This document shows, in pieces, positions 1 to 64,000 of a stretch of 64,000 bases of DNA. The notes beneath the pieces are model-generated. The model was given only the letters and a program-made list of their open reading frames with translations. It made no database searches and was not told the origin of the DNA. The translations under genes and the position numbers were made by a program. How positions within the stretch are numbered: the stretch's first letter is position 1; each line of letters starts with the position of its first letter. This stretch comes from Streptomyces celluloflavus. Its GTDB lineage: Bacteria > Actinomycetota > Actinomycetes > Streptomycetales > Streptomycetaceae. Location: positions 1 through 64,000 of the forward strand of contig JOEL01000060.1 of assembly GCA_000720995.1 (NCBI GenBank), read 5' to 3'.

Positions 1-1
1 C

Positions 2-151
2 CGGGACTTCTACCTCAAGAAGCGAGCAGAGGGCTGCAAACACGTCCAGGCCGTCATCGCCCTGGCCCGCCGACGCGCGAGTGTGCTGTGGGCCCTGCTC
101 CGTGACGGGCGGCTCTTCACCTCCGCCCCGCCGGTCACGCAGGCGGCTTGA
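2..151 (+). CDS. IS110-family transposase, C-terminal fragment (cut by window edge)
   Basis: The reading frame is open from the window edge to a TGA at 149-151 and encodes the last 49 residues of a transposase. The segment KKRAEGCKHVQAVIALARRR followed by VLWALLRDGR is typical of the C-terminal end of IS110/IS116/IS902 (Transposase_20) proteins, DEDD-type enzymes that mobilise their own element. Only this end is visible, so intactness cannot be judged. The stop lies 5 bp before the stop of the convergent lasso cyclase gene. The IS end must therefore fall in or next to that gene's 3' end, where further lasso genes would normally follow. Confidence 0.8.
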   Translation, partial: RDFYLKKRAEGCKHVQAVIALARRRASVLWALLRDGRLFTSAPPVTQAA

Positions 152-156
152 CTTCA

Positions 157-2073
157 TCATTGAGACTCCTCGGAGTTGGGGACGTGGTGCAGGCGGCGGG
201 CGTCGTCACGGGCGGGGCCGGCGGGTGCCGGTGGGGCGGCGGCTCCCGGTGTGCGGGCGGGGCGGGCGGCGATCTCGCGCAGCCAGAGCTCGGCGCCGAG
301 CGTCGCCTCCAGTTGGGCGGACCAGACGTCGCCGGAGGTGGGCGGCGTGCGCAAGGTGGTCCGCAGACCGGCGATGTCGATCAGGTCGCGGCGCGCCAGC
401 AGTGAGTCCTCGAACAGCTCCAGCAGGTCGGGAACGTGTTCCTGCAAGGCGCGGTCGACGGACTCCTCGCAGTCGCCCTTGGTGGTCCGGTCCAGGATCA
501 CGTCGGGTACGAGACCGCGCAGCGCCGTGGCCAGCACCGGCTTGTACCGCCAGGGGGTGTAGCGCTCGCGGGGACGGATCGCCAGCACCGCCTCGACCAC
601 CCGGTCGTCCAGATAGGGCAGCTCCAGGCGCAGCCCCTCGGCGGCGTACTCGCGGGAGAGCAGCCGGAGTGCGGGTCCCGCGCTGCGCAGCATGGTGAGG
701 GCCTCGTGCTGCCCCCGGTCCGGCGCCAGAGGGGCGATCCGGTCCGCCACGCCGCGGAAGACCTTCTGCGTGGTCCTGACGGCGTCCGGGGTGGCCCACG
801 GCGTCGCCGGGATCCGCTCCCCCCAGCCCATGGACGGAGCCGGGCTCGGCGGCACGGGACGGCCGAGGTCATCGGCGCACCGCCGCCACCACGCGCCGAG
901 GCTCTCCCGCCGCAACAGCCCGGACAGGCTGGCCGCCAGCGGCCAGCGGTACAGCGCCCGGTGGGCGCGCAGTTCCCGCAGGGCGGTCACCGGGTGGCGG
1001 CGGAAGAGCGTGTGCAGGTAGGCGCCGCTGCCGGTGAACAGCTCATCGGCGCCGTGCCCGGCCAGGTGCCGGGTGGCACCGTGTTCGACCAGCAGCCGGA
1101 TCTCGGAGCGAATGGCGTTCATCCCCCGGGTGAGAGACCGCGGGGCTTCCGTGTCCGGCAGCGAGTACGGCGGGGCGAACACGGGAGGCGCGTCGGTTTC
1201 CCGCACGGTCAGGTGCTCGGCGTGCTCCAGCAAGCGCTCGGCCTCGGCGGCGTACCGGGGGTCGTCGTTGATCGCGCTGCCGCCGGTCCAGCGGAAGGTC
1301 AGCAGGTCAGGGCGGTGTTCGGCGGCGAGAAAGCAGAGCGAGGTGGAATCCATCCCGCCCGACAGATCCGCGGACAGCCGGCCCCGGTGGGGTTGCCGCT
1401 GGGCCACGGCCTCCCGCAGGCTCTCGCGCACCCGGGCCGCGCCCTGCGCCAGGGACAGCTCCGGCTTCGGCGGCTGCCACCAGCGCACCGTGCGGGCCGC
1501 GCCGTCACTGGGCATCACCAGGTAGGAGTCCGAGGCCACTTGGTCCACGCCGCGCCACCAGCTGCGCTCGTTCAGCGGCGCGAAGAACATCCCGTACGTC
1601 ACGCTCGCCGCGAGCAGGTCCTCGTCCGGCTCCGCGCCGATCGCCCCGGCCAGCACATCGGCCCGGTCACCGGCGACCGGCACATCGCCCACCCGGGCGG
1701 CGAACACGCAGCGGGTCCCGGTGAGGGTGCCCTGGAACCGCACCTGGCCGTGGACGGACGCCACCAGGTGCGCGCTGCCGGGAAGCCGGCGGGCCAGCCG
1801 GTCCAGGTCCGGCAGGCCGCGTACCGGGGAGACCAGCGCGGACAGGCGTTCCGGCGTGATCGAGCTCGCACCGAACACCGCCACCCGCACCGGGCCCGCA
1901 TCGGCCACCACCAGATCCTCCGGCGCCCACGAGCCGGCCAGCCACGGCCGCCCCGAAGCGTGGGTCACCCGCCGCGGCGCCTCGGCGCAGACTTTGCGGT
2001 GCGCCCACGTGCCGCCCGGGGAGTCCGGGAAGACCACAAGGTTGTCGTTCAGCAACTGCACATACCTCACCAC
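157..2073 (-). CDS. Lasso peptide macrolactam synthetase (asparagine-synthetase-like, LasC/McjC type)
   Basis: This 638-residue protein has the normal length for a lasso cyclase. It activates the ring Asp/Glu side chain by adenylation and joins it to the core N-terminus. The N-terminal part (about 1-200) is a degenerate glutamine-amidotransferase-like domain without the Cys of true asparagine synthetases. The ATP-pyrophosphatase motif SGGMDS is at residues 238-243, with LAGHGADELF further on and a KGDCEESVDRAL segment near the C-terminus. It is divergent from the precursor gene at 2803. The usual leader-binding (B1) and protease (B2) genes are absent beside it; an IS110 end lies immediately downstream. 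The Ala/Pro-rich last 30 residues could be altered by that insertion. Confidence 0.85.
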   Translation of the reverse strand: MVRYVQLLNDNLVVFPDSPGGTWAHRKVCAEAPRRVTHASGRPWLAGSWAPEDLVVADAGPVRVAVFGASSITPERLSALVSPVRGLPDLDRLARRLPGSAHLVASVHGQVRFQGTLTGTRCVFAARVGDVPVAGDRADVLAGAIGAEPDEDLLAASVTYGMFFAPLNERSWWRGVDQVASDSYLVMPSDGAARTVRWWQPPKPELSLAQGAARVRESLREAVAQRQPHRGRLSADLSGGMDSTSLCFLAAEHRPDLLTFRWTGGSAINDDPRYAAEAERLLEHAEHLTVRETDAPPVFAPPYSLPDTEAPRSLTRGMNAIRSEIRLLVEHGATRHLAGHGADELFTGSGAYLHTLFRRHPVTALRELRAHRALYRWPLAASLSGLLRRESLGAWWRRCADDLGRPVPPSPAPSMGWGERIPATPWATPDAVRTTQKVFRGVADRIAPLAPDRGQHEALTMLRSAGPALRLLSREYAAEGLRLELPYLDDRVVEAVLAIRPRERYTPWRYKPVLATALRGLVPDVILDRTTKGDCEESVDRALQEHVPDLLELFEDSLLARRDLIDIAGLRTTLRTPPTSGDVWSAQLEATLGAELWLREIAARPARTPGAAAPPAPAGPARDDARRLHHVPNSEESQ

Positions 2074-2335
2074 CAGGTATCAAGGCGCCATCCGCGCCGC
2101 CGGCACCGCGTCCACCGCCAACCGCACACCGGTACCGGCCGGCCACGCGGCCGCCCTGGCGACACCGCGGCAAACGGCCTCCGCGACCGGCTCGCCGCCG
2201 GGCCGGCCGAGGCGATCGACCTGCGCGGCGATCCCGGTCGACCGCCACTTCGGCCGGAGCGCGACGGCCGCCGAAGAACCGTGCGCCACCGAAGGAAGGC
2301 CGCGCAACAGGGCACAGTTGACATCGCGCCATAAG

Positions 2336-2380
2336 CGTGACGGAAAGGAAGTTGACCTCTGTCACTACCGTGACGGAAAG
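2336..2380. promoter_or_regulatory. Paired 12-bp direct repeats between the lasso cyclase and precursor genes
   Basis: The sequence CGTGACGGAAAG occurs at 2336-2347 and again at 2369-2380, 33 bp apart, about three helical turns. The second copy is also half of a GTCAC-TACC-GTGAC inverted repeat. The pair sits in the 729-bp divergent region (2074-2802), which is less GC-rich here than its surroundings. This arrangement suits a regulator-binding site controlling one or both lasso genes, but no regulator is encoded nearby. I see no convincing gene in the rest of the gap. Confidence 0.35.
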
Positions 2381-2802
2381 AGACTCAAGGGACTTTCTCT
2401 TCGAAGACTGATTCCCTCAAGTCCGCGACGGCGGCGCGCATATGGAAAAGGTTTGAATTCCGTACCGCATACCATCCAGACGTCCGGTCGAATCTCGTTC
2501 CCTCATTCCCCACCGGGCGAAACGGCAGGCCAACGGGCGCAGGTGGCGCAGAATCCCGGTCGCCGCGCCGGCGTTCCCCGTACACCGCCCTTCACTTCAA
2601 GGGGCTTCGCCCGAACCCGCCTCCCGCCCCGTTCGATGTACACACGAACGATCAACCGTCTTTCTGACCGATCCACACAGGCGGGAGCGAAGCCGGATCA
2701 TGGATGGCGGAAATTACGATGACGAGGTGGACACCCCGAATGGAAGCCGGTTACATGATTCAGCGTCATGCCAGGCTCAACCGAGTTGTATGGGAGAAAG
2801 CC

Positions 2803-2940
2803 ATGACCAAGAACAAGCAGCAGCCGGAGCGTTACGTGCCGCCCACCGTCGCCAAGGTCGGCCACTTCAGCAAGGACACGGACGGAACCGTCTACACGCT
2901 GAAGGACGCCACGACCCTGGGCTTCAAGAAGCCCAAGTAA
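2803..2940 (+). CDS. Lasso peptide precursor (LasA type)
   Basis: This 45-residue peptide matches the lasso leader signature YxxPxLxxxGxxxxxTxG from Y11 to G28 (Y11, P14, V16, G20, T26, G28), including the conserved Thr at leader position -2. The predicted core after D27 is GTVYTLKDATTLGFKKPK, 18 residues, with Gly1 and Asp8 placed to form an 8-membered macrolactam ring. The basic C-terminal tail KKPK is notable. ATG 2803 was chosen because GGGAGAAAG ends about 3 bases upstream and the leader then has normal length; an upstream in-frame ATG at 2704 would add 33 unlikely residues. The cyclase partner is divergent at 2073. I do not recognise the core as a named lasso peptide. Confidence 0.85.
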   Translation: MTKNKQQPERYVPPTVAKVGHFSKDTDGTVYTLKDATTLGFKKPK

Positions 2941-3742
2941 CCCGGCCGGCAGGCATCGTCCGACCGATAGATGCTCGCCGTACCCGGCCCTGCACCGGAC
3001 TTCGCCCTTGCATTTCGCCGCGAGATGACGATACGGGTGAAGTTTTCCGGGGTGGGGCCGGGTATTGCATTACAGCCTTCTTCCACCATTTCTCGCTCTG
3101 CCCTACGGCGCCCGGCAATTTTTTGGGGTTCCGATGGGGGGTTTCCGATGGGGCTTTCCGCGGCATCGGGCGGTGGGTGAATGGGCCAGCGGTAGAGGGG
3201 TCTTGAACCCGCATCCCGGGCTGCGTTTATGCGGATTCCGCGAAGGTAACTGACGGGGGTGCGCCTGGCACTGCGTCGAAGGCGTGCGTTCGGAGATCGC
3301 TGTCCGAGGCGGTTTACGGGTTCGGTGCGTGGTCCGCTACCGCCCAGTCTGCCGGGCGCCCGCGCTCGTGGTCGGCCCGGTCGCCCTCGTCACGGAGTTC
3401 GGCGCTGATCCGCGGGAGCCCGTAATTCCACGCCAACTCGCCGTCTCCCCCCTCTCGGTGAGAGGTGTACCGCCGCCTCTGTCTCCGCTGCGCACGGCGA
3501 CCGGGCGTATCGGCTCCGCCGCCCTTGCCCCTGACGCCCTTCCCCCTTACGCACCGCTCCCAGGAGCACCGCGACGGCCACGAGGGTGTCAGTCCAAGGC
3601 AGCCACGCCGAAGAGCGCCCGCTCCTCCCCCGCCCGGATGCCGTGTATTGCCTCCCCCTCCCACGCCGTAACTCGCTCCCTGCGCAATCATGGAAACAAG
3701 GTGGAGACGTCGGAGTGGCGCGCGACTGAGGGAGAGCGGCAG
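2941..3742. other. 802-bp gap downstream of the lasso precursor
   Basis: No reading frame here has convincing protein character. The long frame entering the next gene from 3284 has no ribosome site near its first start and reads as GC-biased noise until 3743. A tRNA-like stretch near 3181-3235 does not fold into a tRNA. Confidence 0.4.
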
Positions 3743-4417
3743 ATGGCTGGTGCACGGACGCGGTGGCGCTGGTTCGCTGTGCCGATCCTCGCCCTGGCCG
3801 TCTGGGCCGTGGTCCGTACGGGGCATACGCCACAGCAGACCGCCACGCCCCACGCGACGCCACCCACCTCCTCCCCCGCGCCCACCTCCTCCACCACACC
3901 CGGAGCCGGCGGCCACGCCACCCCCTCGTCGGTCTACGACCCCGCCGACTATGCCCCGCAGGTCCGTAAGTACGCCGCCAAGGCGGGGATCGAGCCGCGG
4001 TTGCTCATGGCGATCCTGTACAACGAGGCGTACAAGCCGCACGATCCGGACCTGGAGCGCGCCTGGCAGCGCCATAAGCCCGATGCGGCGTTCGGTATCG
4101 CGAACATGCACCGCGCCGCCTTCGAGGAGACCCGGCGGGGCCGGGATTTCGCCGACCGGAAGTGGGAGGAGCTGCCCGATGACCGGGGCCTGGCCATCGA
4201 GGCAGCCGCCTGGCATCTGCACGACCTGGCCCGCCAGTTGCCCGCGCAGCGGTCCGCCACCTTCTCGCAGTCGGACCTGCTGGCGATGGGCTACAACGCG
4301 GGGGCGGGCAACATGCTGGTCTTTGCGCGTGGTGTGGCGCCCGGCGCACAGGCCCAGTCGTACCTGGACCGCCTGCACAACAACTGGGGCAACGCCGAGA
4401 AGGCTGTCGCCTCCTGA
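3743..4417 (+). CDS. Membrane-anchored lytic-transglycosylase-like protein
   Basis: The 224-residue protein starts with a short basic segment and one membrane helix (about 9-24), then a Thr/Pro/Ser-rich linker (about 30-65), then a globular domain. The domain reads YAAKAGIEPRLLMAILYNEAYK and later AMGYNAGAGN, matching the soluble lytic transglycosylase/lysozyme fold: a catalytic Glu in the first helix and the aromatic-N-A-G motif in the groove. It probably cleaves peptidoglycan glycan strands outside the membrane. ATG 3743 was chosen over 3284 because a GAGGGAGAG ribosome site precedes it and the signal anchor then begins at the N-terminus. It stands alone. The exact substrate is not determinable. 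Confidence 0.7.
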   Translation: MAGARTRWRWFAVPILALAVWAVVRTGHTPQQTATPHATPPTSSPAPTSSTTPGAGGHATPSSVYDPADYAPQVRKYAAKAGIEPRLLMAILYNEAYKPHDPDLERAWQRHKPDAAFGIANMHRAAFEETRRGRDFADRKWEELPDDRGLAIEAAAWHLHDLARQLPAQRSATFSQSDLLAMGYNAGAGNMLVFARGVAPGAQAQSYLDRLHNNWGNAEKAVAS

Positions 4418-4527
4418 GCCACAATCCGGCCGTCACTTCAGGAATTGCGCAGACCGGGAACCATGGGGATTTCCGCCGCGTTGAAGCCGAAGAACGCTGG
4501 ATGCCAGGACAGTTGTGGAGGAAGCAC

Positions 4528-5646
4528 ATGAGTGTTGCCCTGACCAAGGGCGGCAATGTGTCGCTCGGCAAACAGGCCCCCGGCCTGACCGCAGTGATCG
4601 TCGGGTTGGGCTGGCAGGTGGGAACCGCCGGAGGGGCCGACTTCGATCTGGACGCCAGTGCCCTGCTGTGCGACAAGTCCGGCAAGGTCCTGTCCGACCA
4701 GCACTTCGTCTTCTTCAACAACCTCCGCAGCCCCGACGGTTCGGTGCGGCACTCCGGCAGCGAGCGGATAAGCGGAAGCGGCGGGGACGACGAGCAGATC
4801 CACGTGGACCTGAGCGCGGTTCCCCCCGAGGTCGCGAAGATCGTCTTCCCGGTCTCCGTTTACGAAGCCGAGCAGCGCGGCCAGAACTTCGGCCAGCTCC
4901 GCAGCGCCCACATCCGCGTGGTCGACCAGACCAACGGCACCGAGATCACCCGCTACGACCTGCGGAGCGAGGCCGCCACCGAGACCGCGATGCTCTTCGG
5001 TGAGCTCTACCGCCACGGCTCGGACTGGAAGTTCCGCGCCGTCGGCCAGGGCTACGCCTCCGGACTCGCCGGAATCGCCCAGGACTTCGGCGTGGATGTC
5101 CTCCGTGAGGAACCGGCCGCCGAAGCCGCGCCCCCGGTTCACACCCCGCCCCCCGGACCGCCCGCTCCCCCGGTGGCGGCGGCCGCCACCGGCTCGCCGG
5201 CGTTCGGGCAGGGCTCCGCCACCACACCACAGCAAGCGACAGGGAGTTCCCCCATGACGTGCTTCTTCGACCCCGGCCACGGCCCTGGTATGTCGGCCGT
5301 GACGTGGTCCCCGCAGTGGGGTGTCCCGCGTCAGATCCAGGCGTGCGGCGGCTGCGCCCAGCGTGTGCAGACCACGCCGCCGCCGTACTACACCCCGGCC
5401 CAGGCGGGGTACCCGCAGCAGGCACAGCAGGGCTACGCCCAGCCGGCCCAGCAGGTCTATGCGCAGCCGACGCAGCAGGACTATCCGCACCAGCAGGACC
5501 AGCAGCAGGGCCGCCGCTTCGGCACGGGCGCACTCATCGGCGCCGGCGCGGCCGGCCTGGTCGGCGGCGCCCTGCTGAACGAGGCGTTCAGTGACGACGA
5601 GCCCCAGACGGTCATCAACAACTACTACGACGACGATGACGACTGA
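4528..5646 (+). CDS. TerD-domain protein with Gln/Tyr-rich linker and glycine-zipper tail
   Basis: Residues 1 to about 190 form a TerD domain ([48 protein letters not shown], then [20 protein letters not shown]). This is the calcium-binding fold of tellurite/stress-response proteins. A Pro/Ala linker follows, then a small segment with CGGC, Q/Y/A-rich repeats (QAGYPQQAQQ-like), a GTGALIGAGAAGLVGGAL glycine-zipper segment and an acidic tail ending in five Asp. At 372 residues it is nearly twice a plain TerD protein. ATG 4528 is preceded by GGAGGAAG; the in-frame ATG at 4501 has none. The tail could insert in or associate with a membrane, but this is inferred. Confidence 0.85.
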   Translation: MSVALTKGGNVSLGKQAPGLTAVIVGLGWQVGTAGGADFDLDASALLCDKSGKVLSDQHFVFFNNLRSPDGSVRHSGSERISGSGGDDEQIHVDLSAVPPEVAKIVFPVSVYEAEQRGQNFGQLRSAHIRVVDQTNGTEITRYDLRSEAATETAMLFGELYRHGSDWKFRAVGQGYASGLAGIAQDFGVDVLREEPAAEAAPPVHTPPPGPPAPPVAAAATGSPAFGQGSATTPQQATGSSPMTCFFDPGHGPGMSAVTWSPQWGVPRQIQACGGCAQRVQTTPPPYYTPAQAGYPQQAQQGYAQPAQQVYAQPTQQDYPHQQDQQQGRRFGTGALIGAGAAGLVGGALLNEAFSDDEPQTVINNYYDDDDD

Positions 5647-5664
5647 GCCACAGCCACACCATCC

Positions 5665-5701
5665 TGCGCCCGGCCTGCGGACTCGTCCGCGGCCGGGCGC
5701 A
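5665..5701 (+). terminator. Hairpin terminator after the TerD fusion gene
   Basis: TGCGCCCGGCC at 5665-5675 pairs perfectly with GGCCGGGCGCA at 5691-5701, and an inner GCGGA-CTCG-TCCGC stem closes it. It lies 19 bp after the stop. There is no T run, as is common in Streptomyces. Confidence 0.65.
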
Positions 5702-6201
5702 CGGCATTCGGCACACGATGTGGATGCCGAAGGAGGGACGCGGCACGGTCGGTATCAGCGCCTGTGTCTGTGTCTGTTCCCGTCCCAGTCTCCGTATCCG
5801 TCCCTGCCTCTGCCTCTGCCTCTGTCCCAGACTTAGTCCCTGCGTCTCCGGTGAGGAGCGTGGGGCTGCTCGGTGGCCCGCACAGGGACCTGGCAGCCGG
5901 TGGTGAACCGGACCGGACCGTCTGCCGGCCACGGCGCGTGAGGATGCCGACGACGGCGGACGCCGAGTTCCACGCGGCCTCGCGCTGTGACACCTCCCCT
6001 ACCGCCCCCGGCTGCCGCCTGACCGTGCGCCGGAACTCCCCGGTCTCCTGGGGCAGCGGCCCCGAGCGGGGGCCTTCACGCAGCGGGAACCCGGCTTGCG
6101 TCAGGCCGATGTATCCATTGATTCACGTGAAACACGAGGATGGATGCCGAGCGATCCGGGAAGGGCTTCGGCAGTGGCGTGGGTCTGGACGTCCTTGGTC
6201 A
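5702..6201. other. 500-bp non-coding gap with CT-rich hexamer-like repeats
   Basis: Around 5765-5830 the strand alternates TCTGT/TCCGT/CCTCTG units, giving long pseudo-frames of Val/Pro/Ser. I see no gene, only this low-complexity tract. Confidence 0.4.
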
Positions 6202-6750
6202 TCACCGCCGCCCGCCGAACTCCCAGTTGTGCACCTCAATATCGGCGTACCGATCCGGAGTCAGGATGGCTCGTGCCGTTTCCGGGTCCGGCGCCTGGAC
6301 CAACGCCGCCGTGCCCAGCCAGGTGGCGCCGTTGTCGGACAGCAGCGGCCCGTAGGCGATCAGCTCGTCCCGGTCGGGCGGCACCGCGAGGTCGGCGGCC
6401 TGCCCCGCGCCGAGGCCGAGCACCAGGTACCGGTTGCCGCCGGTCCGGCCGCCGGAGAAGTCCCACATGGTTCGCTCCAGCGTGTTGCGCCACCGTCGCA
6501 GCAGCACGTCCCGGTAGGCGCCGGCCTGGTAGTTCGGCTCGTTGAAAGCGAACGCGCGGGCGGCGGCGGGATCGGGCAGGTCGACGATGTGCACGCTGCC
6601 GGTGGGGGTTTCACCGTCGTCGGCGAAAGTCGGGCCCCGGGCGATCAGCTCCTTCTCGTACCCGTCCATATAGGACCAATGCTCTTCCAGCAGTTCGTGG
6701 CGCAGCGACAGGGATCCGGGCCGGTCGCGGTGGTAGCAGAGGAACTCCAT
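6202..6750 (-). CDS. Tandem YciI-like (YCII) domain protein
   Basis: The 182 residues contain two similar halves. Each has an ARGP/AYGP-type motif followed by GSVHIVDLPDPAAARAFAFNEPN or TAALVQAPDPETARAILTPDRY. These match the YCII fold, a ferredoxin-like alpha/beta barrel family of largely unknown function, sometimes near sigma-factor or stress genes. A W-x-D-F segment separates the halves. The gene is monocistronic, with a gap of over 300 bp upstream. The ATG at 6750 begins MEFLCYHRDRPGS, a usual family start. The role (degradative, detoxifying or regulatory) cannot be set from sequence. Confidence 0.75.
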   Translation of the reverse strand: MEFLCYHRDRPGSLSLRHELLEEHWSYMDGYEKELIARGPTFADDGETPTGSVHIVDLPDPAAARAFAFNEPNYQAGAYRDVLLRRWRNTLERTMWDFSGGRTGGNRYLVLGLGAGQAADLAVPPDRDELIAYGPLLSDNGATWLGTAALVQAPDPETARAILTPDRYADIEVHNWEFGGRR

Positions 6751-7068
6751 GCGCAGAGGATCCCTTCAAGGAGGTGACCGGGTCGAGCGGGTTTCACCGC
6801 GTCGGCTGCTCGGCGGTCTCATCGGAAGGCCGTGTGCCGACACCGCGCAGCGGATGGGCGTCTCCTCGCCGATACACCGGTGCGGTACGAAACACCTGGG
6901 CGGTACGAACCCTCGGCCGTTCCTGGCGGCCGTGCCCGGCGACCCGATACGGCGACCCGGTACGGCGTACCCGTATCCGGGGCGCGCCGGGCCCCGGGAA
7001 CGCCGTCCCGCCGAGGGCCGTCTATCACTGCGGCGAAACCCTCGCCCCGAGCCGTGAAGGAATCCGCC

Positions 7069-7425
7069 GTGCCTCTCCCCTGCGTCCTTCGCCGGTCGGT
7101 CGCGCTTCCGCTCGTGACCGTCGTGATCCTGCTCGGCCTCGCGGTCTGGTACGTGTTCTCGGGCTACGGCGCGGGGCTGCTGCCGCAGAGCAGTTGGGGG
7201 CCGTGGCGGGAGAAGTCCGTGGACAACTGGGCGGTGCGGGTGCGGGTCAACTCGTGGAGCGACGCCGCCGAAGCGTATGTGCACATGGGCAAGGCGGAGG
7301 ACTTCACCATGGAGGCGTACGGCACGTCGGCCGATGCCACGACGGTGATGGACGGCACCCGGTTCACCCTGACCCCCGGCGGCGAGGTCACCGGACAGCA
7401 GCCGAAGAAAGAGGGCGCGAAGTAA
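7069..7425 (+). CDS. Small single-span membrane protein, function unknown
   Basis: The 118-residue product has one hydrophobic helix near the N-terminus (about 12-30, PLVTVVILLGLAVWYVF) followed by an extracytoplasmic-looking domain with WAVRVRVNSWSDAAEAYVHMG and a lysine-containing C-terminus. I do not recognise the family. GTG 7069 was chosen because GAAGGA lies 7-8 bases upstream; GTG 7054 is in frame but has no better site. The long upstream extension of the frame to 6832 looks non-coding. No operon partner is adjacent on the same strand. Confidence 0.5.
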   Translation: MPLPCVLRRSVALPLVTVVILLGLAVWYVFSGYGAGLLPQSSWGPWREKSVDNWAVRVRVNSWSDAAEAYVHMGKAEDFTMEAYGTSADATTVMDGTRFTLTPGGEVTGQQPKKEGAK

Positions 7426-7777
7426 CGGCACCCCCTCGGAACCTGTACGAAGAGGAGCTCGGCCACCTCGTCGAGTACGCCGAGATGGCCCCGTGTACTT
7501 CGTCCTGGCCCGAGATGCGGCCCGGGTCGCCGCAGGGCGAGGCGGCGCCGAGGCTCAGGTGCGGACCGTAACCGCCACGCTGTTTCCGTTGGCGGTACCG
7601 CCGGGCCACCATCACCCCGCTCCCCCGGCCCCCGCCGCCCGGCTCCCGCCGCCCGGCTCCCGCCGCCCGGCTCCCGCCGCCCGGCTCCCGCCCGCGCCGG
7701 AACACCCATCGGCGTCCCGGCGGGGCGGAGAGCGCGTCCCGCGGACGGGGCGCGTCGCGCGTATCCGGCGGCCGGGG
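7426..7777. other. 352-bp gap containing a 14-bp tandem repeat
   Basis: GCCGCCCGGCTCCC is repeated four times without change at 7634-7689. No gene is supported. The repeat lies beyond the 3' end of the dioxygenase gene. Confidence 0.5.
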
Positions 7778-8614
7778 TCAGACGCGCTGCCAGAGGGCCG
7801 GGGCGGACGGTGGTTCCCAGCCCGTGCGGGCCGTGTGCGCCTGGCGGCACCGGTAGGTCGTGCCGGCGTAGGTGACCTGGTCGCCGGTCCGGTAGTCGGT
7901 GCCCGCCGCCCACGTACCGCCGGGGGCGGTGGGTCCGCCGGTGGGTTGCTGGCCGACGTTGAGGACGACGTCGAAGGTCGCCTCCTTGGCCGGGCCGGCC
8001 TGGCGGACGTTCATCAGCAGGGCCGGGTCGAAGATCGGGTCGGTCTGGTTGCGCGGCTCGCCGGGGAAGTACAGCTGGGTGGTGAGGATCTGCTCATGCG
8101 GCGCCTGGACCTTGACGTGGAGGTGCCGGGTACGGCCCGGATACAGGCCCGGCACGATCGTCTCCAGCGTGAAGGCGCCCCGCGAGTCGGTGAACTGGTG
8201 CCCGCGGAGCCGGAACCCGGTGTTGTCGTACTCGCCGTTCGTGTCCGCCTGCCAGAAGTCGAGCAGGGCGTGGGCGATGGGCCGGCAGGTCACGCCGAAG
8301 ACGTAGCCGCTGACCGTCAGGCGGGTGCCCGGCAAGCCCGGCTCCAGCAGCGACGTCCGCTCCGGCGAATCCGGTTTGAAGTAGGGGCCTTCGATCTGGG
8401 GTGGTGTCGGGTCGTCACCGTCGTCGCAGAACGGTGTGGGCGTCAGCGGCTGCTGTGCCGTCCCGGCGTCCCGGGCCAGGGCGACCCCGCCGAGCAGCAT
8501 CGGCAGCGGCACCGCCGCCAGCGCGGCCTTGAGCAGTCTCTTACGGCTGATCCCCCGGCGTTCGTCCTGCGGTGGTACGGATGCGTCCTGCGGTGGTACG
8601 TGTGCGTCCTCCAT
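7778..8614 (-). CDS. Secreted intradiol ring-cleavage dioxygenase with C-terminal carbohydrate-binding module
   Basis: The 278-residue protein has an N-terminal export signal (SRKRLLKAALAAV, an imperfect Tat-like motif, about 23-45). An intradiol dioxygenase core follows, in which Y129, Y158, H164 and H166 are the expected Fe(III) ligands (GEYDN, PGLYPGRTRHLHV). From about residue 231 a CBM5/12-type module follows (WAAGTDYRTGDQVTYAGTTY...W). The family opens catechol-type rings; secreted CBM-fused versions are known in plant-biomass-degrading Streptomyces, where they act on lignin-derived aromatics. It lies 39 bp downstream of an AraC-type regulator in the same direction, which may control it. 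Confidence 0.85.
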   Translation of the reverse strand: MEDAHVPPQDASVPPQDERRGISRKRLLKAALAAVPLPMLLGGVALARDAGTAQQPLTPTPFCDDGDDPTPPQIEGPYFKPDSPERTSLLEPGLPGTRLTVSGYVFGVTCRPIAHALLDFWQADTNGEYDNTGFRLRGHQFTDSRGAFTLETIVPGLYPGRTRHLHVKVQAPHEQILTTQLYFPGEPRNQTDPIFDPALLMNVRQAGPAKEATFDVVLNVGQQPTGGPTAPGGTWAAGTDYRTGDQVTYAGTTYRCRQAHTARTGWEPPSAPALWQRV

Positions 8615-8653
8615 GAGGCCCTCCTCGGAAGTCGTTGACGTACTCGGACGACG

Positions 8654-9598
8654 CTAGGCGGACAGGTCGGAGGGGTCGATGGACTCGCTACGGTGAACGT
8701 GGTGAATCCCCTGTGACCCACGGCGGAACTCGCCGGGGCTGACACCCGTCTCGCGGCGGAAGAACCGGCAGAAGTAGGCCGGATCGGCGAAGCCCGCATG
8801 GCGCGCCACCTGCCGGACGGTCAACTCCGTGCTGGCGAGCAGGCGTTTGGCCTCCAGCGTGCGGGCGGCGCGGATCAGCCGGCCCGGGGTGCGGCCGGTG
8901 CTCTGCTTGACCGCCTCGGCCAGATAGCCGACGGTCACGCCGAGTTGTCCGGCACAGGCGCTCACGGACAGTTCGGCGCCGCCGGGCCGGGCGATGAGCT
9001 GGGCGAACTCCCGTGCCACCACGGAGGCCCGGCCCGCCTCCAGTTCCGTCTCCGCTGCCGCACGGCGTCCGCCGGGGAGCCGTACCGCCCGGGTGAGCAG
9101 CACATGCAGATGCGCCTGGAGCACCGAGATGAAGCCCTCGTCCCGCTGGTCGAACTCGTGCCGCATCTCCCGGACCAGCGCGCGGAGCCGGGCCGCCTCC
9201 GCGCCGTCCAGGCGCAGCCAGGGGCGTTCACCGAGCCGGCGCAGCAACTGCCGGTCCTCCGGGTGCGCGAGCAGGAAGTCGTCGGTGAACAGGATCACCC
9301 AGCCGCGCAGTCCCGACGCCCGCTCCCAGTAGTGCACCTGACCAGGGGAGATGACGCACAGCTGCGGGGGCAGCAGCGGCAGCCGGGTGAGGTCGACGAC
9401 GTGGTGGCCGGTGCCCCCGGTGACGTACACGATCTCGTGGAAGGTGTGCCGGTGCGGGAAGTCGGCCCGGGAGAGCGGCCCGATCGTGTCGAAGGACCCG
9501 ATGGCGAACGGCAGGATTCCCGGCATGGGCACGTCCAGCCGGTGTAACGGCACAGGGTCGTCCGCCCGGAGCCGCGCCTGCCCCCGCGCCCCTCGCAT
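8654..9598 (-). CDS. AraC-family transcriptional regulator with cupin sensor domain
   Basis: The N-terminal half is a cupin-type AraC binding domain (FPHRHTFHEIVYVTGGTGHHVVD). The C-terminal half has two helix-turn-helix motifs (LGVTVGYLAEAVKQSTGRTPGRLI and VRQVARHAGFADPAYFCRFFRRETGVSPGEFR) ending about 20 residues from the C-terminus. Such proteins activate catabolic genes on binding an aromatic or sugar ligand. It precedes the secreted dioxygenase gene in the same direction, its likely target. ATG 9598 is used; a GTG 9 bases upstream (9607) is equally possible, as neither has a clear ribosome site. Confidence 0.85.
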   Translation of the reverse strand: MRGARGQARLRADDPVPLHRLDVPMPGILPFAIGSFDTIGPLSRADFPHRHTFHEIVYVTGGTGHHVVDLTRLPLLPPQLCVISPGQVHYWERASGLRGWVILFTDDFLLAHPEDRQLLRRLGERPWLRLDGAEAARLRALVREMRHEFDQRDEGFISVLQAHLHVLLTRAVRLPGGRRAAAETELEAGRASVVAREFAQLIARPGGAELSVSACAGQLGVTVGYLAEAVKQSTGRTPGRLIRAARTLEAKRLLASTELTVRQVARHAGFADPAYFCRFFRRETGVSPGEFRRGSQGIHHVHRSESIDPSDLSA

Positions 9599-9607
9599 CA
9601 CCCGCAC

Positions 9608-9856
9608 AGCGTACGGCGGCGGAGCGCGGCCGTCCGTAGGGCAACCGGTCAGGTCGCCGGCCGGCGCCCGTTGCCGCCCATTGCCGCCCGTTGCCGCCTA
9701 TGGAGGGGGCGCGGGGTCGCACGGGCGGTGCCGGGAGGTCCCCCTCCCGGACGCCATCCCCGTTCCCGGCACTCGCCGCCGTCACCCTCACCGCCGCCAC
9801 GGTCACCGCCGTCACCGCCACCGTCGCCGTTGCCGTCGCCGGGAACGGAGCCGCTG
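9608..9856. repeat. Low-complexity gap with short tandem units
   Basis: About 9668-9704 holds four copies of a roughly 10-bp (C/A)(G/T)TTGCCGCC-like unit, and 9775-9840 holds CACCGCCGTC-type units. No gene is seen. Confidence 0.35.
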
Positions 9857-10582
9857 TCAGTGGCTGTCGACGCCGTCGAAGGGCACGGCGTCCTTCGCGG
9901 AGGTGTGCCAGTTGGTGACGATCGGCTCGTCGACGGTCATCGCGTCGACCGGCAGGCTGACCGGGTTCGGGTCGCCCTTGCCGACGCCGACGATGATGCT
10001 CTTCAGTTCCTTGCCGTTCTTGTTGTTGGTGGTCTTCGGGTTCACCCCGGCGTAGGCGATGGTTCCCCCGCTCAGCGTCACCTGCTGTCCGACGGACTGC
10101 TCCGCCGGACCCGCCTCGGTGCCGTCGGATCCGAAGGCCACCACCGGGAGCGCGGCGGGCAGGGAGCAGGTGATGCCCGGCCTGGCCTTCGCCATGATCA
10201 AGATGTAGCCGCCGGCCTGGGACTCCGACCGGGTGCTCCAGGAGATGTCGTTGGCGCCGCAGACCTGCCCGTAACCGCTCTTGCCGCCGCTGCCGGAGGA
10301 GCGGACGGTGCCGGAGCCGCTGCCGCTCTTGCCCGACTTGGCCTCCGCTTCGGAGCCCTTGGCAGAGTCGTGACCGCTGCCCGTACCGGTGGAGTTCCGG
10401 CCGGTGTCGGCGGACGACTCGGGCGCGGCGGCCTCCCCGGCGGCGGACGCGGCGGCGGAAGGAACCTGCGCGGCGCCCGTGTCCTTGTCGCCCGTGTCCT
10501 TGTCCTGGCAGGCGGTCAGCGACAGGGCCGCGACGAGGGCGGTGGCGGCCAGGGCGGTGGTGCGGATGTGGTTCTTGCGCAT
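9857..10582 (-). CDS. DUF4232-type secreted lipoprotein
   Basis: The 241-residue product starts MRKNHIRTTALAATALVAALSL with lipobox LTAC (Cys about 25), so it is probably lipidated and surface-anchored. A Ser/Gly/Ala/Lys-rich linker (about 30-105) precedes a compact domain starting QVCGANDISWSTRSESQAGGYILIMAKA, matching DUF4232 proteins common in Streptomyces. Their function is unknown; they may bind a cell-wall or extracellular ligand. ATG 10582 gives the signal peptide directly; the longer frame to 10741 would bury it. It appears monocistronic. Confidence 0.75.
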   Translation of the reverse strand: MRKNHIRTTALAATALVAALSLTACQDKDTGDKDTGAAQVPSAAASAAGEAAAPESSADTGRNSTGTGSGHDSAKGSEAEAKSGKSGSGSGTVRSSGSGGKSGYGQVCGANDISWSTRSESQAGGYILIMAKARPGITCSLPAALPVVAFGSDGTEAGPAEQSVGQQVTLSGGTIAYAGVNPKTTNNKNGKELKSIIVGVGKGDPNPVSLPVDAMTVDEPIVTNWHTSAKDAVPFDGVDSH

Positions 10583-11002
10583 GGGGATTCTTCCCGTGTT
10601 GGTGGAGATGGAGTTGGAGGGGGAGTTGGAGAGGGGTCTGCCGGGCGCACTCGGCGGTGTGCCGGTGGCGCGGTGCGTTCGGGCGAGGAGCCGGAGCGCT
10701 CCGACGGCGAGAAAGCGGCCGCCTCGCGCCGGCCACGGCATCGGGTCGTATCCGGTACCGAGGGGGTGAGCGACGCTGCTTCCCGTGCCGGGGCTGCTGT
10801 CCGGTCACAGCTTTCGGGGTGCCGGACCCGGGGTGCAACGGGCTACCGAAAGAATGGGACGCCGGAACGGCAATATGCCCTCTGACTTGCGGAAACTACC
10901 TACTCCTGGAATGGCGTCCGGGTACGGTCCGGGGAGCGGAAGGCGCTGAGGAACGGCAGACGCGAGTTATCCGAGTTCTCTAAGTTCTCTGAGTTCTCTG
11001 AG
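10583..11002. repeat. Intergenic gap ending in a 9-bp tandem repeat that runs into the next gene
   Basis: From about 10967 to 11024 the strand consists of degenerate 9-bp units around GAGTTCTCT (about seven copies). The repeat crosses the stop codon of the minus-strand beta-family gene and keeps its frame, giving Leu-Arg/Gly-Glu tripeptides before the stop and continuing past it. The rest of the gap shows no gene. Confidence 0.5.
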
Positions 11003-12166
11003 CTATCCGAGTTCTCCGAGTTGCCGGAGCTGTTCGGGGATGTAGGTCAGGTGCTGGATGTGCCCCTGCGTCACCCACGTTTCGGCGTTGCCGGGGTGCT
11101 CGTTGGACGGATCGGCCGCTCGGTCTTCGAGCCAGCGCTCCGCCGCGCTGGCGCCCGGCCGGAAGGGCGCGTACTTCGTGATCTTCCGGGCGACGCGGTC
11201 CATGCAGCTCGCCTCGCCCCGGGTCCGGTGAGCGCCCTTGCCGATGAGGAAGTGCTCGGCGAGGGTGTAGCGGGGCTTCTCGAAGATGTCGAGCGGGCCG
11301 GTCTCGACGGGGTCATCGCAGCTGCGGGGGTGGAGGGTCGAGTAGTCGCCGTAGACGAGCCCGCCGCCCCGCAGGCCGTCACCCGTCCCGCGCGAGCGCA
11401 GGGCCGTCCACACCAGCCACTCGGCGCGCGCGACCATGACGACCTCGTGGCGTTTCAGGCCCTCGTCGCTGTACGGGAAGGACCCGCCGGTCAGGACCGT
11501 GGTCCGCCATGGAGCGAGATCGGCGAGCAGGGCCAGGGCACGGCGCGCCCGCGCTTCGGCGGTGTCGGCGTCGGACACCTGGCGGAGATCGATCAACAGG
11601 TCGGTCCGCTCGGGCGGCACACCGGTCCGGTTCAGCAGTTCGGCGCACCGGTCCCGCACTTCGCCGGCCAGGGCGGCCGACGAGTCCGCGGGTATCCGTA
11701 CGCCCAGGGCGCTGTCCCATTCCCTGGCCACCGCGCCGGCCGCCGCCTGCTGGATCGGCCCGCGTTCCGGACCGGTCACGGGGCGCAGCTCGGTCCCGGC
11801 CAGGTCGGACGCGAGGACGTCCCATACGTGTTCCCGGACGAGTTCGAGGGTGTCCTCGGCCCATCGCGCATCCACCCAGCCGGGGCGCAGCCCGTGCCGG
11901 GTGCGCAGGGTGTCGGCGGTGGAGTGGAGGTGGTGGGCCAGGGCCACCGGGTCGTCGGGGGTACGGCCGCCCGCGGACAGCGGGTCCGCCGGGCGTCTGA
12001 TCCGCGGCGGGATCACCCATAGGGGCTCGATGCCCGGCTCACTGGCGGACCCGACCTTCGCGAGGGCCGTGAAGGCCGCGCGTCTCGCCGGGAGGACCGG
12101 TACGTACGTCCGGACGTCCACCGGAACGTGCCGAGGCGCCCTCGACGCCGACGCCGCAGCAGACAC
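11003..12166 (-). CDS. Beta-family protein (phage T4 beta-protein-like, PF14350 type)
   Basis: The 387-residue protein opens VPVDVRTYVPVLPARRAAFTAL and contains DLLIDLRQVSD, TVLTGGSFPYSDEGLKRHEVVMVARAEWLVW and GLVYGDYSTLHPR, matching the beta-family proteins found in phages and many actinobacteria. Their molecular role is not established. The C-terminus LRQLGELG is built from a 9-bp DNA repeat that continues past the stop, so the end of the protein has probably been reshaped by repeat slippage. The start is not firmly fixed: ATG 12166 is used, but the conserved region begins about 16 residues in. No operon partner is evident. Confidence 0.65.
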   Translation of the reverse strand: MSAAASASRAPRHVPVDVRTYVPVLPARRAAFTALAKVGSASEPGIEPLWVIPPRIRRPADPLSAGGRTPDDPVALAHHLHSTADTLRTRHGLRPGWVDARWAEDTLELVREHVWDVLASDLAGTELRPVTGPERGPIQQAAAGAVAREWDSALGVRIPADSSAALAGEVRDRCAELLNRTGVPPERTDLLIDLRQVSDADTAEARARRALALLADLAPWRTTVLTGGSFPYSDEGLKRHEVVMVARAEWLVWTALRSRGTGDGLRGGGLVYGDYSTLHPRSCDDPVETGPLDIFEKPRYTLAEHFLIGKGAHRTRGEASCMDRVARKITKYAPFRPGASAAERWLEDRAADPSNEHPGNAETWVTQGHIQHLTYIPEQLRQLGELG

Positions 12167-12587
12167 TGTCGTCCCCCCGCCCGCCCCTTACCGGAAGGTG
12201 CCTGTTCGGAGGGTGCCCGCGCCGGAACAATCACGAAAGGGCGCGTTTCAGGTCATGGTCCGTAATACGCCAAGATCGGGCGCAGTACGTCAAGATCGGG
12301 CGTGGCGTTTCAAGATCGGGGCGTAGTGGGCGGGAGCCGGGCGTAGTACACCGGGACGCTTCGGGCCGGAGTCCGCAGAATCCATGGCCCCAGCCGTGGC
12401 CCCAGCCCGGGGCCCTGTCCCGCCGGGCCCCTCGCCCGCCCCCGTACCGGATCAGCACAGCGAACCAGCACACCGAAACAGCACAGCGAGTCAGTACTCC
12501 GGATCAGCACAGCGAGTCAGCGCACCGAAGCAGCACACCGAATCACCCGGCCCAGGATCGGTCCGCGCCGGACCGGTCCGCGCCGGA
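12167..12587. repeat. 421-bp gap rich in short imperfect tandem repeats
   Basis: Three roughly 20-bp units containing CAAGATCGGG lie at about 12268-12325. From 12445 to 12600 there are repeated CGGATCAGCACAGCGA/CAGCACACCGAA units and then GGTCCGCGCCGGA units. No gene is supported. Confidence 0.45.
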
Positions 12588-14195
12588 TCAGTCCGCGCAG
12601 AGCACGTCCCCCGCCGGCCGTCGGCCGGTCGTCAGGAACGTGGTGACGGCGCGGTCGCCGCAGGCGTTGCCGTTGGCGAGGTAGGCGCCGTGTCCACCCT
12701 GGCCGCCGTGGTCGACCGTCACGAGGCGGGCCCGGTCGCCGAGGGCCGAGCGCATCTTCAGGGCACCGGAGTACGGGGTGGCCGGGTCCCGGCGGTTCTG
12801 GATCATCAGGATGTCCGACGGACCCTCGGCGGTGATCCGGGTGGGCTCCTCCGCCGGTGCGTCCTTCCAGAAGGCGCAGGCCGAGACGTTCACCGGCATC
12901 CCGGCCGTGAGCGGGTGCCGGACGCGGTCGGCGGCCACCGCGCGGGCGTACGAGGGGACCGTCCCCCGCCAGCGCACGTCGTTGCAGATGGTCGCGATCA
13001 TGACCGCCGCGTCCTGGTCCGGCAGGGGTTCGGCGAGCTCGGCGGGCAGGACCGGTTCGGCGGCCGGGTCCTGGGCCGCCTGGACGAGCCGGGCGAGCTG
13101 AGGGAAGGAGCCATTGCCGGCCAGGGCGTTCTGGAGGGCCTGCCGCAGCAGGTTGCCGGTCAGCGGAACCCCCACCGTGGTCGAGTCCTTCGGATTCCGG
13201 TCCAGCTTCGTCGCGAGGGCGAGGAACAACGGCCGTACGTCCTCGGGGCGTTGGGCCAGTCGCAGCCCCTCGTCCTGCCGGGCCGGGTCCGCCGCCCAGG
13301 CCGCGAAGTCGGGGAACCGGTCGTCCACGCCGACCGCCATGTTCGCCAGCCAGCCCTGCGCCACCCGGGCCGGATCGGGGTCGCCGTTGCTGTCCATGAC
13401 CCAGCGATCGGTGTGCTGCGGGTACCTCTGCGCGTACACGGCCGCTACGTACGTCCCGTACGAGACGCCCCAGGCCGACAGCTTCCGCTCGCCCAGCGCC
13501 TGGCGGAAGCGGTCGATGTCGCGCACCTCGTTCGCGGTGGAGAAGCCGCGCAGCACGGCGCCGCCGCGCCGGCCGCACGCGTCGGCGATACGCCGGGACC
13601 GGGCGACGTTCTCCGTGATCTCGCCGTCCGGTCCCGGCCAGGACCGCAGGCTCACCAGATAGCGGTCGTCCGGGGCGAGTTCGCAGCTCGCCTTCGTACT
13701 GCCGCCCAGCCCGCGCGGGTCGAGCGCGACGATGTCGTACGCGCCCGCCATCTCTTTCCGCAGCGCGTCCCCCTTCTGCGCCAGCTGCCGCGCCCCGGAC
13801 CCGCCCGGCCCGCCGGGGATCAGCAGCAGCGCCCCCCGCCGCGCCGCGGGCCGCTCACTGCGGAGGCGGTACACCGCGAGGGTGAGCTGCGGGCCGCCCG
13901 GATCGCGGTAGTCGACCGGCGCGGGCAGCTCCGCGCACTCCCGTCCGGCGGGGCCCTTGGGCTCATCGCAGGGGCGCCAGGTGAGTGCGGGGACGGCGGT
14001 GGCGGCGGGGACGGCAGCGGCGGCAGTGACGACATCTCCGACGCGGGACATCGGAGCGGTCGCGGACGCGGACGCTGACACAGCCGTAGCCGCAGCCGCA
14101 GTCGTAGGCGCAGTCGTACGTGTGGGCGCGGTCGCTGCGGTGACGACCGCGGCGGAGAGCACGAGGAGAAGCGCCGTACTGGGATAAGTGGACAT
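12588..14195 (-). CDS. Secreted alpha/beta hydrolase, TAP-like (tripeptidyl aminopeptidase family)
   Basis: The 535-residue protein has a signal peptide (about 1-22) and an Ala/Thr/Ser-rich spacer (about 23-70), then an alpha/beta hydrolase domain. IPGGPGGSG (126-134) is the oxyanion-loop motif, S245 in GVSYG is the predicted nucleophile, and a C-terminal TAP-like region follows with NRRDPATPYSGA (Asp) and VDHGGQGGHGAY (His). Relatives are extracellular tripeptidyl aminopeptidases and related esterases of Streptomyces. Cys pairs suggest disulfides. ATG 14195 puts the signal sequence at the N-terminus; 12 further upstream codons are open. It is monocistronic. Confidence 0.85.
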   Translation of the reverse strand: MSTYPSTALLLVLSAAVVTAATAPTRTTAPTTAAAATAVSASASATAPMSRVGDVVTAAAAVPAATAVPALTWRPCDEPKGPAGRECAELPAPVDYRDPGGPQLTLAVYRLRSERPAARRGALLLIPGGPGGSGARQLAQKGDALRKEMAGAYDIVALDPRGLGGSTKASCELAPDDRYLVSLRSWPGPDGEITENVARSRRIADACGRRGGAVLRGFSTANEVRDIDRFRQALGERKLSAWGVSYGTYVAAVYAQRYPQHTDRWVMDSNGDPDPARVAQGWLANMAVGVDDRFPDFAAWAADPARQDEGLRLAQRPEDVRPLFLALATKLDRNPKDSTTVGVPLTGNLLRQALQNALAGNGSFPQLARLVQAAQDPAAEPVLPAELAEPLPDQDAAVMIATICNDVRWRGTVPSYARAVAADRVRHPLTAGMPVNVSACAFWKDAPAEEPTRITAEGPSDILMIQNRRDPATPYSGALKMRSALGDRARLVTVDHGGQGGHGAYLANGNACGDRAVTTFLTTGRRPAGDVLCAD

Positions 14196-14356
14196 GCCAC
14201 AAGGGTTGTTGAGGGATCTGCCCACGCCCATCCGGCAGCCACCAAGCCGGTAGTGGGGTTAGCCCCAGCGCGCGGCCCGCCGGGCCGTGACCCGCGTGAC
14301 GATTCCCCGCACCTTCCCCTTCTGTCCGCGCCGACGCCTGTGCGAGGGTGCCACAT

Positions 14357-14884
14357 ATGGGTACGACACCGGACGGGCGGCCGATCCCGCCCCCGCACGC
14401 CGATGAACGGGCCATGCTGGAGAGCTGGTTGGAGTTCCACCGCGCCACGCTGGCGCTGAAGTGCGCGGGACTCGACGACCGTCAGCTGCGGCTGGCCTCG
14501 GTGGCGCCGTCGGCGATGACGCTGCTGGGCCTCGTCCAGCATCTGACAGTGGTGGAACGGAACTGGTTCCAGCGGGTGTTCGCGGGCCGGGAGGCGCCAC
14601 TCGGCCCCTCGCCCGAAACGGACGACGGTTTCGCGCTCGACCCGGACCGCGACGCCGACGAGGTGCTGACCGCCTGGCGCGCGGAAGTCGCCCGGAGCCG
14701 TGCGGCGATCGCCGCCGCCTCGTTGGACGACTCCCGCGCCCTCCCGGAGCAGTGGGTCGCGCTGGTCGGGAGCCGGGAGGTTTCGCTGCGCTGGATCCTG
14801 GCCCACCTGATCGAGGAGTACGCGCGCCACAACGGCCACGCGGATCTCCTCAGGGAGCGCATCGACGGCGCCACGGGGGCCTGA
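14357..14884 (+). CDS. DinB/DUF664-family protein
   Basis: The 175-residue protein is all-helical and has the DUF664/DinB layout: [24 protein letters not shown], the first-helix motif [16 protein letters not shown] with a metal-type His, and near the end [27 protein letters not shown] with two more His. This four-helix bundle family includes mycothiol- and bacillithiol-dependent metal enzymes, so a thiol transferase activity is possible but unproven. ATG 14357 follows GCGAGG at about 9 bases; GTG 14348 is an alternative. It converges with the gene ending at 14900, leaving 15 bp. Confidence 0.8.
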
Positions 14885-14899
14885 GCGGCCCCGGCCCCT

Positions 14900-15256
14900 T
14901 CAGTCCCACACCACGGACCATACGGACGCCTCGGCCGGCACCTCGGGGACATCCCGGAAGGTGTCCACCAGGCCCGGCAGGACACCGCCGGCCGCCCAGC
15001 CCTCGGTCCACGCCGCGCAGGTGGCTTCGTCCGCCGTGGTGCAGACCGCGACGGCCTCGGCGGCGAGCACCTCCATATCGATGGTCTCCGGGTGCAGTTG
15101 GACCCGTACCCATCGGACGTCCGCGCGCCGTTCGATCGCGCGCAACTGCGCGGCCAGCACCGCCAGCGGCGGGCGCCCGTATCCCCATTGGTTGGGCGCG
15201 AGGGACTCCTCGTCCGTATTGCCCTCGAAGAACTCGTCCAGCGTGAGCAGGGGCAT
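14900..15256 (-). CDS. Conserved hypothetical protein, acidic, 118 residues
   Basis: The product starts MPLLTLDEFFEGNTDEESLAPNQWGYGRPPLAVLAAQLRAIERR and ends with GLVDTFRDVPEVPAEASVWSVVWD. The first part resembles short actinobacterial proteins of unknown function; I see no catalytic motif, signal or membrane segment. ATG 15256 is preferred because the upstream extension to 15421 is compositionally odd. It converges with the DinB-like gene at a distance of 15 bp. Confidence 0.6.
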   Translation of the reverse strand: MPLLTLDEFFEGNTDEESLAPNQWGYGRPPLAVLAAQLRAIERRADVRWVRVQLHPETIDMEVLAAEAVAVCTTADEATCAAWTEGWAAGGVLPGLVDTFRDVPEVPAEASVWSVVWD

Positions 15257-15550
15257 CGGGCCTCGCTCACCGGAACGCTCGACCACCTGAGTCGCGGAGA
15301 TCACGAACGTGATAGTCGCACACGTTTTCGATTTACGCCATGGATGAGAACCGGTCCACGGGGAGCGGACCGCACCGGGGGCCGGCCCCGCCACCGCATC
15401 ATCCGCGCATACCCGCCGCACGGTTCGGCGGGGACCGAACCATCAGGTCGGTAGCGTCCGGACACGGCGCGGGAAGCGCCCGTATGCGTCATGGCCAGGA
15501 GGACGGCCAAGAGGCTGACGGAGAGAACGGCGAAGAGGGCGGAGACAAGG

Positions 15551-16210
15551 ATGGCGACGGACGAGACGACGGCGGAGGGGACCCCCCTGCCGCAGACAGA
15601 CCTAAGACAACTGAGACAACTGAGACAACAACTGGCCGACCGCTTCCGAGAGGTCAACGGCGATCACCCGATGACGGCGGCCGACGACGCGTACGTCAGC
15701 GCGCAGTACACCCCCCTGGAGGAACTGTGCACCGACCGCGACGCCACTGAAGTCCGACGCCTCATGCTGGCGCGGCGCCTGCCGCTTCCCGGGTATCTGC
15801 GCTCCGACGGCGCCGAGATGGTGCCGGCCGATCTGTTCGCCCTCGCCGACGAGGCGGGCGGGACGGAGCGGCTGCACGCCTGGTTCACCGCGCACTGGAC
15901 CGATCCGGCCGCCGCCGAGGAGGAGTGGCAGGCGTACCTGAGCGGGCAGTACGTGTGCCTGCGCTCCGTGACCCCGGCCACCATTCAGCGCAAGGAGCAA
16001 CTCACGGCGGCCATCGGCGCCGCGCCCGGCGAGCCCGCCGCCGGGACCACCCGGTGGACGGTACGGCTGCACGCCCTCATCGACGAACTCGACGCGCTGG
16101 AGCCCGCGTTCACGGCCTACGACCGCTTGCGCTTCGGCGGCCCGACCTCGCGCGACACCTGCATCGACGCGATGCGTGCGCGTTTTCCGCGCCCCGAGCG
16201 GGTGCGGTAG
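15551..16210 (+). CDS. DUF6058-family protein
   Basis: The 219-residue protein contains YTPLEELCTDRDATEVRRLMLARRLPLPGYLRSDGAEMVP and HWTDPAAAEEEWQAYLSGQYVCLRSVTPATI, a pattern I associate with DUF6058 proteins found near some actinobacterial natural-product genes. No enzyme motif is clear. ATG 15551 is chosen because GGAG lies 6 bases upstream; ATG 15491 is in frame and would add 20 Lys/Arg-rich residues. The early DLRQLRQLRQQLADRFRE segment may form a coiled coil. It converges with the small gene ending at 16257. Confidence 0.6.
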   Translation: MATDETTAEGTPLPQTDLRQLRQLRQQLADRFREVNGDHPMTAADDAYVSAQYTPLEELCTDRDATEVRRLMLARRLPLPGYLRSDGAEMVPADLFALADEAGGTERLHAWFTAHWTDPAAAEEEWQAYLSGQYVCLRSVTPATIQRKEQLTAAIGAAPGEPAAGTTRWTVRLHALIDELDALEPAFTAYDRLRFGGPTSRDTCIDAMRARFPRPERVR

Positions 16211-16256
16211 TCGGCGCCCCGTCCGTCCCGCCCGTTGCGCCCGTCCCGAATACCAC

Positions 16257-16505
16257 CTATTCCCAAGTACCGCTCCACTGCCCCGTGACGCGGAACCAGA
16301 GCCCTGGAGCGTAGGTCGTGTCGACGACAGGGGCTTCGCCCTTCGCCACCCGCAGGATCCGCAGCGCGCCACTGGGAAGTACGTCGTACTCGTAGGTGAC
16401 CTGCGAGACGCCCTTCGTGACGTCGTCGAAAGTGACATCCACGGCGCTCGGATCCGCGTATTCCTGAGGAGGCCGGTTCTCCACCAATTTTATGAAGACA
16501 CCCAT
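16257..16505 (-). CDS. Conserved hypothetical protein, 82 residues
   Basis: The product MGVFIKLVENRPPQEYADPS continues into a beta-rich region (VTYEYDVLPSGALRILRV) and ends WFRVTGQWSGTWE. Codon use and amino-acid balance look genuine, and the ATG at 16505 gives a sensible start; an upstream extension to 16598 would overlap the PP2C stop. It may be the last gene after the PP2C phosphatase on the same strand, 85 bp downstream. No family was recognised. Confidence 0.5.
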   Translation of the reverse strand: MGVFIKLVENRPPQEYADPSAVDVTFDDVTKGVSQVTYEYDVLPSGALRILRVAKGEAPVVDTTYAPGLWFRVTGQWSGTWE

Positions 16506-16590
16506 GTCTTGACGATAAATCCAGCGTGGCCTTCCCGCGCGGCGGGCGGTCTCCGGTACGGCCGGTCCGGCTCCATCGGCCGCTGTCCGC

Positions 16591-17331
16591 CTACTCACCG
16601 ATGCGGATGAGCGCGAGCGTGATGTTGTCCGGGCCGCCCGCCTCGATGGCGGACTTCCACAGTTCGAACGCGGCCCGGCCGCCGTCGTGGGCCCGCAGCA
16701 GGTCGTCGATCGCCTCCTCCGGGACCGGGTCCGTCAGACCGTCCGTACACACCAGATAGCGATCACCCACGGCGAGCGGTGACGACGTGACGTGCGGCGT
16801 GATGGCGCTGAACTGGGGCGCCCCGCCGAGCGCCTGCGTGACGATCGGCGTGGTGCGCTGCCCCGGCGGCAGCGGCGGGCTGTCGTCCAGGCTCACCTGC
16901 CGAAGCCCGTCCGGCGACGCACCGAGCACCCGGCTGTCGCCGACGTTGAACACCAGCAGTGACTCCGGTAGTACGACGGCACCCGCGACCGTGGTGCCCA
17001 TGGTGACCAGCGCCGGATCGCGGTCGGCGGCCACATACACCGCGTGATTGCAGACCTTCAGGGCGTCACGGACGGCTTCCTCGCTGTCGAGGGCGGGGCC
17101 GGACGAGGCCAGTTGCCGGACGACCAGCGCACTGGCCACCTCACCGGCCGGCTGGCCGCCCATACCGTCGGCGACCGCGACGACGAGCGGCCTGCCGAGG
17201 GGGAACACCAGCGTCTGCGGATTCTCGGTCACGGTGCCGCACAACGTCCATGGACCGGCCACCAGGCTGTCCTCGTTGTGATCGCGGATCAGCCCGGTGT
17301 GGCTCAGCGCAGTCACTGTGATGTACGGCAT
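16591..17331 (-). CDS. PP2C-family serine/threonine protein phosphatase
   Basis: The 246-residue protein has the ordered PP2C motifs: GLIRDHNEDSLV, VAVADGMGGQPAGE, NVGDSRVLG, VCTDGLTDPVPEE and GGPDNITLALIRIGE. Their Asp residues bind the two or three Mn/Mg ions used to dephosphorylate Ser/Thr. It lacks a membrane segment, so it should be cytosolic and may counter Ser/Thr kinases encoded elsewhere. ATG 17331 begins MPYITVTALSHTG, the usual start of compact bacterial PP2C enzymes. A divalent-metal-dependent phosphatase function is well supported; its targets are unknown. Confidence 0.9.
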   Translation of the reverse strand: MPYITVTALSHTGLIRDHNEDSLVAGPWTLCGTVTENPQTLVFPLGRPLVVAVADGMGGQPAGEVASALVVRQLASSGPALDSEEAVRDALKVCNHAVYVAADRDPALVTMGTTVAGAVVLPESLLVFNVGDSRVLGASPDGLRQVSLDDSPPLPPGQRTTPIVTQALGGAPQFSAITPHVTSSPLAVGDRYLVCTDGLTDPVPEEAIDDLLRAHDGGRAAFELWKSAIEAGGPDNITLALIRIGE

Positions 17332-17547
17332 CGACGTGTCCCGCCTCTCCACGACAGCAGTCGCGTCCCGCACCACCATTGTGGCGCCGCGAACGGCGGC
17401 TCGCCCTCGCAGGGCGGCGGCGAGCGCCTTCGCCGGGCGGCGGCTCCCGGGCTCTCGGGCTCCCGGACGCCCGGTTGCCGTCGTGCCTGGGCACGGCTGC
17501 GTACTCGGTCCGGTACGTCCGGACCCGCCCCCACGCGATCGGCCCGG

Positions 17548-18810
17548 TCAGCCCCGCCCGCCGTCGCCCCAGCCGCTACCCCAGCCGCTGCCGCTGCCGC
17601 TCTGATCGCTACCGCTATCGCTATCGCTCCGATCGCCGTCGCCCCGGCGCCCGCCGCCTCCCTGTCCATGTCCCCGTCCCCGTCCCCCGTCACCGAGTCT
17701 CAGCGTGTGCCGCTGCATCAGCCGGGAGATGTCCTTCCCGGTGACGATCCCCACCAGCTGCCCCGCCTCCACGACGAGGATGCGCATGCCCGTACTCAGG
17801 CGGATCTTGTCGAGTGCCGCGCTCAGCAGCTCGTCCGGAGCGGCGACCGCGCACTGGGACAGCGGAGTCGCCACCTCGCGCACCCGCAGCGACTCCCGGC
17901 GCGCTCCCGGTACCGCCGCGAGCCTGCGGAGCTGCACGATTCCGCTGGGCCGGCCTTCGAAGTCGAGCAGCGGCAGCGCGGAATGGTGCGACTTCACGGC
18001 CACCTCGTCGATGAACCGCTGGGCGGTCAGCCAGTCGGCCCCGGTCGCCACCGGGCTCGACATCGCATCGGCCACCCGCACCCCTCGCAGCGCGGTGTCG
18101 AGCGTCGTACGCCGCCGTTCCGACGCGGCGGCGAGCATGATGAACAGGCCGACGAAGACGAGCCACAGCCCGCTCGCCGCACCCCGCAGGACCGATATCC
18201 AGCCGACGGCCACCAGCAGCACGCCCATGACCTGGCCGCTCCGGGAAGCCGCCAGATCCGCACGTTCCCGGTCTCCGGTGCGCCACCACAGCAACGCCTG
18301 CACCACCCGTCCCCCGTCCAGCGGTACGGCGGGCAGCAGGTTGAACACGCCCAGGAACAGGTTCGCCCAGCCGAGCCACACCAGGACGACGGCGGGCACC
18401 GACCAGCCGGACAGCGCGTGCAGCCCGATCGCCGCACCGACCGCGGCACCCCCGATGACCAGGCTGGTGAGCGGCCCGCTGACCGCCACCAGGAACGCCG
18501 CCGCGGCGGTCTGCGGCCGCCCCATCCGCGTCATCCCGCCCAGCGCCCACAGCGTCACGTCCTCGACGTCGATCTTCTTCCAGCGGGCGGTCGCGGCGTG
18601 CGCCGTCTCGTGGAGCAGCAGGCTGCCCATGAGCAGCACGGCCCCCACGACACCGGCGAGGGCGTATACGGCGTCCGAGCGCCCCGGAGTCCACAGGGGC
18701 AGGGTCTCCCGGCCGAGCCCGTACGCGAACAGCACCACCAGCAGCGGCACACTCCAGTGCATCCGCAGGGGCACCCCGACAACACGTCCGACACGGACCG
18801 AGCCGTTCAT
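17548..18810 (-). CDS. Site-2-protease-family membrane metalloprotease with CBS domains
   Basis: The 420-residue protein has about six membrane helices. The zinc motif HETAH is at 67-71 and the second S2P motif FNLLPAVPLDGGRV is near 157-169. From about 245 two CBS domains follow (VADAMSSPVATGADWLTAQRFID and VREVATPLSQCAVAAPDELLSAALDKI), which usually bind adenine nucleotides. The C-terminal 35 residues are a Gly/Asp/Ser-rich tail. Relatives cleave membrane-anchored regulators inside the bilayer. Here CBS domains imply control by energy state, but the substrate is unknown. Confidence 0.85.
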   Translation of the reverse strand: MNGSVRVGRVVGVPLRMHWSVPLLVVLFAYGLGRETLPLWTPGRSDAVYALAGVVGAVLLMGSLLLHETAHAATARWKKIDVEDVTLWALGGMTRMGRPQTAAAAFLVAVSGPLTSLVIGGAAVGAAIGLHALSGWSVPAVVLVWLGWANLFLGVFNLLPAVPLDGGRVVQALLWWRTGDRERADLAASRSGQVMGVLLVAVGWISVLRGAASGLWLVFVGLFIMLAAASERRRTTLDTALRGVRVADAMSSPVATGADWLTAQRFIDEVAVKSHHSALPLLDFEGRPSGIVQLRRLAAVPGARRESLRVREVATPLSQCAVAAPDELLSAALDKIRLSTGMRILVVEAGQLVGIVTGKDISRLMQRHTLRLGDGGRGRGHGQGGGGRRGDGDRSDSDSGSDQSGSGSGWGSGWGDGGRG

Positions 18811-19178
18811 CGTCGTCTCCCGCCCGCTCGGCGCCCGGCCCCTCCGAGCAGGACCTCGCGACCTGCACTCCGTGGACCGGGCAGCACGGCACTCACCACA
18901 ATTGTCACTCGCGCGGCCGCAGGCGGTAGGCCGACGTCATTGGGAACCGTGCCGCGCCCGGCGGGCCAGCGCTTTTCCGCCGCATCCCGGCGTTTTCCAC
19001 AGCTTCCCGCCGCTTTTCGCGCTGCCACGTCGACGTCGGTGATCTCCGCTCCGGCACCTCGCCACGCGAGTCGGTAGACGCCCGGGTACGCACCTGGGCA
19101 CCTGCGCACGCGCCCGGGAACCCACCCCATCCGGACCGGACGTATCTACGCTGGACGTATCGGGGGCTGAACGTACAG
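18811..19178. other. 368-bp gap, nothing identified
   Basis: The gap lies between the divergent protease and small-protein genes, so it must hold two promoters. I see no gene. An ACGCCCGGGTACGCACCTGGG region around 19079 shows only weak inverted symmetry. Confidence 0.3.
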
Positions 19179-19214
19179 ACGGCACTACGGACGGCACTAC
19201 GGACAGCACTACGG
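19179..19214 (+). repeat. Three 12-bp tandem repeats directly upstream of a start codon
   Basis: ACGGCACTACGG occurs at 19179-19190 and 19191-19202 and as ACAGCACTACGG at 19203-19214. The last copy merges into the GGGAGG ribosome site of the gene at 19225. Confidence 0.7.
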
Positions 19215-19224
19215 GAGGTGCGTC

Positions 19225-19518
19225 ATGGCCACGGGCCGGAGCCACCACTTCCACCTGGACCTGGGTGACCACTCGGTCACCGTGAACATCGGACCCGGCA
19301 GCGACGGAGAGATAGAGCTCCTGGTCAACGGCAAAGTCGTCGCCTACCAGAAGGAACACGGCCCCGGCGTGACCCTCCTGACCGGCGAACTACCCGACGA
19401 ACCCGCCCGCCCCTTCCGGGTCCGCGTACGCGAACCACACCTCATCCCGTCCGGCCCCCGCTCCACCCTGGAGCTGAACGGCGTGGAACAGCCGATGCCG
19501 GAGCGGTCGCTGCTTTGA
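19225..19518 (+). CDS. Small beta-rich conserved hypothetical protein
   Basis: The 97-residue product begins MATGRSHHFHLDLGDHSVTVNIGPGSDGEIELLVNGKVVAYQKE. Alternating hydrophobic residues suggest a beta sandwich; it lacks cysteines, a signal peptide and membrane helices. GGGAGG ends 6 bases before the ATG. Copy-number change in the adjoining 12-bp repeats would move upstream promoter elements relative to this start. The family was not recognised. Confidence 0.65.
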   Translation: MATGRSHHFHLDLGDHSVTVNIGPGSDGEIELLVNGKVVAYQKEHGPGVTLLTGELPDEPARPFRVRVREPHLIPSGPRSTLELNGVEQPMPERSLL

Positions 19519-19635
19519 GCTTTGCGGGGGGGCCGGCTGCGGGGGGCGCGGCGTTGTGTGCGCCCGGCGGGGTCGCTCCTCGCACCGCAAGCGGACTGGT
19601 CTCCGGCGTCGTGCTCACTTACGTTGGTAGCGAAC

Positions 19636-19727
19636 CTGCTCCCTGCGCATGCGGGGATGGTCCTTAGGGCGGGCAGTGGTGCACCAGCACTGGTACACGT
19701 CATCCCCGCGCCTGCGGGGCTTCTCCC
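19636..19727. CRISPR. Degenerate CRISPR unit (two decayed type I-E repeats) upstream of cas operon
   Basis: Positions 19636-19664 and 19699-19727 each match 22 of 29 bases of the main array repeat, including the TGCGGGG core at the same offset. They are separated by 34 bp, close to the 32-33 bp spacers of the main array. This looks like a fossil repeat-spacer-repeat on the cas3 side of the locus. Confidence 0.55.
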
Positions 19728-20020
19728 CGCCGACGAGGCTTCTCTCCCTGAGGGCTTCAACCTTCGCAACTAGGGAGACCACTGCTGAACTTCGAAGAAC
19801 CCAGGCACTTGAAGATCGCTAAGCGAACAGGGACGCCAAGATCTTCAGCCAAAGCCAGGACAGACCAACGCTCCACCCCCTACCGTCTGATGAGTACGCA
19901 GCGGCACGGGCGGATCGCAGCCTCGCGCCGGATCGACCACGCCCGAAGGCAGCCGATCCGTCACGGCGAGGGCAAGGCGCCGGCCGCATCCTCACAGTGC
20001 TCAGCACCCAAGGAGAGATC

Positions 20021-20206
20021 TTGTTAGGCAACATCGCCCACGACGATCAGGACGGCGGGCGTTCCGCCGACGTCCTTCAGCTGCTCATGGCCCTGGTCGC
20101 GGCAGGGCCCTTCACGCCCTCACCCCTCGCACCGTGGGTCTGGGGTATCGCAGTGATCGTGGTGGTGGTACTGGTCGTCCCCGGGGCGAGGAAGTGCCGC
20201 AGCTGA
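20021..20206 (+). CDS. Putative 61-residue single-span membrane protein
   Basis: The frame begins at TTG 20021, 4 bases after AGGAGA, and ends with a hydrophobic helix WVWGIAVIVVVVLVVPG followed by a basic ARKCRS tail. It lies 245 bp upstream of the Cas3-Cse1 gene in the same direction. A small protein is plausible from the ribosome site and helix; there is no recognised family and the non-ATG start keeps confidence low. The remaining sequence between 19728 and 20451 shows no other gene. Confidence 0.35.
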   Translation: MLGNIAHDDQDGGRSADVLQLLMALVAAGPFTPSPLAPWVWGIAVIVVVVLVVPGARKCRS

Positions 20207-20451
20207 GCAGCACAGCCCCATTGCGGCCGACACACTCGTAACACCTGAACCACTGCGGGCACGGATACGGGCACAGGTACGACGCCGGTCGGCAGTCACC
20301 GTCGGGGTGGCTGCCGACCGCGCGAGGGGGTGTGGGGGTGAGCGCCGAGTGAAGCGCTCGCCTGACCCCGGGGCAGATGTGATCACTTGCAGCCATCTTC
20401 TTTCGAACAATGCTCTTTTTCGGAACACCGATCACCGGCGGGGGCCCAACC

Positions 20452-23400
20452 ATGTCCAATACGCCTATGAATCAGGATCGCCCCGCGCCCGGGGCGCCCT
20501 TCGATCACCTGTCCGTCGCCGCACGCCTGGCCTGGGGCAAGTACGAGCGGCGGACCGATGAATGGCTGCCATTGTGGAGACACATGGCGGACAGCGCTGC
20601 GGTCGCGGGGAAATTGTGGGACGAGTGGGTTCCCGGCAACGTCAAGGCGCTCGTCGCCGAGGTGCTGCCGGGCGGGGCGGACGACGCGCGCCGGGTCGCG
20701 GTCTACCTTGCGTGTGTACATGACATAGGTAAGTGCTCGCCCGCCTTCGCCTGCCAGGTGGACGGCCTCTCGGACCGTATGCGTGCAGCGGGCCTGGATA
20801 TGCCGTATCAGAAGCAGTTCGGCACCGATCGGCGCATGGCACCGCACGGACTGGCCGGTCAACTGCTGCTCCAGGAGTGGCTCGCCGAGCAATTCGGGTG
20901 GAGCGGCAGGGCCTCCGGGCAGTTCGCCGTCGTGGCCGGCGGGCACCACGGGACGCCCCCGGACCACCAGCAGATCCATGACCTCCGCCTGCATCCCCGC
21001 TTGCTCCGCACCCCGGGGGCGAGCGAGAGCAACTGGCGTGCGGTGCAGTACGAGTTACTGGATGCCTGCGCGCGGGCCGCCGGGGTGGCGGACCGGTTCC
21101 CGCACTGGCGGTCCGTGCGCCTGCCGCAACCGGTGCAGGTGGTGCTGACCGCTGTGGTGATCGTCTCCGACTGGATAGCCAGTTCGGCCGAGTTGTTTCC
21201 GTACGACCCGTCCTCGTGGTCACAGCCGGACGGGTCCGGAGAGGCACGGCGTCTCGCGGCCGCCTGGGCAGGGCTCGACCTGCCGGGGCCCTGGGTGCCG
21301 GGCGAACCAGCCGGTACCGCCGCCGAGTTGTTCACGGCCCGGTTCGATCTGCCGGACGGTGCGGTGATCAGGCCGGTGCAGGAGGCAGCCGTACGGATGG
21401 CGCGGCAGCTGCCCGCCGGCGGGCTGCTGATCATCGAAGCGCCCATGGGCGAGGGCAAGACGGAGGCGGCCTTCGCGGCGGCGGAGATCCTGGCGGCCCG
21501 GACCGGGGCCGGCGGCTGCCTGGTGGCGCTGCCGACCCGGGCCACGGGAGACGCCATGTTCCCCCGCCTGCTGAACTGGCTGGCGCACCTGCCCTCGGAC
21601 GGTCCCCGGTCCGTCGTCCTGGCCCACGCCAAGTCCGCGCTCAACGAGGTCTGGGCAGGGCTGATGCGAGCCGGCCACCGGACGATCGCCGCGGTCGAAC
21701 CGGACAGCCCGGACGCGGTCCCGCCCCCCGGACGGGCCCAGCGCTCCAGTCCCGCCGGGCTGCACGCGCACCAGTGGCTGCGGGGACGGAAGAAGGCGCT
21801 GCTCGCCTCGTTCGCCGTGGGCACCATCGACCAGGTGCTCTTCGCGGGACTCAAGAGCCGGCATCTGGCGCTGCGGCACCTCGCCGTCGCGGGCAAGGTC
21901 GTCATCATCGACGAAGTCCACGCCTACGACGCCTATATGAACGCGTATCTGGACCGGGTACTGGAGTGGCTGGCCGCCTACCGGGTGCCCGTGGTGCTGC
22001 TCTCCGCGACCCTGCCCGCGGGCCGGCGGCGGGAGCTGGCCGCGGCGTACGCCGGGGAGGCCGACGCCGGGCACGCCAGGAGCGGGGACGACGGTGATGC
22101 GCTGGACGTACCCGACGACGCCTATCCGCTGATCACCGCCGTGGCACCCGGCGCCCCGGTTCTGGCGGCGCGGCCGCCGGCCGCCTCGGGACGCCGTACC
22201 GAGGTCGCGCTGGAGCGGCTGGACGACGAACTGGCCTCCCTGGTGCGTCGGCTGGACGACGAACTGCGCGACGGGGGCTGCGCGTTGGTGGTGCGCAATA
22301 CCGTCGACCGGGTGCTGGAGGCGGCCGAGCGGCTGCGGGACCACTTCGGCGCGGACGCGGTGACCGTGGCGCACTCCCGGTTCCTGGCGGCCGACCGGGC
22401 CCGCAAGGACACCGAACTGCGGACGCGTTTCGGCCCCGGCGGCGAGCGCCCCGCCGGCCCGCACATCGTCGTGGCCAGCCAGGTGGTCGAACAGTCGCTG
22501 GACATCGACTTCGATCTGCTGGTCACCGATCTGGCTCCGGTGGACCTCGTCCTCCAGCGCATGGGACGGCTGCACCGCCATCCGCGCCCGCGCCCGGTCC
22601 GGCTGGCGCAGGCCCGCTGCCTCGTGACCGGCGTGGACTGGCAGGCCGACCCGCCCCGGCCCGTACCCGGCTCACTCGGCGTCTACCAGGGGCCGCACAC
22701 CCTGCTGCGGGCGCTCGCCGTCCTCGGCCCGCACCTGGACGGTGCGCCGCTCGTACTGCCGGACCACATCAGCCCACTGGTCCAGAGCGCCTACGGGGAC
22801 GGGCCGGTCGGCCCCGAGCACTGGGCCACCGACCTGGCCGACAGCCGTCACGCGTATCTGACCCGGCTCGCCGGGAAACGGGAGCGCGCCGAGGTGTTCC
22901 GGCTCGGCCCCGTACGCCGGGCGGGGCGGCCGGTATTCGGCTGGCTGGACGCGAACGCCGGAGACGTGGACGACAGCCGCACCGGCCGGGCCCAGGTACG
23001 GGACAGCGACGAGAGCCTGGAGGTCCTGGTCGTCCAACGGCAGCAGGACGGCGGGCTGACCACCGTCGGCTGGCTGGACGGCGGGCGGGGCGGTCTGGCG
23101 CTGCCGGAGCATGCCCCGCCGACGCGCCGGGCCGCCGAGGCCGTCGCCGCGAGCGCGCTGACCCTGCCCTGGCAGTTCTCCAAGCCGTGGGCGATCGACC
23201 GGACCATCGCAGAGCTGGAAAGATTCCTGGTTCCGGCCTGGCAGGTGAAGGAATGTCCTTGGCTGGCAGGCGAGTTGCTGCTGGTTCTCGACGAGGATTG
23301 TCAGACCCGTCTGTCAGGCTTCGACCTCCGATACAGCCGTGCCGACGGACTCGTGGTGACACCTGTCGGCGAACAGGAGGCAAAGGTGCTGAATCCCCCG

Positions 23401-25194
23401 CCGCCGCCCTTACCGTCCCCCTCGTTCGACCTGATCTCCCGGCCCTGGCTGCCGGCGCAGCGCCTGGACGGGACGACGGTGGAGCTGTCGCTGCTGGAGG
23501 TCTTCGCGCGGGCGGACGAGCTGCGGCGCCTGGTGGGTGATCTGCCCACGCAAGAATTCGCGCTGTTCAGGTTGCTGCTGGCGATCCTCCACGACGCGGT
23601 GGAGGGGCCCGTGGAGCTGGCGGACTGGGAGGAACTGTGGGAGTCGGCGGACCCCTTCGCGGCCGTACCGGGCTACCTCGACCGGCACCGCGAAAGGTTC
23701 GACCTACTCGCCGCGGAGCGGCCGTTCTTCCAGGTGGCGGGGTTGCATACGGCGAAGAACGAGGTCGCCTCGCTGAACCGCATCGTCGCCGACGTGCCGA
23801 ACGGCGAACCGTTCTTCGCCATGCGCCGGCCCAGCGTGGACCGGCTAGGTCTCGCCGAAGCGGCCCGGTGGCTGGTGCACGCACACGCCTTCGACCCGTC
23901 CGGCATCAAGTCCGGGATGACGGGCGACGATCGGGCCAAGGGCGGCAAGGTCTACCCGCAGGGCGTCGGCTGGGCCGGCAATCTCGGCGGCGTCCTCGCG
24001 GAGGGCCGCACCCTGCGCGACACGCTGCTGCTGAACCTGATCGCGACGGACGAGGACATCCTGACGACGGACCGGAAGCAGGATCTGCCGGCCTGGCGCC
24101 GCGATCCGCCCGGTCCCGGACCGTCTCCGGCGGACCCGTCCATCCGCCGTCCCACCGGCCCGCGTGACCTCTACACCTGGCAGTCCCGGCGCCTGCTGCT
24201 GCACACCGAGGACGACACCGTCACCGGGGTCGTCCTCGGCTACGGAGATCCGCTCGCCCCGCACGACCGCTGGATGTCGGAGCCCATGACGGGCTGGCGG
24301 CGCAGCCCGGCGCAGGAGAAGAAGCAGGGACGTCCCTTGGTCTACCTGCCGCAGCAGCATGATCCCGCCCGCGCCGCCTGGCGGGGCCTGGCGAGCCTGC
24401 TCTTCGCCCAGCAGTCGGACACCGGCGATACCGGGCGGGGGACCGCGCAGAGCCTGCCGCCGGGCGTGGTGAAGTGGCTCGCCCTGCTCACCACCGAGGG
24501 GGTGCTCCCCGAGGACTCGCTCATCCGTACCCGCCTCATCGGGGCGGTGTACGGGACCCAGCAGTCCGTGGTGGACGAGGTGGTCGACGACGGGGTCACA
24601 CTGCCTGTCGTACTGCTCCACGAGGAGCACCCGGTCTACGGCGCGACGGCGGTCGCCGCGGTCGCGGACGCCGAACAGGGGGTGACCGCGCTGGGACATC
24701 TCGCGGGCAATCTGGCGCGCGCCACCGGCTCGGAGCCATCCCCGGCCACTGCGGCCGCCCGGGACCTGGGGTTCGGGGCACTCGACGGTCCGTACCGGCA
24801 GTGGCTGCGGGCACTGGGAGAGCATGCCGACCCGGATGCGGCTCGGGCCGAATGGCGGACCACCGCGCACCGCGTCATCCGCGGTCTCGGCCGGCAGCTG
24901 CTCGACACCGCGGGACCGGCCGCCGCGGAGGGGCGGATCACCGAGGTACCCGGAATCGGCAGACGGTGGGTCGATGACTCCCGCGCCGACCTGTGGTTCC
25001 GGAGCCGCCTGAACAAGGTGCTGCCAACAGCGGAACCACGCCCTCGGGAGCAGCCGCAGGGGCCTTCTCCGGAACAGCCTTCGGGGCGTTCCCCGGGACA
25101 GGAGGCCGTCTCACCGGACTCGCCCCCGGACCCGCCGTCCGCAGAGCCCCCGGACACCCACCCCGACGAGAACCCCCCGGAGCCTCCCGTATGA
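20452..25194 (+). CDS. cas3-cse1: Cas3-Cse1 (Cas3-Cas8e/CasA) fusion protein, type I-E CRISPR
   Basis: The 1580-residue protein joins the nuclease-helicase and the large Cascade subunit. An HD nuclease part has H44 (HMADSAA) and H91-D92 (CVHDIGK). The helicase has Walker A MGEGKTEAAF (about 333-342), DEVHAYDAY (about 486), LLSATLP and QRMGRLHRH. A Cse1 domain starts near residue 985 (FDLISRPWLPAQRLDG) and runs to about 1525, followed by a Pro/Ser-rich tail. Cse1 recognises the PAM and recruits Cas3; natural fusions of this type are known in Streptomyces relatives. ATG 20452 follows a GGCGGGGG stretch; an in-frame ATG at 20410 is less likely. It overlaps cse2 by 4 bp. Confidence 0.92.
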   Translation: MSNTPMNQDRPAPGAPFDHLSVAARLAWGKYERRTDEWLPLWRHMADSAAVAGKLWDEWVPGNVKALVAEVLPGGADDARRVAVYLACVHDIGKCSPAFACQVDGLSDRMRAAGLDMPYQKQFGTDRRMAPHGLAGQLLLQEWLAEQFGWSGRASGQFAVVAGGHHGTPPDHQQIHDLRLHPRLLRTPGASESNWRAVQYELLDACARAAGVADRFPHWRSVRLPQPVQVVLTAVVIVSDWIASSAELFPYDPSSWSQPDGSGEARRLAAAWAGLDLPGPWVPGEPAGTAAELFTARFDLPDGAVIRPVQEAAVRMARQLPAGGLLIIEAPMGEGKTEAAFAAAEILAARTGAGGCLVALPTRATGDAMFPRLLNWLAHLPSDGPRSVVLAHAKSALNEVWAGLMRAGHRTIAAVEPDSPDAVPPPGRAQRSSPAGLHAHQWLRGRKKALLASFAVGTIDQVLFAGLKSRHLALRHLAVAGKVVIIDEVHAYDAYMNAYLDRVLEWLAAYRVPVVLLSATLPAGRRRELAAAYAGEADAGHARSGDDGDALDVPDDAYPLITAVAPGAPVLAARPPAASGRRTEVALERLDDELASLVRRLDDELRDGGCALVVRNTVDRVLEAAERLRDHFGADAVTVAHSRFLAADRARKDTELRTRFGPGGERPAGPHIVVASQVVEQSLDIDFDLLVTDLAPVDLVLQRMGRLHRHPRPRPVRLAQARCLVTGVDWQADPPRPVPGSLGVYQGPHTLLRALAVLGPHLDGAPLVLPDHISPLVQSAYGDGPVGPEHWATDLADSRHAYLTRLAGKRERAEVFRLGPVRRAGRPVFGWLDANAGDVDDSRTGRAQVRDSDESLEVLVVQRQQDGGLTTVGWLDGGRGGLALPEHAPPTRRAAEAVAASALTLPWQFSKPWAIDRTIAELERFLVPAWQVKECPWLAGELLLVLDEDCQTRLSGFDLRYSRADGLVVTPVGEQEAKVLNPPPPPLPSPSFDLISRPWLPAQRLDGTTVELSLLEVFARADELRRLVGDLPTQEFALFRLLLAILHDAVEGPVELADWEELWESADPFAAVPGYLDRHRERFDLLAAERPFFQVAGLHTAKNEVASLNRIVADVPNGEPFFAMRRPSVDRLGLAEAARWLVHAHAFDPSGIKSGMTGDDRAKGGKVYPQGVGWAGNLGGVLAEGRTLRDTLLLNLIATDEDILTTDRKQDLPAWRRDPPGPGPSPADPSIRRPTGPRDLYTWQSRRLLLHTEDDTVTGVVLGYGDPLAPHDRWMSEPMTGWRRSPAQEKKQGRPLVYLPQQHDPARAAWRGLASLLFAQQSDTGDTGRGTAQSLPPGVVKWLALLTTEGVLPEDSLIRTRLIGAVYGTQQSVVDEVVDDGVTLPVVLLHEEHPVYGATAVAAVADAEQGVTALGHLAGNLARATGSEPSPATAAARDLGFGALDGPYRQWLRALGEHADPDAARAEWRTTAHRVIRGLGRQLLDTAGPAAAEGRITEVPGIGRRWVDDSRADLWFRSRLNKVLPTAEPRPREQPQGPSPEQPSGRSPGQEAVSPDSPPDPPSAEPPDTHPDENPPEPPV

Positions 25195-25946
25195 CCAGCA
25201 CCGCTCAACGGCCCGAACCCGCGCGGCCGGCCGGTTCCGCCCCGTCCGCCCCCCGCCGTTCCCTCGCTCCGGCCGGACAGGCCACCGCCCGCTGCATCCT
25301 GCGGCTCCAGCACCAGTACCGCCAGGACAACCCCGCCGCCGTGTCGAACCTCGCCAGGCTGCGGCGCGGTGCCGGACGGACCGCACACACGGTCCAGGAC
25401 CACTGGGGGCTCGGCGGGCTGGAGGAGCTGGCCGACATCCTCGCGGACGGCCGGACCCCCGTACGCCGTGAGCATGCCGAAGAGGCGGTATATCTGGCCG
25501 TGACGCTCTGGGCCCTCCACCAGCAGTCCGTCCGGGACGGCGATATGCACCGCCCCAAGTGGACCTTGGGACGCGCGGTCCGCACCCTCATGCAGGAGAA
25601 GAGCGGGGCCGGCCCTGACGACGAACTGAACGACCCGCTCCGCAAACGGCTCGTCCGTGTCGGTACCGCCGAATCGATCGAATCGATTGCCGTACGGCTA
25701 CGGGAAATCGTCCTGCTGCTCCGGGGCGCGCAGGTGCCGCTCGACTACGGGCGACTGGCCGACCAGCTCTACCGCTGGCAATCGCGGACGGAACGCGCCG
25801 CCGTACGGCGGGAGTGGGGCCGGGAATTCCATCTCGCGCCGCGCACCGGCAAAAGCGCGTCACCTGGCAAGGAAGGCCGAAACGACGTCATCGACCCGTC
25901 CTTGGACCCTGACGGGGAAGACGACGACTACGGCCCCGGGGAGTGA
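25191..25946 (+). CDS. cse2: Cse2/CasB, Cascade small subunit
   Basis: The 251-residue basic, helical protein has the Cse2 pattern: NPAAVSNLARLRRGAG, ALHQQSVRDGDMHRPKWTLGRAVRTLM, RKRLVRVGTAESIESIAVRLREIVLLLRGAQVPLDYGRLADQLYRWQ. Two copies form the belly of type I-E Cascade and hold the displaced DNA strand. ATG 25191 overlaps the cas3-cse1 stop (ATGA), indicating translational coupling. The Asp/Gly-rich C-terminal extension (about 215-251) is dispensable-looking. There is a 63-bp gap to cas7e. Confidence 0.9.
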   Translation: MTSTAQRPEPARPAGSAPSAPRRSLAPAGQATARCILRLQHQYRQDNPAAVSNLARLRRGAGRTAHTVQDHWGLGGLEELADILADGRTPVRREHAEEAVYLAVTLWALHQQSVRDGDMHRPKWTLGRAVRTLMQEKSGAGPDDELNDPLRKRLVRVGTAESIESIAVRLREIVLLLRGAQVPLDYGRLADQLYRWQSRTERAAVRREWGREFHLAPRTGKSASPGKEGRNDVIDPSLDPDGEDDDYGPGE

Positions 25947-26009
25947 ACTCCCCCACCGACCATGAATTCTTTATCTCCCGCACTGACCGCGAAAAGGAAC
26001 TGAGCGTTC

Positions 26010-27221
26010 GTGACCAGGACCATTCTCGATATCCATATCCTCCAGACCGTTCCGCCGAGCAACCTCAACCGGGACGACACCGGAACTCCCAAATCGGCCG
26101 TCTACGGCGGTGTGCGGCGGGCCCGCGTCTCCAGTCAGGCGTGGAAACGCGCCACGCGCCGGGCGTTCGTCGACCTGCTCGACACATCCGAGCTGGGTGT
26201 CCGGACGAAGAAGGTCGCCGAGGTACTGGCCGAGCGCATTACCGCCCTCGACCCGTCGCTGTCCAAGACCGCGGCGTGGGAGCTCGCCGCGGAGACCATG
26301 CGCGCGGCGACCGGCTCCAAGATCGAGGTCCCCAAGCGCAAGACCAAGGACAAGGAAAAGGAAGGCGGGGAGAGCGAAACCGCTCCTGAATCCGCGTATT
26401 TGATGTTCCTGAGCGGGCGCCAGATCAACGCTCTCGCCGGACTGGCGGTCGAGGGCGCAGAGGACGGAGACCTCAATTCACTCAAGGAGTTCCTCAAGGT
26501 AAAGGAGAACAAGGCGCGCGCCCGGCAGTTGGCCGACACCGGGCACTCGGTGGACATCGCCCTTTTCGGCCGTATGGTCGCCGACTCGACCGACCTCAAT
26601 GTGGATGCGGCCGCCCAGGTGGCGCACGCACTGAGCGTTCACCCGGTGGAAGTGGAGTCGGACTACTTCACCGCCGTCGACGACAGGAACACCGACGCCG
26701 AAATGGGCGCCGGCATGATCGGCTCCGTTGATTTCAACTCGGCGACCCTCTACCGCTACGCCGCGGTCGACGTCGACCGGCTCCAGGAGAACCTCGGCGC
26801 CGGCCTGCGCGAGGACCGGTCGTCCGCCGAACCCACCCGGCGTGCCGTGGCCGCCTTCCTCGAAGGTTTCATCACCTCGCTGCCCACCGGAAAGATCAAC
26901 ACCTTCGGCAACCACACACTGCCCGCCGCGGTGGTCGTCAAGCTCCGTTCCCGGCGTCCGATCAGCTTCGTCGCCGCGTTCGAGGAGCCGGTAGCGGCAG
27001 GCGAGGCGGGCGGCTTCCTGCGGCAGAGCTGCGAACAGCTCGCGAAGCACGTACCCGATCTGGAGAGCAAGTACGGGCTCACCGCCGGCGGGCAGAGCTG
27101 GGTGCTGCGGGTCGGCGAGGAGACCGAGGCGCTCGCCGCCCTCGGCACCGAGGTGACGCTGCCCGGCCTGGTGGCGGCCGTGGGGGACGCCGTGGCCGCC
27201 CGGCTGGAGCCCGAGGCATGA
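26010..27221 (+). CDS. cas7: Cas7e/Cse4/CasC, Cascade backbone subunit
   Basis: The 403-residue protein begins TILDIHILQTVPPSNLNRDDTGTPKSAVYGGVRRARVSSQAWKRATRRAF, the signature start of Cas7e. GSVDFNSATLYRYAAVDVDRL and LEGFITSLPTGKINTFGNHTLP are also typical. Six copies coat the crRNA spacer. A Lys/Glu-rich insert lies around 110-125. The GTG at 26010 has AAGGAA about 10 bases upstream. It overlaps cas5 by 4 bp. Confidence 0.93.
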   Translation: MTRTILDIHILQTVPPSNLNRDDTGTPKSAVYGGVRRARVSSQAWKRATRRAFVDLLDTSELGVRTKKVAEVLAERITALDPSLSKTAAWELAAETMRAATGSKIEVPKRKTKDKEKEGGESETAPESAYLMFLSGRQINALAGLAVEGAEDGDLNSLKEFLKVKENKARARQLADTGHSVDIALFGRMVADSTDLNVDAAAQVAHALSVHPVEVESDYFTAVDDRNTDAEMGAGMIGSVDFNSATLYRYAAVDVDRLQENLGAGLREDRSSAEPTRRAVAAFLEGFITSLPTGKINTFGNHTLPAAVVVKLRSRRPISFVAAFEEPVAAGEAGGFLRQSCEQLAKHVPDLESKYGLTAGGQSWVLRVGEETEALAALGTEVTLPGLVAAVGDAVAARLEPEA

Positions 27222-27979
27222 GCGTGCTGCTGCTGCGGCTCGCGGGGCCCCTCCAGGCGTGGGGGTCCGCGGCCCGCTTCACCCGCCGCACCACCGAGAA
27301 CGCGCCCACGAAGAGCGGCGTCCTCGGACTGCTAGCCGCGGCCCAGGGCCGTGCCCGGGACGCGGACCTCTCCGACCTGGCGGCTCTGGAGTTCGGCGTA
27401 CGGATCGATCAGCCCGGTGTCCGGCTCCGCGATTTCCAGACCGCGCACCACGCCGACTCGGGCAAGGCCATGCCGTTGTCGGAACGCTTCTATCTCGCGG
27501 ACGCGGTCTTCGTGGCGGGCGTGGCGGGTGATCCCAGCCTTCTCCACACGCTGTACGAAGCTCTGTTGGAGCCGGTCTTCCTGCCCTATCTCGGACGCCG
27601 CTCCTGTCCCCCCGCGCAGCCGGTGACGATATCGGAGCCGCTGAACACCACCCTCGAAGCCGCCTTGCGGGAAGCGGCATGGGAGGCATCCGCGCGGCAC
27701 CGGAAGCGATACACCAACTCCTGGCGCAATGGCCATGGTTCACACCAGGGCCCGCCGCAGCTGGAGCTGCTGCTCGACTGCCCCGCCGACGAAACCCCGG
27801 ACACCACACTGCGCGACCTCCCGCTCAGTTTCGACCCGCGCCATCGCCAGTACGGACTGCGCGGCATCCGCGGAACGCAGACAACACCGCCCCCGTCATC
27901 ACCACCCGCACCCTCGTCCCCGCCACCATTCCACGATCCGACCACCGTGCTGCTGCCCGCCGCACCGAGGACCACCTGA
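27218..27979 (+). CDS. cas5: Cas5e/CasD, Cascade crRNA 5'-handle-binding subunit
   Basis: The 253-residue protein starts SVLLLRLAGPLQAWGSAARFTRRTTENAPTKSGVLGLLAAA, the Cas5e family hallmark, and has RLRDFQTAHHADSGKAMPLSERFYLADAVFV. It caps the crRNA 5' end and contacts Cse1. The last 40 residues are Pro/Ser-rich and probably unstructured. ATG 27218 overlaps the cas7 stop and its own stop overlaps the cas6e start by one base. Confidence 0.92.
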   Translation: MSVLLLRLAGPLQAWGSAARFTRRTTENAPTKSGVLGLLAAAQGRARDADLSDLAALEFGVRIDQPGVRLRDFQTAHHADSGKAMPLSERFYLADAVFVAGVAGDPSLLHTLYEALLEPVFLPYLGRRSCPPAQPVTISEPLNTTLEAALREAAWEASARHRKRYTNSWRNGHGSHQGPPQLELLLDCPADETPDTTLRDLPLSFDPRHRQYGLRGIRGTQTTPPPSSPPAPSSPPPFHDPTTVLLPAAPRTT

Positions 27980-28695
27980 TGTACCTGACCCGCTTCCGCG
28001 TCAACACCGCGCGATCCGAGGCCCGGCGGCTGCTCGGCTCCCCCCACCTCGTGCACGGCGCGGTGAACATGTCCTTCTCCACGCCCCCGCCCCGGGACGG
28101 ATCGGGCCCCCGGGTACTGTGGCGAGTCGACCGCAACTCACCCGCCGAGACCCTGCTGTTCATCGCCGGTCCGGCCCGCCCCGACCTGACCCATCTGGTC
28201 GAGCAGGCAGGCTGGCCGGCCGCGGACGGCCCCGGCTGGACGACGTTCGCCTACGGCACGTTCCTCACCGCACTCGCCAAGGGAGACACCTGGGGATTCC
28301 GGCTCACGGCGAACCCCCTGCACCACATCCGCCACCCGGACGACAAGGAGGGCGCGCGCACCAAGCGGGCCGCCCACCAGACCCCGTACCACCAGGCGCG
28401 GTGGCTGCTGGAGCGGCAGCAGCGCGCGGGATTCGAGGTGGTACGGAAACCGGTGGAACGCCGGCTCCTGGAACGGGGCGACGAGCATGAACTGATCGTC
28501 CGCGACCAGCGCCCCTTGCAGTTCCGCAGGCCCCCGTCGAAGTCCGGTCGCGAGGACGTCCGCTTCACCAAGGTCACCTTCGACGGCCGGCTCCGCATCA
28601 CGGACCCCGACACCTTCCGCCGCACGCTCACCCACGGCCTGGGCAAGGCCAAGGCGTACGGCTGCGGTCTGATGACGCTCGCCCCGGTGCGGTGA
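27979..28695 (+). CDS. cas6e: Cas6e/CasE, crRNA-processing endoribonuclease
   Basis: The 238-residue protein has the tandem ferredoxin-like Cas6e layout. SPHLVHGAVNMSF places His26 at the catalytic position known in Cas6e enzymes, with His23 where many family members have Tyr. The glycine-rich loop GLGKAKAYGCGLMTLAP lies at the C-terminus. It cuts each repeat hairpin to release crRNA and stays bound. The repeats in this window contain the CCCCGC/GCGGGG stem it would bind. ATG 27979 shares one base with the cas5 stop. Confidence 0.92.
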   Translation: MYLTRFRVNTARSEARRLLGSPHLVHGAVNMSFSTPPPRDGSGPRVLWRVDRNSPAETLLFIAGPARPDLTHLVEQAGWPAADGPGWTTFAYGTFLTALAKGDTWGFRLTANPLHHIRHPDDKEGARTKRAAHQTPYHQARWLLERQQRAGFEVVRKPVERRLLERGDEHELIVRDQRPLQFRRPPSKSGREDVRFTKVTFDGRLRITDPDTFRRTLTHGLGKAKAYGCGLMTLAPVR

Positions 28696-28698
28696 CCG

Positions 28699-29649
28699 AT
28701 GAGCACCGTCAACCGTCGGGGTGCCTCCTCGCCCCGTGACCTCGCCCGGATCGGCGACCGTCTCTCCTTCGTCTATCTGGAGCGGTGCACCGTCCATCGC
28801 GACTCCCACGCGATCACGGCGGAGGACGCGGACGGAGTCACGCACATCCCGTCCGCCACCATCGGCACACTCCTGCTCGGCCCTGGGACTCGTATCACCC
28901 ACCAGGCGATGGCCGTCCTCGGTGACTCCGGCGCGGGTGTGGCGTGGGTCGGCGAGCACGGGGTGCGCTACTACGCGGGTGGCCGGGCGCTGACCCGCTC
29001 GTCGGGCCTGGTCGAGGCCCAGGCCACCGCGTGGGCGAACCGGCGCACCCGGCTGGAGGTGGCCCGCGCCATGTACCGCCTGCGCTTCCCGGACGAGGAC
29101 CCCGCCGGCCGTACTCGGCAGGACCTCCTCCTCATGGAGGGCCGGCGTCTGAAGGACTGCTACCGGCACGAGTCGGCCCGCACCGGAGTTCCCTGGCGCC
29201 GCCGCGAGTACCACCGCGACGACTTCTCGGCCGGCGACGCACCGAACCAGGGCGTCACCGCGGCGGCACAGTGCATGTACGGAATCGCCCACGCCGTTGT
29301 CGCGGCCCTCGGCTGTTCCCCCGGTCTGGGCTTCGTCCACTCCGGCCACGAGCGGTCGTTCGTCCTCGACGTGGCCGACCTGTACAAGACCGAGATCGCC
29401 ATCCCGGCAGCGTTCGACGCGGCGGCGGAGGGCGTGGAGGACGTCGCGGCGCGTACCCGCCGCATGCTCCGGGACCGCATCAACGAGACCGGCCTGCTCG
29501 ACCGCTGCGTCCGGGACATCAAGGACCTGCTCTCCTACGACGGGACGCGCGACACGGCCGACCCGTCCCAGGACCGCATGACCCTTCAGTCCGACGGCGA
29601 CCGACACGTCGAGGGTGGCCGCAACTACGGCGACGAGATCATCTGGTGA
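28699..29649 (+). CDS. cas1: Cas1e, spacer-integration endonuclease
   Basis: The 316-residue protein has the Cas1 metal-binding residues at expected places: E147 (LLLMEGRR), H214 and D224 (GFVHSGHERSFVLDVADLYK). With Cas2 it inserts new spacers at the leader end. The basic N-terminal beta region (about 1-90) and helical catalytic region are both complete, so adaptation appears functional. The start lies 3 bp after cas6e and the stop overlaps cas2. Confidence 0.95.
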   Translation: MSTVNRRGASSPRDLARIGDRLSFVYLERCTVHRDSHAITAEDADGVTHIPSATIGTLLLGPGTRITHQAMAVLGDSGAGVAWVGEHGVRYYAGGRALTRSSGLVEAQATAWANRRTRLEVARAMYRLRFPDEDPAGRTRQDLLLMEGRRLKDCYRHESARTGVPWRRREYHRDDFSAGDAPNQGVTAAAQCMYGIAHAVVAALGCSPGLGFVHSGHERSFVLDVADLYKTEIAIPAAFDAAAEGVEDVAARTRRMLRDRINETGLLDRCVRDIKDLLSYDGTRDTADPSQDRMTLQSDGDRHVEGGRNYGDEIIW

Positions 29650-30023
29650 CCGTCATCGTCCTCACCAACTGCCCGGTCGCCCTGCGCGGTCTGCTCACCC
29701 GCTGGCTCCTGGAGATCTCCCCGGGCGTCTTCCTCGGCGCCCCCTCCACCCGCATCCGCGAGTCCCTGTGGAAGGAAGTCCGCCAATACGCGGGCCAGGG
29801 CCGCGCCCTGCTCGCCTACCAGACCAACAACGAACAGGGCTACACATTCGAAACCCACGACCACTCATGGCACCCCACCGACCACGAGGGCCTGACATTG
29901 ATCCACCGCCCGTCCCCGAAGACTCAACGCCCGGCGCCACGGGCATCGGATGGGCCGACGCCGGATGTTCCACGCCAGGGCTGGAGCAAGGCGTCCAAGA
30001 GGCGGAAGTATGGGGGGCGGTAG
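29646..30023 (+). CDS. cas2: Cas2e, adaptation complex structural subunit
   Basis: The 125-residue protein begins VTVIVLTNCPVALRGLLTRWLLEISPGVFLG and contains RALLAYQTNNEQGYTFETHDHSWHPTDHEGLTLI, characteristic of Cas2e. It dimerises between two Cas1 dimers. The C-terminal tail (about 95-125) is basic and longer than the minimum. GTG 29646 overlaps the cas1 stop by 4 bp. The CRISPR leader follows directly. Confidence 0.93.
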   Translation: MTVIVLTNCPVALRGLLTRWLLEISPGVFLGAPSTRIRESLWKEVRQYAGQGRALLAYQTNNEQGYTFETHDHSWHPTDHEGLTLIHRPSPKTQRPAPRASDGPTPDVPRQGWSKASKRRKYGGR

Positions 30024-30168
30024 GAGGGCTAGGTGTCGGGCTGGGGGAGGGTTGTGGGGGGCGCGCTTTCCTCGTTGTCCGCGAGGTGAGGAGGTGGGGG
30101 GTATGTCGGAATCTGCGGAAGTGAGTAAAAACGGCCGCGTTGCTGGTTGAAAGGCCAGGTCAGGGCTT
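30024..30168 (+). promoter_or_regulatory. CRISPR leader
   Basis: The 145 bp between cas2 and the first repeat contain a G-rich tract and then a relatively A/T-containing stretch (GAGTAAAAACGG) about 40 bp before the first repeat. Position next to cas2 and at the end with uniform repeats identifies it as the leader, where pre-crRNA transcription and spacer integration would start. Confidence 0.6.
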
Positions 30169-32499
30169 GTGGTCCCCGCGGGTGCGGGGGTGGTCCCCGG
30201 AGGCGGAGGGGCGGCGGCTGACAGTCGGTGTGGTCCCCGCGGGTGCGGGGGTGGTCCCTGAGCGGCGAACAGCAGCTTGCAGGCGCCGCGGTGGTCCCCG
30301 CGGGTGCGGGGGTGGTCCCCCGGCGCTGCGCACCGCCGAGGGCCGCCAGGCGTGGTCCCCGCGGGTGCGGGGGTGGTCCCTTGGCGTCCGGCTGAGTGCC
30401 GAAGGTCTCGGCGTGGTCCCCGCGGGTGCGGGGGTGGTCCCCTGGGCACCGCGTGCAGCGTCCGCTGCTACGAGTGGTCCCCGCGGGTGCGGGGGTGGTC
30501 CCAAGTGCTGTCGGCGAGTCGTCGATAAAGCCACGTGGTCCCCGCGGGTGCGGGGGTGGTCCCCACGCGGGGCGTTCACCCGGCTGCGGGCTGGTGTGGT
30601 CCCCGCGGGTGCGGGGGTGGTCCCGCGTCGCAGCTGAACAGCCCGCCGATGTCGTCGTGGTCCCCGCGGGTGCGGGGGTGGTCCCAAGGCGGCAGTGCGG
30701 GAATCTTCCAGAGCGAGTGGTCCCCGCGGGTGCGGGGGTGGTCCCAGGCTGTGCAGCAGCTCGAATTGACGATGTGAGTGGTCCCCGCGGGTGCGGGGGT
30801 GGTCCCAGGCTGATCGGGAGGGTGGTCCCCGCGGGTGCGGGGGTGGTCCCGAGTCCAGGGCCGCGCAGTGCGACGCGCAGGCGTGGTCCCCGCGGGTGCG
30901 GGGGTGGTCCCCCGAAGCGAAGAATACGTGGCGTAGACCGTGAGTGGTCCCCGCGGGTGCGGGGGTGGTCCCAGGCGTCCCGGCGTCAGCTCCGGGTCCC
31001 TGATGTGGTCCCCGCGGGTGCGGGGGTGGTCCCGGTTACTCGGGTGAGGTCATGTGGAACATCGGGTGGTCCCCGCGGGTGCGGGGGTGGTCCCGCACAG
31101 CCTCGGCCAGGTGCTCAATGCCGTCCGTGGTCCCCGCGGGTGCGGGGGTGGTCCCGCCCAGGATCCCGACCGGCGGGCTTGAGCGACGTGGTCCCCGCGG
31201 GTGCGGGGGTGGTCCCTCGCCGGGCTCGGCGTGCTTGTCTGACCGAGGGTGGTCCCCGCGGGTGCGGGGGTGGTCCCGGTTCGCCGCCAATTGGCGGCAC
31301 GGCGCTCGGGTGGTCCCCGCGGGTGCGGGGGTGGTCCCGACCCGTATATCGAGGACCCGGCGCGCTCGCCGTGGTCCCCGCGGGTGCGGGGGTGGTCCCC
31401 GAGGGCCTCCCCCGCGCCCGGGGTGATCTGGGTGGTCCCCGCGGGTGCGGGGGTGGTCCCGGCCCGCTCGCCGTCATCGACTGCGACACCGAGTGGTCCC
31501 CGCGGGTGCGGGGGTGGTCCCTGGCGGCCCTCGCCGGGGCCGGCCGACTCGACGTGGTCCCCGCGGGTGCGGGGGTGGTCCCCCCGAGCGCGACACACAC
31601 CCGTGGATCCGGTTGTGGTCCCCGCGGGTGCGGGGGTGGTCCCGCCACCGCCGAGATCGCGCTCCTGGTGGAGGGGTGGTCCCCGCGGGTGCGGGGGTGG
31701 TCCCGGCTGCGGGTGGCGCACTGACTGCTGCTCTCGGGTGGTCCCCGCGGGTGCGGGGGTGGTCCCAAGGCCGACCAGGACGGCCCCAAGAAGACCATGT
31801 GGTCCCCGCGGGTGCGGGGGTGGTCCCATGGCCATGGCCATGGCGCGCCCCACCACCACGTGGTCCCCGCGGGTGCGGGGGTGGTCCCACTGCCCCGCGC
31901 GAGCGCGCTCCGCGGCCGGAGTGGTCCCCGCGGGTGCGGGGGTGGTCCCGAAGTCGAGGCCGCCGATCTCCACCCGGAGACGTGGTCCCCGCGGGTGCGG
32001 GGGTGGTCCCCACCGGCGTCCCCACCGGCTTCGAGGACCTCGGTGGTCCCCGCGGGTGCGGGGGTGGTCCCTGAACTCAGACCAGATCCCGCGGTTCCGG
32101 TTTGTGGTCCCCGCGGGTGCGGGGGTGGTCCCATCCCGGCAGCCGCGATCGCGGCCGCCGCGTGGTGGTCCCCGCGGGTGCGGGGGTGGTCCCGCGATGG
32201 TGGCCGGGGCGAGTTCAGACGATTCAGTGGTCCCCGCGGGTACGGGGGTGGTCCCGCCCAGTAGGACACCCACCGGTGGGCACCAGGGTGGTCCCCGCGG
32301 GTGCGGGGGTGGTCCCGTGACCCAGGACCCATCAGGCAGCACGGTGTAGTGGTCCCCGCGGGTGCGGGGGTGGTCCCGTGGGGATGGGCGCCATTGCCCT
32401 GCTGATCGTGTGGTCCCCGCGGGTGCGGGGGTGGTCCCAACAGCAACACCCGGGGCCGGGGAGGGGTTCGGTGGTCCCCGCGGGTGCGGGGGTGGTCCC
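30169..32499 (+). CRISPR. Type I-E CRISPR array, 39 repeats and 38 spacers (leader-proximal part)
   Basis: The 29-bp repeat begins GTGGTCCCCGCGGG and ends with GGTGGTCCC; CCCCGC and GCGGGG form the hairpin. Repeats start at 30169 and then every 61 bp with few exceptions: one 60-bp step (30657 to 30717), two 62-bp steps (31676 to 31738, 32165 to 32227) and one 44-bp step (30778 to 30822, a 15-bp spacer). All repeats appear identical except the one at 32227, which has GTACGGGG in place of GTGCGGGG. Both ends of the repeat carry GTGGTCCC, an 8-bp direct repeat that favours recombination. The array continues beyond a group II intron at 34960. Confidence 0.97.
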
Positions 32500-33059
32500 C
32501 ATCATGAAGCTACGCAAGCACGGCGTGCGCCGTGAGGCGCTTCGTTGTATCCCCGACTCAATCGGGAGGAACTTGGAGGAATGTTTCTGGGTCACCTGAC
32601 TTACCTGGACGCGAAAGCGCGAGGGGACAAGAGCATGCCAGGGAAGCGGCGGCCGTCTGGAGGCGTCCAGGGCGGGGTGCCGCAAGACCCGCACGATAAG
32701 GCCAAGGCTGGATTGCTTGAAGCCCAATCTCCGGTGGTGAAAGTGCGCACCCGTCGGAATGACGTCTGAAACCGACGTCGCGTCATGCCCGGCCGTGAAC
32801 CGTGAAGCCGAGGCAACCTCCATGACGCGAAACGCCGCCCAACGAGGGTGGTTAAGGAGATGAGTGGGCGGCCTACGTCGTGCTCGATACGTACAACGGA
32901 GACGTACCACGGGATCGCCTACGGGGCGCGAGCCCTATGGCGACGGAGGTGTCGTAGTAGTCGCAGGAGTAACGACCTGCCAAGGAGGCCGGGAAAGCCG
33001 GGACCACAGGGCGAAGGGCACCAGGTGATCGAGATGTTCGGCGAAGGGAAGCATGCGCA

Positions 33060-34850
33060 ATGCAGAGCGCTGAAACGGTGCTGAGCGTCCTCCGCAAGCG
33101 CGGTGAGAGAGGTCTGCCGGTTGAAAGGCTGTACCGGCAGTTATTCAGCACGGAGTTGTTCCTGCTGGCTTACGGGCGCATCTACGCCAACAAGGGTGCG
33201 ATGACTCCCGGGGCCACAGGGGAAACCGTGGACGGCATGTCCCTGGAGAAGATCCAGAAGATCATCGAATCGCTGCGCAATGAGCGTTATCGGTGGTCTC
33301 CGGCACGGCGTGTCTATATCGAGAAGAAAGGGTCAGCCAAGAAGCGCCCGCTAGGATTGCCGACTTGGTCGGACAAGCTCGTGGCCGAAGTGGTTCGCCT
33401 GCTCCTTGAGGCGTACTACGACGTCCAGTTCTCCGACCATTCCCATGGCTTCCGTCCCGGCCGGGGCTGTCACACCGCGCTGAGCGAGGTGGAACGGTAC
33501 TGGACGGGAACCCATTGGTTCGTCGAGGGCGATATCTCCGACTGCTTCGGCAGCCTTGACCATGGCGTCATGCTGTCGATCCTGTCGGAGAAAGTCCACG
33601 ACGGCCGTTTCCTCCGGCTGATCGGGCACATGCTCAAGGCTGGGTATCTGGAGGACTGGCGCTGGAATGCGACACTCAGCGGTGCTCCGCAGGGTGGCGT
33701 GGCCAGTCCGATCCTGTCGAACATCTACCTTGACCGGCTCGACCAGTTCGTTGAACAGTCGTTGCTGCCCGAATACAACCACGGCCGGCGTCGACAGCCG
33801 AACCGGGCGTACCGACGGCTGGAGCACTGGATCCAAGGGGCGAGACGGCGCGGTTGTCGGAAATCGGTGCGGGAGCTTGAGCCTCGCCGCCGAGCCCTGC
33901 CGAGCCAAGACCCCAACGATCCGGACTACCGGCGGCTTCGGTATGTCCGCTATGCCGACGACTGGCTGCTGGGGTTCGCCGGGCCCAGGCACGAGGCAGA
34001 GGAGATCAAGTCGAAGATCCGGAGGTTCCTGCGAGAGGAACTCAAGCTGGAACTCTCCGAACCCAAGACGTTGATTACACACGCCACCAGCCAGGCGGCG
34101 CACTTCCTCGGCTACGACATCAAGTCCCAGTACGCCAATGACAAGATCACCCGGAATCGCCGGGCAGTCAATGGTTCCATTGGGCTGTTCGTACCCAGGC
34201 AGGCGATCAGGCAGCGATGTGCGCTCTACATGAGCAAGGGAAAACCGGCGCTGAGAGGCTCGGTTATGCGTGACGATGACTTCACCATCGTCGCGAAGTA
34301 CCAGTCCGAGTTTCAAGGTGTCGTTCAGTACTACCTCCTGGCCCAGGACGTCTTTCGCCTGGGCAGGCTCCGATGGGTCATGGAGACTTCGATGCTGAAG
34401 ACCCTGGCCGGGAAACACCGCAGCACGGTCACGAAGACGGCTCGAAAGTACAAGAGACTGATCGAGACGCCAGACGGGCCGCGCACATGTTTCCAGGTCA
34501 CGGTTGAACGTGATCGAGGGAGGAAGCCGCTGGTCGCCCGCTTCGGCGGGATCCCGCTCAAACGACAGCGTACAGCGACCCTCACCGATCTCAAGCCCGT
34601 CATGGCCAGCAGCAAACGCAACGAGTTGATCCACCGGCTCCTCGCGGAATGCTGTGAAATCTGTGAATCCCGGACGCAGTTGGAAGTGCACCACGTCCGG
34701 AAGCTCGCTGATCTCAACCGGCCAGGGCGGCGGGAGAAACCCGCGTGGGTTCACCTCATGGCCATGCGACGGCGAAAAACCTTGGTGATCTGCCGCCGCT
34801 GTCATGAAGACATTCACGCTGGACGGCCCACCGCTGTTAAACGGACGTGA
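33060..34850 (+). CDS. ltrA: Group II intron-encoded reverse transcriptase/maturase/HNH endonuclease
   Basis: The 596-residue protein contains the RT blocks KKRPLGLPTWSDKLV, SDHSHGFRPGRGCHTAL, EGDISDCFGSLDH, GAPQGGVASPILSNIYLD and the active-site RYADDWLLGF, then a maturase X region. A C-terminal zinc-type HNH domain has CEICESRTQLEVHHV and VICRRCHEDIH. It helps the intron RNA fold and splice, then copies it into DNA at new sites. All catalytic residues are present and the frame is intact, so the intron may be active. ATG 33060 has GAAGGGAAG just upstream. It ends 9 bp before domain V. Confidence 0.93.
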   Translation: MQSAETVLSVLRKRGERGLPVERLYRQLFSTELFLLAYGRIYANKGAMTPGATGETVDGMSLEKIQKIIESLRNERYRWSPARRVYIEKKGSAKKRPLGLPTWSDKLVAEVVRLLLEAYYDVQFSDHSHGFRPGRGCHTALSEVERYWTGTHWFVEGDISDCFGSLDHGVMLSILSEKVHDGRFLRLIGHMLKAGYLEDWRWNATLSGAPQGGVASPILSNIYLDRLDQFVEQSLLPEYNHGRRRQPNRAYRRLEHWIQGARRRGCRKSVRELEPRRRALPSQDPNDPDYRRLRYVRYADDWLLGFAGPRHEAEEIKSKIRRFLREELKLELSEPKTLITHATSQAAHFLGYDIKSQYANDKITRNRRAVNGSIGLFVPRQAIRQRCALYMSKGKPALRGSVMRDDDFTIVAKYQSEFQGVVQYYLLAQDVFRLGRLRWVMETSMLKTLAGKHRSTVTKTARKYKRLIETPDGPRTCFQVTVERDRGRKPLVARFGGIPLKRQRTATLTDLKPVMASSKRNELIHRLLAECCEICESRTQLEVHHVRKLADLNRPGRREKPAWVHLMAMRRRKTLVICRRCHEDIHAGRPTAVKRT

Positions 34851-34858
34851 TCACTGGA

Positions 34859-34892
34859 GAGCGGAATGCGGGGAAACTCGCCCGTTCCGTTC
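34859..34892 (+). ncRNA. Group II intron domain V (catalytic RNA hairpin)
   Basis: The 34-nt element starts GAGCGGAATGCGGGGAAAC and ends CGTTCCGTTC. It has the GAGC start, GAAA tetraloop and two-nucleotide bulge characteristic of domain V. Domain VI follows at about 34893-34952. Confidence 0.85.
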
Positions 34893-34959
34893 GGGAAGGG
34901 GCCGTCGGAAAAGGACCCGCGCCACGGGCACCTCGTCGGCGGCCTACTTCACTCATGGG

Positions 34960-35070
34960 GTGGTCCCCGCGGGTGCGGGGGTGGTCCCCGCGGGTGCGGG
35001 GGTGGTCCGGAGTTACCCGGGGCCGGCGCAGCCGGGACAGCGTGGTCCCCGCGGATGCGGGGGTGCTCCC
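34960..35070 (+). CRISPR. Leader-distal end of the CRISPR array after the intron (three repeats, one spacer, one collapsed unit)
   Basis: Repeats lie at 34960-34988, 34981-35009 and 35042-35070. The first two overlap by the shared GTGGTCCC end sequence, so a whole spacer has been lost between them. The third is degenerate (GCGGATGCGG and GTGCTCCC), the usual decay at the old end of an array. The spacer between the second and third is 32 bp. Confidence 0.9.
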
Positions 35071-35147
35071 TGGCACCAACGCAGGCCGAAGCCCCGCCCG
35101 CTGTGCTTGAACGGAACGGCACCGGACGGGGCGGCAGCCATCGGGCG

Positions 35148-36115
35148 TCAGATGGTGAAGCGCCATGAATCGTCGGGGGTCAGCAGGTGGCTGCCGTCGG
35201 GGGAGAGTTCCGCGCGCATCGAGTGCAGAGAGAACCTGTTGTTCTCCTCCCACCTACTGCGGACACGTTCCAGCTCATCCCACAGTCGGCGGGGGCCGCC
35301 CTGGTGCACCAGGGGCGACGTTCCGTCCTCGGCTCGGGCCCATGCCCCGTCCGCAGCGAGCAACCACACCACGCGCCGCCCGTCGTCCGGGTAGGTAGCC
35401 GCGCGGGTCTCGACCCCGGGCGTGTCCAGCTCGAACAGCCACCGGAGCGGCCATTCCTGCCACAGGTCGGGAATGGATCCCTCGGGGGGCCGCACGTCCT
35501 CGCCCTCCCGTACGCGGGCAGTCACGAACACGTCGTTCAGCTTCGCCGGGTAGTCCGCTTCCTGCCGGGTCTCCATGAATGTGGCCGGGTCGGGCTGGAC
35601 GGTGCCGCGTGCGATGCCGTCCGGTCCCATGTCTGCCGTGATCAGCAGTGCGGTGTGGGCAATCGTCGTGACCAGCCTTCCGCCGGGACGCAGCGCGCGG
35701 AGCCACGACGCAGGGACGGGCCGTACGGAAACGGTCGCCATGATGCGGTCGTACTCGGTATCGGGGAGTTCCCCGGTGGCGTCGACGGCTGCCAAGCGCG
35801 GCGTGCGCCCGAACTCGGCGAGGCGCGTACGGGCGGCCTCGACCAGGTACGGGTCCACGTCCCGGCGTGCGTGGGGCCGACGCGGGTCACCAGCGTTTCG
35901 TCCGTGTACGCGGCGTGCAGCCGCTCCGGGGAGTCCTCGGCGAGGTCTACCAACTCCCATTCCTGGGTCGGGCTGTTCGGGATGCGCTGCCACCAGCGCG
36001 GGACGAGCTTGTGACGGGGGGTGTTGCTGACGGCTTCATGCCATCCGGGCGCGTTCGCGGTCACCTTGTCGGCGAGCGCGTGAGCGGCGTTGGCCCATGC
36101 GGGCGCTTCGGTCAT
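35148..36115 (-). pseudogene. Methyltransferase of ATP-grasp RiPP system, broken by internal deletion
   Basis: The N-terminal part (from ATG 36115: MTEAPAWANAAHALADKV ... LVTRVGPTHA) and the C-terminal part (DVDPYLVEAARTRLAEF ... SWRFTI, ending at 35148) are in different frames. They are joined near 35860-35885. In this PIMT-like (protein-isoaspartate methyltransferase-like) family the missing middle carries the glycine-rich SAM-binding motif I, roughly 60-75 residues. The product cannot bind SAM, so the gene is dead unless a sequencing error is involved. Its start overlaps the ATP-grasp stop by 4 bp. Intact relatives methylate an Asp of the modified peptide, which can lead to aspartimide formation. 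Confidence 0.8.
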
Positions 36116-37059
36116 GCGGTCTCTCCTTGTAGTGCGTCTGCCATGGCTTCAACAAGCGGCACCCCGGCTTTGACAGCGAGCCAATGCCACTGACCATTGG
36201 GGTTCACTTCGAAGAAGACCCAACGGCCGTCCGGGGTGACGGCGAAGTCCAGCGCGCCGAAGAACAGGCCGAGTTCGTCCATGAGCCGGCGGACCCCCTT
36301 CTCCACCTGCGACGGCATGTCCACCACCTCGTATGTATGGGACCGGTAGTCCGTCCGCCAGTCGAGCTGTGCGGCTTCGCTGTCCGTGTGGATGGCGACG
36401 GGGAACATATGGCCCCCGATCACGGTCAAGCGCACTTCATACGCCTTGGCCACGCGCTCTTGGAACAGGTGGGCGGTGCCGCTCACTCCGTCGTCCACCT
36501 GGTCCGCGGAGACGAGTGCCACGGGGAGGAACTGCCGCTTCCCTTCGGGGCCAAGCACGCCACCGCCGAGCCCCTTGTAGACAACCGTGTCGTCGCCCAT
36601 GAACGTACGTGCGTGCGCGAGGTCCGACGTGATCACGGAGCGGGGTACGTCCAACCCGCAGCGAGCAGCGACCGCGAGTTGAACGGGCTTGTAGTTCGCG
36701 GCGGCATCCTTGCTCGGATGGTTGACCCACCGGACAGGCAACGACCCGAGCACGCCGAGCAGTCCCGAGCGCGCTTCCGAGACCGCGAGGGCGCGAGCGT
36801 GTCCGGGCCAGTCGTCGGGGGTCCGGAACTCGTTGGGGCGTCGCCACCACACCGACTTGACGGATTCCAGACGGACCGTACGGGAGCCGGCGAGGGAACC
36901 CGTCCAGCCGTCCCCGGTGAGGGAGACGGCCAGACGGGAAGCGGTCGGGAAGTCGGCAGTATCGAACCTGACGACCTGTTCACCGCGTTTCACCAGCTCC
37001 TCAACCACTGCGTCGGCCGTGAGGTCGTCCCGGCCGGTCAGGATGAGGATGGATTGCAT
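36112..37059 (-). CDS. ATP-grasp RiPP maturase (graspetide synthetase-like, SAV_5884 type)
   Basis: The 315-residue protein begins MQSILILTGRDDLTADAVVEELVKRGEQVVRFDTADFP and contains WWRRPNEF, WVNHPSKDAAANYKPVQLAVAARCGLDVPRSVITSD, an ATP-grasp core with VVYKGLGGG, and the metal-binding end FFGALDFAVTPDGRWVFFEVNPNGQWHWL. It forms ester or amide links between side chains of the precursor. The start lies 1 bp after the precursor stop and the end overlaps the methyltransferase, giving a precursor-ligase-methyltransferase operon. All active-site motifs seem intact even though the methyltransferase is broken. Confidence 0.88.
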   Translation of the reverse strand: MQSILILTGRDDLTADAVVEELVKRGEQVVRFDTADFPTASRLAVSLTGDGWTGSLAGSRTVRLESVKSVWWRRPNEFRTPDDWPGHARALAVSEARSGLLGVLGSLPVRWVNHPSKDAAANYKPVQLAVAARCGLDVPRSVITSDLAHARTFMGDDTVVYKGLGGGVLGPEGKRQFLPVALVSADQVDDGVSGTAHLFQERVAKAYEVRLTVIGGHMFPVAIHTDSEAAQLDWRTDYRSHTYEVVDMPSQVEKGVRRLMDELGLFFGALDFAVTPDGRWVFFEVNPNGQWHWLAVKAGVPLVEAMADALQGETA

Positions 37060-37060
37060 G

Positions 37061-37297
37061 TCAGTACAGGTCGGTTCCGGAGTCGGAGCCGGGGCCCGAG
37101 CCGTCGCCGTTGCTGGTCTCGGTCTGCGTCTCGGGCATCTCGGCCGTGATGGCGTGCCACGGGTTGCCCTCGGCGGAGACGTTGAGCTGAAGCGCATCGC
37201 TGTACGTGATGACGGGCGCTTCGGTGTTCGTCGGAGCCGGTGACACCAGGTGCCGGACCCCGAACGGGACGGCGGGCGTAGCAGTTGTCGTGCTCAT
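37061..37297 (-). CDS. ATP-grasp-modified RiPP precursor peptide
   Basis: The 78-residue peptide starts MSTTTATPAVPFGVRHLVSP, with a PFGVRHL leader motif typical of precursors for SAV_5884-type ATP-grasp enzymes, and a middle YSDALQLNVSAEGNPWHAI. The C-terminal core (about 52-78) is rich in Thr, Ser, Asp and Glu (PETQTETSNGDGSGPGSDSG) and ends TDLY, offering many donor and acceptor residues for omega-ester links. GGAGGAACGC precedes ATG 37297. The ATP-grasp gene follows after 1 bp. Cross-link pattern and cleavage site cannot be predicted. Confidence 0.8.
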   Translation of the reverse strand: MSTTTATPAVPFGVRHLVSPAPTNTEAPVITYSDALQLNVSAEGNPWHAITAEMPETQTETSNGDGSGPGSDSGTDLY

Positions 37298-37391
37298 ACT
37301 GCGTTCCTCCTGTGGTGGCTGGTCCAATCGTGCTCTTACAGAGTCGCCCGGCGGTCCGCTGTCGCACCAGAACAGCCGAACGCGTGTACCG

Positions 37392-37427
37392 CTAGGTCGG
37401 GATTCCGATGGTCTTGTCGTCCTTCAT
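37392..37427 (-). CDS. 11-codon ORF with a strong ribosome site upstream of the RiPP precursor
   Basis: ATG 37427 lies 2 bp after the stop of the DUF6082 gene, and AAGGAG is 6 bases upstream. The peptide is MKDDKTIGIPT, then TAG. It may be a coupled micro-ORF or leader peptide that regulates the RiPP genes 95 bp downstream, or the remnant start of a lost gene. Only the ribosome site and position support it. Confidence 0.35.
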   Translation of the reverse strand: MKDDKTIGIPT

Positions 37428-37429
37428 TC

Positions 37430-38023
37430 TCAACTCCTTTCCACATAACTCCGGTTGCTGCCCGGCCGCCTGCTAACCGTCACAACCTGCGGACAGCCGG
37501 GGTGGTGCCCGCCCTCTACCGTGCCCCCTATTTCATAGGGATGGAATAGGGAGTTCATCCGGAGGGGCGGAGTCTTCGTCAGATGCTGTTCAGCGGGTCC
37601 TGCCGAGTCGGCGTATGCCTGGTTAGCGATCCGGTTGAATTCGCGATCGACCTTGTCCCTTGCGTCATCGTCGCGATGCTGGGACACGCGTTCCCAGTAA
37701 AGGAGTCCGGCGCTGCGACGCATGAAGTCTTTCAGGTGCACCCGAAGAGAGTTCTGCGACATTACGCCTACGCGGAATTCGAGCGCCCAGAGATTGACCC
37801 AGCGATTGCAGTGGAGCATGAGCCTGCGCTCATCTTCGGGCAGACTCTCGTGCACACTCCACATTTCCCGGTACTCCGGGAACTCCTCCTGAGACTGAAC
37901 AAGTTCCTGCACGATGATCTGTGTGTCGATGGCGACCCGTTGCCGGTGCTGCTTCGCGGTTTGCGTCACGTGCCAGACGCCCACTGCCGCTACGGCCCAT
38001 AGACCGAGAGATCCGATTTTCAC
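37430..38023 (-). CDS. DUF6082-like membrane-associated protein
   Basis: The 197-residue protein begins with a hydrophobic helix (KIGSLGLWAVAAVGVWHV), then a helical domain with MWSVHESLPEDERRLMLHCNRWVNLWALEFRVG and HLKDFMRRSAGLLYWERV, which I associate with DUF6082 proteins near actinobacterial RiPP and regulatory clusters. Function is unknown. GTG 38023 is used, with AGGAAAGG upstream; a TTG one codon earlier is possible. It belongs to the run of minus-strand genes leading into the RiPP operon. Confidence 0.55.
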   Translation of the reverse strand: MKIGSLGLWAVAAVGVWHVTQTAKQHRQRVAIDTQIIVQELVQSQEEFPEYREMWSVHESLPEDERRLMLHCNRWVNLWALEFRVGVMSQNSLRVHLKDFMRRSAGLLYWERVSQHRDDDARDKVDREFNRIANQAYADSAGPAEQHLTKTPPLRMNSLFHPYEIGGTVEGGHHPGCPQVVTVSRRPGSNRSYVERS

Positions 38024-38041
38024 CAAGGTGCCTTTCCTGCC

Positions 38042-38164
38042 CTATTCGTCTGCGGCGGGTTCTGCGCTGTCATCCCCCATGTCCTCCGTGGGGGTGGTGG
38101 TGGGCGCAGTGGTACGAATGGCGCCTACCAGGTCAAAGATGTCTTCGGTGTACTCGTCAGGCAT
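38042..38164 (-). CDS. Small acidic protein, 40 residues
   Basis: The peptide MPDEYTEDIFDLVGAIRTTA continues with a Thr/Pro-rich stretch and ends DDSAEPAADE. GGAAGG lies 4-5 bases before ATG 38164. The start overlaps the preceding 68-residue gene by 40 bp and the end is 18 bp before the DUF6082-like gene, so the three are probably co-translated. No family was recognised; acidity suggests an antirestriction-like or partner-binding role only speculatively. Confidence 0.5.
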   Translation of the reverse strand: MPDEYTEDIFDLVGAIRTTAPTTTPTEDMGDDSAEPAADE

Positions 38165-38331
38165 GGCGCCTTCCATTTGCGGAGCCGCCGCGCGAGCCAG
38201 CGTTCACCCGCTCCGTAGCGGCTATCTATCTTGGCTACGGATTCGCCGGACGCATAGCGCCGCATGACGTAGAGCTGATCGGCTAGCACAGCTTCGCGTG
38301 CTGCTATAACCAATTTCCGTCTACGTCGCAC
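38125..38331 (-). CDS. Small basic helical protein, 68 residues
   Basis: The product reads REAVLADQLYVMRRYASGESVAKIDSRYGAGERWLARRLRKWK, which resembles a helix-turn-helix of the resolvase or sigma-region-4 kind. The basic composition supports DNA binding. GTG 38331 is preceded by GAGGAG at about 8 bases. The first gene after the terminator at 38361-38402, it overlaps the acidic 40-residue gene. The acidic/basic pair in overlap could form a complex. Confidence 0.5.
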   Translation of the reverse strand: MRRRRKLVIAAREAVLADQLYVMRRYASGESVAKIDSRYGAGERWLARRLRKWKAPCLTSTPKTSLTW

Positions 38332-38360
38332 GGTCGGGCTCCTCGGCTTCTCTGATGTGG

Positions 38361-38402
38361 CCCCGCCCGGCTGTCGCTGTCCGTCCTTTCAGCCGGGCGG
38401 GG
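38361..38402. terminator. Strong GC hairpin between two minus-strand gene groups
   Basis: CCCCGCCCGGCTG at 38361-38373 pairs with CAGCCGGGCGGGG at 38390-38402, a perfect 13-bp stem. It separates the small-gene operon (39250-38481) from the group ending in the RiPP genes. Confidence 0.75.
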
Positions 38403-38480
38403 GTGTAGCCCGCCCCTGTCGGAGTTCCGAATCAAAGCGGAGGGGCCTCGAATTCGGTTTCGTCCGGCAGGGGCGGAGTC

Positions 38481-38654
38481 TCATAGGCGGCCGGATGCGG
38501 CCAGGGCGAGCATGCCGAAGCAGAACAGGAGGACCACGGAGACAAACACGGCCCATCCGAACTTGCGGACCACCCGCACCGGGAACGGCGGCCTTCTCGG
38601 TGCTGCGTGCCGGCGCGTGCCCCGTGCCGCTGTAGCGGACCCCTGTACCGTCAC
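38481..38654 (-). CDS. Small membrane protein, 57 residues
   Basis: The basic N-terminal half (RRHAAPRRPPFPVRVVRKFG) is followed by a membrane helix WAVFVSVVLLFCFGMLALA and a short SGRL tail. GTG 38654 overlaps the upstream stop (GTGA), so it is the last member of a four-gene overlapping chain. Positive residues before the helix predict the N-terminus inside. Unknown function. Confidence 0.5.
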   Translation of the reverse strand: MTVQGSATAARGTRRHAAPRRPPFPVRVVRKFGWAVFVSVVLLFCFGMLALAASGRL

Positions 38655-38869
38655 AGCGTCCGCCCCAGGGGACCGAACCGCTGTCGCCGCTGGTAGTCCT
38701 CGTGCACGCGCGCCCGCAGCCGGGTGAGTGTCGGGCTGTCCGTGGCGTAAACCGGCGTGCTGCACGTCAGCCCGTCCCGGACGGTTTCCTTGCGATAGGG
38801 ACAGTCGGACCGGGGGCAGTCGCACAGCGGCCATGTCAACGCGGATCGCTCGGGCACGTCCGGGCTCAT
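38651..38869 (-). CDS. Small Cys-containing protein, 72 residues
   Basis: The product contains LTWPLCDCPRSDCPYRKETVRDGLTC; the four Cys (CxC, then Cys, then Cys) could bind zinc. A helical SPTLTRLRARVHEDYQRR segment follows. ATG 38869 overlaps the upstream stop by 4 bp and its stop overlaps the next start. Gene-chain arrangement supports it as real; the family is unknown. Confidence 0.5.
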   Translation of the reverse strand: MSPDVPERSALTWPLCDCPRSDCPYRKETVRDGLTCSTPVYATDSPTLTRLRARVHEDYQRRQRFGPLGRTL

Positions 38870-39066
38870 GTCGTCCCCCGCCGGTCCGTGGCGCGCTGGT
38901 GGGGGTGCTGCCAGATCATTTCGTTGTAGTTCTGGACACCTCGGTTGTCGCCCCGCTTCCACGCTGCGGCCCGGCCCTGTACGGCCGCGTAGCAGATGCG
39001 GCAGCCGTCCACGGGGGCAAGCCCGGTGCCCGAGATGCGCACCGCCGGGATCTTGTCATCACTCAT
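38866..39066 (-). CDS. Small hypothetical protein, 66 residues
   Basis: The product has GCRICYAAVQGRAAAWKRGDNRGVQNYNEMIWQHPHQRAT. CxxC and later His residues could coordinate a metal. It overlaps both neighbours (8 bp upstream, 4 bp downstream). I do not recognise a family. Confidence 0.5.
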   Translation of the reverse strand: MSDDKIPAVRISGTGLAPVDGCRICYAAVQGRAAAWKRGDNRGVQNYNEMIWQHPHQRATDRRGTT

Positions 39067-39250
39067 CGGTCAGCCGCCTTCGCAGTCCGGCTTCAACATC
39101 CTTGAGTACGTCCCTGGTTGGCGTGGCGTAACCGGTACGCGGTACCCAATCCGGGGCCAGTCGCCAGAACCCGCCGGCATCTATCAGAGCGGTCAACTCA
39201 TTGTCTTCCGCCGTGAGTTGTGGTTCGTGGGGGCTGCACCTCCGGGGCAA
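39059..39250 (-). CDS. Small hypothetical protein, 63 residues, first of the overlapping chain
   Basis: The product is MPRRCSPHEPQLTAEDNELT and then a helical, mixed-charge region ending LKDVEAGLRRRLTDE. It is divergent from the XRE regulator, whose start is 105 bp away, so a shared regulatory region at about 39251-39354 is likely. It includes GATGTCATC near the regulator's start. The N-terminal few residues are uncertain. Confidence 0.5.
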   Translation of the reverse strand: MPRRCSPHEPQLTAEDNELTALIDAGGFWRLAPDWVPRTGYATPTRDVLKDVEAGLRRRLTDE

Positions 39251-39354
39251 GGTTTGCTCCTCTCCGTAACGACGCCACTACCGGGCGACTCAGAGTGGCC
39301 TACAGTCGCGATGTCATCAACTTACGAAGAACGATTGGAGGATTGAGCCCCTAC

Positions 39355-40185
39355 ATGGTGAACCGCAAGGAACTGGACCCCGAAAAATCGCCTGGTGCCG
39401 CGTTCGGACAGCGTTTACGCACGTTGCGGGACGAGCGGGGCTGGACGCAGGACGAGTTAGGGGAGCGCATGGGGTGCTCCGGAGCGCACATTTCTGCCGT
39501 CGAAACTGGTCGTCGCCCGCCAACTCAACGATTTGCGAAGACTGTCGACAAGGTGTTCGGGACCGGAGATAGGTTCGAACGCCAGAGCCGGGCCCTTCGG
39601 CAAACGGCGCTGCTGGAAGGTTTCCCGGAGTACGTCACTCACGAGGCGCGCGCGGCAGAGATCAGGCTCTATGAAGTCGGTGTCATACCTGGCCTGCTCC
39701 AGACGCAGGAGTACGCATCAGCGCTTGGAGACAGCACCGTTAAACGGGGTGTCGCCTCGCGGGAGCAGGCCGACGAACGGATTGCGCTGGCTAAGCAGCG
39801 TCAAGCGTCGCTCGCACGAACACCTCCGCCGTTGGTCTTCGTGGTGCTCGATGAAAGCTGCCTGCTCCGTCCCATCGGCGACAGCGCCCTTATGGACGCG
39901 CAGTTCACGCGCCTGGTGGAGTTTGCAGAGCTGCCGAACACCGTGCTTCAAGTCGCTCCGTTCGGCATCGGAGTTCGTCGTCCGATGACGTTGCCGGTAA
40001 CCGTGCTCACGATGCCGGAACGGTCGCTCATGTCGTACGCCGAGTCCGCCAATCGAGGCCATCTTGAGCGGGACAGTGCATCAGTGCTGCCGATCCTGGC
40101 GGACTACCATCAACTACAGGCCGAAGCACTGCCGCGAGCGGCATCCGTGGCCATGATCAGCCAGTTACGAAAGGGCACCCCGTGA
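39355..40185 (+). CDS. XRE-family transcriptional regulator with DUF5753 domain
   Basis: The 276-residue protein has an N-terminal helix-turn-helix (FGQRLRTLRDERGWTQDELGERMGCSGAHISAVETGRRPP, about 17-56) and a C-terminal DUF5753 domain (EIRLYEVGVIPGLLQTQEYA ... FVVLDESCLLRPIG). This is the common Streptomyces regulator type paired with a DUF397 protein (WhiJ/BldB-like systems). ATG 39355 was chosen with GGAGG about 13 bases upstream. It overlaps DUF397 (GTGA) and is divergent from the small-gene chain, its probable target. Confidence 0.9.
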   Translation: MVNRKELDPEKSPGAAFGQRLRTLRDERGWTQDELGERMGCSGAHISAVETGRRPPTQRFAKTVDKVFGTGDRFERQSRALRQTALLEGFPEYVTHEARAAEIRLYEVGVIPGLLQTQEYASALGDSTVKRGVASREQADERIALAKQRQASLARTPPPLVFVVLDESCLLRPIGDSALMDAQFTRLVEFAELPNTVLQVAPFGIGVRRPMTLPVTVLTMPERSLMSYAESANRGHLERDSASVLPILADYHQLQAEALPRAASVAMISQLRKGTP

Positions 40186-40394
40186 CGACCACGACCGATA
40201 CCCCACGTTGGATCAAGTCCTCATTCAGCGAGAACGGCGGCCAGTGCGTTGAGGTCGCCGCCAACCTCGCCGTCTCGCGCGGCGTCGTCCCCGTCCGCGA
40301 CTCCAAGGACCCGCGCGGTCCCGTACTCACGATCGCCCCGGCCGCCTGGTCGGAGTTCGTTGGCAGCGTCAAGGCCGGCGAACTCTCCGCGTAG
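40182..40394 (+). CDS. DUF397 protein
   Basis: The 70-residue protein has WIKSSFSENGGQCVEVAANL, VPVRDSKDPRGPVLTIAPAAWSEFVGSVKAGEL, the defining DUF397 pattern. Such proteins act with an XRE/DUF5753 partner in development, antibiotic control or as a toxin-antitoxin-like pair. GTG 40182 overlaps the regulator's stop by 4 bp, which ties the two together. A double hairpin terminator follows. Confidence 0.92.
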   Translation: MTTTTDTPRWIKSSFSENGGQCVEVAANLAVSRGVVPVRDSKDPRGPVLTIAPAAWSEFVGSVKAGELSA

Positions 40395-40403
40395 CCGCTA
40401 CTC

Positions 40404-40470
40404 GCCCCCTCCATCGGTGAGGGGGCAAGGGACGGACAGCCCCGTCACCCTCCACCAGGGCGACGGGGCT
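40404..40470 (+). terminator. Two successive terminator hairpins after DUF397
   Basis: GCCCCCTC pairs with GAGGGGGC within 40404-40426, and AGCCCCGTC at 40438-40446 pairs with GACGGGGCT at 40462-40470. The first repeat of the second CRISPR fragment starts 20 bp later. Confidence 0.75.
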
Positions 40471-40489
40471 CTGTCATGGGCTACGCTGC

Positions 40490-40636
40490 GAGCGTCCCGC
40501 GGGTGCGGGGGTGGTCCCGTGACGGCGGCCATGATCCCGAAACGCCACTCGTGGTCCCCGCGGATGCGGGGGTAGTCCCAGGCCCGCGAGGGGCAACCCC
40601 TCACCGCAGAGGCGGTCCCCGCGTATGCGGGGTCCC
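40490..40636 (+). CRISPR. Second CRISPR fragment: three degenerate repeats, two spacers
   Basis: Repeats start at 40490, 40551 and 40612, spaced exactly 61 bp as in the main array. The first is damaged in its first six bases but perfect after that; the second has GCGGATGCGG and GTAGTCCC changes; the third is truncated at 25 bp (GCGTATGCGGGGTCCC end). The GCGGATGCGG change also occurs in the last main-array repeat at 35042, suggesting one array split by the intervening 5.4 kb. Confidence 0.85.
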
Positions 40637-40721
40637 GACAACGCAGATATTGGGGAGCCCCAAGTGCAAGGTCCTCTATGACCGCTTCGGAACCGAGAAG
40701 CACTTGTGTGGAGGAGCGACT

Positions 40722-40856
40722 ATGCGTCTCAGCGGGGAAAAGAAGGCAATCTCCGATAGGTCGTCGTCGTGCGGGCAAGGCGAAATTTGGTCAGGGATTC
40801 TGTATGCGCTGGGATACCTGGCGTCCCATGCAAGTCAGTTGAGGCGAGTCCGGTGA
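40722..40856 (+). CDS. Putative 44-residue protein with amphipathic helix
   Basis: ATG 40722 has GGAGGAG at 5-6 bases, one of the better ribosome sites here. The product is MRLSGEKKAISDRSSS, then CGQGEIWSGILYALGYLASH and a basic end. Its helix could insert in a membrane, so a small toxin is conceivable. It converges with and overlaps the end of the GNAT gene. Low confidence, no family. Confidence 0.35.
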   Translation: MRLSGEKKAISDRSSSCGQGEIWSGILYALGYLASHASQLRRVR

Positions 40857-41348
40857 CAGCGGCTCCTGACGGCCGATCGTCACGTACCCCCAGCGCTCGT
40901 ACAGCGCCTGGACCTTTCCGCCCCCGGCCGCTCCGTTCACGCAGAGAGTGGCGTAAGGCTCCACGCGTGATTCCAGTAGGTCGTCATGGATCCGTTGAGC
41001 GACACTCTGACCGCGCCGTTTCTGCACCACACCGATTTCCTTGATGGCGACTACCGGTCCGCTGGTGTAGATGTTCGGAGGCGGGGAAATCAGCCTGCTC
41101 CACCACCGGTTACCTGGCTCAATGGTGTTGGCGTAGGCGTAGCCGACGGCTTCGCCATATTCATAGGCGATCACCGACTCCCATCCCGGTTCGGCACCAT
41201 GACGGTCGAGTCGTTCGGCGAACGTGGTGAGTTTGTAGTTCGGTAGATGCAACAGCTCGGCTCGTACGTCCGCGTACAAACCAACCAGCGTCTCCCGGAC
41301 GTCGGAAAGATCGGTGAAGCTGCGCAGGGTGATGGCTTCAACGGTCAT
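40791..41348 (-). CDS. GNAT-family N-acetyltransferase
   Basis: The 185-residue protein has the GNAT order: N-terminal TLRSFTDLSDVRETLVGLYADVR, a beta strand ESVIAYEYGEAVGYAYANT, motif A VVAIKEIGVVQKRRGQSVAQRIHDDLLE (acetyl-CoA pyrophosphate loop, Q/RxxGxG/A-like) and motif B with ALYERWGYVTIG. It transfers an acetyl group from acetyl-CoA to an amine; the acceptor is unknown. ATG 41348 starts MTVEAITLR; the upstream extension of the frame looks non-coding. It lies just right of the CRISPR fragment. Confidence 0.8.
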   Translation of the reverse strand: MTVEAITLRSFTDLSDVRETLVGLYADVRAELLHLPNYKLTTFAERLDRHGAEPGWESVIAYEYGEAVGYAYANTIEPGNRWWSRLISPPPNIYTSGPVVAIKEIGVVQKRRGQSVAQRIHDDLLESRVEPYATLCVNGAAGGGKVQALYERWGYVTIGRQEPLSPDSPQLTCMGRQVSQRIQNP

Positions 41349-41905
41349 GTGACAGTTTCTCGCCGATGCTGCTCGAAGGTGCGGGTGTGGACGCTGCGTG
41401 GCGCGAACCTGTGCAAGTCGACGGTGAAGGTGGTGAGCATCCCGGCGACACGGGAATGCTGCGCCGCGGGGGATGCCCATCGCCGTCTCGACAGCAGGGC
41501 CTACATCGTGCTGTCCGTGCTGGGGCCGGGCGAGCCGGGCCGTGGTGATCGCGCGCGAACGCTTCATATGCGGAAGCAGCGCGGACATGGAGCGGTGCGC
41601 GCGGCCTCAGCGCCCTCCCCCATTCCCCCTGCCAGGTAGGCCGCCAGCCGTGCCTTCGGCGGTACGGCGGCACGGCCCCTCACGAGAGAGGAGGTTGGTA
41701 GATGAGCGCTGTATCGGTCGAGACGTGCGACAGGCGCACGCCCGACGCCGAAGGGTGGCGCGGAGTGCCGTTTTCCCCCGAGACCTGAAAGTGGTCGTCG
41801 AGGCCGACGGTGGGAAGCACGACGGTGGCCCCATGCCGCCGGAGGCTCCCCGCGACCCCGCCCCGGAGGGGGCGACGGCAAGTAGGTCGCCCCCTCCCCC
41901 AATGG
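41349..41905. other. 557-bp gap without a convincing gene
   Basis: Both strands carry open frames here but none has family character or a ribosome site. The stretch may hold a decayed gene next to the mobile region; I see no repeats or RNA gene. Confidence 0.35.
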
Positions 41906-42763
41906 TCAGACGTCCCAAACCCCCGCAGCAGCCGCCTCGCGGGCGAAGTCGGCGAAATCGCGGGGCTTGCGGCCGAGGACCTCCTCGACGCCGGTGACGA
42001 GGTGGGCGTTGCGGCCGTCAGTGATCAGGCTGAGCAGGTCGGCGAACTCGGTCGGGGCCCCGGCCGCCTCCAGTCCGGCGCGGAAGTCGTCGAGGGTGAC
42101 GGGGACGTAGTTGATCTGCCGACCGGTGGCCTTGGACAGTTCGGCGGCCGCGTCGCGGAAGCTCAGCAGCCGGGGGCCGGACAGTTCGTAGGTCTTGCCG
42201 ATGTGCCGGGGGTCGGTGAGTACGGCGGTGACCACGTCGGCGATGTCGTCGGCGTCCACGAACGGCTCGACGGCCTCCCCCGTCGGCAGGACGAGTTCAC
42301 CGGCGAGGACCGGCTCCAGGAAGAAGTCCTCGCTGAAGTTCTGGTGGAACCAGCTCGCGCGCACGATCGTCCAGTCCGCGCCGGACGCCTTCAGCCGGTC
42401 CTCGCTGACGTGGGCACGCTCTTCGCCGCGGGCGGAGAGCAGCACCAGCCGGCGTACCCCGTGGGCGACGGCGAACCGGGAGAACTCGTCGATGGTCTCG
42501 GCCGCACCGGGAAAGCCGAGGTCCGGGGAGTAGGTGACGTAGGCGGCTGCCACGCCCTCCAGTACGGCCGGCCAGGTGGCGGGGTCCTCCCATACGAAGG
42601 GGCGGTCGGCGCTACGTGATCCGATCCGTACGGTGTGCCCCTGCGCGGTGAGCCGCGCCGCGACCCGGCGGCCGGTCTTGCCCGTACCGCCGAGGACGAG
42701 GGTGATCGGCGGCGTGCTCTGCGTGTCGTGAGCGGTCGGAGTGGTCTGCGCGTTCTGAGTCAT
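41906..42763 (-). CDS. NmrA-like NAD(P)-binding oxidoreductase/epimerase
   Basis: The 285-residue protein has an N-terminal Rossmann motif (ITLVLGGTGKTGRRVAARL) and the atypical-SDR/NmrA layout (VEPFVDADDIADVVTAVLTDPRHIGKTYELSGPRLLSFRDAAAELSKATGRQINYVPV). Members reduce quinones or act as redox sensors. ATG 42763 gives MTQNAQTTPTAHD; no ribosome site is seen, so a start at 42799 is possible. It is divergent from nothing obvious and lies 225 bp from the response-regulator stop. A 12-bp tandem repeat sits upstream. Confidence 0.82.
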   Translation of the reverse strand: MTQNAQTTPTAHDTQSTPPITLVLGGTGKTGRRVAARLTAQGHTVRIGSRSADRPFVWEDPATWPAVLEGVAAAYVTYSPDLGFPGAAETIDEFSRFAVAHGVRRLVLLSARGEERAHVSEDRLKASGADWTIVRASWFHQNFSEDFFLEPVLAGELVLPTGEAVEPFVDADDIADVVTAVLTDPRHIGKTYELSGPRLLSFRDAAAELSKATGRQINYVPVTLDDFRAGLEAAGAPTEFADLLSLITDGRNAHLVTGVEEVLGRKPRDFADFAREAAAAGVWDV

Positions 42764-42846
42764 GTCGACAGTCAAGTTCGTGCTGGTCAGCCGGGACATG
42801 GTCGAGAGGCTCAGGTCCATGTGCGTGCGTTCACGTTGACGTTCCC

Positions 42847-42894
42847 GTTCACGATCACGTTCACGATCACGTTCACGATCACGTTCGTGGGGGC
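42847..42894. repeat. Four 12-bp tandem repeats (GTTCACGATCAC)
   Basis: GTTCACGATCAC occurs four times perfectly at 42847-42894, preceded by a degenerate GTTGACGTTCCC. It lies about 80 bp upstream of the NmrA-like gene and may affect its promoter spacing. Confidence 0.8.
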
Positions 42895-42988
42895 TTGCGC
42901 CGGACGGAGCGGGCCCCGCCCGGCTGCGGGGCGGCCCCGACCCGACGGAACTGGTCCCGCTCCGAGCGGCCCCGCGCACCCCCGCGCC

Positions 42989-43669
42989 CTACTCGTCCCG
43001 CAGATAAGCAAGAACCGCGAGCACCCGCCGGTTCCCGTCGTCGGCGGACAGGCCCAGCTTGGCGAAGATGTTGCCGATGTGTTTGGCCACCGCGCCGTCG
43101 CTGATGGTCAGCGCGTCCCGCAGCATCGCGTTGGAGTAGCCCTGTGCCATCAGGCCGAGGACCTCCCGTTCGCGGGCGGACAGCAGCTGCGACTGGTGGC
43201 GCCGGTCGCGCTCCGTCAGCAGGTGCTGGACGACCTGCGGATCGATCACCATGGCGCCCGCGGCGACCCGCTCGACGGCCTGGGCGAATTCGCCGATCTC
43301 GCCGATCCGGTCCTTGAGCAGATAGCCCAGACCGGCCGGGTTCGGGCGGTGCGGCGCCCGGCCCGGGGTGAAGAGTTCCTTGGCGTAGGCGTTCGCGACG
43401 TACTGGGAGAGCACCAGGACGGGCAGGTCCGGGTCGCTCTTGCGCAGCCGCAGCGTGGCGCGCAGCCCGTCGTCGCCGTGGCCCGGGGGCATCCGTACGT
43501 CGGTGACGACGAGGTCCGGGGAGCACTCGGCCACGGCGGTGAGCAGCGAGTCGGCGTCCCCGACGGCGCGGACCACCTGATGGCCGAACTTGTTCAGCAG
43601 CTCGGCGATCCCTTCGCGGACGAGCGCCGAGTCCTCGGCGAGGACGATACGGAGTGGCTGGGCTGGCAC
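42989..43669 (-). CDS. NarL/LuxR-family response regulator
   Basis: The 226-residue protein has a receiver domain (LRIVLAEDSALVREGI, phospho-acceptor D57 in LVVTDVRMP, Lys in GYLLKDRIGE) and a C-terminal LuxR helix-turn-helix (LSAREREVLGLMAQGYSNAMLRDALTISDGAVAKHIGNIFAKLGL). GTG 43669 lies inside the kinase gene's last 76 bp, so the pair is translationally coupled. A loop TPGRAPHRPNPAG in the receiver is unusual. It likely controls the adjacent FtsX-type transporter gene, which is truncated. Confidence 0.9.
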   Translation of the reverse strand: MPAQPLRIVLAEDSALVREGIAELLNKFGHQVVRAVGDADSLLTAVAECSPDLVVTDVRMPPGHGDDGLRATLRLRKSDPDLPVLVLSQYVANAYAKELFTPGRAPHRPNPAGLGYLLKDRIGEIGEFAQAVERVAAGAMVIDPQVVQHLLTERDRRHQSQLLSAREREVLGLMAQGYSNAMLRDALTISDGAVAKHIGNIFAKLGLSADDGNRRVLAVLAYLRDE

Positions 43670-44916
43670 GGAATCTCCAGGCTGAGGGCGGTGGGACCGC
43701 CGGCGGGGCTGGACAGCGTCAGTCTTCCATCGACCACGGCGACCCGGTCGGCCAAGCCCTGGAGCCCGCCGCCGTCGCGGAGCCCGGCGCCGCCCACGCC
43801 GTCGTCGGTGACCGTGACGGCCAGCCGGCCCGCGGTCAGCCGGCCGTGCACCGAGGCGGCCGCGGCCCCGCTGTGCTTGACCACGTTGGTGAGCGCCTCG
43901 CTGACGAAGAAGTAGGCGGTGGCCTCGATCTGCGCGGGCAGCCGCCCGGTCAGGTCCATATCGACGGAGACCGGCACCCGGCAGCGGACCGCGATCTCCG
44001 ATACGGCGGCGGCGATGCCGTGGTCGGTGAGGACCTGCGGGTGGATGCCGCGGATCAGGTCGCGCAGTTCGTCCAGCGCCTGCTTCGCCTCGCGCCGGGC
44101 CCGGGAGACCAGCTCGCCGCCCTTGCCCGCCTCCTGGTCCGCGGTACGGAACTCCAGCTCGGCCAGGCCCAGCGTCATGACCAGTGCCACCAGGTGCTGT
44201 TGCGCCCCGTCGTGCAGATCGCGCTCGATGCGGCGCCGCTCGGCCTCGAAGGCGTCGGCCATCCGGGCCCGTGAGCGGGTCAGCTCCACGACCCGGTCGG
44301 ACTGTTCGCCTTCCCTGGGGGACAGCATCAGCCGGACGAACCAGGACTGGGCGGCCGCCGCCGCGCCCAGGACGTACGCGGCCACCGGCAGCCCGGCGAT
44401 CCCGATACCGGTGAGCACCAGCGCCTCCGGCTGGGTGGAGTCGACCGCCACGTAGGCCGGGGCGGCGATCAGCGCGAACAGCGGGACGACCACGGCCAGC
44501 AGCACCAGGTCCACGAGCGGGAGCAGCACCGTGAACACCACGGCGTAGCCGAACTCCCGCCAGGTCGCGGGCTCCCGCAGCCGGGTGGTCAGCCATGGCC
44601 ACAGCCCCGGCCGGGTGACGGGGCCGTGCGGGCTGCCCGGCCGGTCCGCGTGCGGCCCGTCCAGCAGCCGCAGCCGGCGGCGTTCCAGCGCGGCCAGCGG
44701 GATGCCCAGGAGCACCGCGCCCGCCAGCACCGCCAGCCCGATGCCCAGCACCGACAGCAGCAGCCCGGACACCACCAGACCGCCCAGCACGACCAGGGAG
44801 ACCAGCCCGAGGAGAACGGAGGTGGCGAGATAGGCGAGCGAGCGCCAGGGCGCGGCGGAGGTCAGGAAGGCGGCCGGGCTCCGGGTCATGGCCCGCCAGA
44901 GGGGAGAGGAACTCAC
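43594..44916 (-). CDS. Sensor histidine kinase (NarL-type, DesK-like)
   Basis: The 440-residue protein has four or more membrane helices in a Streptomyces sensor domain (about 1-200), then a HisKA_3 domain with RRRIERDLHDGAQQHLVALVM, whose His is the phosphorylation site, and an HATPase_c domain (EALTNVVKHSGAAAASVHG, DDGVGGAGLRDGGGLQGLADRV). It phosphorylates the downstream response regulator. GTG 44916 is used; ATG 44889 is an alternative. Ligand unknown; the neighbouring FtsX remnant suggests envelope stress or antimicrobial sensing. Confidence 0.88.
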   Translation of the reverse strand: MSSSPLWRAMTRSPAAFLTSAAPWRSLAYLATSVLLGLVSLVVLGGLVVSGLLLSVLGIGLAVLAGAVLLGIPLAALERRRLRLLDGPHADRPGSPHGPVTRPGLWPWLTTRLREPATWREFGYAVVFTVLLPLVDLVLLAVVVPLFALIAAPAYVAVDSTQPEALVLTGIGIAGLPVAAYVLGAAAAAQSWFVRLMLSPREGEQSDRVVELTRSRARMADAFEAERRRIERDLHDGAQQHLVALVMTLGLAELEFRTADQEAGKGGELVSRARREAKQALDELRDLIRGIHPQVLTDHGIAAAVSEIAVRCRVPVSVDMDLTGRLPAQIEATAYFFVSEALTNVVKHSGAAAASVHGRLTAGRLAVTVTDDGVGGAGLRDGGGLQGLADRVAVVDGRLTLSSPAGGPTALSLEIPCQPSHSVSSSPRTRRSSAKGSPSC

Positions 44917-44966
44917 CGTTCCTACGCTAGATCCCGCCCGGGGCCCAGGATGGCGCGCCCGCCACG

Positions 44967-46355
44967 TCACCTCCCGGCCGAAGCGGCGGGTCTCCCGGCG
45001 GAGCGCAGCTGGATCAAGGTGGGTACGAGCGTGGCGAGCAGGGCCACCACCAGGCAGCCGCCCAGCACCGCGCCCATCTCCCGCCAGGGCACGGGGAATT
45101 CGGCGCCCACACCGGTGCCGGACAGCGCCCGGATCACGCCGAGCATCGTCACCCCGGCCGCGAACACCCCCAGCACCCCGCCGACGGCCACCACGGTCAG
45201 CGTCTCCCACCCGACGGTGCGCAGCACCTGCCGCCGGGTCGCACCGAGCCTGCGCAGCAGGGCGATGCCCTCGGCCCGCTCCCCGGCGGCCATGACCAGG
45301 GTGTTGGCGATGGCGATACCGGTGTAGAGCATGGCCGTGCCGAGCAGCACCAGGAGCAGTACGCGGCCCTCCTGCTGCGCGGCGGAGGCCCGCAGCGCCA
45401 GCCAGTCGTCCCGGTCGTGCGCGACCGCACCGTACGCGTCCGCGATCCGTCCCGCGGCGACCTTCACCACGGCGCGGTCCGCGTCCGGCGCCAGCGACAG
45501 GTAGACGGTGTCCGCCATCGTGTCGGGCGCATGCCGGACCAGCGCGTCCCGGGGGAACAGCACCGGGGGCAGACCCGCCGACGAGCCGATCACCGCGGCG
45601 ACCTTCACCCGTACCTTCGTGGCGTCGGCGAGGTACACCTCGGCCTCGTCGCCCACCCGCCAGCCCAGCTGCCCGGCGAGCGACTTCGTCACCGCGATCG
45701 CGTCGCCCCGCAGGTCGTCCAGCGATCCCTTGACGGTGTCCAGCCGGATGACGCCGGGCAGGGTCGCCGGGTCCACCGCACCGATACCGCCGGCCATGAC
45801 GACATCGGAGCCGACGAGGAAGCCGCTGGTCCCGACGGCAGGCGAGGCGGCCCGTACGCCGGGGACCGCGGACAGTTCGCGCAGCGCGGCGGCGGGCAGG
45901 CCGGGGCCACCGTCGGCGGCGACCACCGCATCGGCCGTCAGATGCGCGCGGTCGTCGGCGATGGCCGTAGCGGTACTCGCGGTGGTGACGCCGACGAGGG
46001 AGCCGGCGACGGCCACCGTGACCATCACGGGGGCGGCGGCCGACGCGGTCCTGCGCACCGCGGCGCGGGCGTTGTCGCCGGCCAGTGCCCCGGTGGCGCG
46101 GGTGACCGCGGCCAGCGGGAAGGTCGCCAGCCGTACCAGCGGCGGGACGAGCAGCGGCGCGAACGCCACCATCGTCACGACCAGGATCTCGGTCAGCACC
46201 AGCGAGATCACCATGGCGCCGTCGCCGCCCCGGGATGCCACACCGCCCGCACCCCCAGCCACTGGCCGAACCCGGGCGGCTCGCGCAGGGGCTCCGGGTG
46301 CGCGCATAAGGCACTTCTGTAATGAATATGCCGAGAATACGCCGAAGGCGTTCAC
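44967..46355 (-). pseudogene. FtsX-family ABC permease, 5'-truncated
   Basis: The frame holds only the C-terminal half of a permease. AMVISLVLTEILVVTMVAFAPLLVPPLVRL and later VLLLVLLGTAMLYTGIAIANTLVMAAGERAEGIALLRRLGATRRQVLRTVGWETLTVVAVGG are the FtsX region with conserved helices. Intact members of this family have about 800 residues with ten helices. Here everything upstream of about 46214 looks unrelated, and the usual ATP-binding partner gene is missing. The truncation lies where the foreign-looking conflict block begins. Confidence 0.7.
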
Positions 46356-46514
46356 TCCCCCGACGAACTCTTCTTCGACCAGCCGGCCGGCCGCTCAATC
46401 ACCACCACGGAATTCAGCCAATGCTGAATTTCCGCTTCATGTTTCACATACCGGCGGCACCATGGAGCGGAGCGCCCCGCATACGGGCCGCACTCACCTC
46501 ACAAGCCTGGGGAA

Positions 46515-47282
46515 ATGACGCATGTTGCTGCCATGGCGCTGTCCAGGAACGCCGGCCTTCCACGGGCCCACTCGATGAATCCCCGCTGGTCGCCCTCGAC
46601 GTTCCTCGGTCAACTGCCGGCCGAGACCTTGGACCACCTACTGCATTTGGGAACGCTCACCGCATACCCGGCACACCGGTTTCTCCTGCATCAGGGGGAC
46701 AAGAGCCGGCACGTTCTGTTGATCACCGAGGGCGTGGTCAAGGTGGTGACCAGCTCGGAGGACGGCTGCGACATGCTGCTCGCGGTTCGCGTGGCCGGCG
46801 ACCTCGTGGGGGAGATGGCGGCATTCGAGAACCAGCCCCGCTCCGGCACGGTCATCGCGTGCAGCGACGTGTCGGCGCACATCATCCAGTGGCGCGCCCT
46901 GGAAGGGTTCCTGACCCGGCACGCGGACGCCATGGCCGCCCTGTTCCAGATGATGAGCGCCCGGCTGCGCTGGGCGAACCGGCGCCGTCTCGACTTCCGG
47001 GCATACGACGCGCCGACCCGGCTGGCCCGCGTCATCGCGGAACTGGCGCAGGCGTACGGGCACCCGCACAACGGCGACTCGGATAAGAGCGTCACGCTCG
47101 GCGTGACGCTCACCCAGACGGAATTGGCCTCGCTCGCCGGACTGGCCCTGCCCACCGCGGAGAAAGCCCTCGCCACACTCTCCCAGCAGGGACTTCTGGA
47201 ACGAAACTACCGTCGGATCACCATCAGTGACATTCCGCAGCTACTGAAATTCGCGAGAATCGAGGACGAGAACCCGTATTAA
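46515..47282 (+). CDS. Crp/Fnr-family transcriptional regulator
   Basis: The 255-residue protein has a cyclic-nucleotide-binding beta-roll (PAHRFLLHQGDKSRHVLLITEGVVKVVTSSEDGCDMLLAVRVAGDLVGEMAAFENQPRSGTVIA), a dimerisation helix, and a winged helix-turn-helix (VTLTQTELASLAGLALPTAEKALATLSQQGLL). GEMA followed by RSGTV resembles the phosphate-binding cassette. It precedes the cyclase-like gene by 82 bp. A regulator that senses a cyclic nucleotide next to a nucleotidyl-cyclase-fold protein fits a feedback role, but Streptomyces Crp-like proteins may lack ligand binding. Confidence 0.85.
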   Translation: MTHVAAMALSRNAGLPRAHSMNPRWSPSTFLGQLPAETLDHLLHLGTLTAYPAHRFLLHQGDKSRHVLLITEGVVKVVTSSEDGCDMLLAVRVAGDLVGEMAAFENQPRSGTVIACSDVSAHIIQWRALEGFLTRHADAMAALFQMMSARLRWANRRRLDFRAYDAPTRLARVIAELAQAYGHPHNGDSDKSVTLGVTLTQTELASLAGLALPTAEKALATLSQQGLLERNYRRITISDIPQLLKFARIEDENPY

Positions 47283-47364
47283 TACGGGATCAACTCCGGC
47301 CGGCCCTCCTAACCTCTCCCTCATCGCTTCGCGGGAACTCCGCGGAGGAGGGAGGAAAGACGAA

Positions 47365-48189
47365 GTGGCCGAACAGGCCGGTTACCACCCCTGCACATGT
47401 ATTGCTCTGGACGTGCAAGCGTACGGAGGCAACAACGACCGCAGGCAATCCGAAATCCAGCACGATCTGCCCCGTCTGCTGTCCCGGGCCGCCCTGAACT
47501 CCGGTCTGGACCGGTCCCGGTGGCACATCCAGGCCAAGGGCGACGAGCAGCTGGCCGTCGCGCCGATGGACGGCTCCGAGCCCCGGATCGTGGACGACTA
47601 CATCCGGCACATCACCTCGGGACTGCTCGGCTACAACCAGGACCGGGTGAGCAACGCCCGGATGCGAATCCGGGCCGCCGTCCACCACGGGCCGGTCGAG
47701 GTCGCCGACAACGGCTTCGCCGGCCGGACGGTGGTCACCACGTCCAGGCTGCTCAACTCCGGTCCGCTGCGCGGCGCCCTGACCGCCGCGCCCGCCGCCG
47801 ATCTGGTACTCGTCCTGTCCGACGAGGTCTACCGCTCCACGGTCGGCGGCGGGCACACGACACTGCCCACGACGGCGTTCCGGCGGGTGGCCGTACAGGA
47901 GAAGGAGTACGAAGCGGCCGCCTGGCTCTGGGTGCCCGGACACGACGCGCACCAGCTCGACCTGGACGAACCCGGCCACCGGACCGGAGCGGCCGAAGAG
48001 CCGTACCGCACGGCCGCGGGAACCACGCCGCACGGGCGGGCCGACCGGTCCGAGACGGCGCCCACCGACTCCCAACCGGTCGGCGCCCAGGGCCCGCACG
48101 TCAACGGCCGCGACGTCAGCGTCAACACCTTCAACGCCCCGGTCGACCTCCGTGGTGGCGTCGTGGGCTTCGGCGGCCCCCGTGGCTGA
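47365..48189 (+). CDS. Nucleotidyl-cyclase-fold protein with C-terminal amyloid-like signalling motif
   Basis: The 274-residue protein has a class III nucleotidyl cyclase-like core: CIALDVQAYGG puts D16 and HIQAKGDEQLAVAP puts D60 at the two metal-binding positions, so activity is possible. Helical FAGRTVVTTSRLLNSGPLRGAL follows. From about residue 205 a disordered linker leads to NTFNAPVDLRGGVVGFG at the C-terminus. A related motif occurs early in the next protein. Such domains occur widely in actinobacterial conflict systems. The stop overlaps the next start by 8 bp. Whether it makes a cyclic nucleotide or only senses one is not decidable. Confidence 0.65.
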   Translation: MAEQAGYHPCTCIALDVQAYGGNNDRRQSEIQHDLPRLLSRAALNSGLDRSRWHIQAKGDEQLAVAPMDGSEPRIVDDYIRHITSGLLGYNQDRVSNARMRIRAAVHHGPVEVADNGFAGRTVVTTSRLLNSGPLRGALTAAPAADLVLVLSDEVYRSTVGGGHTTLPTTAFRRVAVQEKEYEAAAWLWVPGHDAHQLDLDEPGHRTGAAEEPYRTAAGTTPHGRADRSETAPTDSQPVGAQGPHVNGRDVSVNTFNAPVDLRGGVVGFGGPRG

Positions 48190-50428
48190 ACCCGACTACG
48201 GCGCGCCCCGCGAAGGGGACGCCCCCGATGAACGGCGCGGCGCCGAGAGCAACCGCGGCACCTGGGAACCCGACGCACGAGGAGACGACGGGACTCCCCC
48301 GCACGACACCGACGACGCGCCCGACGAAGGACGCAGGACCGACCCCACGGCCTCATCCGCCAGTGAACCGGGGGCCGACGATGACCAGGTCTACAGCGAA
48401 CTGGGCGCCGCCCTCGGCCAGCGTGTCTACAACACCTTCTACGGTCGCGTCGACGCCGGGGACGCCGTCTTCGGCTTCGGTGCGGCGGCCGCCCCGGGTC
48501 TGGCCCCCGGCTTCGTGGAACCGGCCGAGATCGACCGGGTGCTCTGCGACTACCTGCATCCGGACGGGTACGACGAGGCCGCCGGCCGGCTCCAGGACGA
48601 CCACATCCTGGTCCTCGTCGGCGAGGACGGCAGCGGACGGCGCGCGGGCGCCTTCGCGATGCTGCGGGACCTGCTCGGCCGGGGCACCGGTCTGCAGAGC
48701 CTGTCCCCGGCGAACTCGCTGGCCGATCTCACCGAGCGGGACGGGCTCAAGGCCGAGGTGGGGTACGTGATCCTCGACTACGTCGGTGAGACACACCCCG
48801 ACGCGGTGCAGGAGTTCGCGGTCAAGAAGCTCCAGGGCGCATTGCGGAACAAGGGCTCGTATCTCGTGCTGACGGCCGCACCGGCCGCGCAGCGCCGCCT
48901 GGCCCTCAGAGCCTTCTGCGTGCCCTGGCACCCGCCGGACCCGCTCCCCCTGTTCGACCACTGCCTGGCGCGGCCGCCGGAGAAGGGGGCAGCGCCGCGG
49001 CCGGACGTCCCGCCGGAGCTGGCGGCCGAACTGCGCGAGCGGGTCGGCGAACTCCGGCGCCCCGGCGACGTCGTCAAGGCCGTGCGCGGGCTCACGGAGA
49101 GCCCGACGGCGGCCCTCCTGGCGCTGCGGGACGGCGCCAAGCAGACCGTGCGCGACTGGTTCGGCACCCGGCCGCCGGCCGACGACCTGCTGCCGATGGC
49201 GGCGCTCGCCTTCGCCGAGGGCCTGCCGGAGCGCACCTTCGAGGAGCTGTCCGTACTGCTCGGGGTGCACGTCCGCAACTGGGACCGGTCCGCCGACGGG
49301 ACACCGCCCGACGAGGGCGTACCCGTGCCACAGCCGTACCCGGACATCGAGCAGAGCAGGGCACGGTGGAGTTCGCGGGCCGTCGGGATCGCCGAACCGG
49401 TGCGCCGGACGGAACAGGGCACGGACCACTGCCGCAGTGAGCGAATGATCGTCTTCGCCTCCCCCCGGGTCCGGGAGCTGGTGATCGGGGAACTCCACTC
49501 CCTCTACGGCTACGGGCTCTGGTACCCCCTGCGGCAATGGCTCCACCAGCTGTCCGTGGAGAGCGGCCCGGACGTCCGTGCCGAAGTGGCCCGGGGAGTG
49601 GCGCTCCTCGCCAAGTACGCGCTGCCGGAGGTCGAGGAGAACCTGCTGCGGCCCTGGGCGGACGGCACCACCAGCCAGCGGCTGACCGCCGCGTTCGTCC
49701 TCCAGTTCATGTGCGCGGACGAGCGGCTCGCGCCCCAGGCGCTCTCCACGGCGCTCGGCTGGTCGCAGTGGGGGGCGGGGCAGTCCCGCGCCATCACCGC
49801 AGCGATGGCCTTCGCCGGCGAGGTCGGCTCCGTGTACCGCTTCAAAGCGGTCGACTGCCTCTGGGGGCTCACCGGGCGCGGCCAGCGGGTGGCGGTCGCC
49901 GCCCGGCGGTCGCTGGTCCTCTTCCTCGCCACGGCCGAGCGGGAGCCCGAACGCGCCCTGTTCTTCTTCCGCTATGTGCGCACGCAGCTGGCCCACGTGC
50001 GTACCCGCAAGGAGCGTTCGGACGCGCTGGAGACGGTCGTCCAGGTGCTCGCGGCGGAGCGGCTGAACGCGGTGGAACCGCTGGCGGCGTTCCTGCTGCG
50101 CACCGATGTGCGGACCGCCCCGCAACTCGGCTCGCTGTGGATCTCCGCACTGCTCAGTGTGCGCCGCGGGCGCGCCGTGGCCGCACTCTGCCGGACGCTG
50201 GCCGCCTTGCAGGACGACCCCGCAGCCACCCGCTCGGTGCGCGCACTGGGCGAGTCGATGCGCAGTGCGCTGGACCACCGGCAGTGGGAAGCCCTGCGCG
50301 GTGCCGTGTCGTCGGCACTGCGCCACCCCGAATTCGCGATACCGGGCACCCAGCGGCTGGCCCGCGTACTGCTCGACTCGATGCGGCGTCATGCCCCGGC
50401 CGACGCCGTTTCCGTACTGGGAGGATGA
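48182..50428 (+). CDS. STAND/NLR-like protein with degenerate P-loop and alpha-solenoid
   Basis: The 748-residue protein has a disordered acidic start (1-75), then NTFYGRVDAGDAVFGFG (about 83-99) like the upstream protein's C-terminus. An NTPase-like domain follows, with GEDGSGRRAGAFAML as a P-loop lacking the usual Lys-Ser/Thr and EVGYVILDYV as a Walker B-like strand. The C-terminal half (about 400-740) is a helical repeat array. This is the layout of bacterial NLR-like sensors: adaptor motif, STAND core, sensor. The altered P-loop suggests no ATP hydrolysis. It uses GTG 48182 and overlaps both neighbours. Confidence 0.6.
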   Translation: MAEPDYGAPREGDAPDERRGAESNRGTWEPDARGDDGTPPHDTDDAPDEGRRTDPTASSASEPGADDDQVYSELGAALGQRVYNTFYGRVDAGDAVFGFGAAAAPGLAPGFVEPAEIDRVLCDYLHPDGYDEAAGRLQDDHILVLVGEDGSGRRAGAFAMLRDLLGRGTGLQSLSPANSLADLTERDGLKAEVGYVILDYVGETHPDAVQEFAVKKLQGALRNKGSYLVLTAAPAAQRRLALRAFCVPWHPPDPLPLFDHCLARPPEKGAAPRPDVPPELAAELRERVGELRRPGDVVKAVRGLTESPTAALLALRDGAKQTVRDWFGTRPPADDLLPMAALAFAEGLPERTFEELSVLLGVHVRNWDRSADGTPPDEGVPVPQPYPDIEQSRARWSSRAVGIAEPVRRTEQGTDHCRSERMIVFASPRVRELVIGELHSLYGYGLWYPLRQWLHQLSVESGPDVRAEVARGVALLAKYALPEVEENLLRPWADGTTSQRLTAAFVLQFMCADERLAPQALSTALGWSQWGAGQSRAITAAMAFAGEVGSVYRFKAVDCLWGLTGRGQRVAVAARRSLVLFLATAEREPERALFFFRYVRTQLAHVRTRKERSDALETVVQVLAAERLNAVEPLAAFLLRTDVRTAPQLGSLWISALLSVRRGRAVAALCRTLAALQDDPAATRSVRALGESMRSALDHRQWEALRGAVSSALRHPEFAIPGTQRLARVLLDSMRRHAPADAVSVLGG

Positions 50429-51498
50429 CAGAGTTGAACTACCCGATTGTCGCGGAGCAGACGCTGGAGACGGTCCAGCCCCGCTGGTGGTCCCGGCGCC
50501 GTGAGTGCGTCGATGTCCCCGCCCTGCCGCCGGGAGCGGTCTATGTCTTCCGGGTCGGCGGTCAGTACCGCGAATACCCGGAAGGCGTCTCCTTCGACCC
50601 GTCCCACCCCGATGTGGTCGAGGCCGCTTCGGTGAGCCTGGTGGACACCCGCACCCGGCTGGTCGAGGTCGAGCGGACGGTCCCCTCGGTGAGCGAGGCG
50701 GACGTCTTCACCATCCGGGCGTCCTTCACCTGCCAGGTCACCGACGCCGCCGTCGTCGCCCGGCAGGGCATCGACGACGTCACCATCCCGCTGCGGAGCT
50801 ACCTCGCGCGGGACGGCGAACTCTCCCGGGGCAGCGCGGCGCACCGGATCGAGGAGGTCAACGCCGTCCGCGACCAGGTGAACCTCCGGATGACCGCGTA
50901 CACCACGATCGTGGCGCCCAGGGTCGCCGGGATGAGCGTGGAGTACGTCGGTATCGAGGTGCTCACCCCCGACGACCTGCGCGCCTGGGAACAGAAGCTG
51001 CGGGACGAGCGCCGGGGTCAGGAACTGCTCCGCGGACAGCACGAGTTCGAGTCCCAGGCCGTGCAGCAGCTCGCGGAACTGCTGGCCCAGGGAGGTGTCT
51101 ACGCCGACGCCCTCGGGGTGACCCGCAACCGCATCGATGTGGCCGCCATCGCCGAACGCGCCCACCGCCTGGACGAACTGGACAAGACGCGCCGGCACCA
51201 GGCCGGTGCCGAGGAGAAGTCGCACGCCCGCGAACGGGAGGCCGAGGACCGGAAGATGAGGGCCCATCTCATCGACACCCTGCTGAAGCAGATGGGCACG
51301 TCCCAGGAGTACGTGGACTTCCAGCAGCTGTTCCAGCAGGTGTCGGAGTACGGCGCCGCCCCGGCGAAGGGATCACCGGCCCCCGCCGTGGAGTCCGGGC
51401 CGCACCGCGAGCACGGCCCGGCGCGCAAGCTGACGGGGCGCGGTGGCCGGGAGCCGCACCCGTCGTTCATCAAGGACGAGGACGACCTCCTTGACTGA
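50425..51498 (+). CDS. SPFH/band-7-like protein
   Basis: The 357-residue protein has a beta-rich N-terminal domain (GAVYVFRVGGQYREYPEGVSFDPSHPDVV, TRLVEVERTVPSVSEADVFTIRASFTCQVTDAAVVARQGIDDVTIPLRSYLARDGEL), then a long charged helix (LRDERRGQELLRGQHEFESQAVQQLAELL), the band-7/SPFH arrangement. SPFH proteins oligomerise and build membrane platforms. There is no clear membrane helix, so it probably binds via a partner. ATG 50425 overlaps the previous stop by 4 bp; its end overlaps the DUF4407-type gene by 8 bp. Confidence 0.7.
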   Translation: MTELNYPIVAEQTLETVQPRWWSRRRECVDVPALPPGAVYVFRVGGQYREYPEGVSFDPSHPDVVEAASVSLVDTRTRLVEVERTVPSVSEADVFTIRASFTCQVTDAAVVARQGIDDVTIPLRSYLARDGELSRGSAAHRIEEVNAVRDQVNLRMTAYTTIVAPRVAGMSVEYVGIEVLTPDDLRAWEQKLRDERRGQELLRGQHEFESQAVQQLAELLAQGGVYADALGVTRNRIDVAAIAERAHRLDELDKTRRHQAGAEEKSHAREREAEDRKMRAHLIDTLLKQMGTSQEYVDFQQLFQQVSEYGAAPAKGSPAPAVESGPHREHGPARKLTGRGGREPHPSFIKDEDDLLD

Positions 51499-52819
51499 CC
51501 ATCTCAAGCTGCCGGACGGATACGGCAGACCGCCGGAACAGGCCGGGCCCCAGGGCCTCGACCTCGCCCGCCGGCTCCGTGCGCTGACCGGCGTGGACGA
51601 AGACCTGCTCGCCTGGGTGTGGTACGAGCGCAGCAAGTACACGGCGCTGGGCGGCGTGGTGCTCGGCACCTCCGTCATCGCCGCCTTCTCGATGTGGAAC
51701 TTCGTTAACGAGGCGATCGGGGAGGCGTCCGTTCTCGCCCTGCTGCCCGCCGTGGTCTGGCTGCTGTTCGTGCTCAATCTGGACCGCTGGCTGATCGCTC
51801 CCCAGCCGAACGCCAAACGCCGGCCGGGCCCGCTGCTGATGCGCCTCGCGGTCGCCCTGCTGCTCGGCACCGTCATCGCCGAACCGCTGGTGCTGCGGAT
51901 CTTCCAGACCGCGGTGGAGGAACGCATCCAGGAGGACCGGCACGGCGACGTGGACCGGCTGCGCGGCAACCTCCTGCGCTGCAACCCGGATCCCTCGCAG
52001 CCGGACCACGGCACGCCGGCGGGGTGCGGGAGCTATCTGCTCTCGTTCGGTGCGACTCCCGGAGGGCAGTCCACCGAGCTGGACGCCCTCCGGAAGGACG
52101 CCGCCGCGCTCCAGAAGCGGGTGGACCAGGACTCCCACGCGCTCGAAGCCCTGGACACGGAGGTCCGGGAGGAGTGCCGGCAGCTGATCCGCAACGCATC
52201 CTCCGGACTGCTGCAGCGCACCTCGGAATGTCTGCGGCTGCGGGACAAGGCGGCCGAGTACCGCAGTACGCACCACACGGCCGAGAACGAGCGGCGGCTG
52301 GTGCAGATGAACGACCGGATCGGGCAGGACGGCAGCCGTCTCACGCGTTCCCGCGGCACCTTCCTGACCGCGCGGAACGCGGAGATCACACAGCGCGTCG
52401 CGCAGGAGCGGGCCAAGCAAAAGGGCATCGGCGTCCTGGAGCGCATGCAGGCCCTGGAAGCGCTCACCGCCGACCACACCGCCCTGTTCGTGGGCGTCTG
52501 GATGGTCCGGCTCCTCTTCGTGCTCATCGATGTGCTGCCCGTGCTGGTGAAATTCATGAGCCACGAGAACAGCTACGACCGCCTGCTGTCGGCGCGGAGC
52601 AACAGCGCCGTGAAGGTCCACAGCGCCGCCGTGCACGCGGTGGAGCGCGAATCCATGGCGGACCTGGAAATCAAGCAGGAGGTGACCGATCTGTACGTGC
52701 GGCGCCGTAAGGCCGAGAGCGTCGCCGCCCACCGCGAGCACGTGGCGGCGATGAATATCCGCGAAAGGCAGACGGTGGATTCGCTGGAGGAAGAACTACG
52801 CCGGCCTTCCACTGTCTGA
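51491..52819 (+). CDS. DUF4407-type membrane protein
   Basis: The 442-residue protein has membrane helices near the N-terminus (TALGGVVLGTSVIAAFSMW, ASVLALLPAVVWLLFVLNLDRWLIA, LMRLAVALLLGTVIAEPLVLRIF), a long coiled-coil extracytoplasmic or cytosolic region (about 150-325), and a last helix (ALFVGVWMVRLLFVLIDVLPVLVKFM) followed by a helical tail. This matches DUF4407 proteins, which commonly accompany defence and secretion-like gene groups. The start TTG 51491 overlaps the SPFH stop. It is probably the membrane anchor of the complex. Confidence 0.7.
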   Translation: MTDHLKLPDGYGRPPEQAGPQGLDLARRLRALTGVDEDLLAWVWYERSKYTALGGVVLGTSVIAAFSMWNFVNEAIGEASVLALLPAVVWLLFVLNLDRWLIAPQPNAKRRPGPLLMRLAVALLLGTVIAEPLVLRIFQTAVEERIQEDRHGDVDRLRGNLLRCNPDPSQPDHGTPAGCGSYLLSFGATPGGQSTELDALRKDAAALQKRVDQDSHALEALDTEVREECRQLIRNASSGLLQRTSECLRLRDKAAEYRSTHHTAENERRLVQMNDRIGQDGSRLTRSRGTFLTARNAEITQRVAQERAKQKGIGVLERMQALEALTADHTALFVGVWMVRLLFVLIDVLPVLVKFMSHENSYDRLLSARSNSAVKVHSAAVHAVERESMADLEIKQEVTDLYVRRRKAESVAAHREHVAAMNIRERQTVDSLEEELRRPSTV

Positions 52820-52944
52820 CCTCCGGTGGTTCCCCGGCTCCGGCGCCTTCGCGGTATGCGCTCCGCACCGTGCCGGGCCGGGGAACTCCGCAGGGCGGCA
52901 GGTGGGGAAATCAGTCTCCGCTCACCCGAAGGGAAGGAATCCGA

Positions 52945-53478
52945 GTGGCCGTTTCGCGGCGGGACGACGGAAGGAACCGTAGCGACGCCCTGGCCCGTCT
53001 GCTGCTGGCCGAGACCCGCGAGGAAATGGTCAAGGCCGACCAGAAGGCCGGCTTCATCCTGTCGTGCCTCGGTGTCGCGGTGACCGCCCTGGTGGGTGCG
53101 GTGAGCACCGGCGGGATAGCGCCCCTGCGCTACGGTCCGGTCGCGCAGTCGCTCTTCTGGACGGGCTGCGCGGCCCTGCCTCCGTCCCTGTACCTGCTGG
53201 GCCAGGTCATCGTGCCCCGGGTGGGCAGCGCCGAGCGGCACCGTGTGCACTACTTCGGCGACGTGGCCGCCACCGGCGATACGGCCGCCACCGTCTCGGC
53301 GCGGCTGATCGGTTCGCTCGTGCGGCGGACCGATCCGCTGGAGCGGGATGTCAGCCAGTTCGCCCTGCTGTCGAAAGTGGTCGCCGCCAAGTACCGCCGT
53401 ATCCGGCGCGGAATGGTGTGCAGTGCGTTCTTCTTCGTGTTCACGTCTCTCGGCGTGCTGGTGGGGTCAATCGGCTGA
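52945..53478 (+). CDS. PycTM-type (DUF5706-like) membrane protein, Pycsar effector-like
   Basis: The 177-residue protein contains REEMVKADQKAGFILSCLGVAVTALVGAV, a second helix LFWTGCAALPPSLYLLGQVIVP, RVHYFGDVAATGD, and a last helix with DVSQFALLSKVVAAKYRRIRRGMVCSAFFFVFTSLGVLVGSI. This is the pattern of the PycTM family, effectors of pyrimidine-cyclase (Pycsar) anti-phage systems that disrupt the membrane on sensing cCMP or cUMP. A cyclase-fold protein is encoded 4.8 kb upstream in the same direction. GTG 52945 has GGGAAGGAA just upstream; the gap to the previous gene is 125 bp. Confidence 0.75.
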   Translation: MAVSRRDDGRNRSDALARLLLAETREEMVKADQKAGFILSCLGVAVTALVGAVSTGGIAPLRYGPVAQSLFWTGCAALPPSLYLLGQVIVPRVGSAERHRVHYFGDVAATGDTAATVSARLIGSLVRRTDPLERDVSQFALLSKVVAAKYRRIRRGMVCSAFFFVFTSLGVLVGSIG

Positions 53479-53928
53479 CCGCCGGCGGAAGACGCCACGA
53501 ATGTTTCTACTCATGAAGTGCAAAGAGCGATGCGAAGAAAGCGTCTCACTCAGAAAATTGAAGTCATCGGAAATCCGTTACGAAGGGCGGTTCAGTTCTC
53601 TTATATCTCCGCGGCCCATCTCTTATATCTCCGTGGTCCATCGGGTATCTCCGCGGTCCACCGGGAAAAGATCCGGGACCGCCGGCGAACCCTCGCTCGT
53701 TCATGTGCGTCAGCTCTTCGGCGCGGATCTGTCACACGCCGTTTCGTCATGACGCCGTCTGGCCATCTGGCCGTCTCGTCGTCTCATTGTCCGGCCGACT
53801 CACCATCTCACTGGCTCAGTGTCCGGCCGTCTCACCGTCTCACTGTCCGGCCGTCTCGCCATCCCGTTCCCACGGCCAAGGCAAAGCTCAACTCGGCTCG
53901 CTGGAACAGCAGTTACCGACCGCCCCGC
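53479..53928. repeat. 450-bp gap with 22-bp tandem repeats and GTCTCAC repeats
   Basis: TCTTATATCTCCGCGGCCCA-type 22-bp units lie at 53599-53620 and 53621-53642, and a third degenerate unit at 53643-53662. From about 53760 to 53870 there are repeated CCGTCTCAC and TGTCCGGCCG units. The sequence is locally AT-richer. No gene is supported; it lies at the right border of the conflict block. Confidence 0.6.
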
Positions 53929-54465
53929 TCAAGCCGTGCAGTCCGTGTGCTCCCGGCGGCGGGCCGCCGGGATGGCCGGGGGGAGTGCGTCCGGGTGGAC
54001 ATCGGTGTGCAGTGCGGTCCCGGCGGGGACGGTGTGCAGCGACTCGGCGCCGGTGGCCAGGCGGCTGCGCGAGGTGGGTGAGGAGCCGTGCGCCTCGGCC
54101 CTGATGCGCTGTTTGATCGTGGGCGGCAGCTGTGTCGTGGCGGCCAACGGCAGGTCGTACGTGCCGAGTTCGTACCGCGGTGCGCAGATCCGGACCGGGG
54201 CGGTGCGGGTCGCCACTTCCGGTTCGCGGTCCGGTACGGGGGCGGCGGTGCACGGCTCAGGGCCGGTGGTGCGTGGTGTGTCGCCGGTGGTGTCCGGTGC
54301 GGGGAGCGCGGCGGGCGGCGCGGCGCTCGTGGCGGCCGGCGGCGCGGTGCGCGGGGCCGGTGCGTAGCGCGCGGCCTCTCTGCGGGCGGCCGATGCCGGG
54401 GCGGAGACGCCCAGTGAGGCCAGCAATCTGCCGAGTACGGCAAGGCATACCGCCCAGAACTTCAT
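53929..54465 (-). CDS. Secreted Ala/Pro-rich protein of unknown function
   Basis: The 178-residue product begins MKFWAVCLAVLGRLLASLGVSAPASA, a signal peptide with AxA cleavage near 26. A long Ala/Pro/Thr segment (about 30-85) is followed by a short domain with ICAPRYELGTYDLPLAATTQLPPTIKQRIRAE. Its end is poorly ordered. A GTG at 54483 is an alternative start. Upstream is a 30-bp tandem duplication that may form the operator. Family not recognised. Confidence 0.5.
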   Translation of the reverse strand: MKFWAVCLAVLGRLLASLGVSAPASAARREAARYAPAPRTAPPAATSAAPPAALPAPDTTGDTPRTTGPEPCTAAPVPDREPEVATRTAPVRICAPRYELGTYDLPLAATTQLPPTIKQRIRAEAHGSSPTSRSRLATGAESLHTVPAGTALHTDVHPDALPPAIPAARRREHTDCTA

Positions 54466-54494
54466 GACCTTGGTCGCAGCCACGGCCCCTCGCT

Positions 54495-54554
54495 TTCGGT
54501 AGAGATCTCGCCGGGAGATCCATGTTCGGTAGAGATCTCGCCGGGAGATCCATG
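54495..54554. repeat. Perfect 30-bp tandem duplication containing a GATCTC/GAGATC inverted repeat
   Basis: The unit beginning TTCGGTAGAGATCTCGCCGG occurs at 54495-54524 and 54525-54554. Each copy contains GATCTC-GCCGG-GAGATC. It lies 30 bp upstream of the secreted-protein start, so it may be a doubled operator. The remaining stretch 54555-54984 has no confident gene, only a GC-rich region of Gly/Cys- or Ala/Val-encoding hexamers (54830-54960). Confidence 0.75.
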
Positions 54555-54984
54555 AGTGATCCGCACCCGGATCCACGGGTGATCTGGTGCGTTTTCTTAT
54601 GATGAGTACGCAATGCGAGGATGCGAGGAGCGACGCCCCCGGTTCGGCGTTCTTCGGATGAACACCACCCGTACGCAGTAGCCGGACCCTTCGGATCCGC
54701 CGCGGACCTGGCCGTATATCCCGGCCAACCGATCGGTCACCGCCGTTCCGGACACGTCGGGCGAGCTGCCACGGGATGCGCGGCGCGGAATCCCGGGTTA
54801 TGCCCGTCGGCGTGGCCGATACCGGTGCCGTGGTCGTAGCTGATGCCGGTGCTGCCGCTGGTGCCGTGGCCGCCGCCGTCGCAGCCACCGCCGCACTCGC
54901 AGTCACCGCCGCACTCGCAGCAACGGCCACGGCACCACCTCGCGCGCGCCCCGCCCGCCGCAGGCCCCGCCGAGGGCTCCCGCC

Positions 54985-55407
54985 TCAGGCCGGCGTCAGA
55001 TCGTCCGCGCCGGCCGCGGCGGCGGCCAGGATGCGGACGGCCTCGGGTTCGGGGGTGTCGGGGGGCAGGACCAGCAGGTCCCAGCGGCCGTTGCCCGGGG
55101 AGACCAGGCAGATGGTGTGCGGGCCCGGCCGTTCGGCGGTCCTGCGCAGCCGGACGACATGGCCGGCGACCAGCGTGTGGCCGGGCAGCGCGGACCACAT
55201 CGGGCCGTTCACCGTGGCGTGCGTGATCCGCGGCCAGTCGAACGGCAACGCGGCCAGCAGCTCCGGGAGTTCGGCGACCAGATCGGCGGAGTGCGGCCAC
55301 CAGGCTCCGTCGATGCGCCGCGGAATGCCGCGGGAGGGTGCGATGGCCAGACGGGCGACGGGCGGCGGGCCCGGGTGTTCGGGTACGGCCCCGAGAACGG
55401 CGGTCAT
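54985..55407 (-). CDS. DUF5994-family protein
   Basis: The 140-residue protein has ARLAIAPSRGIPRRIDGAWWPHSADLVAELPELLAAL, VNGPMWSALPGHTLVAGHVVRLRRT, PHTICLVSPGNGRWDLLVLPPDTPEPEAVRILAAAAAG, the DUF5994 pattern found across Streptomyces. Function is unknown. DGAWWPHSADL is the diagnostic motif. ATG 55407 begins MTAVLGAV; longer upstream reading is noise. It probably stands alone, with 140 bp to the next gene. Confidence 0.8.
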   Translation of the reverse strand: MTAVLGAVPEHPGPPPVARLAIAPSRGIPRRIDGAWWPHSADLVAELPELLAALPFDWPRITHATVNGPMWSALPGHTLVAGHVVRLRRTAERPGPHTICLVSPGNGRWDLLVLPPDTPEPEAVRILAAAAAGADDLTPA

Positions 55408-55547
55408 GATGACTCCGTAAGTTGATGGACGGCCCCGAAGGGCCGAAGGAGTACGCGGACTCGGCCCCCGCCGCGTTCCGGCCCCGCGGCGCCGGGACAC
55501 CGGGACACCGGCGCGCCGCGGCCCGTCCCAGGCCGTAGCGGCGTGCC

Positions 55548-56588
55548 CTAGGCGCGCTCCGTTTCGATACGACGGGTCTCGATACGGCGGGCGGCGACCC
55601 GGGCGGGGTCGGGCCACCGCACATCCCGTACCCAGCCGAGGCGTTCGAAGAGCCGGATGACGGCGGCGGACGGATCGAGCTGGCCGCGGTCCACACCGTG
55701 CCGGGCGCAGGTCGGGTCGGCGTGGTGCAGGTTGTGCCAGCTCTCGCCGAACGAGAGCAGGGCCAGCGGCCACAGATTGGTCGCCCGGTCGTGGCGCCGG
55801 GTGCGGAACGGCCGCTCGCCGATCACATGGCAGAGCGAGTTCACGCTCCAGGCGACGTGATGCAGCAGGGCTATCCGGAGGAAGCCCGCCCACAGCAGGG
55901 CGGTGAGGCCGGCGACCCAGGTGCCGCCGATGGCCCAGCCCAGCGCGAACGGCAGCGCGAGGGTGAGCACGCAGAGCGCCGGGAACGCCCGGCTCACCGC
56001 GCGGATACCGGGGTCGGCGAGCAGATCGGGGGCGAAGTGCTCGGGCGAGGTGGGGTCATTGCCGAAGAGCCAGCCGATATGCGAGTGGACCAGGCCGCGC
56101 AGCTGGCCGCGGAGGCTGGTGCCGTAGCGGTAGGGGGAGTGCGGATCGCCGGGGCGGTCGGTGAAGGCGTGGTGCCTGCGGTGGGTGGCGACCCAGTCGA
56201 TGACATCGCCCTGGAAGCTCAGCGATCCGGCGACGGCGAGCGCGATCCGCAGCGCGGGGACGGCGGTGTAGCTGCCGTGGGTGAGGCCGCGGTGGAAGCC
56301 GACGGTGACGCCCAGGCCCGTGACGACGTAGAAGACGGCGGCGAGCACGAGGTCGGTGGGGCCGACGACGCTGCCCCACAGCAGCGGGACGGCGAGCCCG
56401 AGTCCGACGAACGGGGCGATGACGATGAGGGCGGTCACCGTCACATACATCCGCCGGCCGCCGCTCGCCGGGGCCTCGCCGCCGGCGGGGAACGGCGACG
56501 TCCCGTCGTACTCCGCGGCGGCGGTACGGCGGGCCTTCGTGTCCGGGGAGTCCCGCACCGGACGGCCGGCCTTGTCCTCGCTGGTCAC
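55548..56588 (-). CDS. Acyl-CoA/fatty-acid desaturase
   Basis: The 346-residue integral membrane enzyme has the three His boxes HRGLTH, HRRHH and HNLHH, which bind the di-iron centre that introduces a double bond (commonly delta-9) into an acyl chain. At least four membrane helices surround them (TVTALIVIAPFVGLGLAVPLLW, LVLAAVFYVVTGLGVTVG, FPALCVLTLALPFALGWAIGG, ALLWAGFLRIALLHHV). GTG 56588 is chosen with a weak ribosome site; the first 50 residues are disordered. It may regulate membrane fluidity. Confidence 0.9.
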   Translation of the reverse strand: MTSEDKAGRPVRDSPDTKARRTAAAEYDGTSPFPAGGEAPASGGRRMYVTVTALIVIAPFVGLGLAVPLLWGSVVGPTDLVLAAVFYVVTGLGVTVGFHRGLTHGSYTAVPALRIALAVAGSLSFQGDVIDWVATHRRHHAFTDRPGDPHSPYRYGTSLRGQLRGLVHSHIGWLFGNDPTSPEHFAPDLLADPGIRAVSRAFPALCVLTLALPFALGWAIGGTWVAGLTALLWAGFLRIALLHHVAWSVNSLCHVIGERPFRTRRHDRATNLWPLALLSFGESWHNLHHADPTCARHGVDRGQLDPSAAVIRLFERLGWVRDVRWPDPARVAARRIETRRIETERA

Positions 56589-56635
56589 TGGTCTGCTCTG
56601 CTCACTCGCCTTTACCGTGCACCGGCCGGTGCCGC

Positions 56636-56902
56636 TCACCGGCCGTCGTCGCCCGCCTCGGGGACGTCCGCTCCGGAGCCGCCCGGCTGGGGGGCACGCG
56701 GCGGTGGCCCGCCCGCGTGCGCGCCGGGATGTGCGCCGCCGCCGTGCGGCCACTTGCGCATCCGCACCCGGAACGACGGGAGCAGGGACGCGTACTTGTG
56801 CGTGGCGAGCCGGCCGGCCTGCTGGGCGTTGACCCGGGCGATGAAGAGCGCGCCGAGCACCACCAGTCCCAGCAGTATGACCACGGTCAACAGGATCTGC
56901 AT
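56636..56902 (-). CDS. Small membrane protein, 88 residues
   Basis: The product begins MQILLTVVILLGLVVLGALFIARV, one membrane helix with a cytosolic basic region (RLATHKYASLLPSFRVRMRKW) and a Gly/Pro/His-rich tail. ATG 56902 is close to the start of the hydrophobic helix. It is 47 bp upstream of the desaturase start on the same strand and may be co-transcribed with it. No family was recognised. Confidence 0.6.
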   Translation of the reverse strand: MQILLTVVILLGLVVLGALFIARVNAQQAGRLATHKYASLLPSFRVRMRKWPHGGGAHPGAHAGGPPPRAPQPGGSGADVPEAGDDGR

Positions 56903-57186
56903 GACGGTCCACCCACCTCACCGGGGCGACGTCTCCACTCACTGGGGCGACATCTCCACGGTACTCGCAACCGGCCCGAATTTCCGTCGCTACAGGGGCA
57001 ATGCCGTACGAAACGGTCGGATCGGAGGCGACGCCCCCGGCGCATCCGCGAGGTTGTAGATTTTACTTCCGCATGACCCACGCATTGCCCAGGCGAGTCG
57101 CGCCCGCCCTTGGCCTCTGGTCAGGTCCGGTGGCCGCGGCCGGCCGCTCGGGCGGTGCACGAAGCGGAAACGACAAGGAGATCCAG

Positions 57187-57642
57187 ATGGCTCTGTGGGA
57201 CCGGATCAAGGATTCCGCCCAGACGATGCAGACCCAGCTCGTCGCCAAGAAGAACGACCTCAAGAGCGGCGCCTTCCGGGACGCGAGCATGGCGATGTGC
57301 GCCCTGGTGGCCGCTGCGGACGGCTCCATCGACCCGACCGAGCGCCGGCGGGTCGCGCAGCTCATCGCCACCAACGAGGTGCTCCAGAACTTCCCCGCGG
57401 ACGATCTCCAGCGCCGTTTCGACGCCTACCTGGACAAGCTGACCGCCGACTTCGACTTCGGCAAGGTCAGCGTGATGCAGGAGATCGGCAAGGTGAAGAA
57501 GAAGCCGGTCGAGGCGCGGGCCGTGATTCAGATCGGCATCGTCATCGGCGGCGCCGACGGCGACTTCGACAAGACGGAGCAGGCCGTGGTGCGCGAGGTC
57601 TGCTTCGCGCTGGACATCTCCCCGGCCGAGTTCGACCTCTGA
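57187..57642 (+). CDS. terB: TerB-family tellurite-resistance protein
   Basis: The 151-residue protein is all-helical with MALWDRIKDSAQTMQTQLVAKKNDLKSGAFRDASMAMCALVAAADGSIDPTERRRVAQLI and IGGADGDFDKTEQAVVREVCFALDISPAEF. Two DGxID/DGDFDxxE acidic motifs mark the TerB metal-binding sites. It functions with TerD-type proteins in tellurite and other stress response. AAGGAG is 7 bases before ATG 57187. A long hairpin separates it from the convergent TerD gene. Confidence 0.92.
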   Translation: MALWDRIKDSAQTMQTQLVAKKNDLKSGAFRDASMAMCALVAAADGSIDPTERRRVAQLIATNEVLQNFPADDLQRRFDAYLDKLTADFDFGKVSVMQEIGKVKKKPVEARAVIQIGIVIGGADGDFDKTEQAVVREVCFALDISPAEFDL

Positions 57643-57664
57643 TCCGGTTCCGGGCCGAAAAACC

Positions 57665-57698
57665 GGAGAGGGGGGTGGCCGCCGCCACCCCCCTCTCC
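57665..57698. terminator. Bidirectional terminator between terB and terD
   Basis: GGAGAGGGGGGTGGC at 57665-57679 pairs exactly with GCCACCCCCCTCTCC at 57684-57698. It serves both convergent genes. Confidence 0.85.
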
Positions 57699-57734
57699 AC
57701 TGCCGCGGCTCGCGCCGCGGCGCCCGACTCACCG

Positions 57735-58310
57735 TCAGACGTTGACCCCGAAGTCGGCCGCGATGCCCGCCAGGCCGGACGCGTAGCCCTGGCCCACCGC
57801 GCGGAACTTCCACTCCGCACCGTTCCGGTAGAGCTCGCCGAAGACCATCGCGGTCTCGGTCGAGGCGTCCTCGCTCAGGTCGTAGCGGGCCAGCTCCGCG
57901 CCGCCCGTCTGGTTGACCACGCGGATGTACGCGTTGCGGACCTGGCCGAAGCTCTGCCCGCGGGTCTGCGCCTCGTGGATGGAGACCGGGAAGACGATCT
58001 TCGCGATCTCGGCGGGCACGCTCGACAGCGTGATGTTGATGGCCTCGTCGTCCCCCTCGCCCTCACCGGTCAGGTTGTCACCGGTGTGCTGCACCGAGCC
58101 GTCGGGGCTGGTGAGGTTGTTGTAGAAGACGAAGTGCTGATCCGAGGCGACCTTGCCGGCCTCGGTGCACAGCAGGGCACTGGCGTCCAGGTCGTAGTCC
58201 GCACCCGTTGTCGTACGCACATCCCAGCCGAGGGCGACCGTGACCGCGTTCAGTCCGGGCGCTTCCTTCGACAGAGAGACGTTGCCGCCCTTGGCCAGCG
58301 AGACTCCCAT
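57735..58310 (-). CDS. terD: TerD-family calcium-binding stress protein
   Basis: The 191-residue protein is a plain TerD domain: [67 protein letters not shown], ending [19 protein letters not shown]. The acidic loops bind calcium. It is a near-relative of the N-terminal half of the fusion protein at 4528. GGAGG precedes ATG 58310 at 6 bases. A TCTACA-N4-TGTAGA palindrome 73 bp upstream matches the one at 60309 and may place it under BlaI-type control. Confidence 0.93.
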
Positions 58311-58382
58311 GGCTTCCCTCCAGGTGTTGCCTGCGTTCCGGCGATGTCGCCCACCGGTATGTCCTCGTGCGATTGCTGGAAA

Positions 58383-58398
58383 TCTACAGGACTGTAGA
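58383..58398. promoter_or_regulatory. BlaI/MecI-like operator (TCTACA-N4-TGTAGA) upstream of terD and blaI-like gene
   Basis: TCTACA-GGAC-TGTAGA is a perfect 6+6 inverted repeat lying in the divergent region between terD (58310) and the BlaI-like gene (58623). The same palindrome with the same 4-bp centre occurs at 60309. TACA/TGTA half-sites are typical of BlaI/MecI/CopY regulators. The rest of the 312-bp gap (58311-58622) shows no gene. Confidence 0.6.
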
Positions 58399-58622
58399 AG
58401 TTGGCGCGGGGAACCGGCCGGGCCGTGCGACATCGGCCGGCAGCGGTGGCGCACGCCCGCGCCCGCCCCGGACCCGCACCGGCATACGTGACGACGGCCG
58501 CGTGCGGACCGGCCGGCAGCGGACCGGGAGCGCCGTACGGCCCGCGCCCCGGCACCCCCGGACCGTAAAATGTTCGGGTGCCCCGGACCCACGGGGCACC
58601 CGGCGTGACGGGAGGCGACGGT

Positions 58623-59180
58623 ATGGGCGGGCACCCCTTCGGTGAGGCCCCCGGCGATTCCGCCGGCAGATCCGCCGGCGAACCCAGCGGCACATCCTTC
58701 GGCGAGCCGACCGGCGACTGCCCGGACGATTCCGCCGACGCCGCGGGCCGCGAGCGCGCCCGCCGGCGCGGACAGGGCGAGCTGGAGGCCCAGGTGCTGG
58801 CCGCGCTGCACCACGCGCCCGGTCCGGCCACCGCCGCCTGGGTCCAGGAACGGCTCGGCGGCGACCTCGCCTACACCACCGTGATGACGATCCTCTCCCG
58901 GCTGCACGCCAAACAGGCCGTCACCCGCGAACGGGCCGGCCGCGCCTACGCCTGGACCCCGGCCGCCGACGAGGCCGGGCTGGCCGCACTGCGGATGCGC
59001 CGCGTCCTGGACGGCGAACCGGACCGCGACGCCGTCCTGACCAGCTTCGTCTCCACCCTCTCCGCACACGACGAACAGCTGCTGCGCAGCCTCCTCGCCG
59101 CCGCCGGCCCGGCCCGCCGCTCCCCGGGCCACCACCCCGCCACCGGTCACCGCCCCTCGGACGAAGCGTGCGGAGGCTGA
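58623..59180 (+). CDS. BlaI/MecI/CopY-family transcriptional repressor
   Basis: The 185-residue protein has a Gly/Asp/Ser/Pro-rich N-terminal extension (about 1-45), then a winged helix domain ([64 protein letters not shown]) and a dimerisation part ([22 protein letters not shown]). Members bind TACA/TGTA operators and are inactivated by an M56 membrane protease, whose gene starts 3 bp after its stop. ATG 58623 has GGAGG 7 bases upstream. Predicted operators lie at 58383 and 60309. Confidence 0.9.
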
Positions 59181-59183
59181 GCG

Positions 59184-60149
59184 GTGGGCGTCTTCGTGTT
59201 CCTGCCGCTCGTCCTGCCGCTCACCGCGCTGCCGATCGCCAAGCTCGCGGCACAGCACCTCCACCCGCGCGCCACCACCCGCCTGCTGACGCTGCTCTCC
59301 GCCGTCCTCGGCCTGTGCAGCACGCTCTGCCTGGCGCTGCTGGTGGTGGTCGGTACGGCCCAGCTGCCCGGCAATCCGCTGCCCGACGGCTGGTCGGACC
59401 CGGAGGTACGGGCCGCGGTTCCGTACGCCGAGATCGCCGGTACCGCCGCGATCGCCGCACTGGCCGCCGCGCTGGCCGCCGGCGGGACCGCGGTGCGCCG
59501 GCACGGCCGGGTGCTGGCCCGTACGCACCGCGCGCTGGACGGCCTGCCGCCCGGTGCGGACCCCGCGGTACTGCCGGACGACGATCCGTACGCGTACGCG
59601 GTGCCCGGCACCCCCGGCCGGCCCGGCAAACCCGCCCGGCCCGGCCGGATCGCGGTCTCGCGCGGCATGCTGCGCAGCCTGGACGACGCGGAGCGGCAGG
59701 CCCTCTTCGCCCACGAGCGGGCCCATCTGAATCACCGTCACCACCGCTACCGGCTCACCGTACGGCTGGCCGGCTGCGTGAACCCGCTGCTGCTGCCGCT
59801 GCGTTCGGCGGTCGCGTTCAGCACCGAGCGCTGGGCGGACGAGGAGGCCGCCCATGTCGTCGGCGACCGGCTGCTGACCGCCCGCGCGGTGGGCAAGGCG
59901 GCGCTGATCACGCGCTCCGCACGGCTGCCGGAACTGGCGCACTTCGCGGCGCCCGAGCCGGGCCCCGTACCGCGCCGGGTCGCGGCGCTGCTGGCGCCCG
60001 TACCCCCGGCCCGCGGCTGGCCGCCGGCGCTGACCCCGGTGGGCCTCGCCGCCCTGATCGCCGCCGCGGGCACGGCCGCCTCCGCCCTCTCCTCGCTGAA
60101 CGCGGCGGTGGCGCTCTTCCTCGTGCTGAAGGCCGCGACGCCGCTGTGA
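59184..60149 (+). CDS. M56-family membrane metalloprotease (BlaR1-like)
   Basis: The 321-residue protein has four predicted membrane helices (about 2-18, 35-58, 82-100, 290-318) and a cytosolic zinc protease domain with HERAH at 177-181 and a downstream Glu in [11 protein letters not shown]. It lacks the large beta-lactam-binding sensor of true BlaR1. With the BlaI-like gene 3 bp upstream it forms a signal pair: protease activation removes the repressor. The signal is unknown. GTG 59184 is chosen as the start. Confidence 0.88.
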
Positions 60150-60308
60150 GAGCGGTGGCACCACGGTGCGGGCGGTGGCGCCGCCATACGGGCGATGGCG
60201 CTCCCCCGCCCGTGATCTACACCCCGGTGCGATCATTCGTCCCCGTGAACCGCCGACCCCCCGTACTCTGTGACCCTTCACCACTGTGATCCGTCGCACA
60301 CGGACCAA

Positions 60309-60328
60309 CTTCTACAGCGTTGTAGAAG
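60309..60328. promoter_or_regulatory. BlaI/MecI-like operator (CTTCTACA-GCGT-TGTAGAAG) upstream of 60380 gene
   Basis: This is a perfect 8+8 inverted repeat with a 4-bp centre, containing the same TCTACA/TGTAGA half-sites as 58383-58398. It lies 52 bp upstream of the start at 60380. Confidence 0.65.
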
Positions 60329-60379
60329 CTCCCGGTACAGTTGCGCGCACATGCGCAACCTGCGCGGCCGGAGGGGGAG

Positions 60380-60628
60380 ATGGCGACGAGGTGCGGACTC
60401 CTGACCTGGGACTGCCCGCCTCCAGAAGCGGAGGTGCGATGGGTCTATCAGCCCGTGGAGGTCCAATACCCGGACGGGACCTGGGAAGTGGGCCGGATCA
60501 GCGCCTGGTGGACGGACGACACCGGCGACCTCTGGTGCCGGCTGCGGACTCCGTCCGGCGGCGCCCGCCCGCAGTGGACCCGCTACGACCCGGAAGCCGT
60601 ACAGCTGCTCCCCAGCACCGGTATCTGA
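60380..60628 (+). CDS. Small hypothetical protein, possible member of BlaI-like regulon
   Basis: The 82-residue protein begins MATRCGLLTWDCPPPEAEVRW and has VYQPVEVQYPDGTWEVGRISAWWTDDTGDLWCRLRTP, a small Tudor/SH3-like beta-barrel pattern with many Trp. Cys residues may pair. ATG 60380 follows a GGAGGGGGAG stretch. Its predicted operator matches that upstream of terD. The family is unknown. Confidence 0.6.
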   Translation: MATRCGLLTWDCPPPEAEVRWVYQPVEVQYPDGTWEVGRISAWWTDDTGDLWCRLRTPSGGARPQWTRYDPEAVQLLPSTGI

Positions 60629-60799
60629 CCCGGCCGCGCTCCGCGCCGCTGTACCGATCGTACTTTTCCGCCTCTCCCGGAACGACTTCGCCGGCACTAC
60701 CGTCTTCCCCGTCAGCACCGCTGCCGCCCGCGGCCGTCGATGCCGCACCCTCCCCCGTGAAGCAGCTGAACCACCAGAAGGACCAGAAGGGCCACCGGC

Positions 60800-62269
60800 G
60801 TGCATGACAGGCAGACGACTCGACGGGCCAATCCCACATCCGGCCCGTCCCGCCGCAAAGCCGCGGCTCCTTCCCGCAAGGCGGACGGCAACTCCCGTGC
60901 GGCCGGCGGTTCCCGTAAGGCGGGCAAGGTGCGGATGACCCGCCGCGGCCGCATCCTGGCCTGGACCGGCGGCATCCTCGGCGTCGTCCTGCTGGGCGCG
61001 GGCGGCACCGGCTTCTGGGTCTACCAGCATCTGGACGGCAACATCCAGGGCGTCGACGTCGGCAGCAAGCTCGGCGGCGACCGGCCCGCCAATCTCAGCC
61101 CCGGCTCCAAGAACATCCTGGTCGTCGGGTCCGACAGCCGCGCCGGCATGGGCGACAAGTACGGCAAGGGCCTGGAGACCATGCAGTCGGACACCCTGAT
61201 GGTGCTGCACATCTCGGCCGACCGTAAGTGGGCGACCGCGGTGTCCTTCCCGCGTGACTCCTGGGTGCAGATCCCCGCCTGCGACCGCGGTGACGGCACC
61301 AAGTCCAAACCGCACCGCTTCAAGATCAATGAGGCGTTCTCCATCGGCGGCCTCAGCGGCGACGTCGCCAACGCCGCGGCCTGCACCATCAAGACCGTCG
61401 AGAAGAGCACCGGGCTGCGCATCGACCACTTCACCTCGGTCGACTTCCAGGGTTTCAAGGGCATGGTCAACGCCCTGGGCGGCATAGAGGTCTGCCCCAA
61501 GCAGGCCATCCACGACACCAAGGCGCACCTGGACATGGAAGCGGGCTGCCAGACCGTCAAGGACGAGAAGGCCCTCGGCTACGTCCGCACCCGCTACAGC
61601 GTCGGCGACGGCTCCGACCTCGGACGGATCGGCCGCCAGCAGGAGTTCATGAAGGCCCTCGCCGCCAAGGCGCAGTCCAAACTCACCAGCCCCGGTGACC
61701 TCTACGGCTTCCTGGACTCGGCCACCAAGTCCATCACCACCGACAAGGAACTGGAGGGCCTCAAACCGCTCTACGACCTCGCGGCGACCGTCAAGGACAT
61801 CCCCCAGGACCACCTCACGTTCCTGACCGTCCCCAACTACCCGCGCGAGGCCGACGTCCCCACCGACAAGGCCAACGTGGTCTGGCAGTACCCGCAGGCC
61901 GGCAGCCTGTTCAGCGATCTCGCCCACGACCGCGAGGTCGGCGAGGCCGCCAAGAAGAAGTTCGAAGAGGCCGCCAAGTCCCCGGTGACCGCCCGCTCCG
62001 TACGCCTGCGCGTCCTCAACGGCACCGGCGGCAACGGCCAGGCCGCCAGCGCCGCGAACTCGCTGCGCAAACTCGGCTTCACCGTCGTCGCCACCGACAA
62101 CGGCAGCCGCACCGAGAAGACCCTCATCACCTACCCCCCCGCCCTCAAGACCCAGGCCGAGGTCCTCGCCGCCCGCCTTCCCGGTACCAAGGCCACGGAG
62201 TCGGCCGACGCGGCACCGGGCGTGGTGACGGTGACGGTGGGGTCGGACTTCGCCGAACTGGGCGGCTGA
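60800..62269 (+). CDS. LytR-CpsA-Psr (LCP) family cell-wall glycopolymer ligase
   Basis: The 489-residue protein has a basic cytosolic N-terminus (1-45), one membrane helix (WTGGILGVVLLGAGGTGFWVY), an LCP domain (KNILVVGSDSRAGMG, SDTLMVLHISADRKWATAVSFPRDSWVQIP, GGIEVCPKQAIHD, YVRTRYSVGDGSDLGRIGRQQEFM) and a LytR_C domain (VRLRVLNGTGGNGQAASAANSLRKLGF). The Arg and Asp residues bind polyprenyl-phosphate. It moves wall polymers such as teichoic acid onto peptidoglycan. The start is GTG 60800. It probably stands alone. Confidence 0.92.
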   Translation: MHDRQTTRRANPTSGPSRRKAAAPSRKADGNSRAAGGSRKAGKVRMTRRGRILAWTGGILGVVLLGAGGTGFWVYQHLDGNIQGVDVGSKLGGDRPANLSPGSKNILVVGSDSRAGMGDKYGKGLETMQSDTLMVLHISADRKWATAVSFPRDSWVQIPACDRGDGTKSKPHRFKINEAFSIGGLSGDVANAAACTIKTVEKSTGLRIDHFTSVDFQGFKGMVNALGGIEVCPKQAIHDTKAHLDMEAGCQTVKDEKALGYVRTRYSVGDGSDLGRIGRQQEFMKALAAKAQSKLTSPGDLYGFLDSATKSITTDKELEGLKPLYDLAATVKDIPQDHLTFLTVPNYPREADVPTDKANVVWQYPQAGSLFSDLAHDREVGEAAKKKFEEAAKSPVTARSVRLRVLNGTGGNGQAASAANSLRKLGFTVVATDNGSRTEKTLITYPPALKTQAEVLAARLPGTKATESADAAPGVVTVTVGSDFAELGG

Positions 62270-62308
62270 GGCGCCCGGTCGCCCGCGGGGCGGAGTGGAG
62301 CGGCTGCG

Positions 62309-62581
62309 TCAGGGGCGCAGTCGCTCGACGGGTTTGTGGGTGTGCGCCTCGATATCGTCCGCGGCGGCGTTCAGCAGCTGATGGCTGAGGTGGGACAGCG
62401 CCCGTGCCACCGCCAGCTCGTCCCCGATGGCGGGGACGTTCTCGTCCGCCGGATTGCACAGCGCGGTCCCGCTGCCGACGAGCGGTGCGCCGTTGGCACC
62501 GCTCAGCCGGGCCTCGGCGGTGACCTCGCTGTCGGTCTCCGTGATGTCGATCTGGGCCTGCCAACTCTTGGTGCCGGTCAC
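62309..62581 (-). CDS. DUF1876-family small protein
   Basis: The 90-residue protein has SWQAQIDITETDSEVTAEARLSGANGAPLVGSGTALCNPADENVPAIGDELAVARALSHLSHQLLNAAADDIEA, the DUF1876 pattern, widespread in actinobacteria and usually of unknown function. It has a beta-beta-alpha layout. GTG 62581 follows GAGGAGG at 6 bases. It may be convergent to the LCP gene (39 bp away). Confidence 0.85.
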   Translation of the reverse strand: MTGTKSWQAQIDITETDSEVTAEARLSGANGAPLVGSGTALCNPADENVPAIGDELAVARALSHLSHQLLNAAADDIEAHTHKPVERLRP

Positions 62582-62741
62582 CGGAAGCCTCCTCGCGCAG
62601 CGCGTACGGTGCCCCCCTGAAATCGTCGCACCAAGCCCGGCGGACCACATCCGGAAGCCTGACCGTGACCGCGCGGTCACCGGGGCGAGCCGGGGCGCGC
62701 GGCTAGGGGCACGCCCCGCCTCCGCCACCCCGGCGTCACCA

Positions 62742-62780
62742 GGGGCCGCTCCGGCCGGACGGCCCGGCCGGAGCGGCCCC
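62742..62780 (-). terminator. Terminator hairpin after cobN
   Basis: GGGGCCGCTCCGGCCGG pairs with CCGGCCGGAGCGGCCCC across a 5-bp loop, a perfect 17-bp stem just past the cobN stop. Confidence 0.85.
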
Positions 62781-62786
62781 CGCCCC

Positions 62787-64000
62787 TCAGTCCTCCCCGT
62801 CCCCGTCCTCGCCCTCCAGCTCGCCCTCCGTCTCCAGGAACGCCGTACGCAGCGCGGCCAGCGTCGCCGCGTCCGGCTTCTCCCACATACCGCGGGATTC
62901 GGCCTCCAGGAGGCGTTCGGCGATGCCGTGCAGGGCCCAGGGGTTGGCCTCCTGGAGGAAGGCGCGGTTCTCCGGGTCGAGGACGTAGGTCTGGGCGAGC
63001 TTGTCGTACATCCAGTCGGCGACGACGCCGGTGGTCGCGTCGTAGCCGAAGAGGTAGTCGACGGTGGCGGCGAGTTCGAAGGCGCCCTTGTAGCCGTGGC
63101 GGCGCATCGCCTCGATCCAGCGAGGGTTGACCACGCGGGCGCGGAAGACCCGGGAGGTCTCCTCGACGAGGGTGCGGGTGCGGACCGTCTCGGGGCGGGT
63201 GGAGTCGCCGATGTACGCCTCGGGGGCGGTGCCCTTCAGCGCGCGGACGGTGGCGACCATGCCGCCGTGGTACTGGAAGTAGTCGTCGGAGTCCGCGATG
63301 TCGTGCTCGCGGGTGTCGGTGTTCTTGGCGGCCACGGCGATCCGCTTGTAGGCCGTCTCCATCTCGTCCCGGGCCGGGCGGCCTTCGAGACCGCGGCCGT
63401 ACGCGTAGCCGCCCCAGACGGTGTAGACCTCGGCGAGGTCCGCGTCGGTGCGCCAGTCGCGGCTGTCGATGAGCTGGAGGATGCCCGCGCCGTAGGTGCC
63501 GGGGCGGGAGCCGAAGATGCGGGTGGTGGCGCGGCGTTCGTCGCCGTGCGCGGCGAGGTCGGCCTGGGCGTGGGCGCGGATGAAGTTGTCCCCGGCCGGC
63601 TCGTCCAGCCCGGCGGCCAGTTGTACGGCGTCGTCCAGGAGGCCGATGACGTGCGGGAACGCATCGCGGAAGAAGCCGCTGATGCGCAGGGTGACATCGA
63701 TACGGGGGCGGCCCAGCGCCGCGAGCGGGATCGGCTCCAGGCCCGTGACGCGGCGCGAGGCGTCGTCCCAGACCGGGCGGACGCCGAGCAGCGCCAGCGC
63801 CTCCGCCACATCGTCACCGGAGGTCCGCATGGCGCTGGTGCCCCACAGGGAGAGGCCGACGGAGGTGGGCCAGTCGCCGTTGTCGGTGCGGTAGCGCTCC
63901 AGGAGGGAGTCGGCCAGCGCCTGCCCGGTCTCCCAGGCCAGCCGGGAGGGGACCGCCTTCGGGTCGACGGAGTAGAAGTTGCGGCCGGTCGGCAGGACGT
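62787..64000 (-). CDS. cobN: Cobaltochelatase subunit CobN, C-terminal part (runs off window)
   Basis: The frame is open from the right edge to a stop at 62787 and includes [106 protein letters not shown] and [19 protein letters not shown], all typical of CobN/magnesium-chelatase H-type proteins. CobN inserts cobalt into hydrogenobyrinic acid a,c-diamide with CobST in aerobic B12 biosynthesis. About 404 residues are in the window; the complete protein should be about 1200. The acidic tail ends in GEDGDGED. Confidence 0.95.

Follow-up and report, generated by a model that had tools for sequence, protein, structure and literature searches.

A group II intron lies within a spacer of a type I-E CRISPR array in Streptomyces celluloflavus and has close relatives in domain V of other group II introns

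In the window, that is, the whole 64,000-nucleotide stretch of Streptomyces celluloflavus DNA analyzed here (from contig C60 of an 8.68 Mb genome), we observed a group II intron nested within a CRISPR spacer, number 39 of a type I-E array. We consider it likely that the intron arrived by off-target retrohoming, as a member of an LtrA-type lineage that enters domain V of other introns and that met here a spacer with a chance likeness to its target. The features of the locus, all on the forward (+) strand, are the following.

20410..30023, +, type I-E cas operon (Pfam and NCBIfam profile matches, as for the genes below)
20410-25194, +, Cas3-Cse1 fusion
within 24993-25946, +, Cse2
26010-27221, +, Cas7
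27218-27979, +, Cas5
within 27679-28695, +, Cas6e
28699-29649, +, Cas1, a separate type I-E protein
29646-30023, +, Cas2, at the end of the cas operon
30169..32499, +, CRISPR array, 39 repeats 5' of the intron
32500..32524, +, 5' exon, the initial 25 nt of spacer 39
32513-32517, +, IBS2 (per-copy pairing)
32519-32524, +, IBS1 (per-copy pairing)
32525..34952, +, group II intron, 2428 bp, GUGCG...AC (ends, Rfam match, two 93% copies)
32743..32747, +, EBS2, GTGCG (40-copy covariation)
32798, +, delta, A, pairing with the T at +1 (34953) (29 of 34 copies)
32799..32804, +, EBS1, ACCGTG (40-copy covariation)
33060..34850, +, intron-encoded protein of 596 aa with reverse transcriptase (RT), maturase and HNH domains (profile matches)
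34857..34892, +, domain V (Rfam match, fold)
34895..34952, +, domain VI with a bulged A at 34946, plus the 3' end (Rfam match, fold)
34953..34959, +, 3' exon, the final 7 nt of spacer 39
34960..35070, +, distal end of the array: two overlapping repeats, one spacer, degenerate last repeat
35010-35041, +, sole full spacer 3' of the intron
35042-35070, +, degenerate last repeat

The initial annotation had placed a group II intron at these positions, starting with GTGCG and ending with domain VI and AC, and had proposed a covariance search and a search for further copies in the genome. The covariance search bears it out. The Rfam model RF00029 matched 34857-34952 with 61 bits (cut-off 40; E 1.5e-9) and stopped at the predicted 3' end, and the predicted fold of the last 96 nt of the intron consists of domain V and domain VI with its bulged branch A (z -3.19). 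Two full-length copies at 93% identity, both in one other genome, possess the same first and last bases between different flanks, which confirms both intron ends. The element thus combines 5' GUGCG and 3' AY ends, domains V and VI, an RT/maturase with HNH, and guide pairing with its flank. It stands in the sense orientation relative to the array and splits the spacer into 25 and 7 nt with no sign of target duplication or loss. Its excision would join 32 nt, as had been calculated, and this is the length of 34 of the 38 spacers that precede spacer 39 (31, 15, 33 and 33 nt for the other four). In the host genome we found a single intron copy at this identity, plus a relative with 70% identity across the initial 1630 bases and 65% across a later part; the intron sequence had no match in the phage records searched. 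Two further Rfam domain V/VI matches are present in the same genome (L048, C11:24-99; L049, C36:150160-150235), each of 54 bits with the model matched end to end, and one of them lies at a contig end.

The complete RT/maturase/HNH gene reported initially is intact. Its product matched RVT_1, Intron_maturas2 and an AI2M-like HNH domain, while the NCBIfam group II RT model TIGR04416 scored 249.7 bits, below its cut-off of 300. The closest solved structure is LtrA (E 6.9e-125, residues 21-585). In comparison with the 93% copy, we obtained a dN of 0.018 against a dS of 0.38 (dN/dS about 0.05), indicating that the protein was under selection until recently. No protein relatives were found among 47 candidate stretches of viral contigs.

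The surrounding locus is a type I-E system, with cas3, cse1, cse2, cas7, cas5, cas6e, cas1 and cas2 together with 29-bp repeats and 32-nt spacers. At up to 3 mismatches, the repeat matched 43 times in the window, 42 times in this array and once at 40551 in a small array, and 0.00 matches were expected by chance (100 shuffles). At the distal end, the repeats 34960-34988 and 34981-35009 overlap by 8 nt without a spacer between them, and the tail after the intron is therefore limited to one full spacer. Other particularities were observed in this region. Cas3 (HD and helicase) and Cse1 share one reading frame of 1594 aa; the 15-nt spacer at 30807-30821 and the overlapping repeats at 34960-35009 are signs of array recombination; and a second small array of three degenerate repeats lies at 40489-40644, about 5.4 kb downstream. 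On the minus strand, at 35148-37197, the gene of an ATP-grasp ribosomal peptide maturase adjoins a methyltransferase that belongs to that system and has its reading frame broken into two overlapping pieces.

Since this RT gene sits in an array beside cas1 and cas2, it could be read as an adaptation component of the CRISPR system (RT-CRISPR) and not as a passing intron. We regard this as highly improbable. Cas1 is separate, of type I-E and without an RT fusion, and the intron occurs elsewhere outside CRISPR arrays, its close copies sitting in other introns. Moreover, among the copies whose 5' end was scanned, only the one in the window has an 18-base repeat within 300 bases upstream.

To identify the guide sequences, each 6-base segment of the first 420 intron bases was tested for pairing with the -6 to -1 flank in each of 40 copies. 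This set omits L002, L003, L004, L013, L014, L037, L099 and all copies lacking a long 5' part. Because L002 and L004 represent one and the same relative in the host genome, that relative is absent; L094 and L095, which repeat the flank of L008, were retained. The segment at 32799 stood out, with 5.18 of 6 pairs with the own flank compared to 2.59 with the flanks of other copies. The copies are related, so such counts are not independent tests. The initial annotation had put EBS1 at 32792-32797. Those bases do pair at 6 of 6 positions here, but that segment ranks next with 3.2 against 2.65, and the covariation favors 32799-32804 instead; at 32792-32797, the two nearest relatives differ from the copy studied here by one base. 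EBS2 paired at 4.2 of 5 positions with the own flank and 2.7 with those of others across the 40 copies. In 29 of 34 copies, against 20.5 expected, the nucleotide directly 5' of EBS1 pairs with +1, an excess that no other column reaches; this count leaves out L093, and the +1 base of L035 was set by hand. Copies with other targets carry matching guides (CAGATA/TATCTG, GTTGGA/TCCAAC and ACCCGA/CCGGGT); in the per-copy pairing, the row for L093 is the second, partial intron of that locus and not the domain V copy. The intron is a candidate for the group IIA/ML class, with which it was compared by the delta base directly 5' of EBS1 and its pairing with +1, and by the likeness of its protein to LtrA.

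Spacer 39 pairs with the guides at 10 of 12 positions; the two failures are at -8 and, next to the splice site, at -1. Of the 123,118 positions in the window after removal of the intron, 14 reach a score of at least 10; spacer 39 is one of them, and none of the others lies in the array. This rarity indicates that guide pairing very probably directed the insertion into spacer 39. Scaled to the genome, about 2000 positions would score as well as the spacer, so no special attraction to CRISPR needs to be proposed.

The sites of the relatives show where such introns insert. We counted 57 distinct 5' junctions after merging identical flanks, including that of the window, and 11 of the 56 others share a single insertion point within domain V of another group II intron (L006, L009, L010, L035, L037, L080, L081, L083, L092, L093 and L097). 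Eight of these hosts were flagged by a folding test, and L081, L083 and L097 were added by motif. These 11 junctions are twintrons, whereas the copy in the window sits in a CRISPR spacer. The 3' flank begins with TC or TT in 10 of the 11, and with CA in L010. Among the other full-length copies at 81% identity or more, 5 of 5 are in domain V (L006, L035, L080, L081 and L092, with L006 and L035 sharing one genome); at 75% or more, 9 of 15 are in domain V and 6 are not, so that the lineage is not confined to domain V. Of the short or broken copies with at least 81% identity, L037 and L097 occupy domain V, unlike L129 and L130. In a tree of 38 copies, built without L094, L095 and duplicates, the CRISPR copy clustered with the domain V copies L006 and L035 (support 100/100). 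In S. halstedii and Streptomyces sp. YIM 121038, where the copies lie on plasmids, the annotation has an ltrA gene immediately upstream of the intron copy; as expected, this would be the gene of the host intron. The remaining relatives are inserted elsewhere, in some cases between conserved flanks that resemble putative transposase genes.

With the guide of the present intron, ten domain V hosts score from 8.5 to 12 and the spacer scores 10 (the site of L097 was left out because the sequence used for it was too short). The domain V target motif occurs at 38 places in the genome at one mismatch, compared to 52 for a reversed control, and is thus not enriched. The intron's own domain V (34857-34892) scores 8.5 of 12, at the low end of the occupied hosts, and this low score perhaps spares the intron from inserting into itself.

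The likeness between spacer and domain V could have another origin, namely that spacer 39 was captured from a domain V, in which case the intron would have homed on target into the immune memory of another intron. Two host domain Vs agree with the 12 guide-paired bases of the spacer at 10 of 12 positions, and CGCAAGCACGGCTC resembles the 3' strand of a domain V. Outside these bases, however, the spacer agrees with ten host domain Vs at only 1 to 6 of 13 positions (mean 3.3, about chance), whereas the hosts agree among themselves at 5.9 of the same 13, and the upstream part of the spacer is devoid of the strand pairing with CGC that a domain V requires. Its protospacer was also not found in the phage, plasmid, viral_contigs and genome_contigs searches or in 100 relatives. 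A captured domain V is not supported by these comparisons, and we consider such an origin very unlikely.

Concerning these searches, the joined 32-nt spacer gave short matches in three phage and three plasmid records, none covering 80%; a degenerate exact spacer pattern was found 0 times in viral_contigs and 0 times in genome_contigs; and none of the 100 relatives carried the spacer at up to 3 mismatches. With the joined array end as query, matches were obtained in at least 195 of 392 genomes, with no empty site among the matches listed. Outside the host genome, the best among the matches listed was 74% identical (E 1.1e-20), and the listed matches look repeat-driven. With neither a protospacer nor an empty site at hand, we infer the insertion event from the structure.

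Off-target retrohoming remains our preferred reading. The sequence itself shows the intact intron and protein, the exact ends, the sense orientation, the 32-nt length of the joined spacer, the 10 of 12 pairing and the domain V sites of the closest relatives. The proposed course would be as follows. A mobile LtrA-type group II intron, whose close lineage members home into domain V of other introns, would have encountered in the existing spacer 39 a chance near match to the target specified by EBS2, EBS1 and delta. It would then have entered the sense strand of the spacer by reverse splicing and reverse transcription. It would be transcribed along with the pre-crRNA, and splicing would rejoin the 25 and 7 nt.

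The chances that the intron splices in vivo appear to us evenly balanced, and splicing could possibly restore the crRNA of spacer 39. In type I-E systems, Cas6e cuts within each repeat. Both exon pieces lie between the flanking Cas6e sites, and splicing before or after cutting would therefore give the same 61-nt crRNA. The mismatches at -8 and -1 may weaken splicing. A little short of an even chance, in our estimation, is that the intron is dead at this site, with no splicing, spacer 39 lost and the last spacer starved of transcript. The same two mismatches would fit this outcome, as would the leader-distal position, where a loss costs little. On the other hand, the ribozyme ends are complete and the protein is intact, the occupied domain V sites also mismatch their own guides, and the spacer's score of 10 falls within the range of the ten occupied sites. 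The initial annotation had stated that, without splicing, the repeats 3' of the intron are cut off from the leader; this is true, but only the spacer at 35010-35041 is affected, so that the cost is small. One old spacer would be lost, and 35010-35041 would stand behind 2.4 kb of intron. More tentatively, and clearly below an even chance, a crRNA made by ribozyme splicing may keep the memory readable, while invading DNA bearing the protospacer could become a further homing site for the intron, because the intron guide and the crRNA recognize the same address.

If the intron splices, this locus would provide a natural CRISPR guide whose production depends on self-splicing of an intron, and would directly test whether one transcript can sustain both splicing and Cas6e processing. 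Furthermore, the relatives represent a bacterial group II lineage with repeated entries into domain V, which is the catalytic core of the introns it competes with, making intron-on-intron parasitism testable.

Several known systems can be compared with this one. In the Lactococcus intron Ll.LtrB, delta adjoins EBS1 and the target is a relaxase gene. LtrA being the closest solved protein and delta lying next to EBS1, the present intron resembles Ll.LtrB but differs in its targets. Mobile elements that interrupt CRISPR arrays are known. Here too the array is broken by a mobile element, but this one could be spliced out of the pre-crRNA, and its insertion produces no duplication of the target. 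In the literature searched, largely outside subscription journals and in part as excerpts (including PMC8547433, PMC4465626, PMC12479173, PMC6360697 and PMC8919778), we found descriptions neither of a group II intron within a CRISPR spacer nor, within the same limits, of a bacterial lineage targeting domain V. Introns inside introns, domain V included, are already known from the portions of published accounts available to us. In Thermosynechococcus, TeI3 is nested in TeI4, inserted in the ORF region of domain IV (PMC2882425); in Trichodesmium, the inner intron of a twintron lies in domain I (PMC4649490); Methanosarcina also has nested group II introns (PMC4424553), and in Thermosynechococcus and Methanosarcina such nesting is described as a way to multiply (PMC2882425; PMC4424553). 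The close relatives of the window intron likewise enter introns, but they use domain V, in contrast to TeI3 (domain IV) and the Trichodesmium inner intron (domain I), and the window copy itself uses a CRISPR spacer. A parallel in position is the psbF twintron of Euglena, in which one group II intron lies within domain V of another (PMC8393795); that account gives a single case, in a plastid, whereas the mobile lineage described here is bacterial and occupies 11 distinct sites in domain V.
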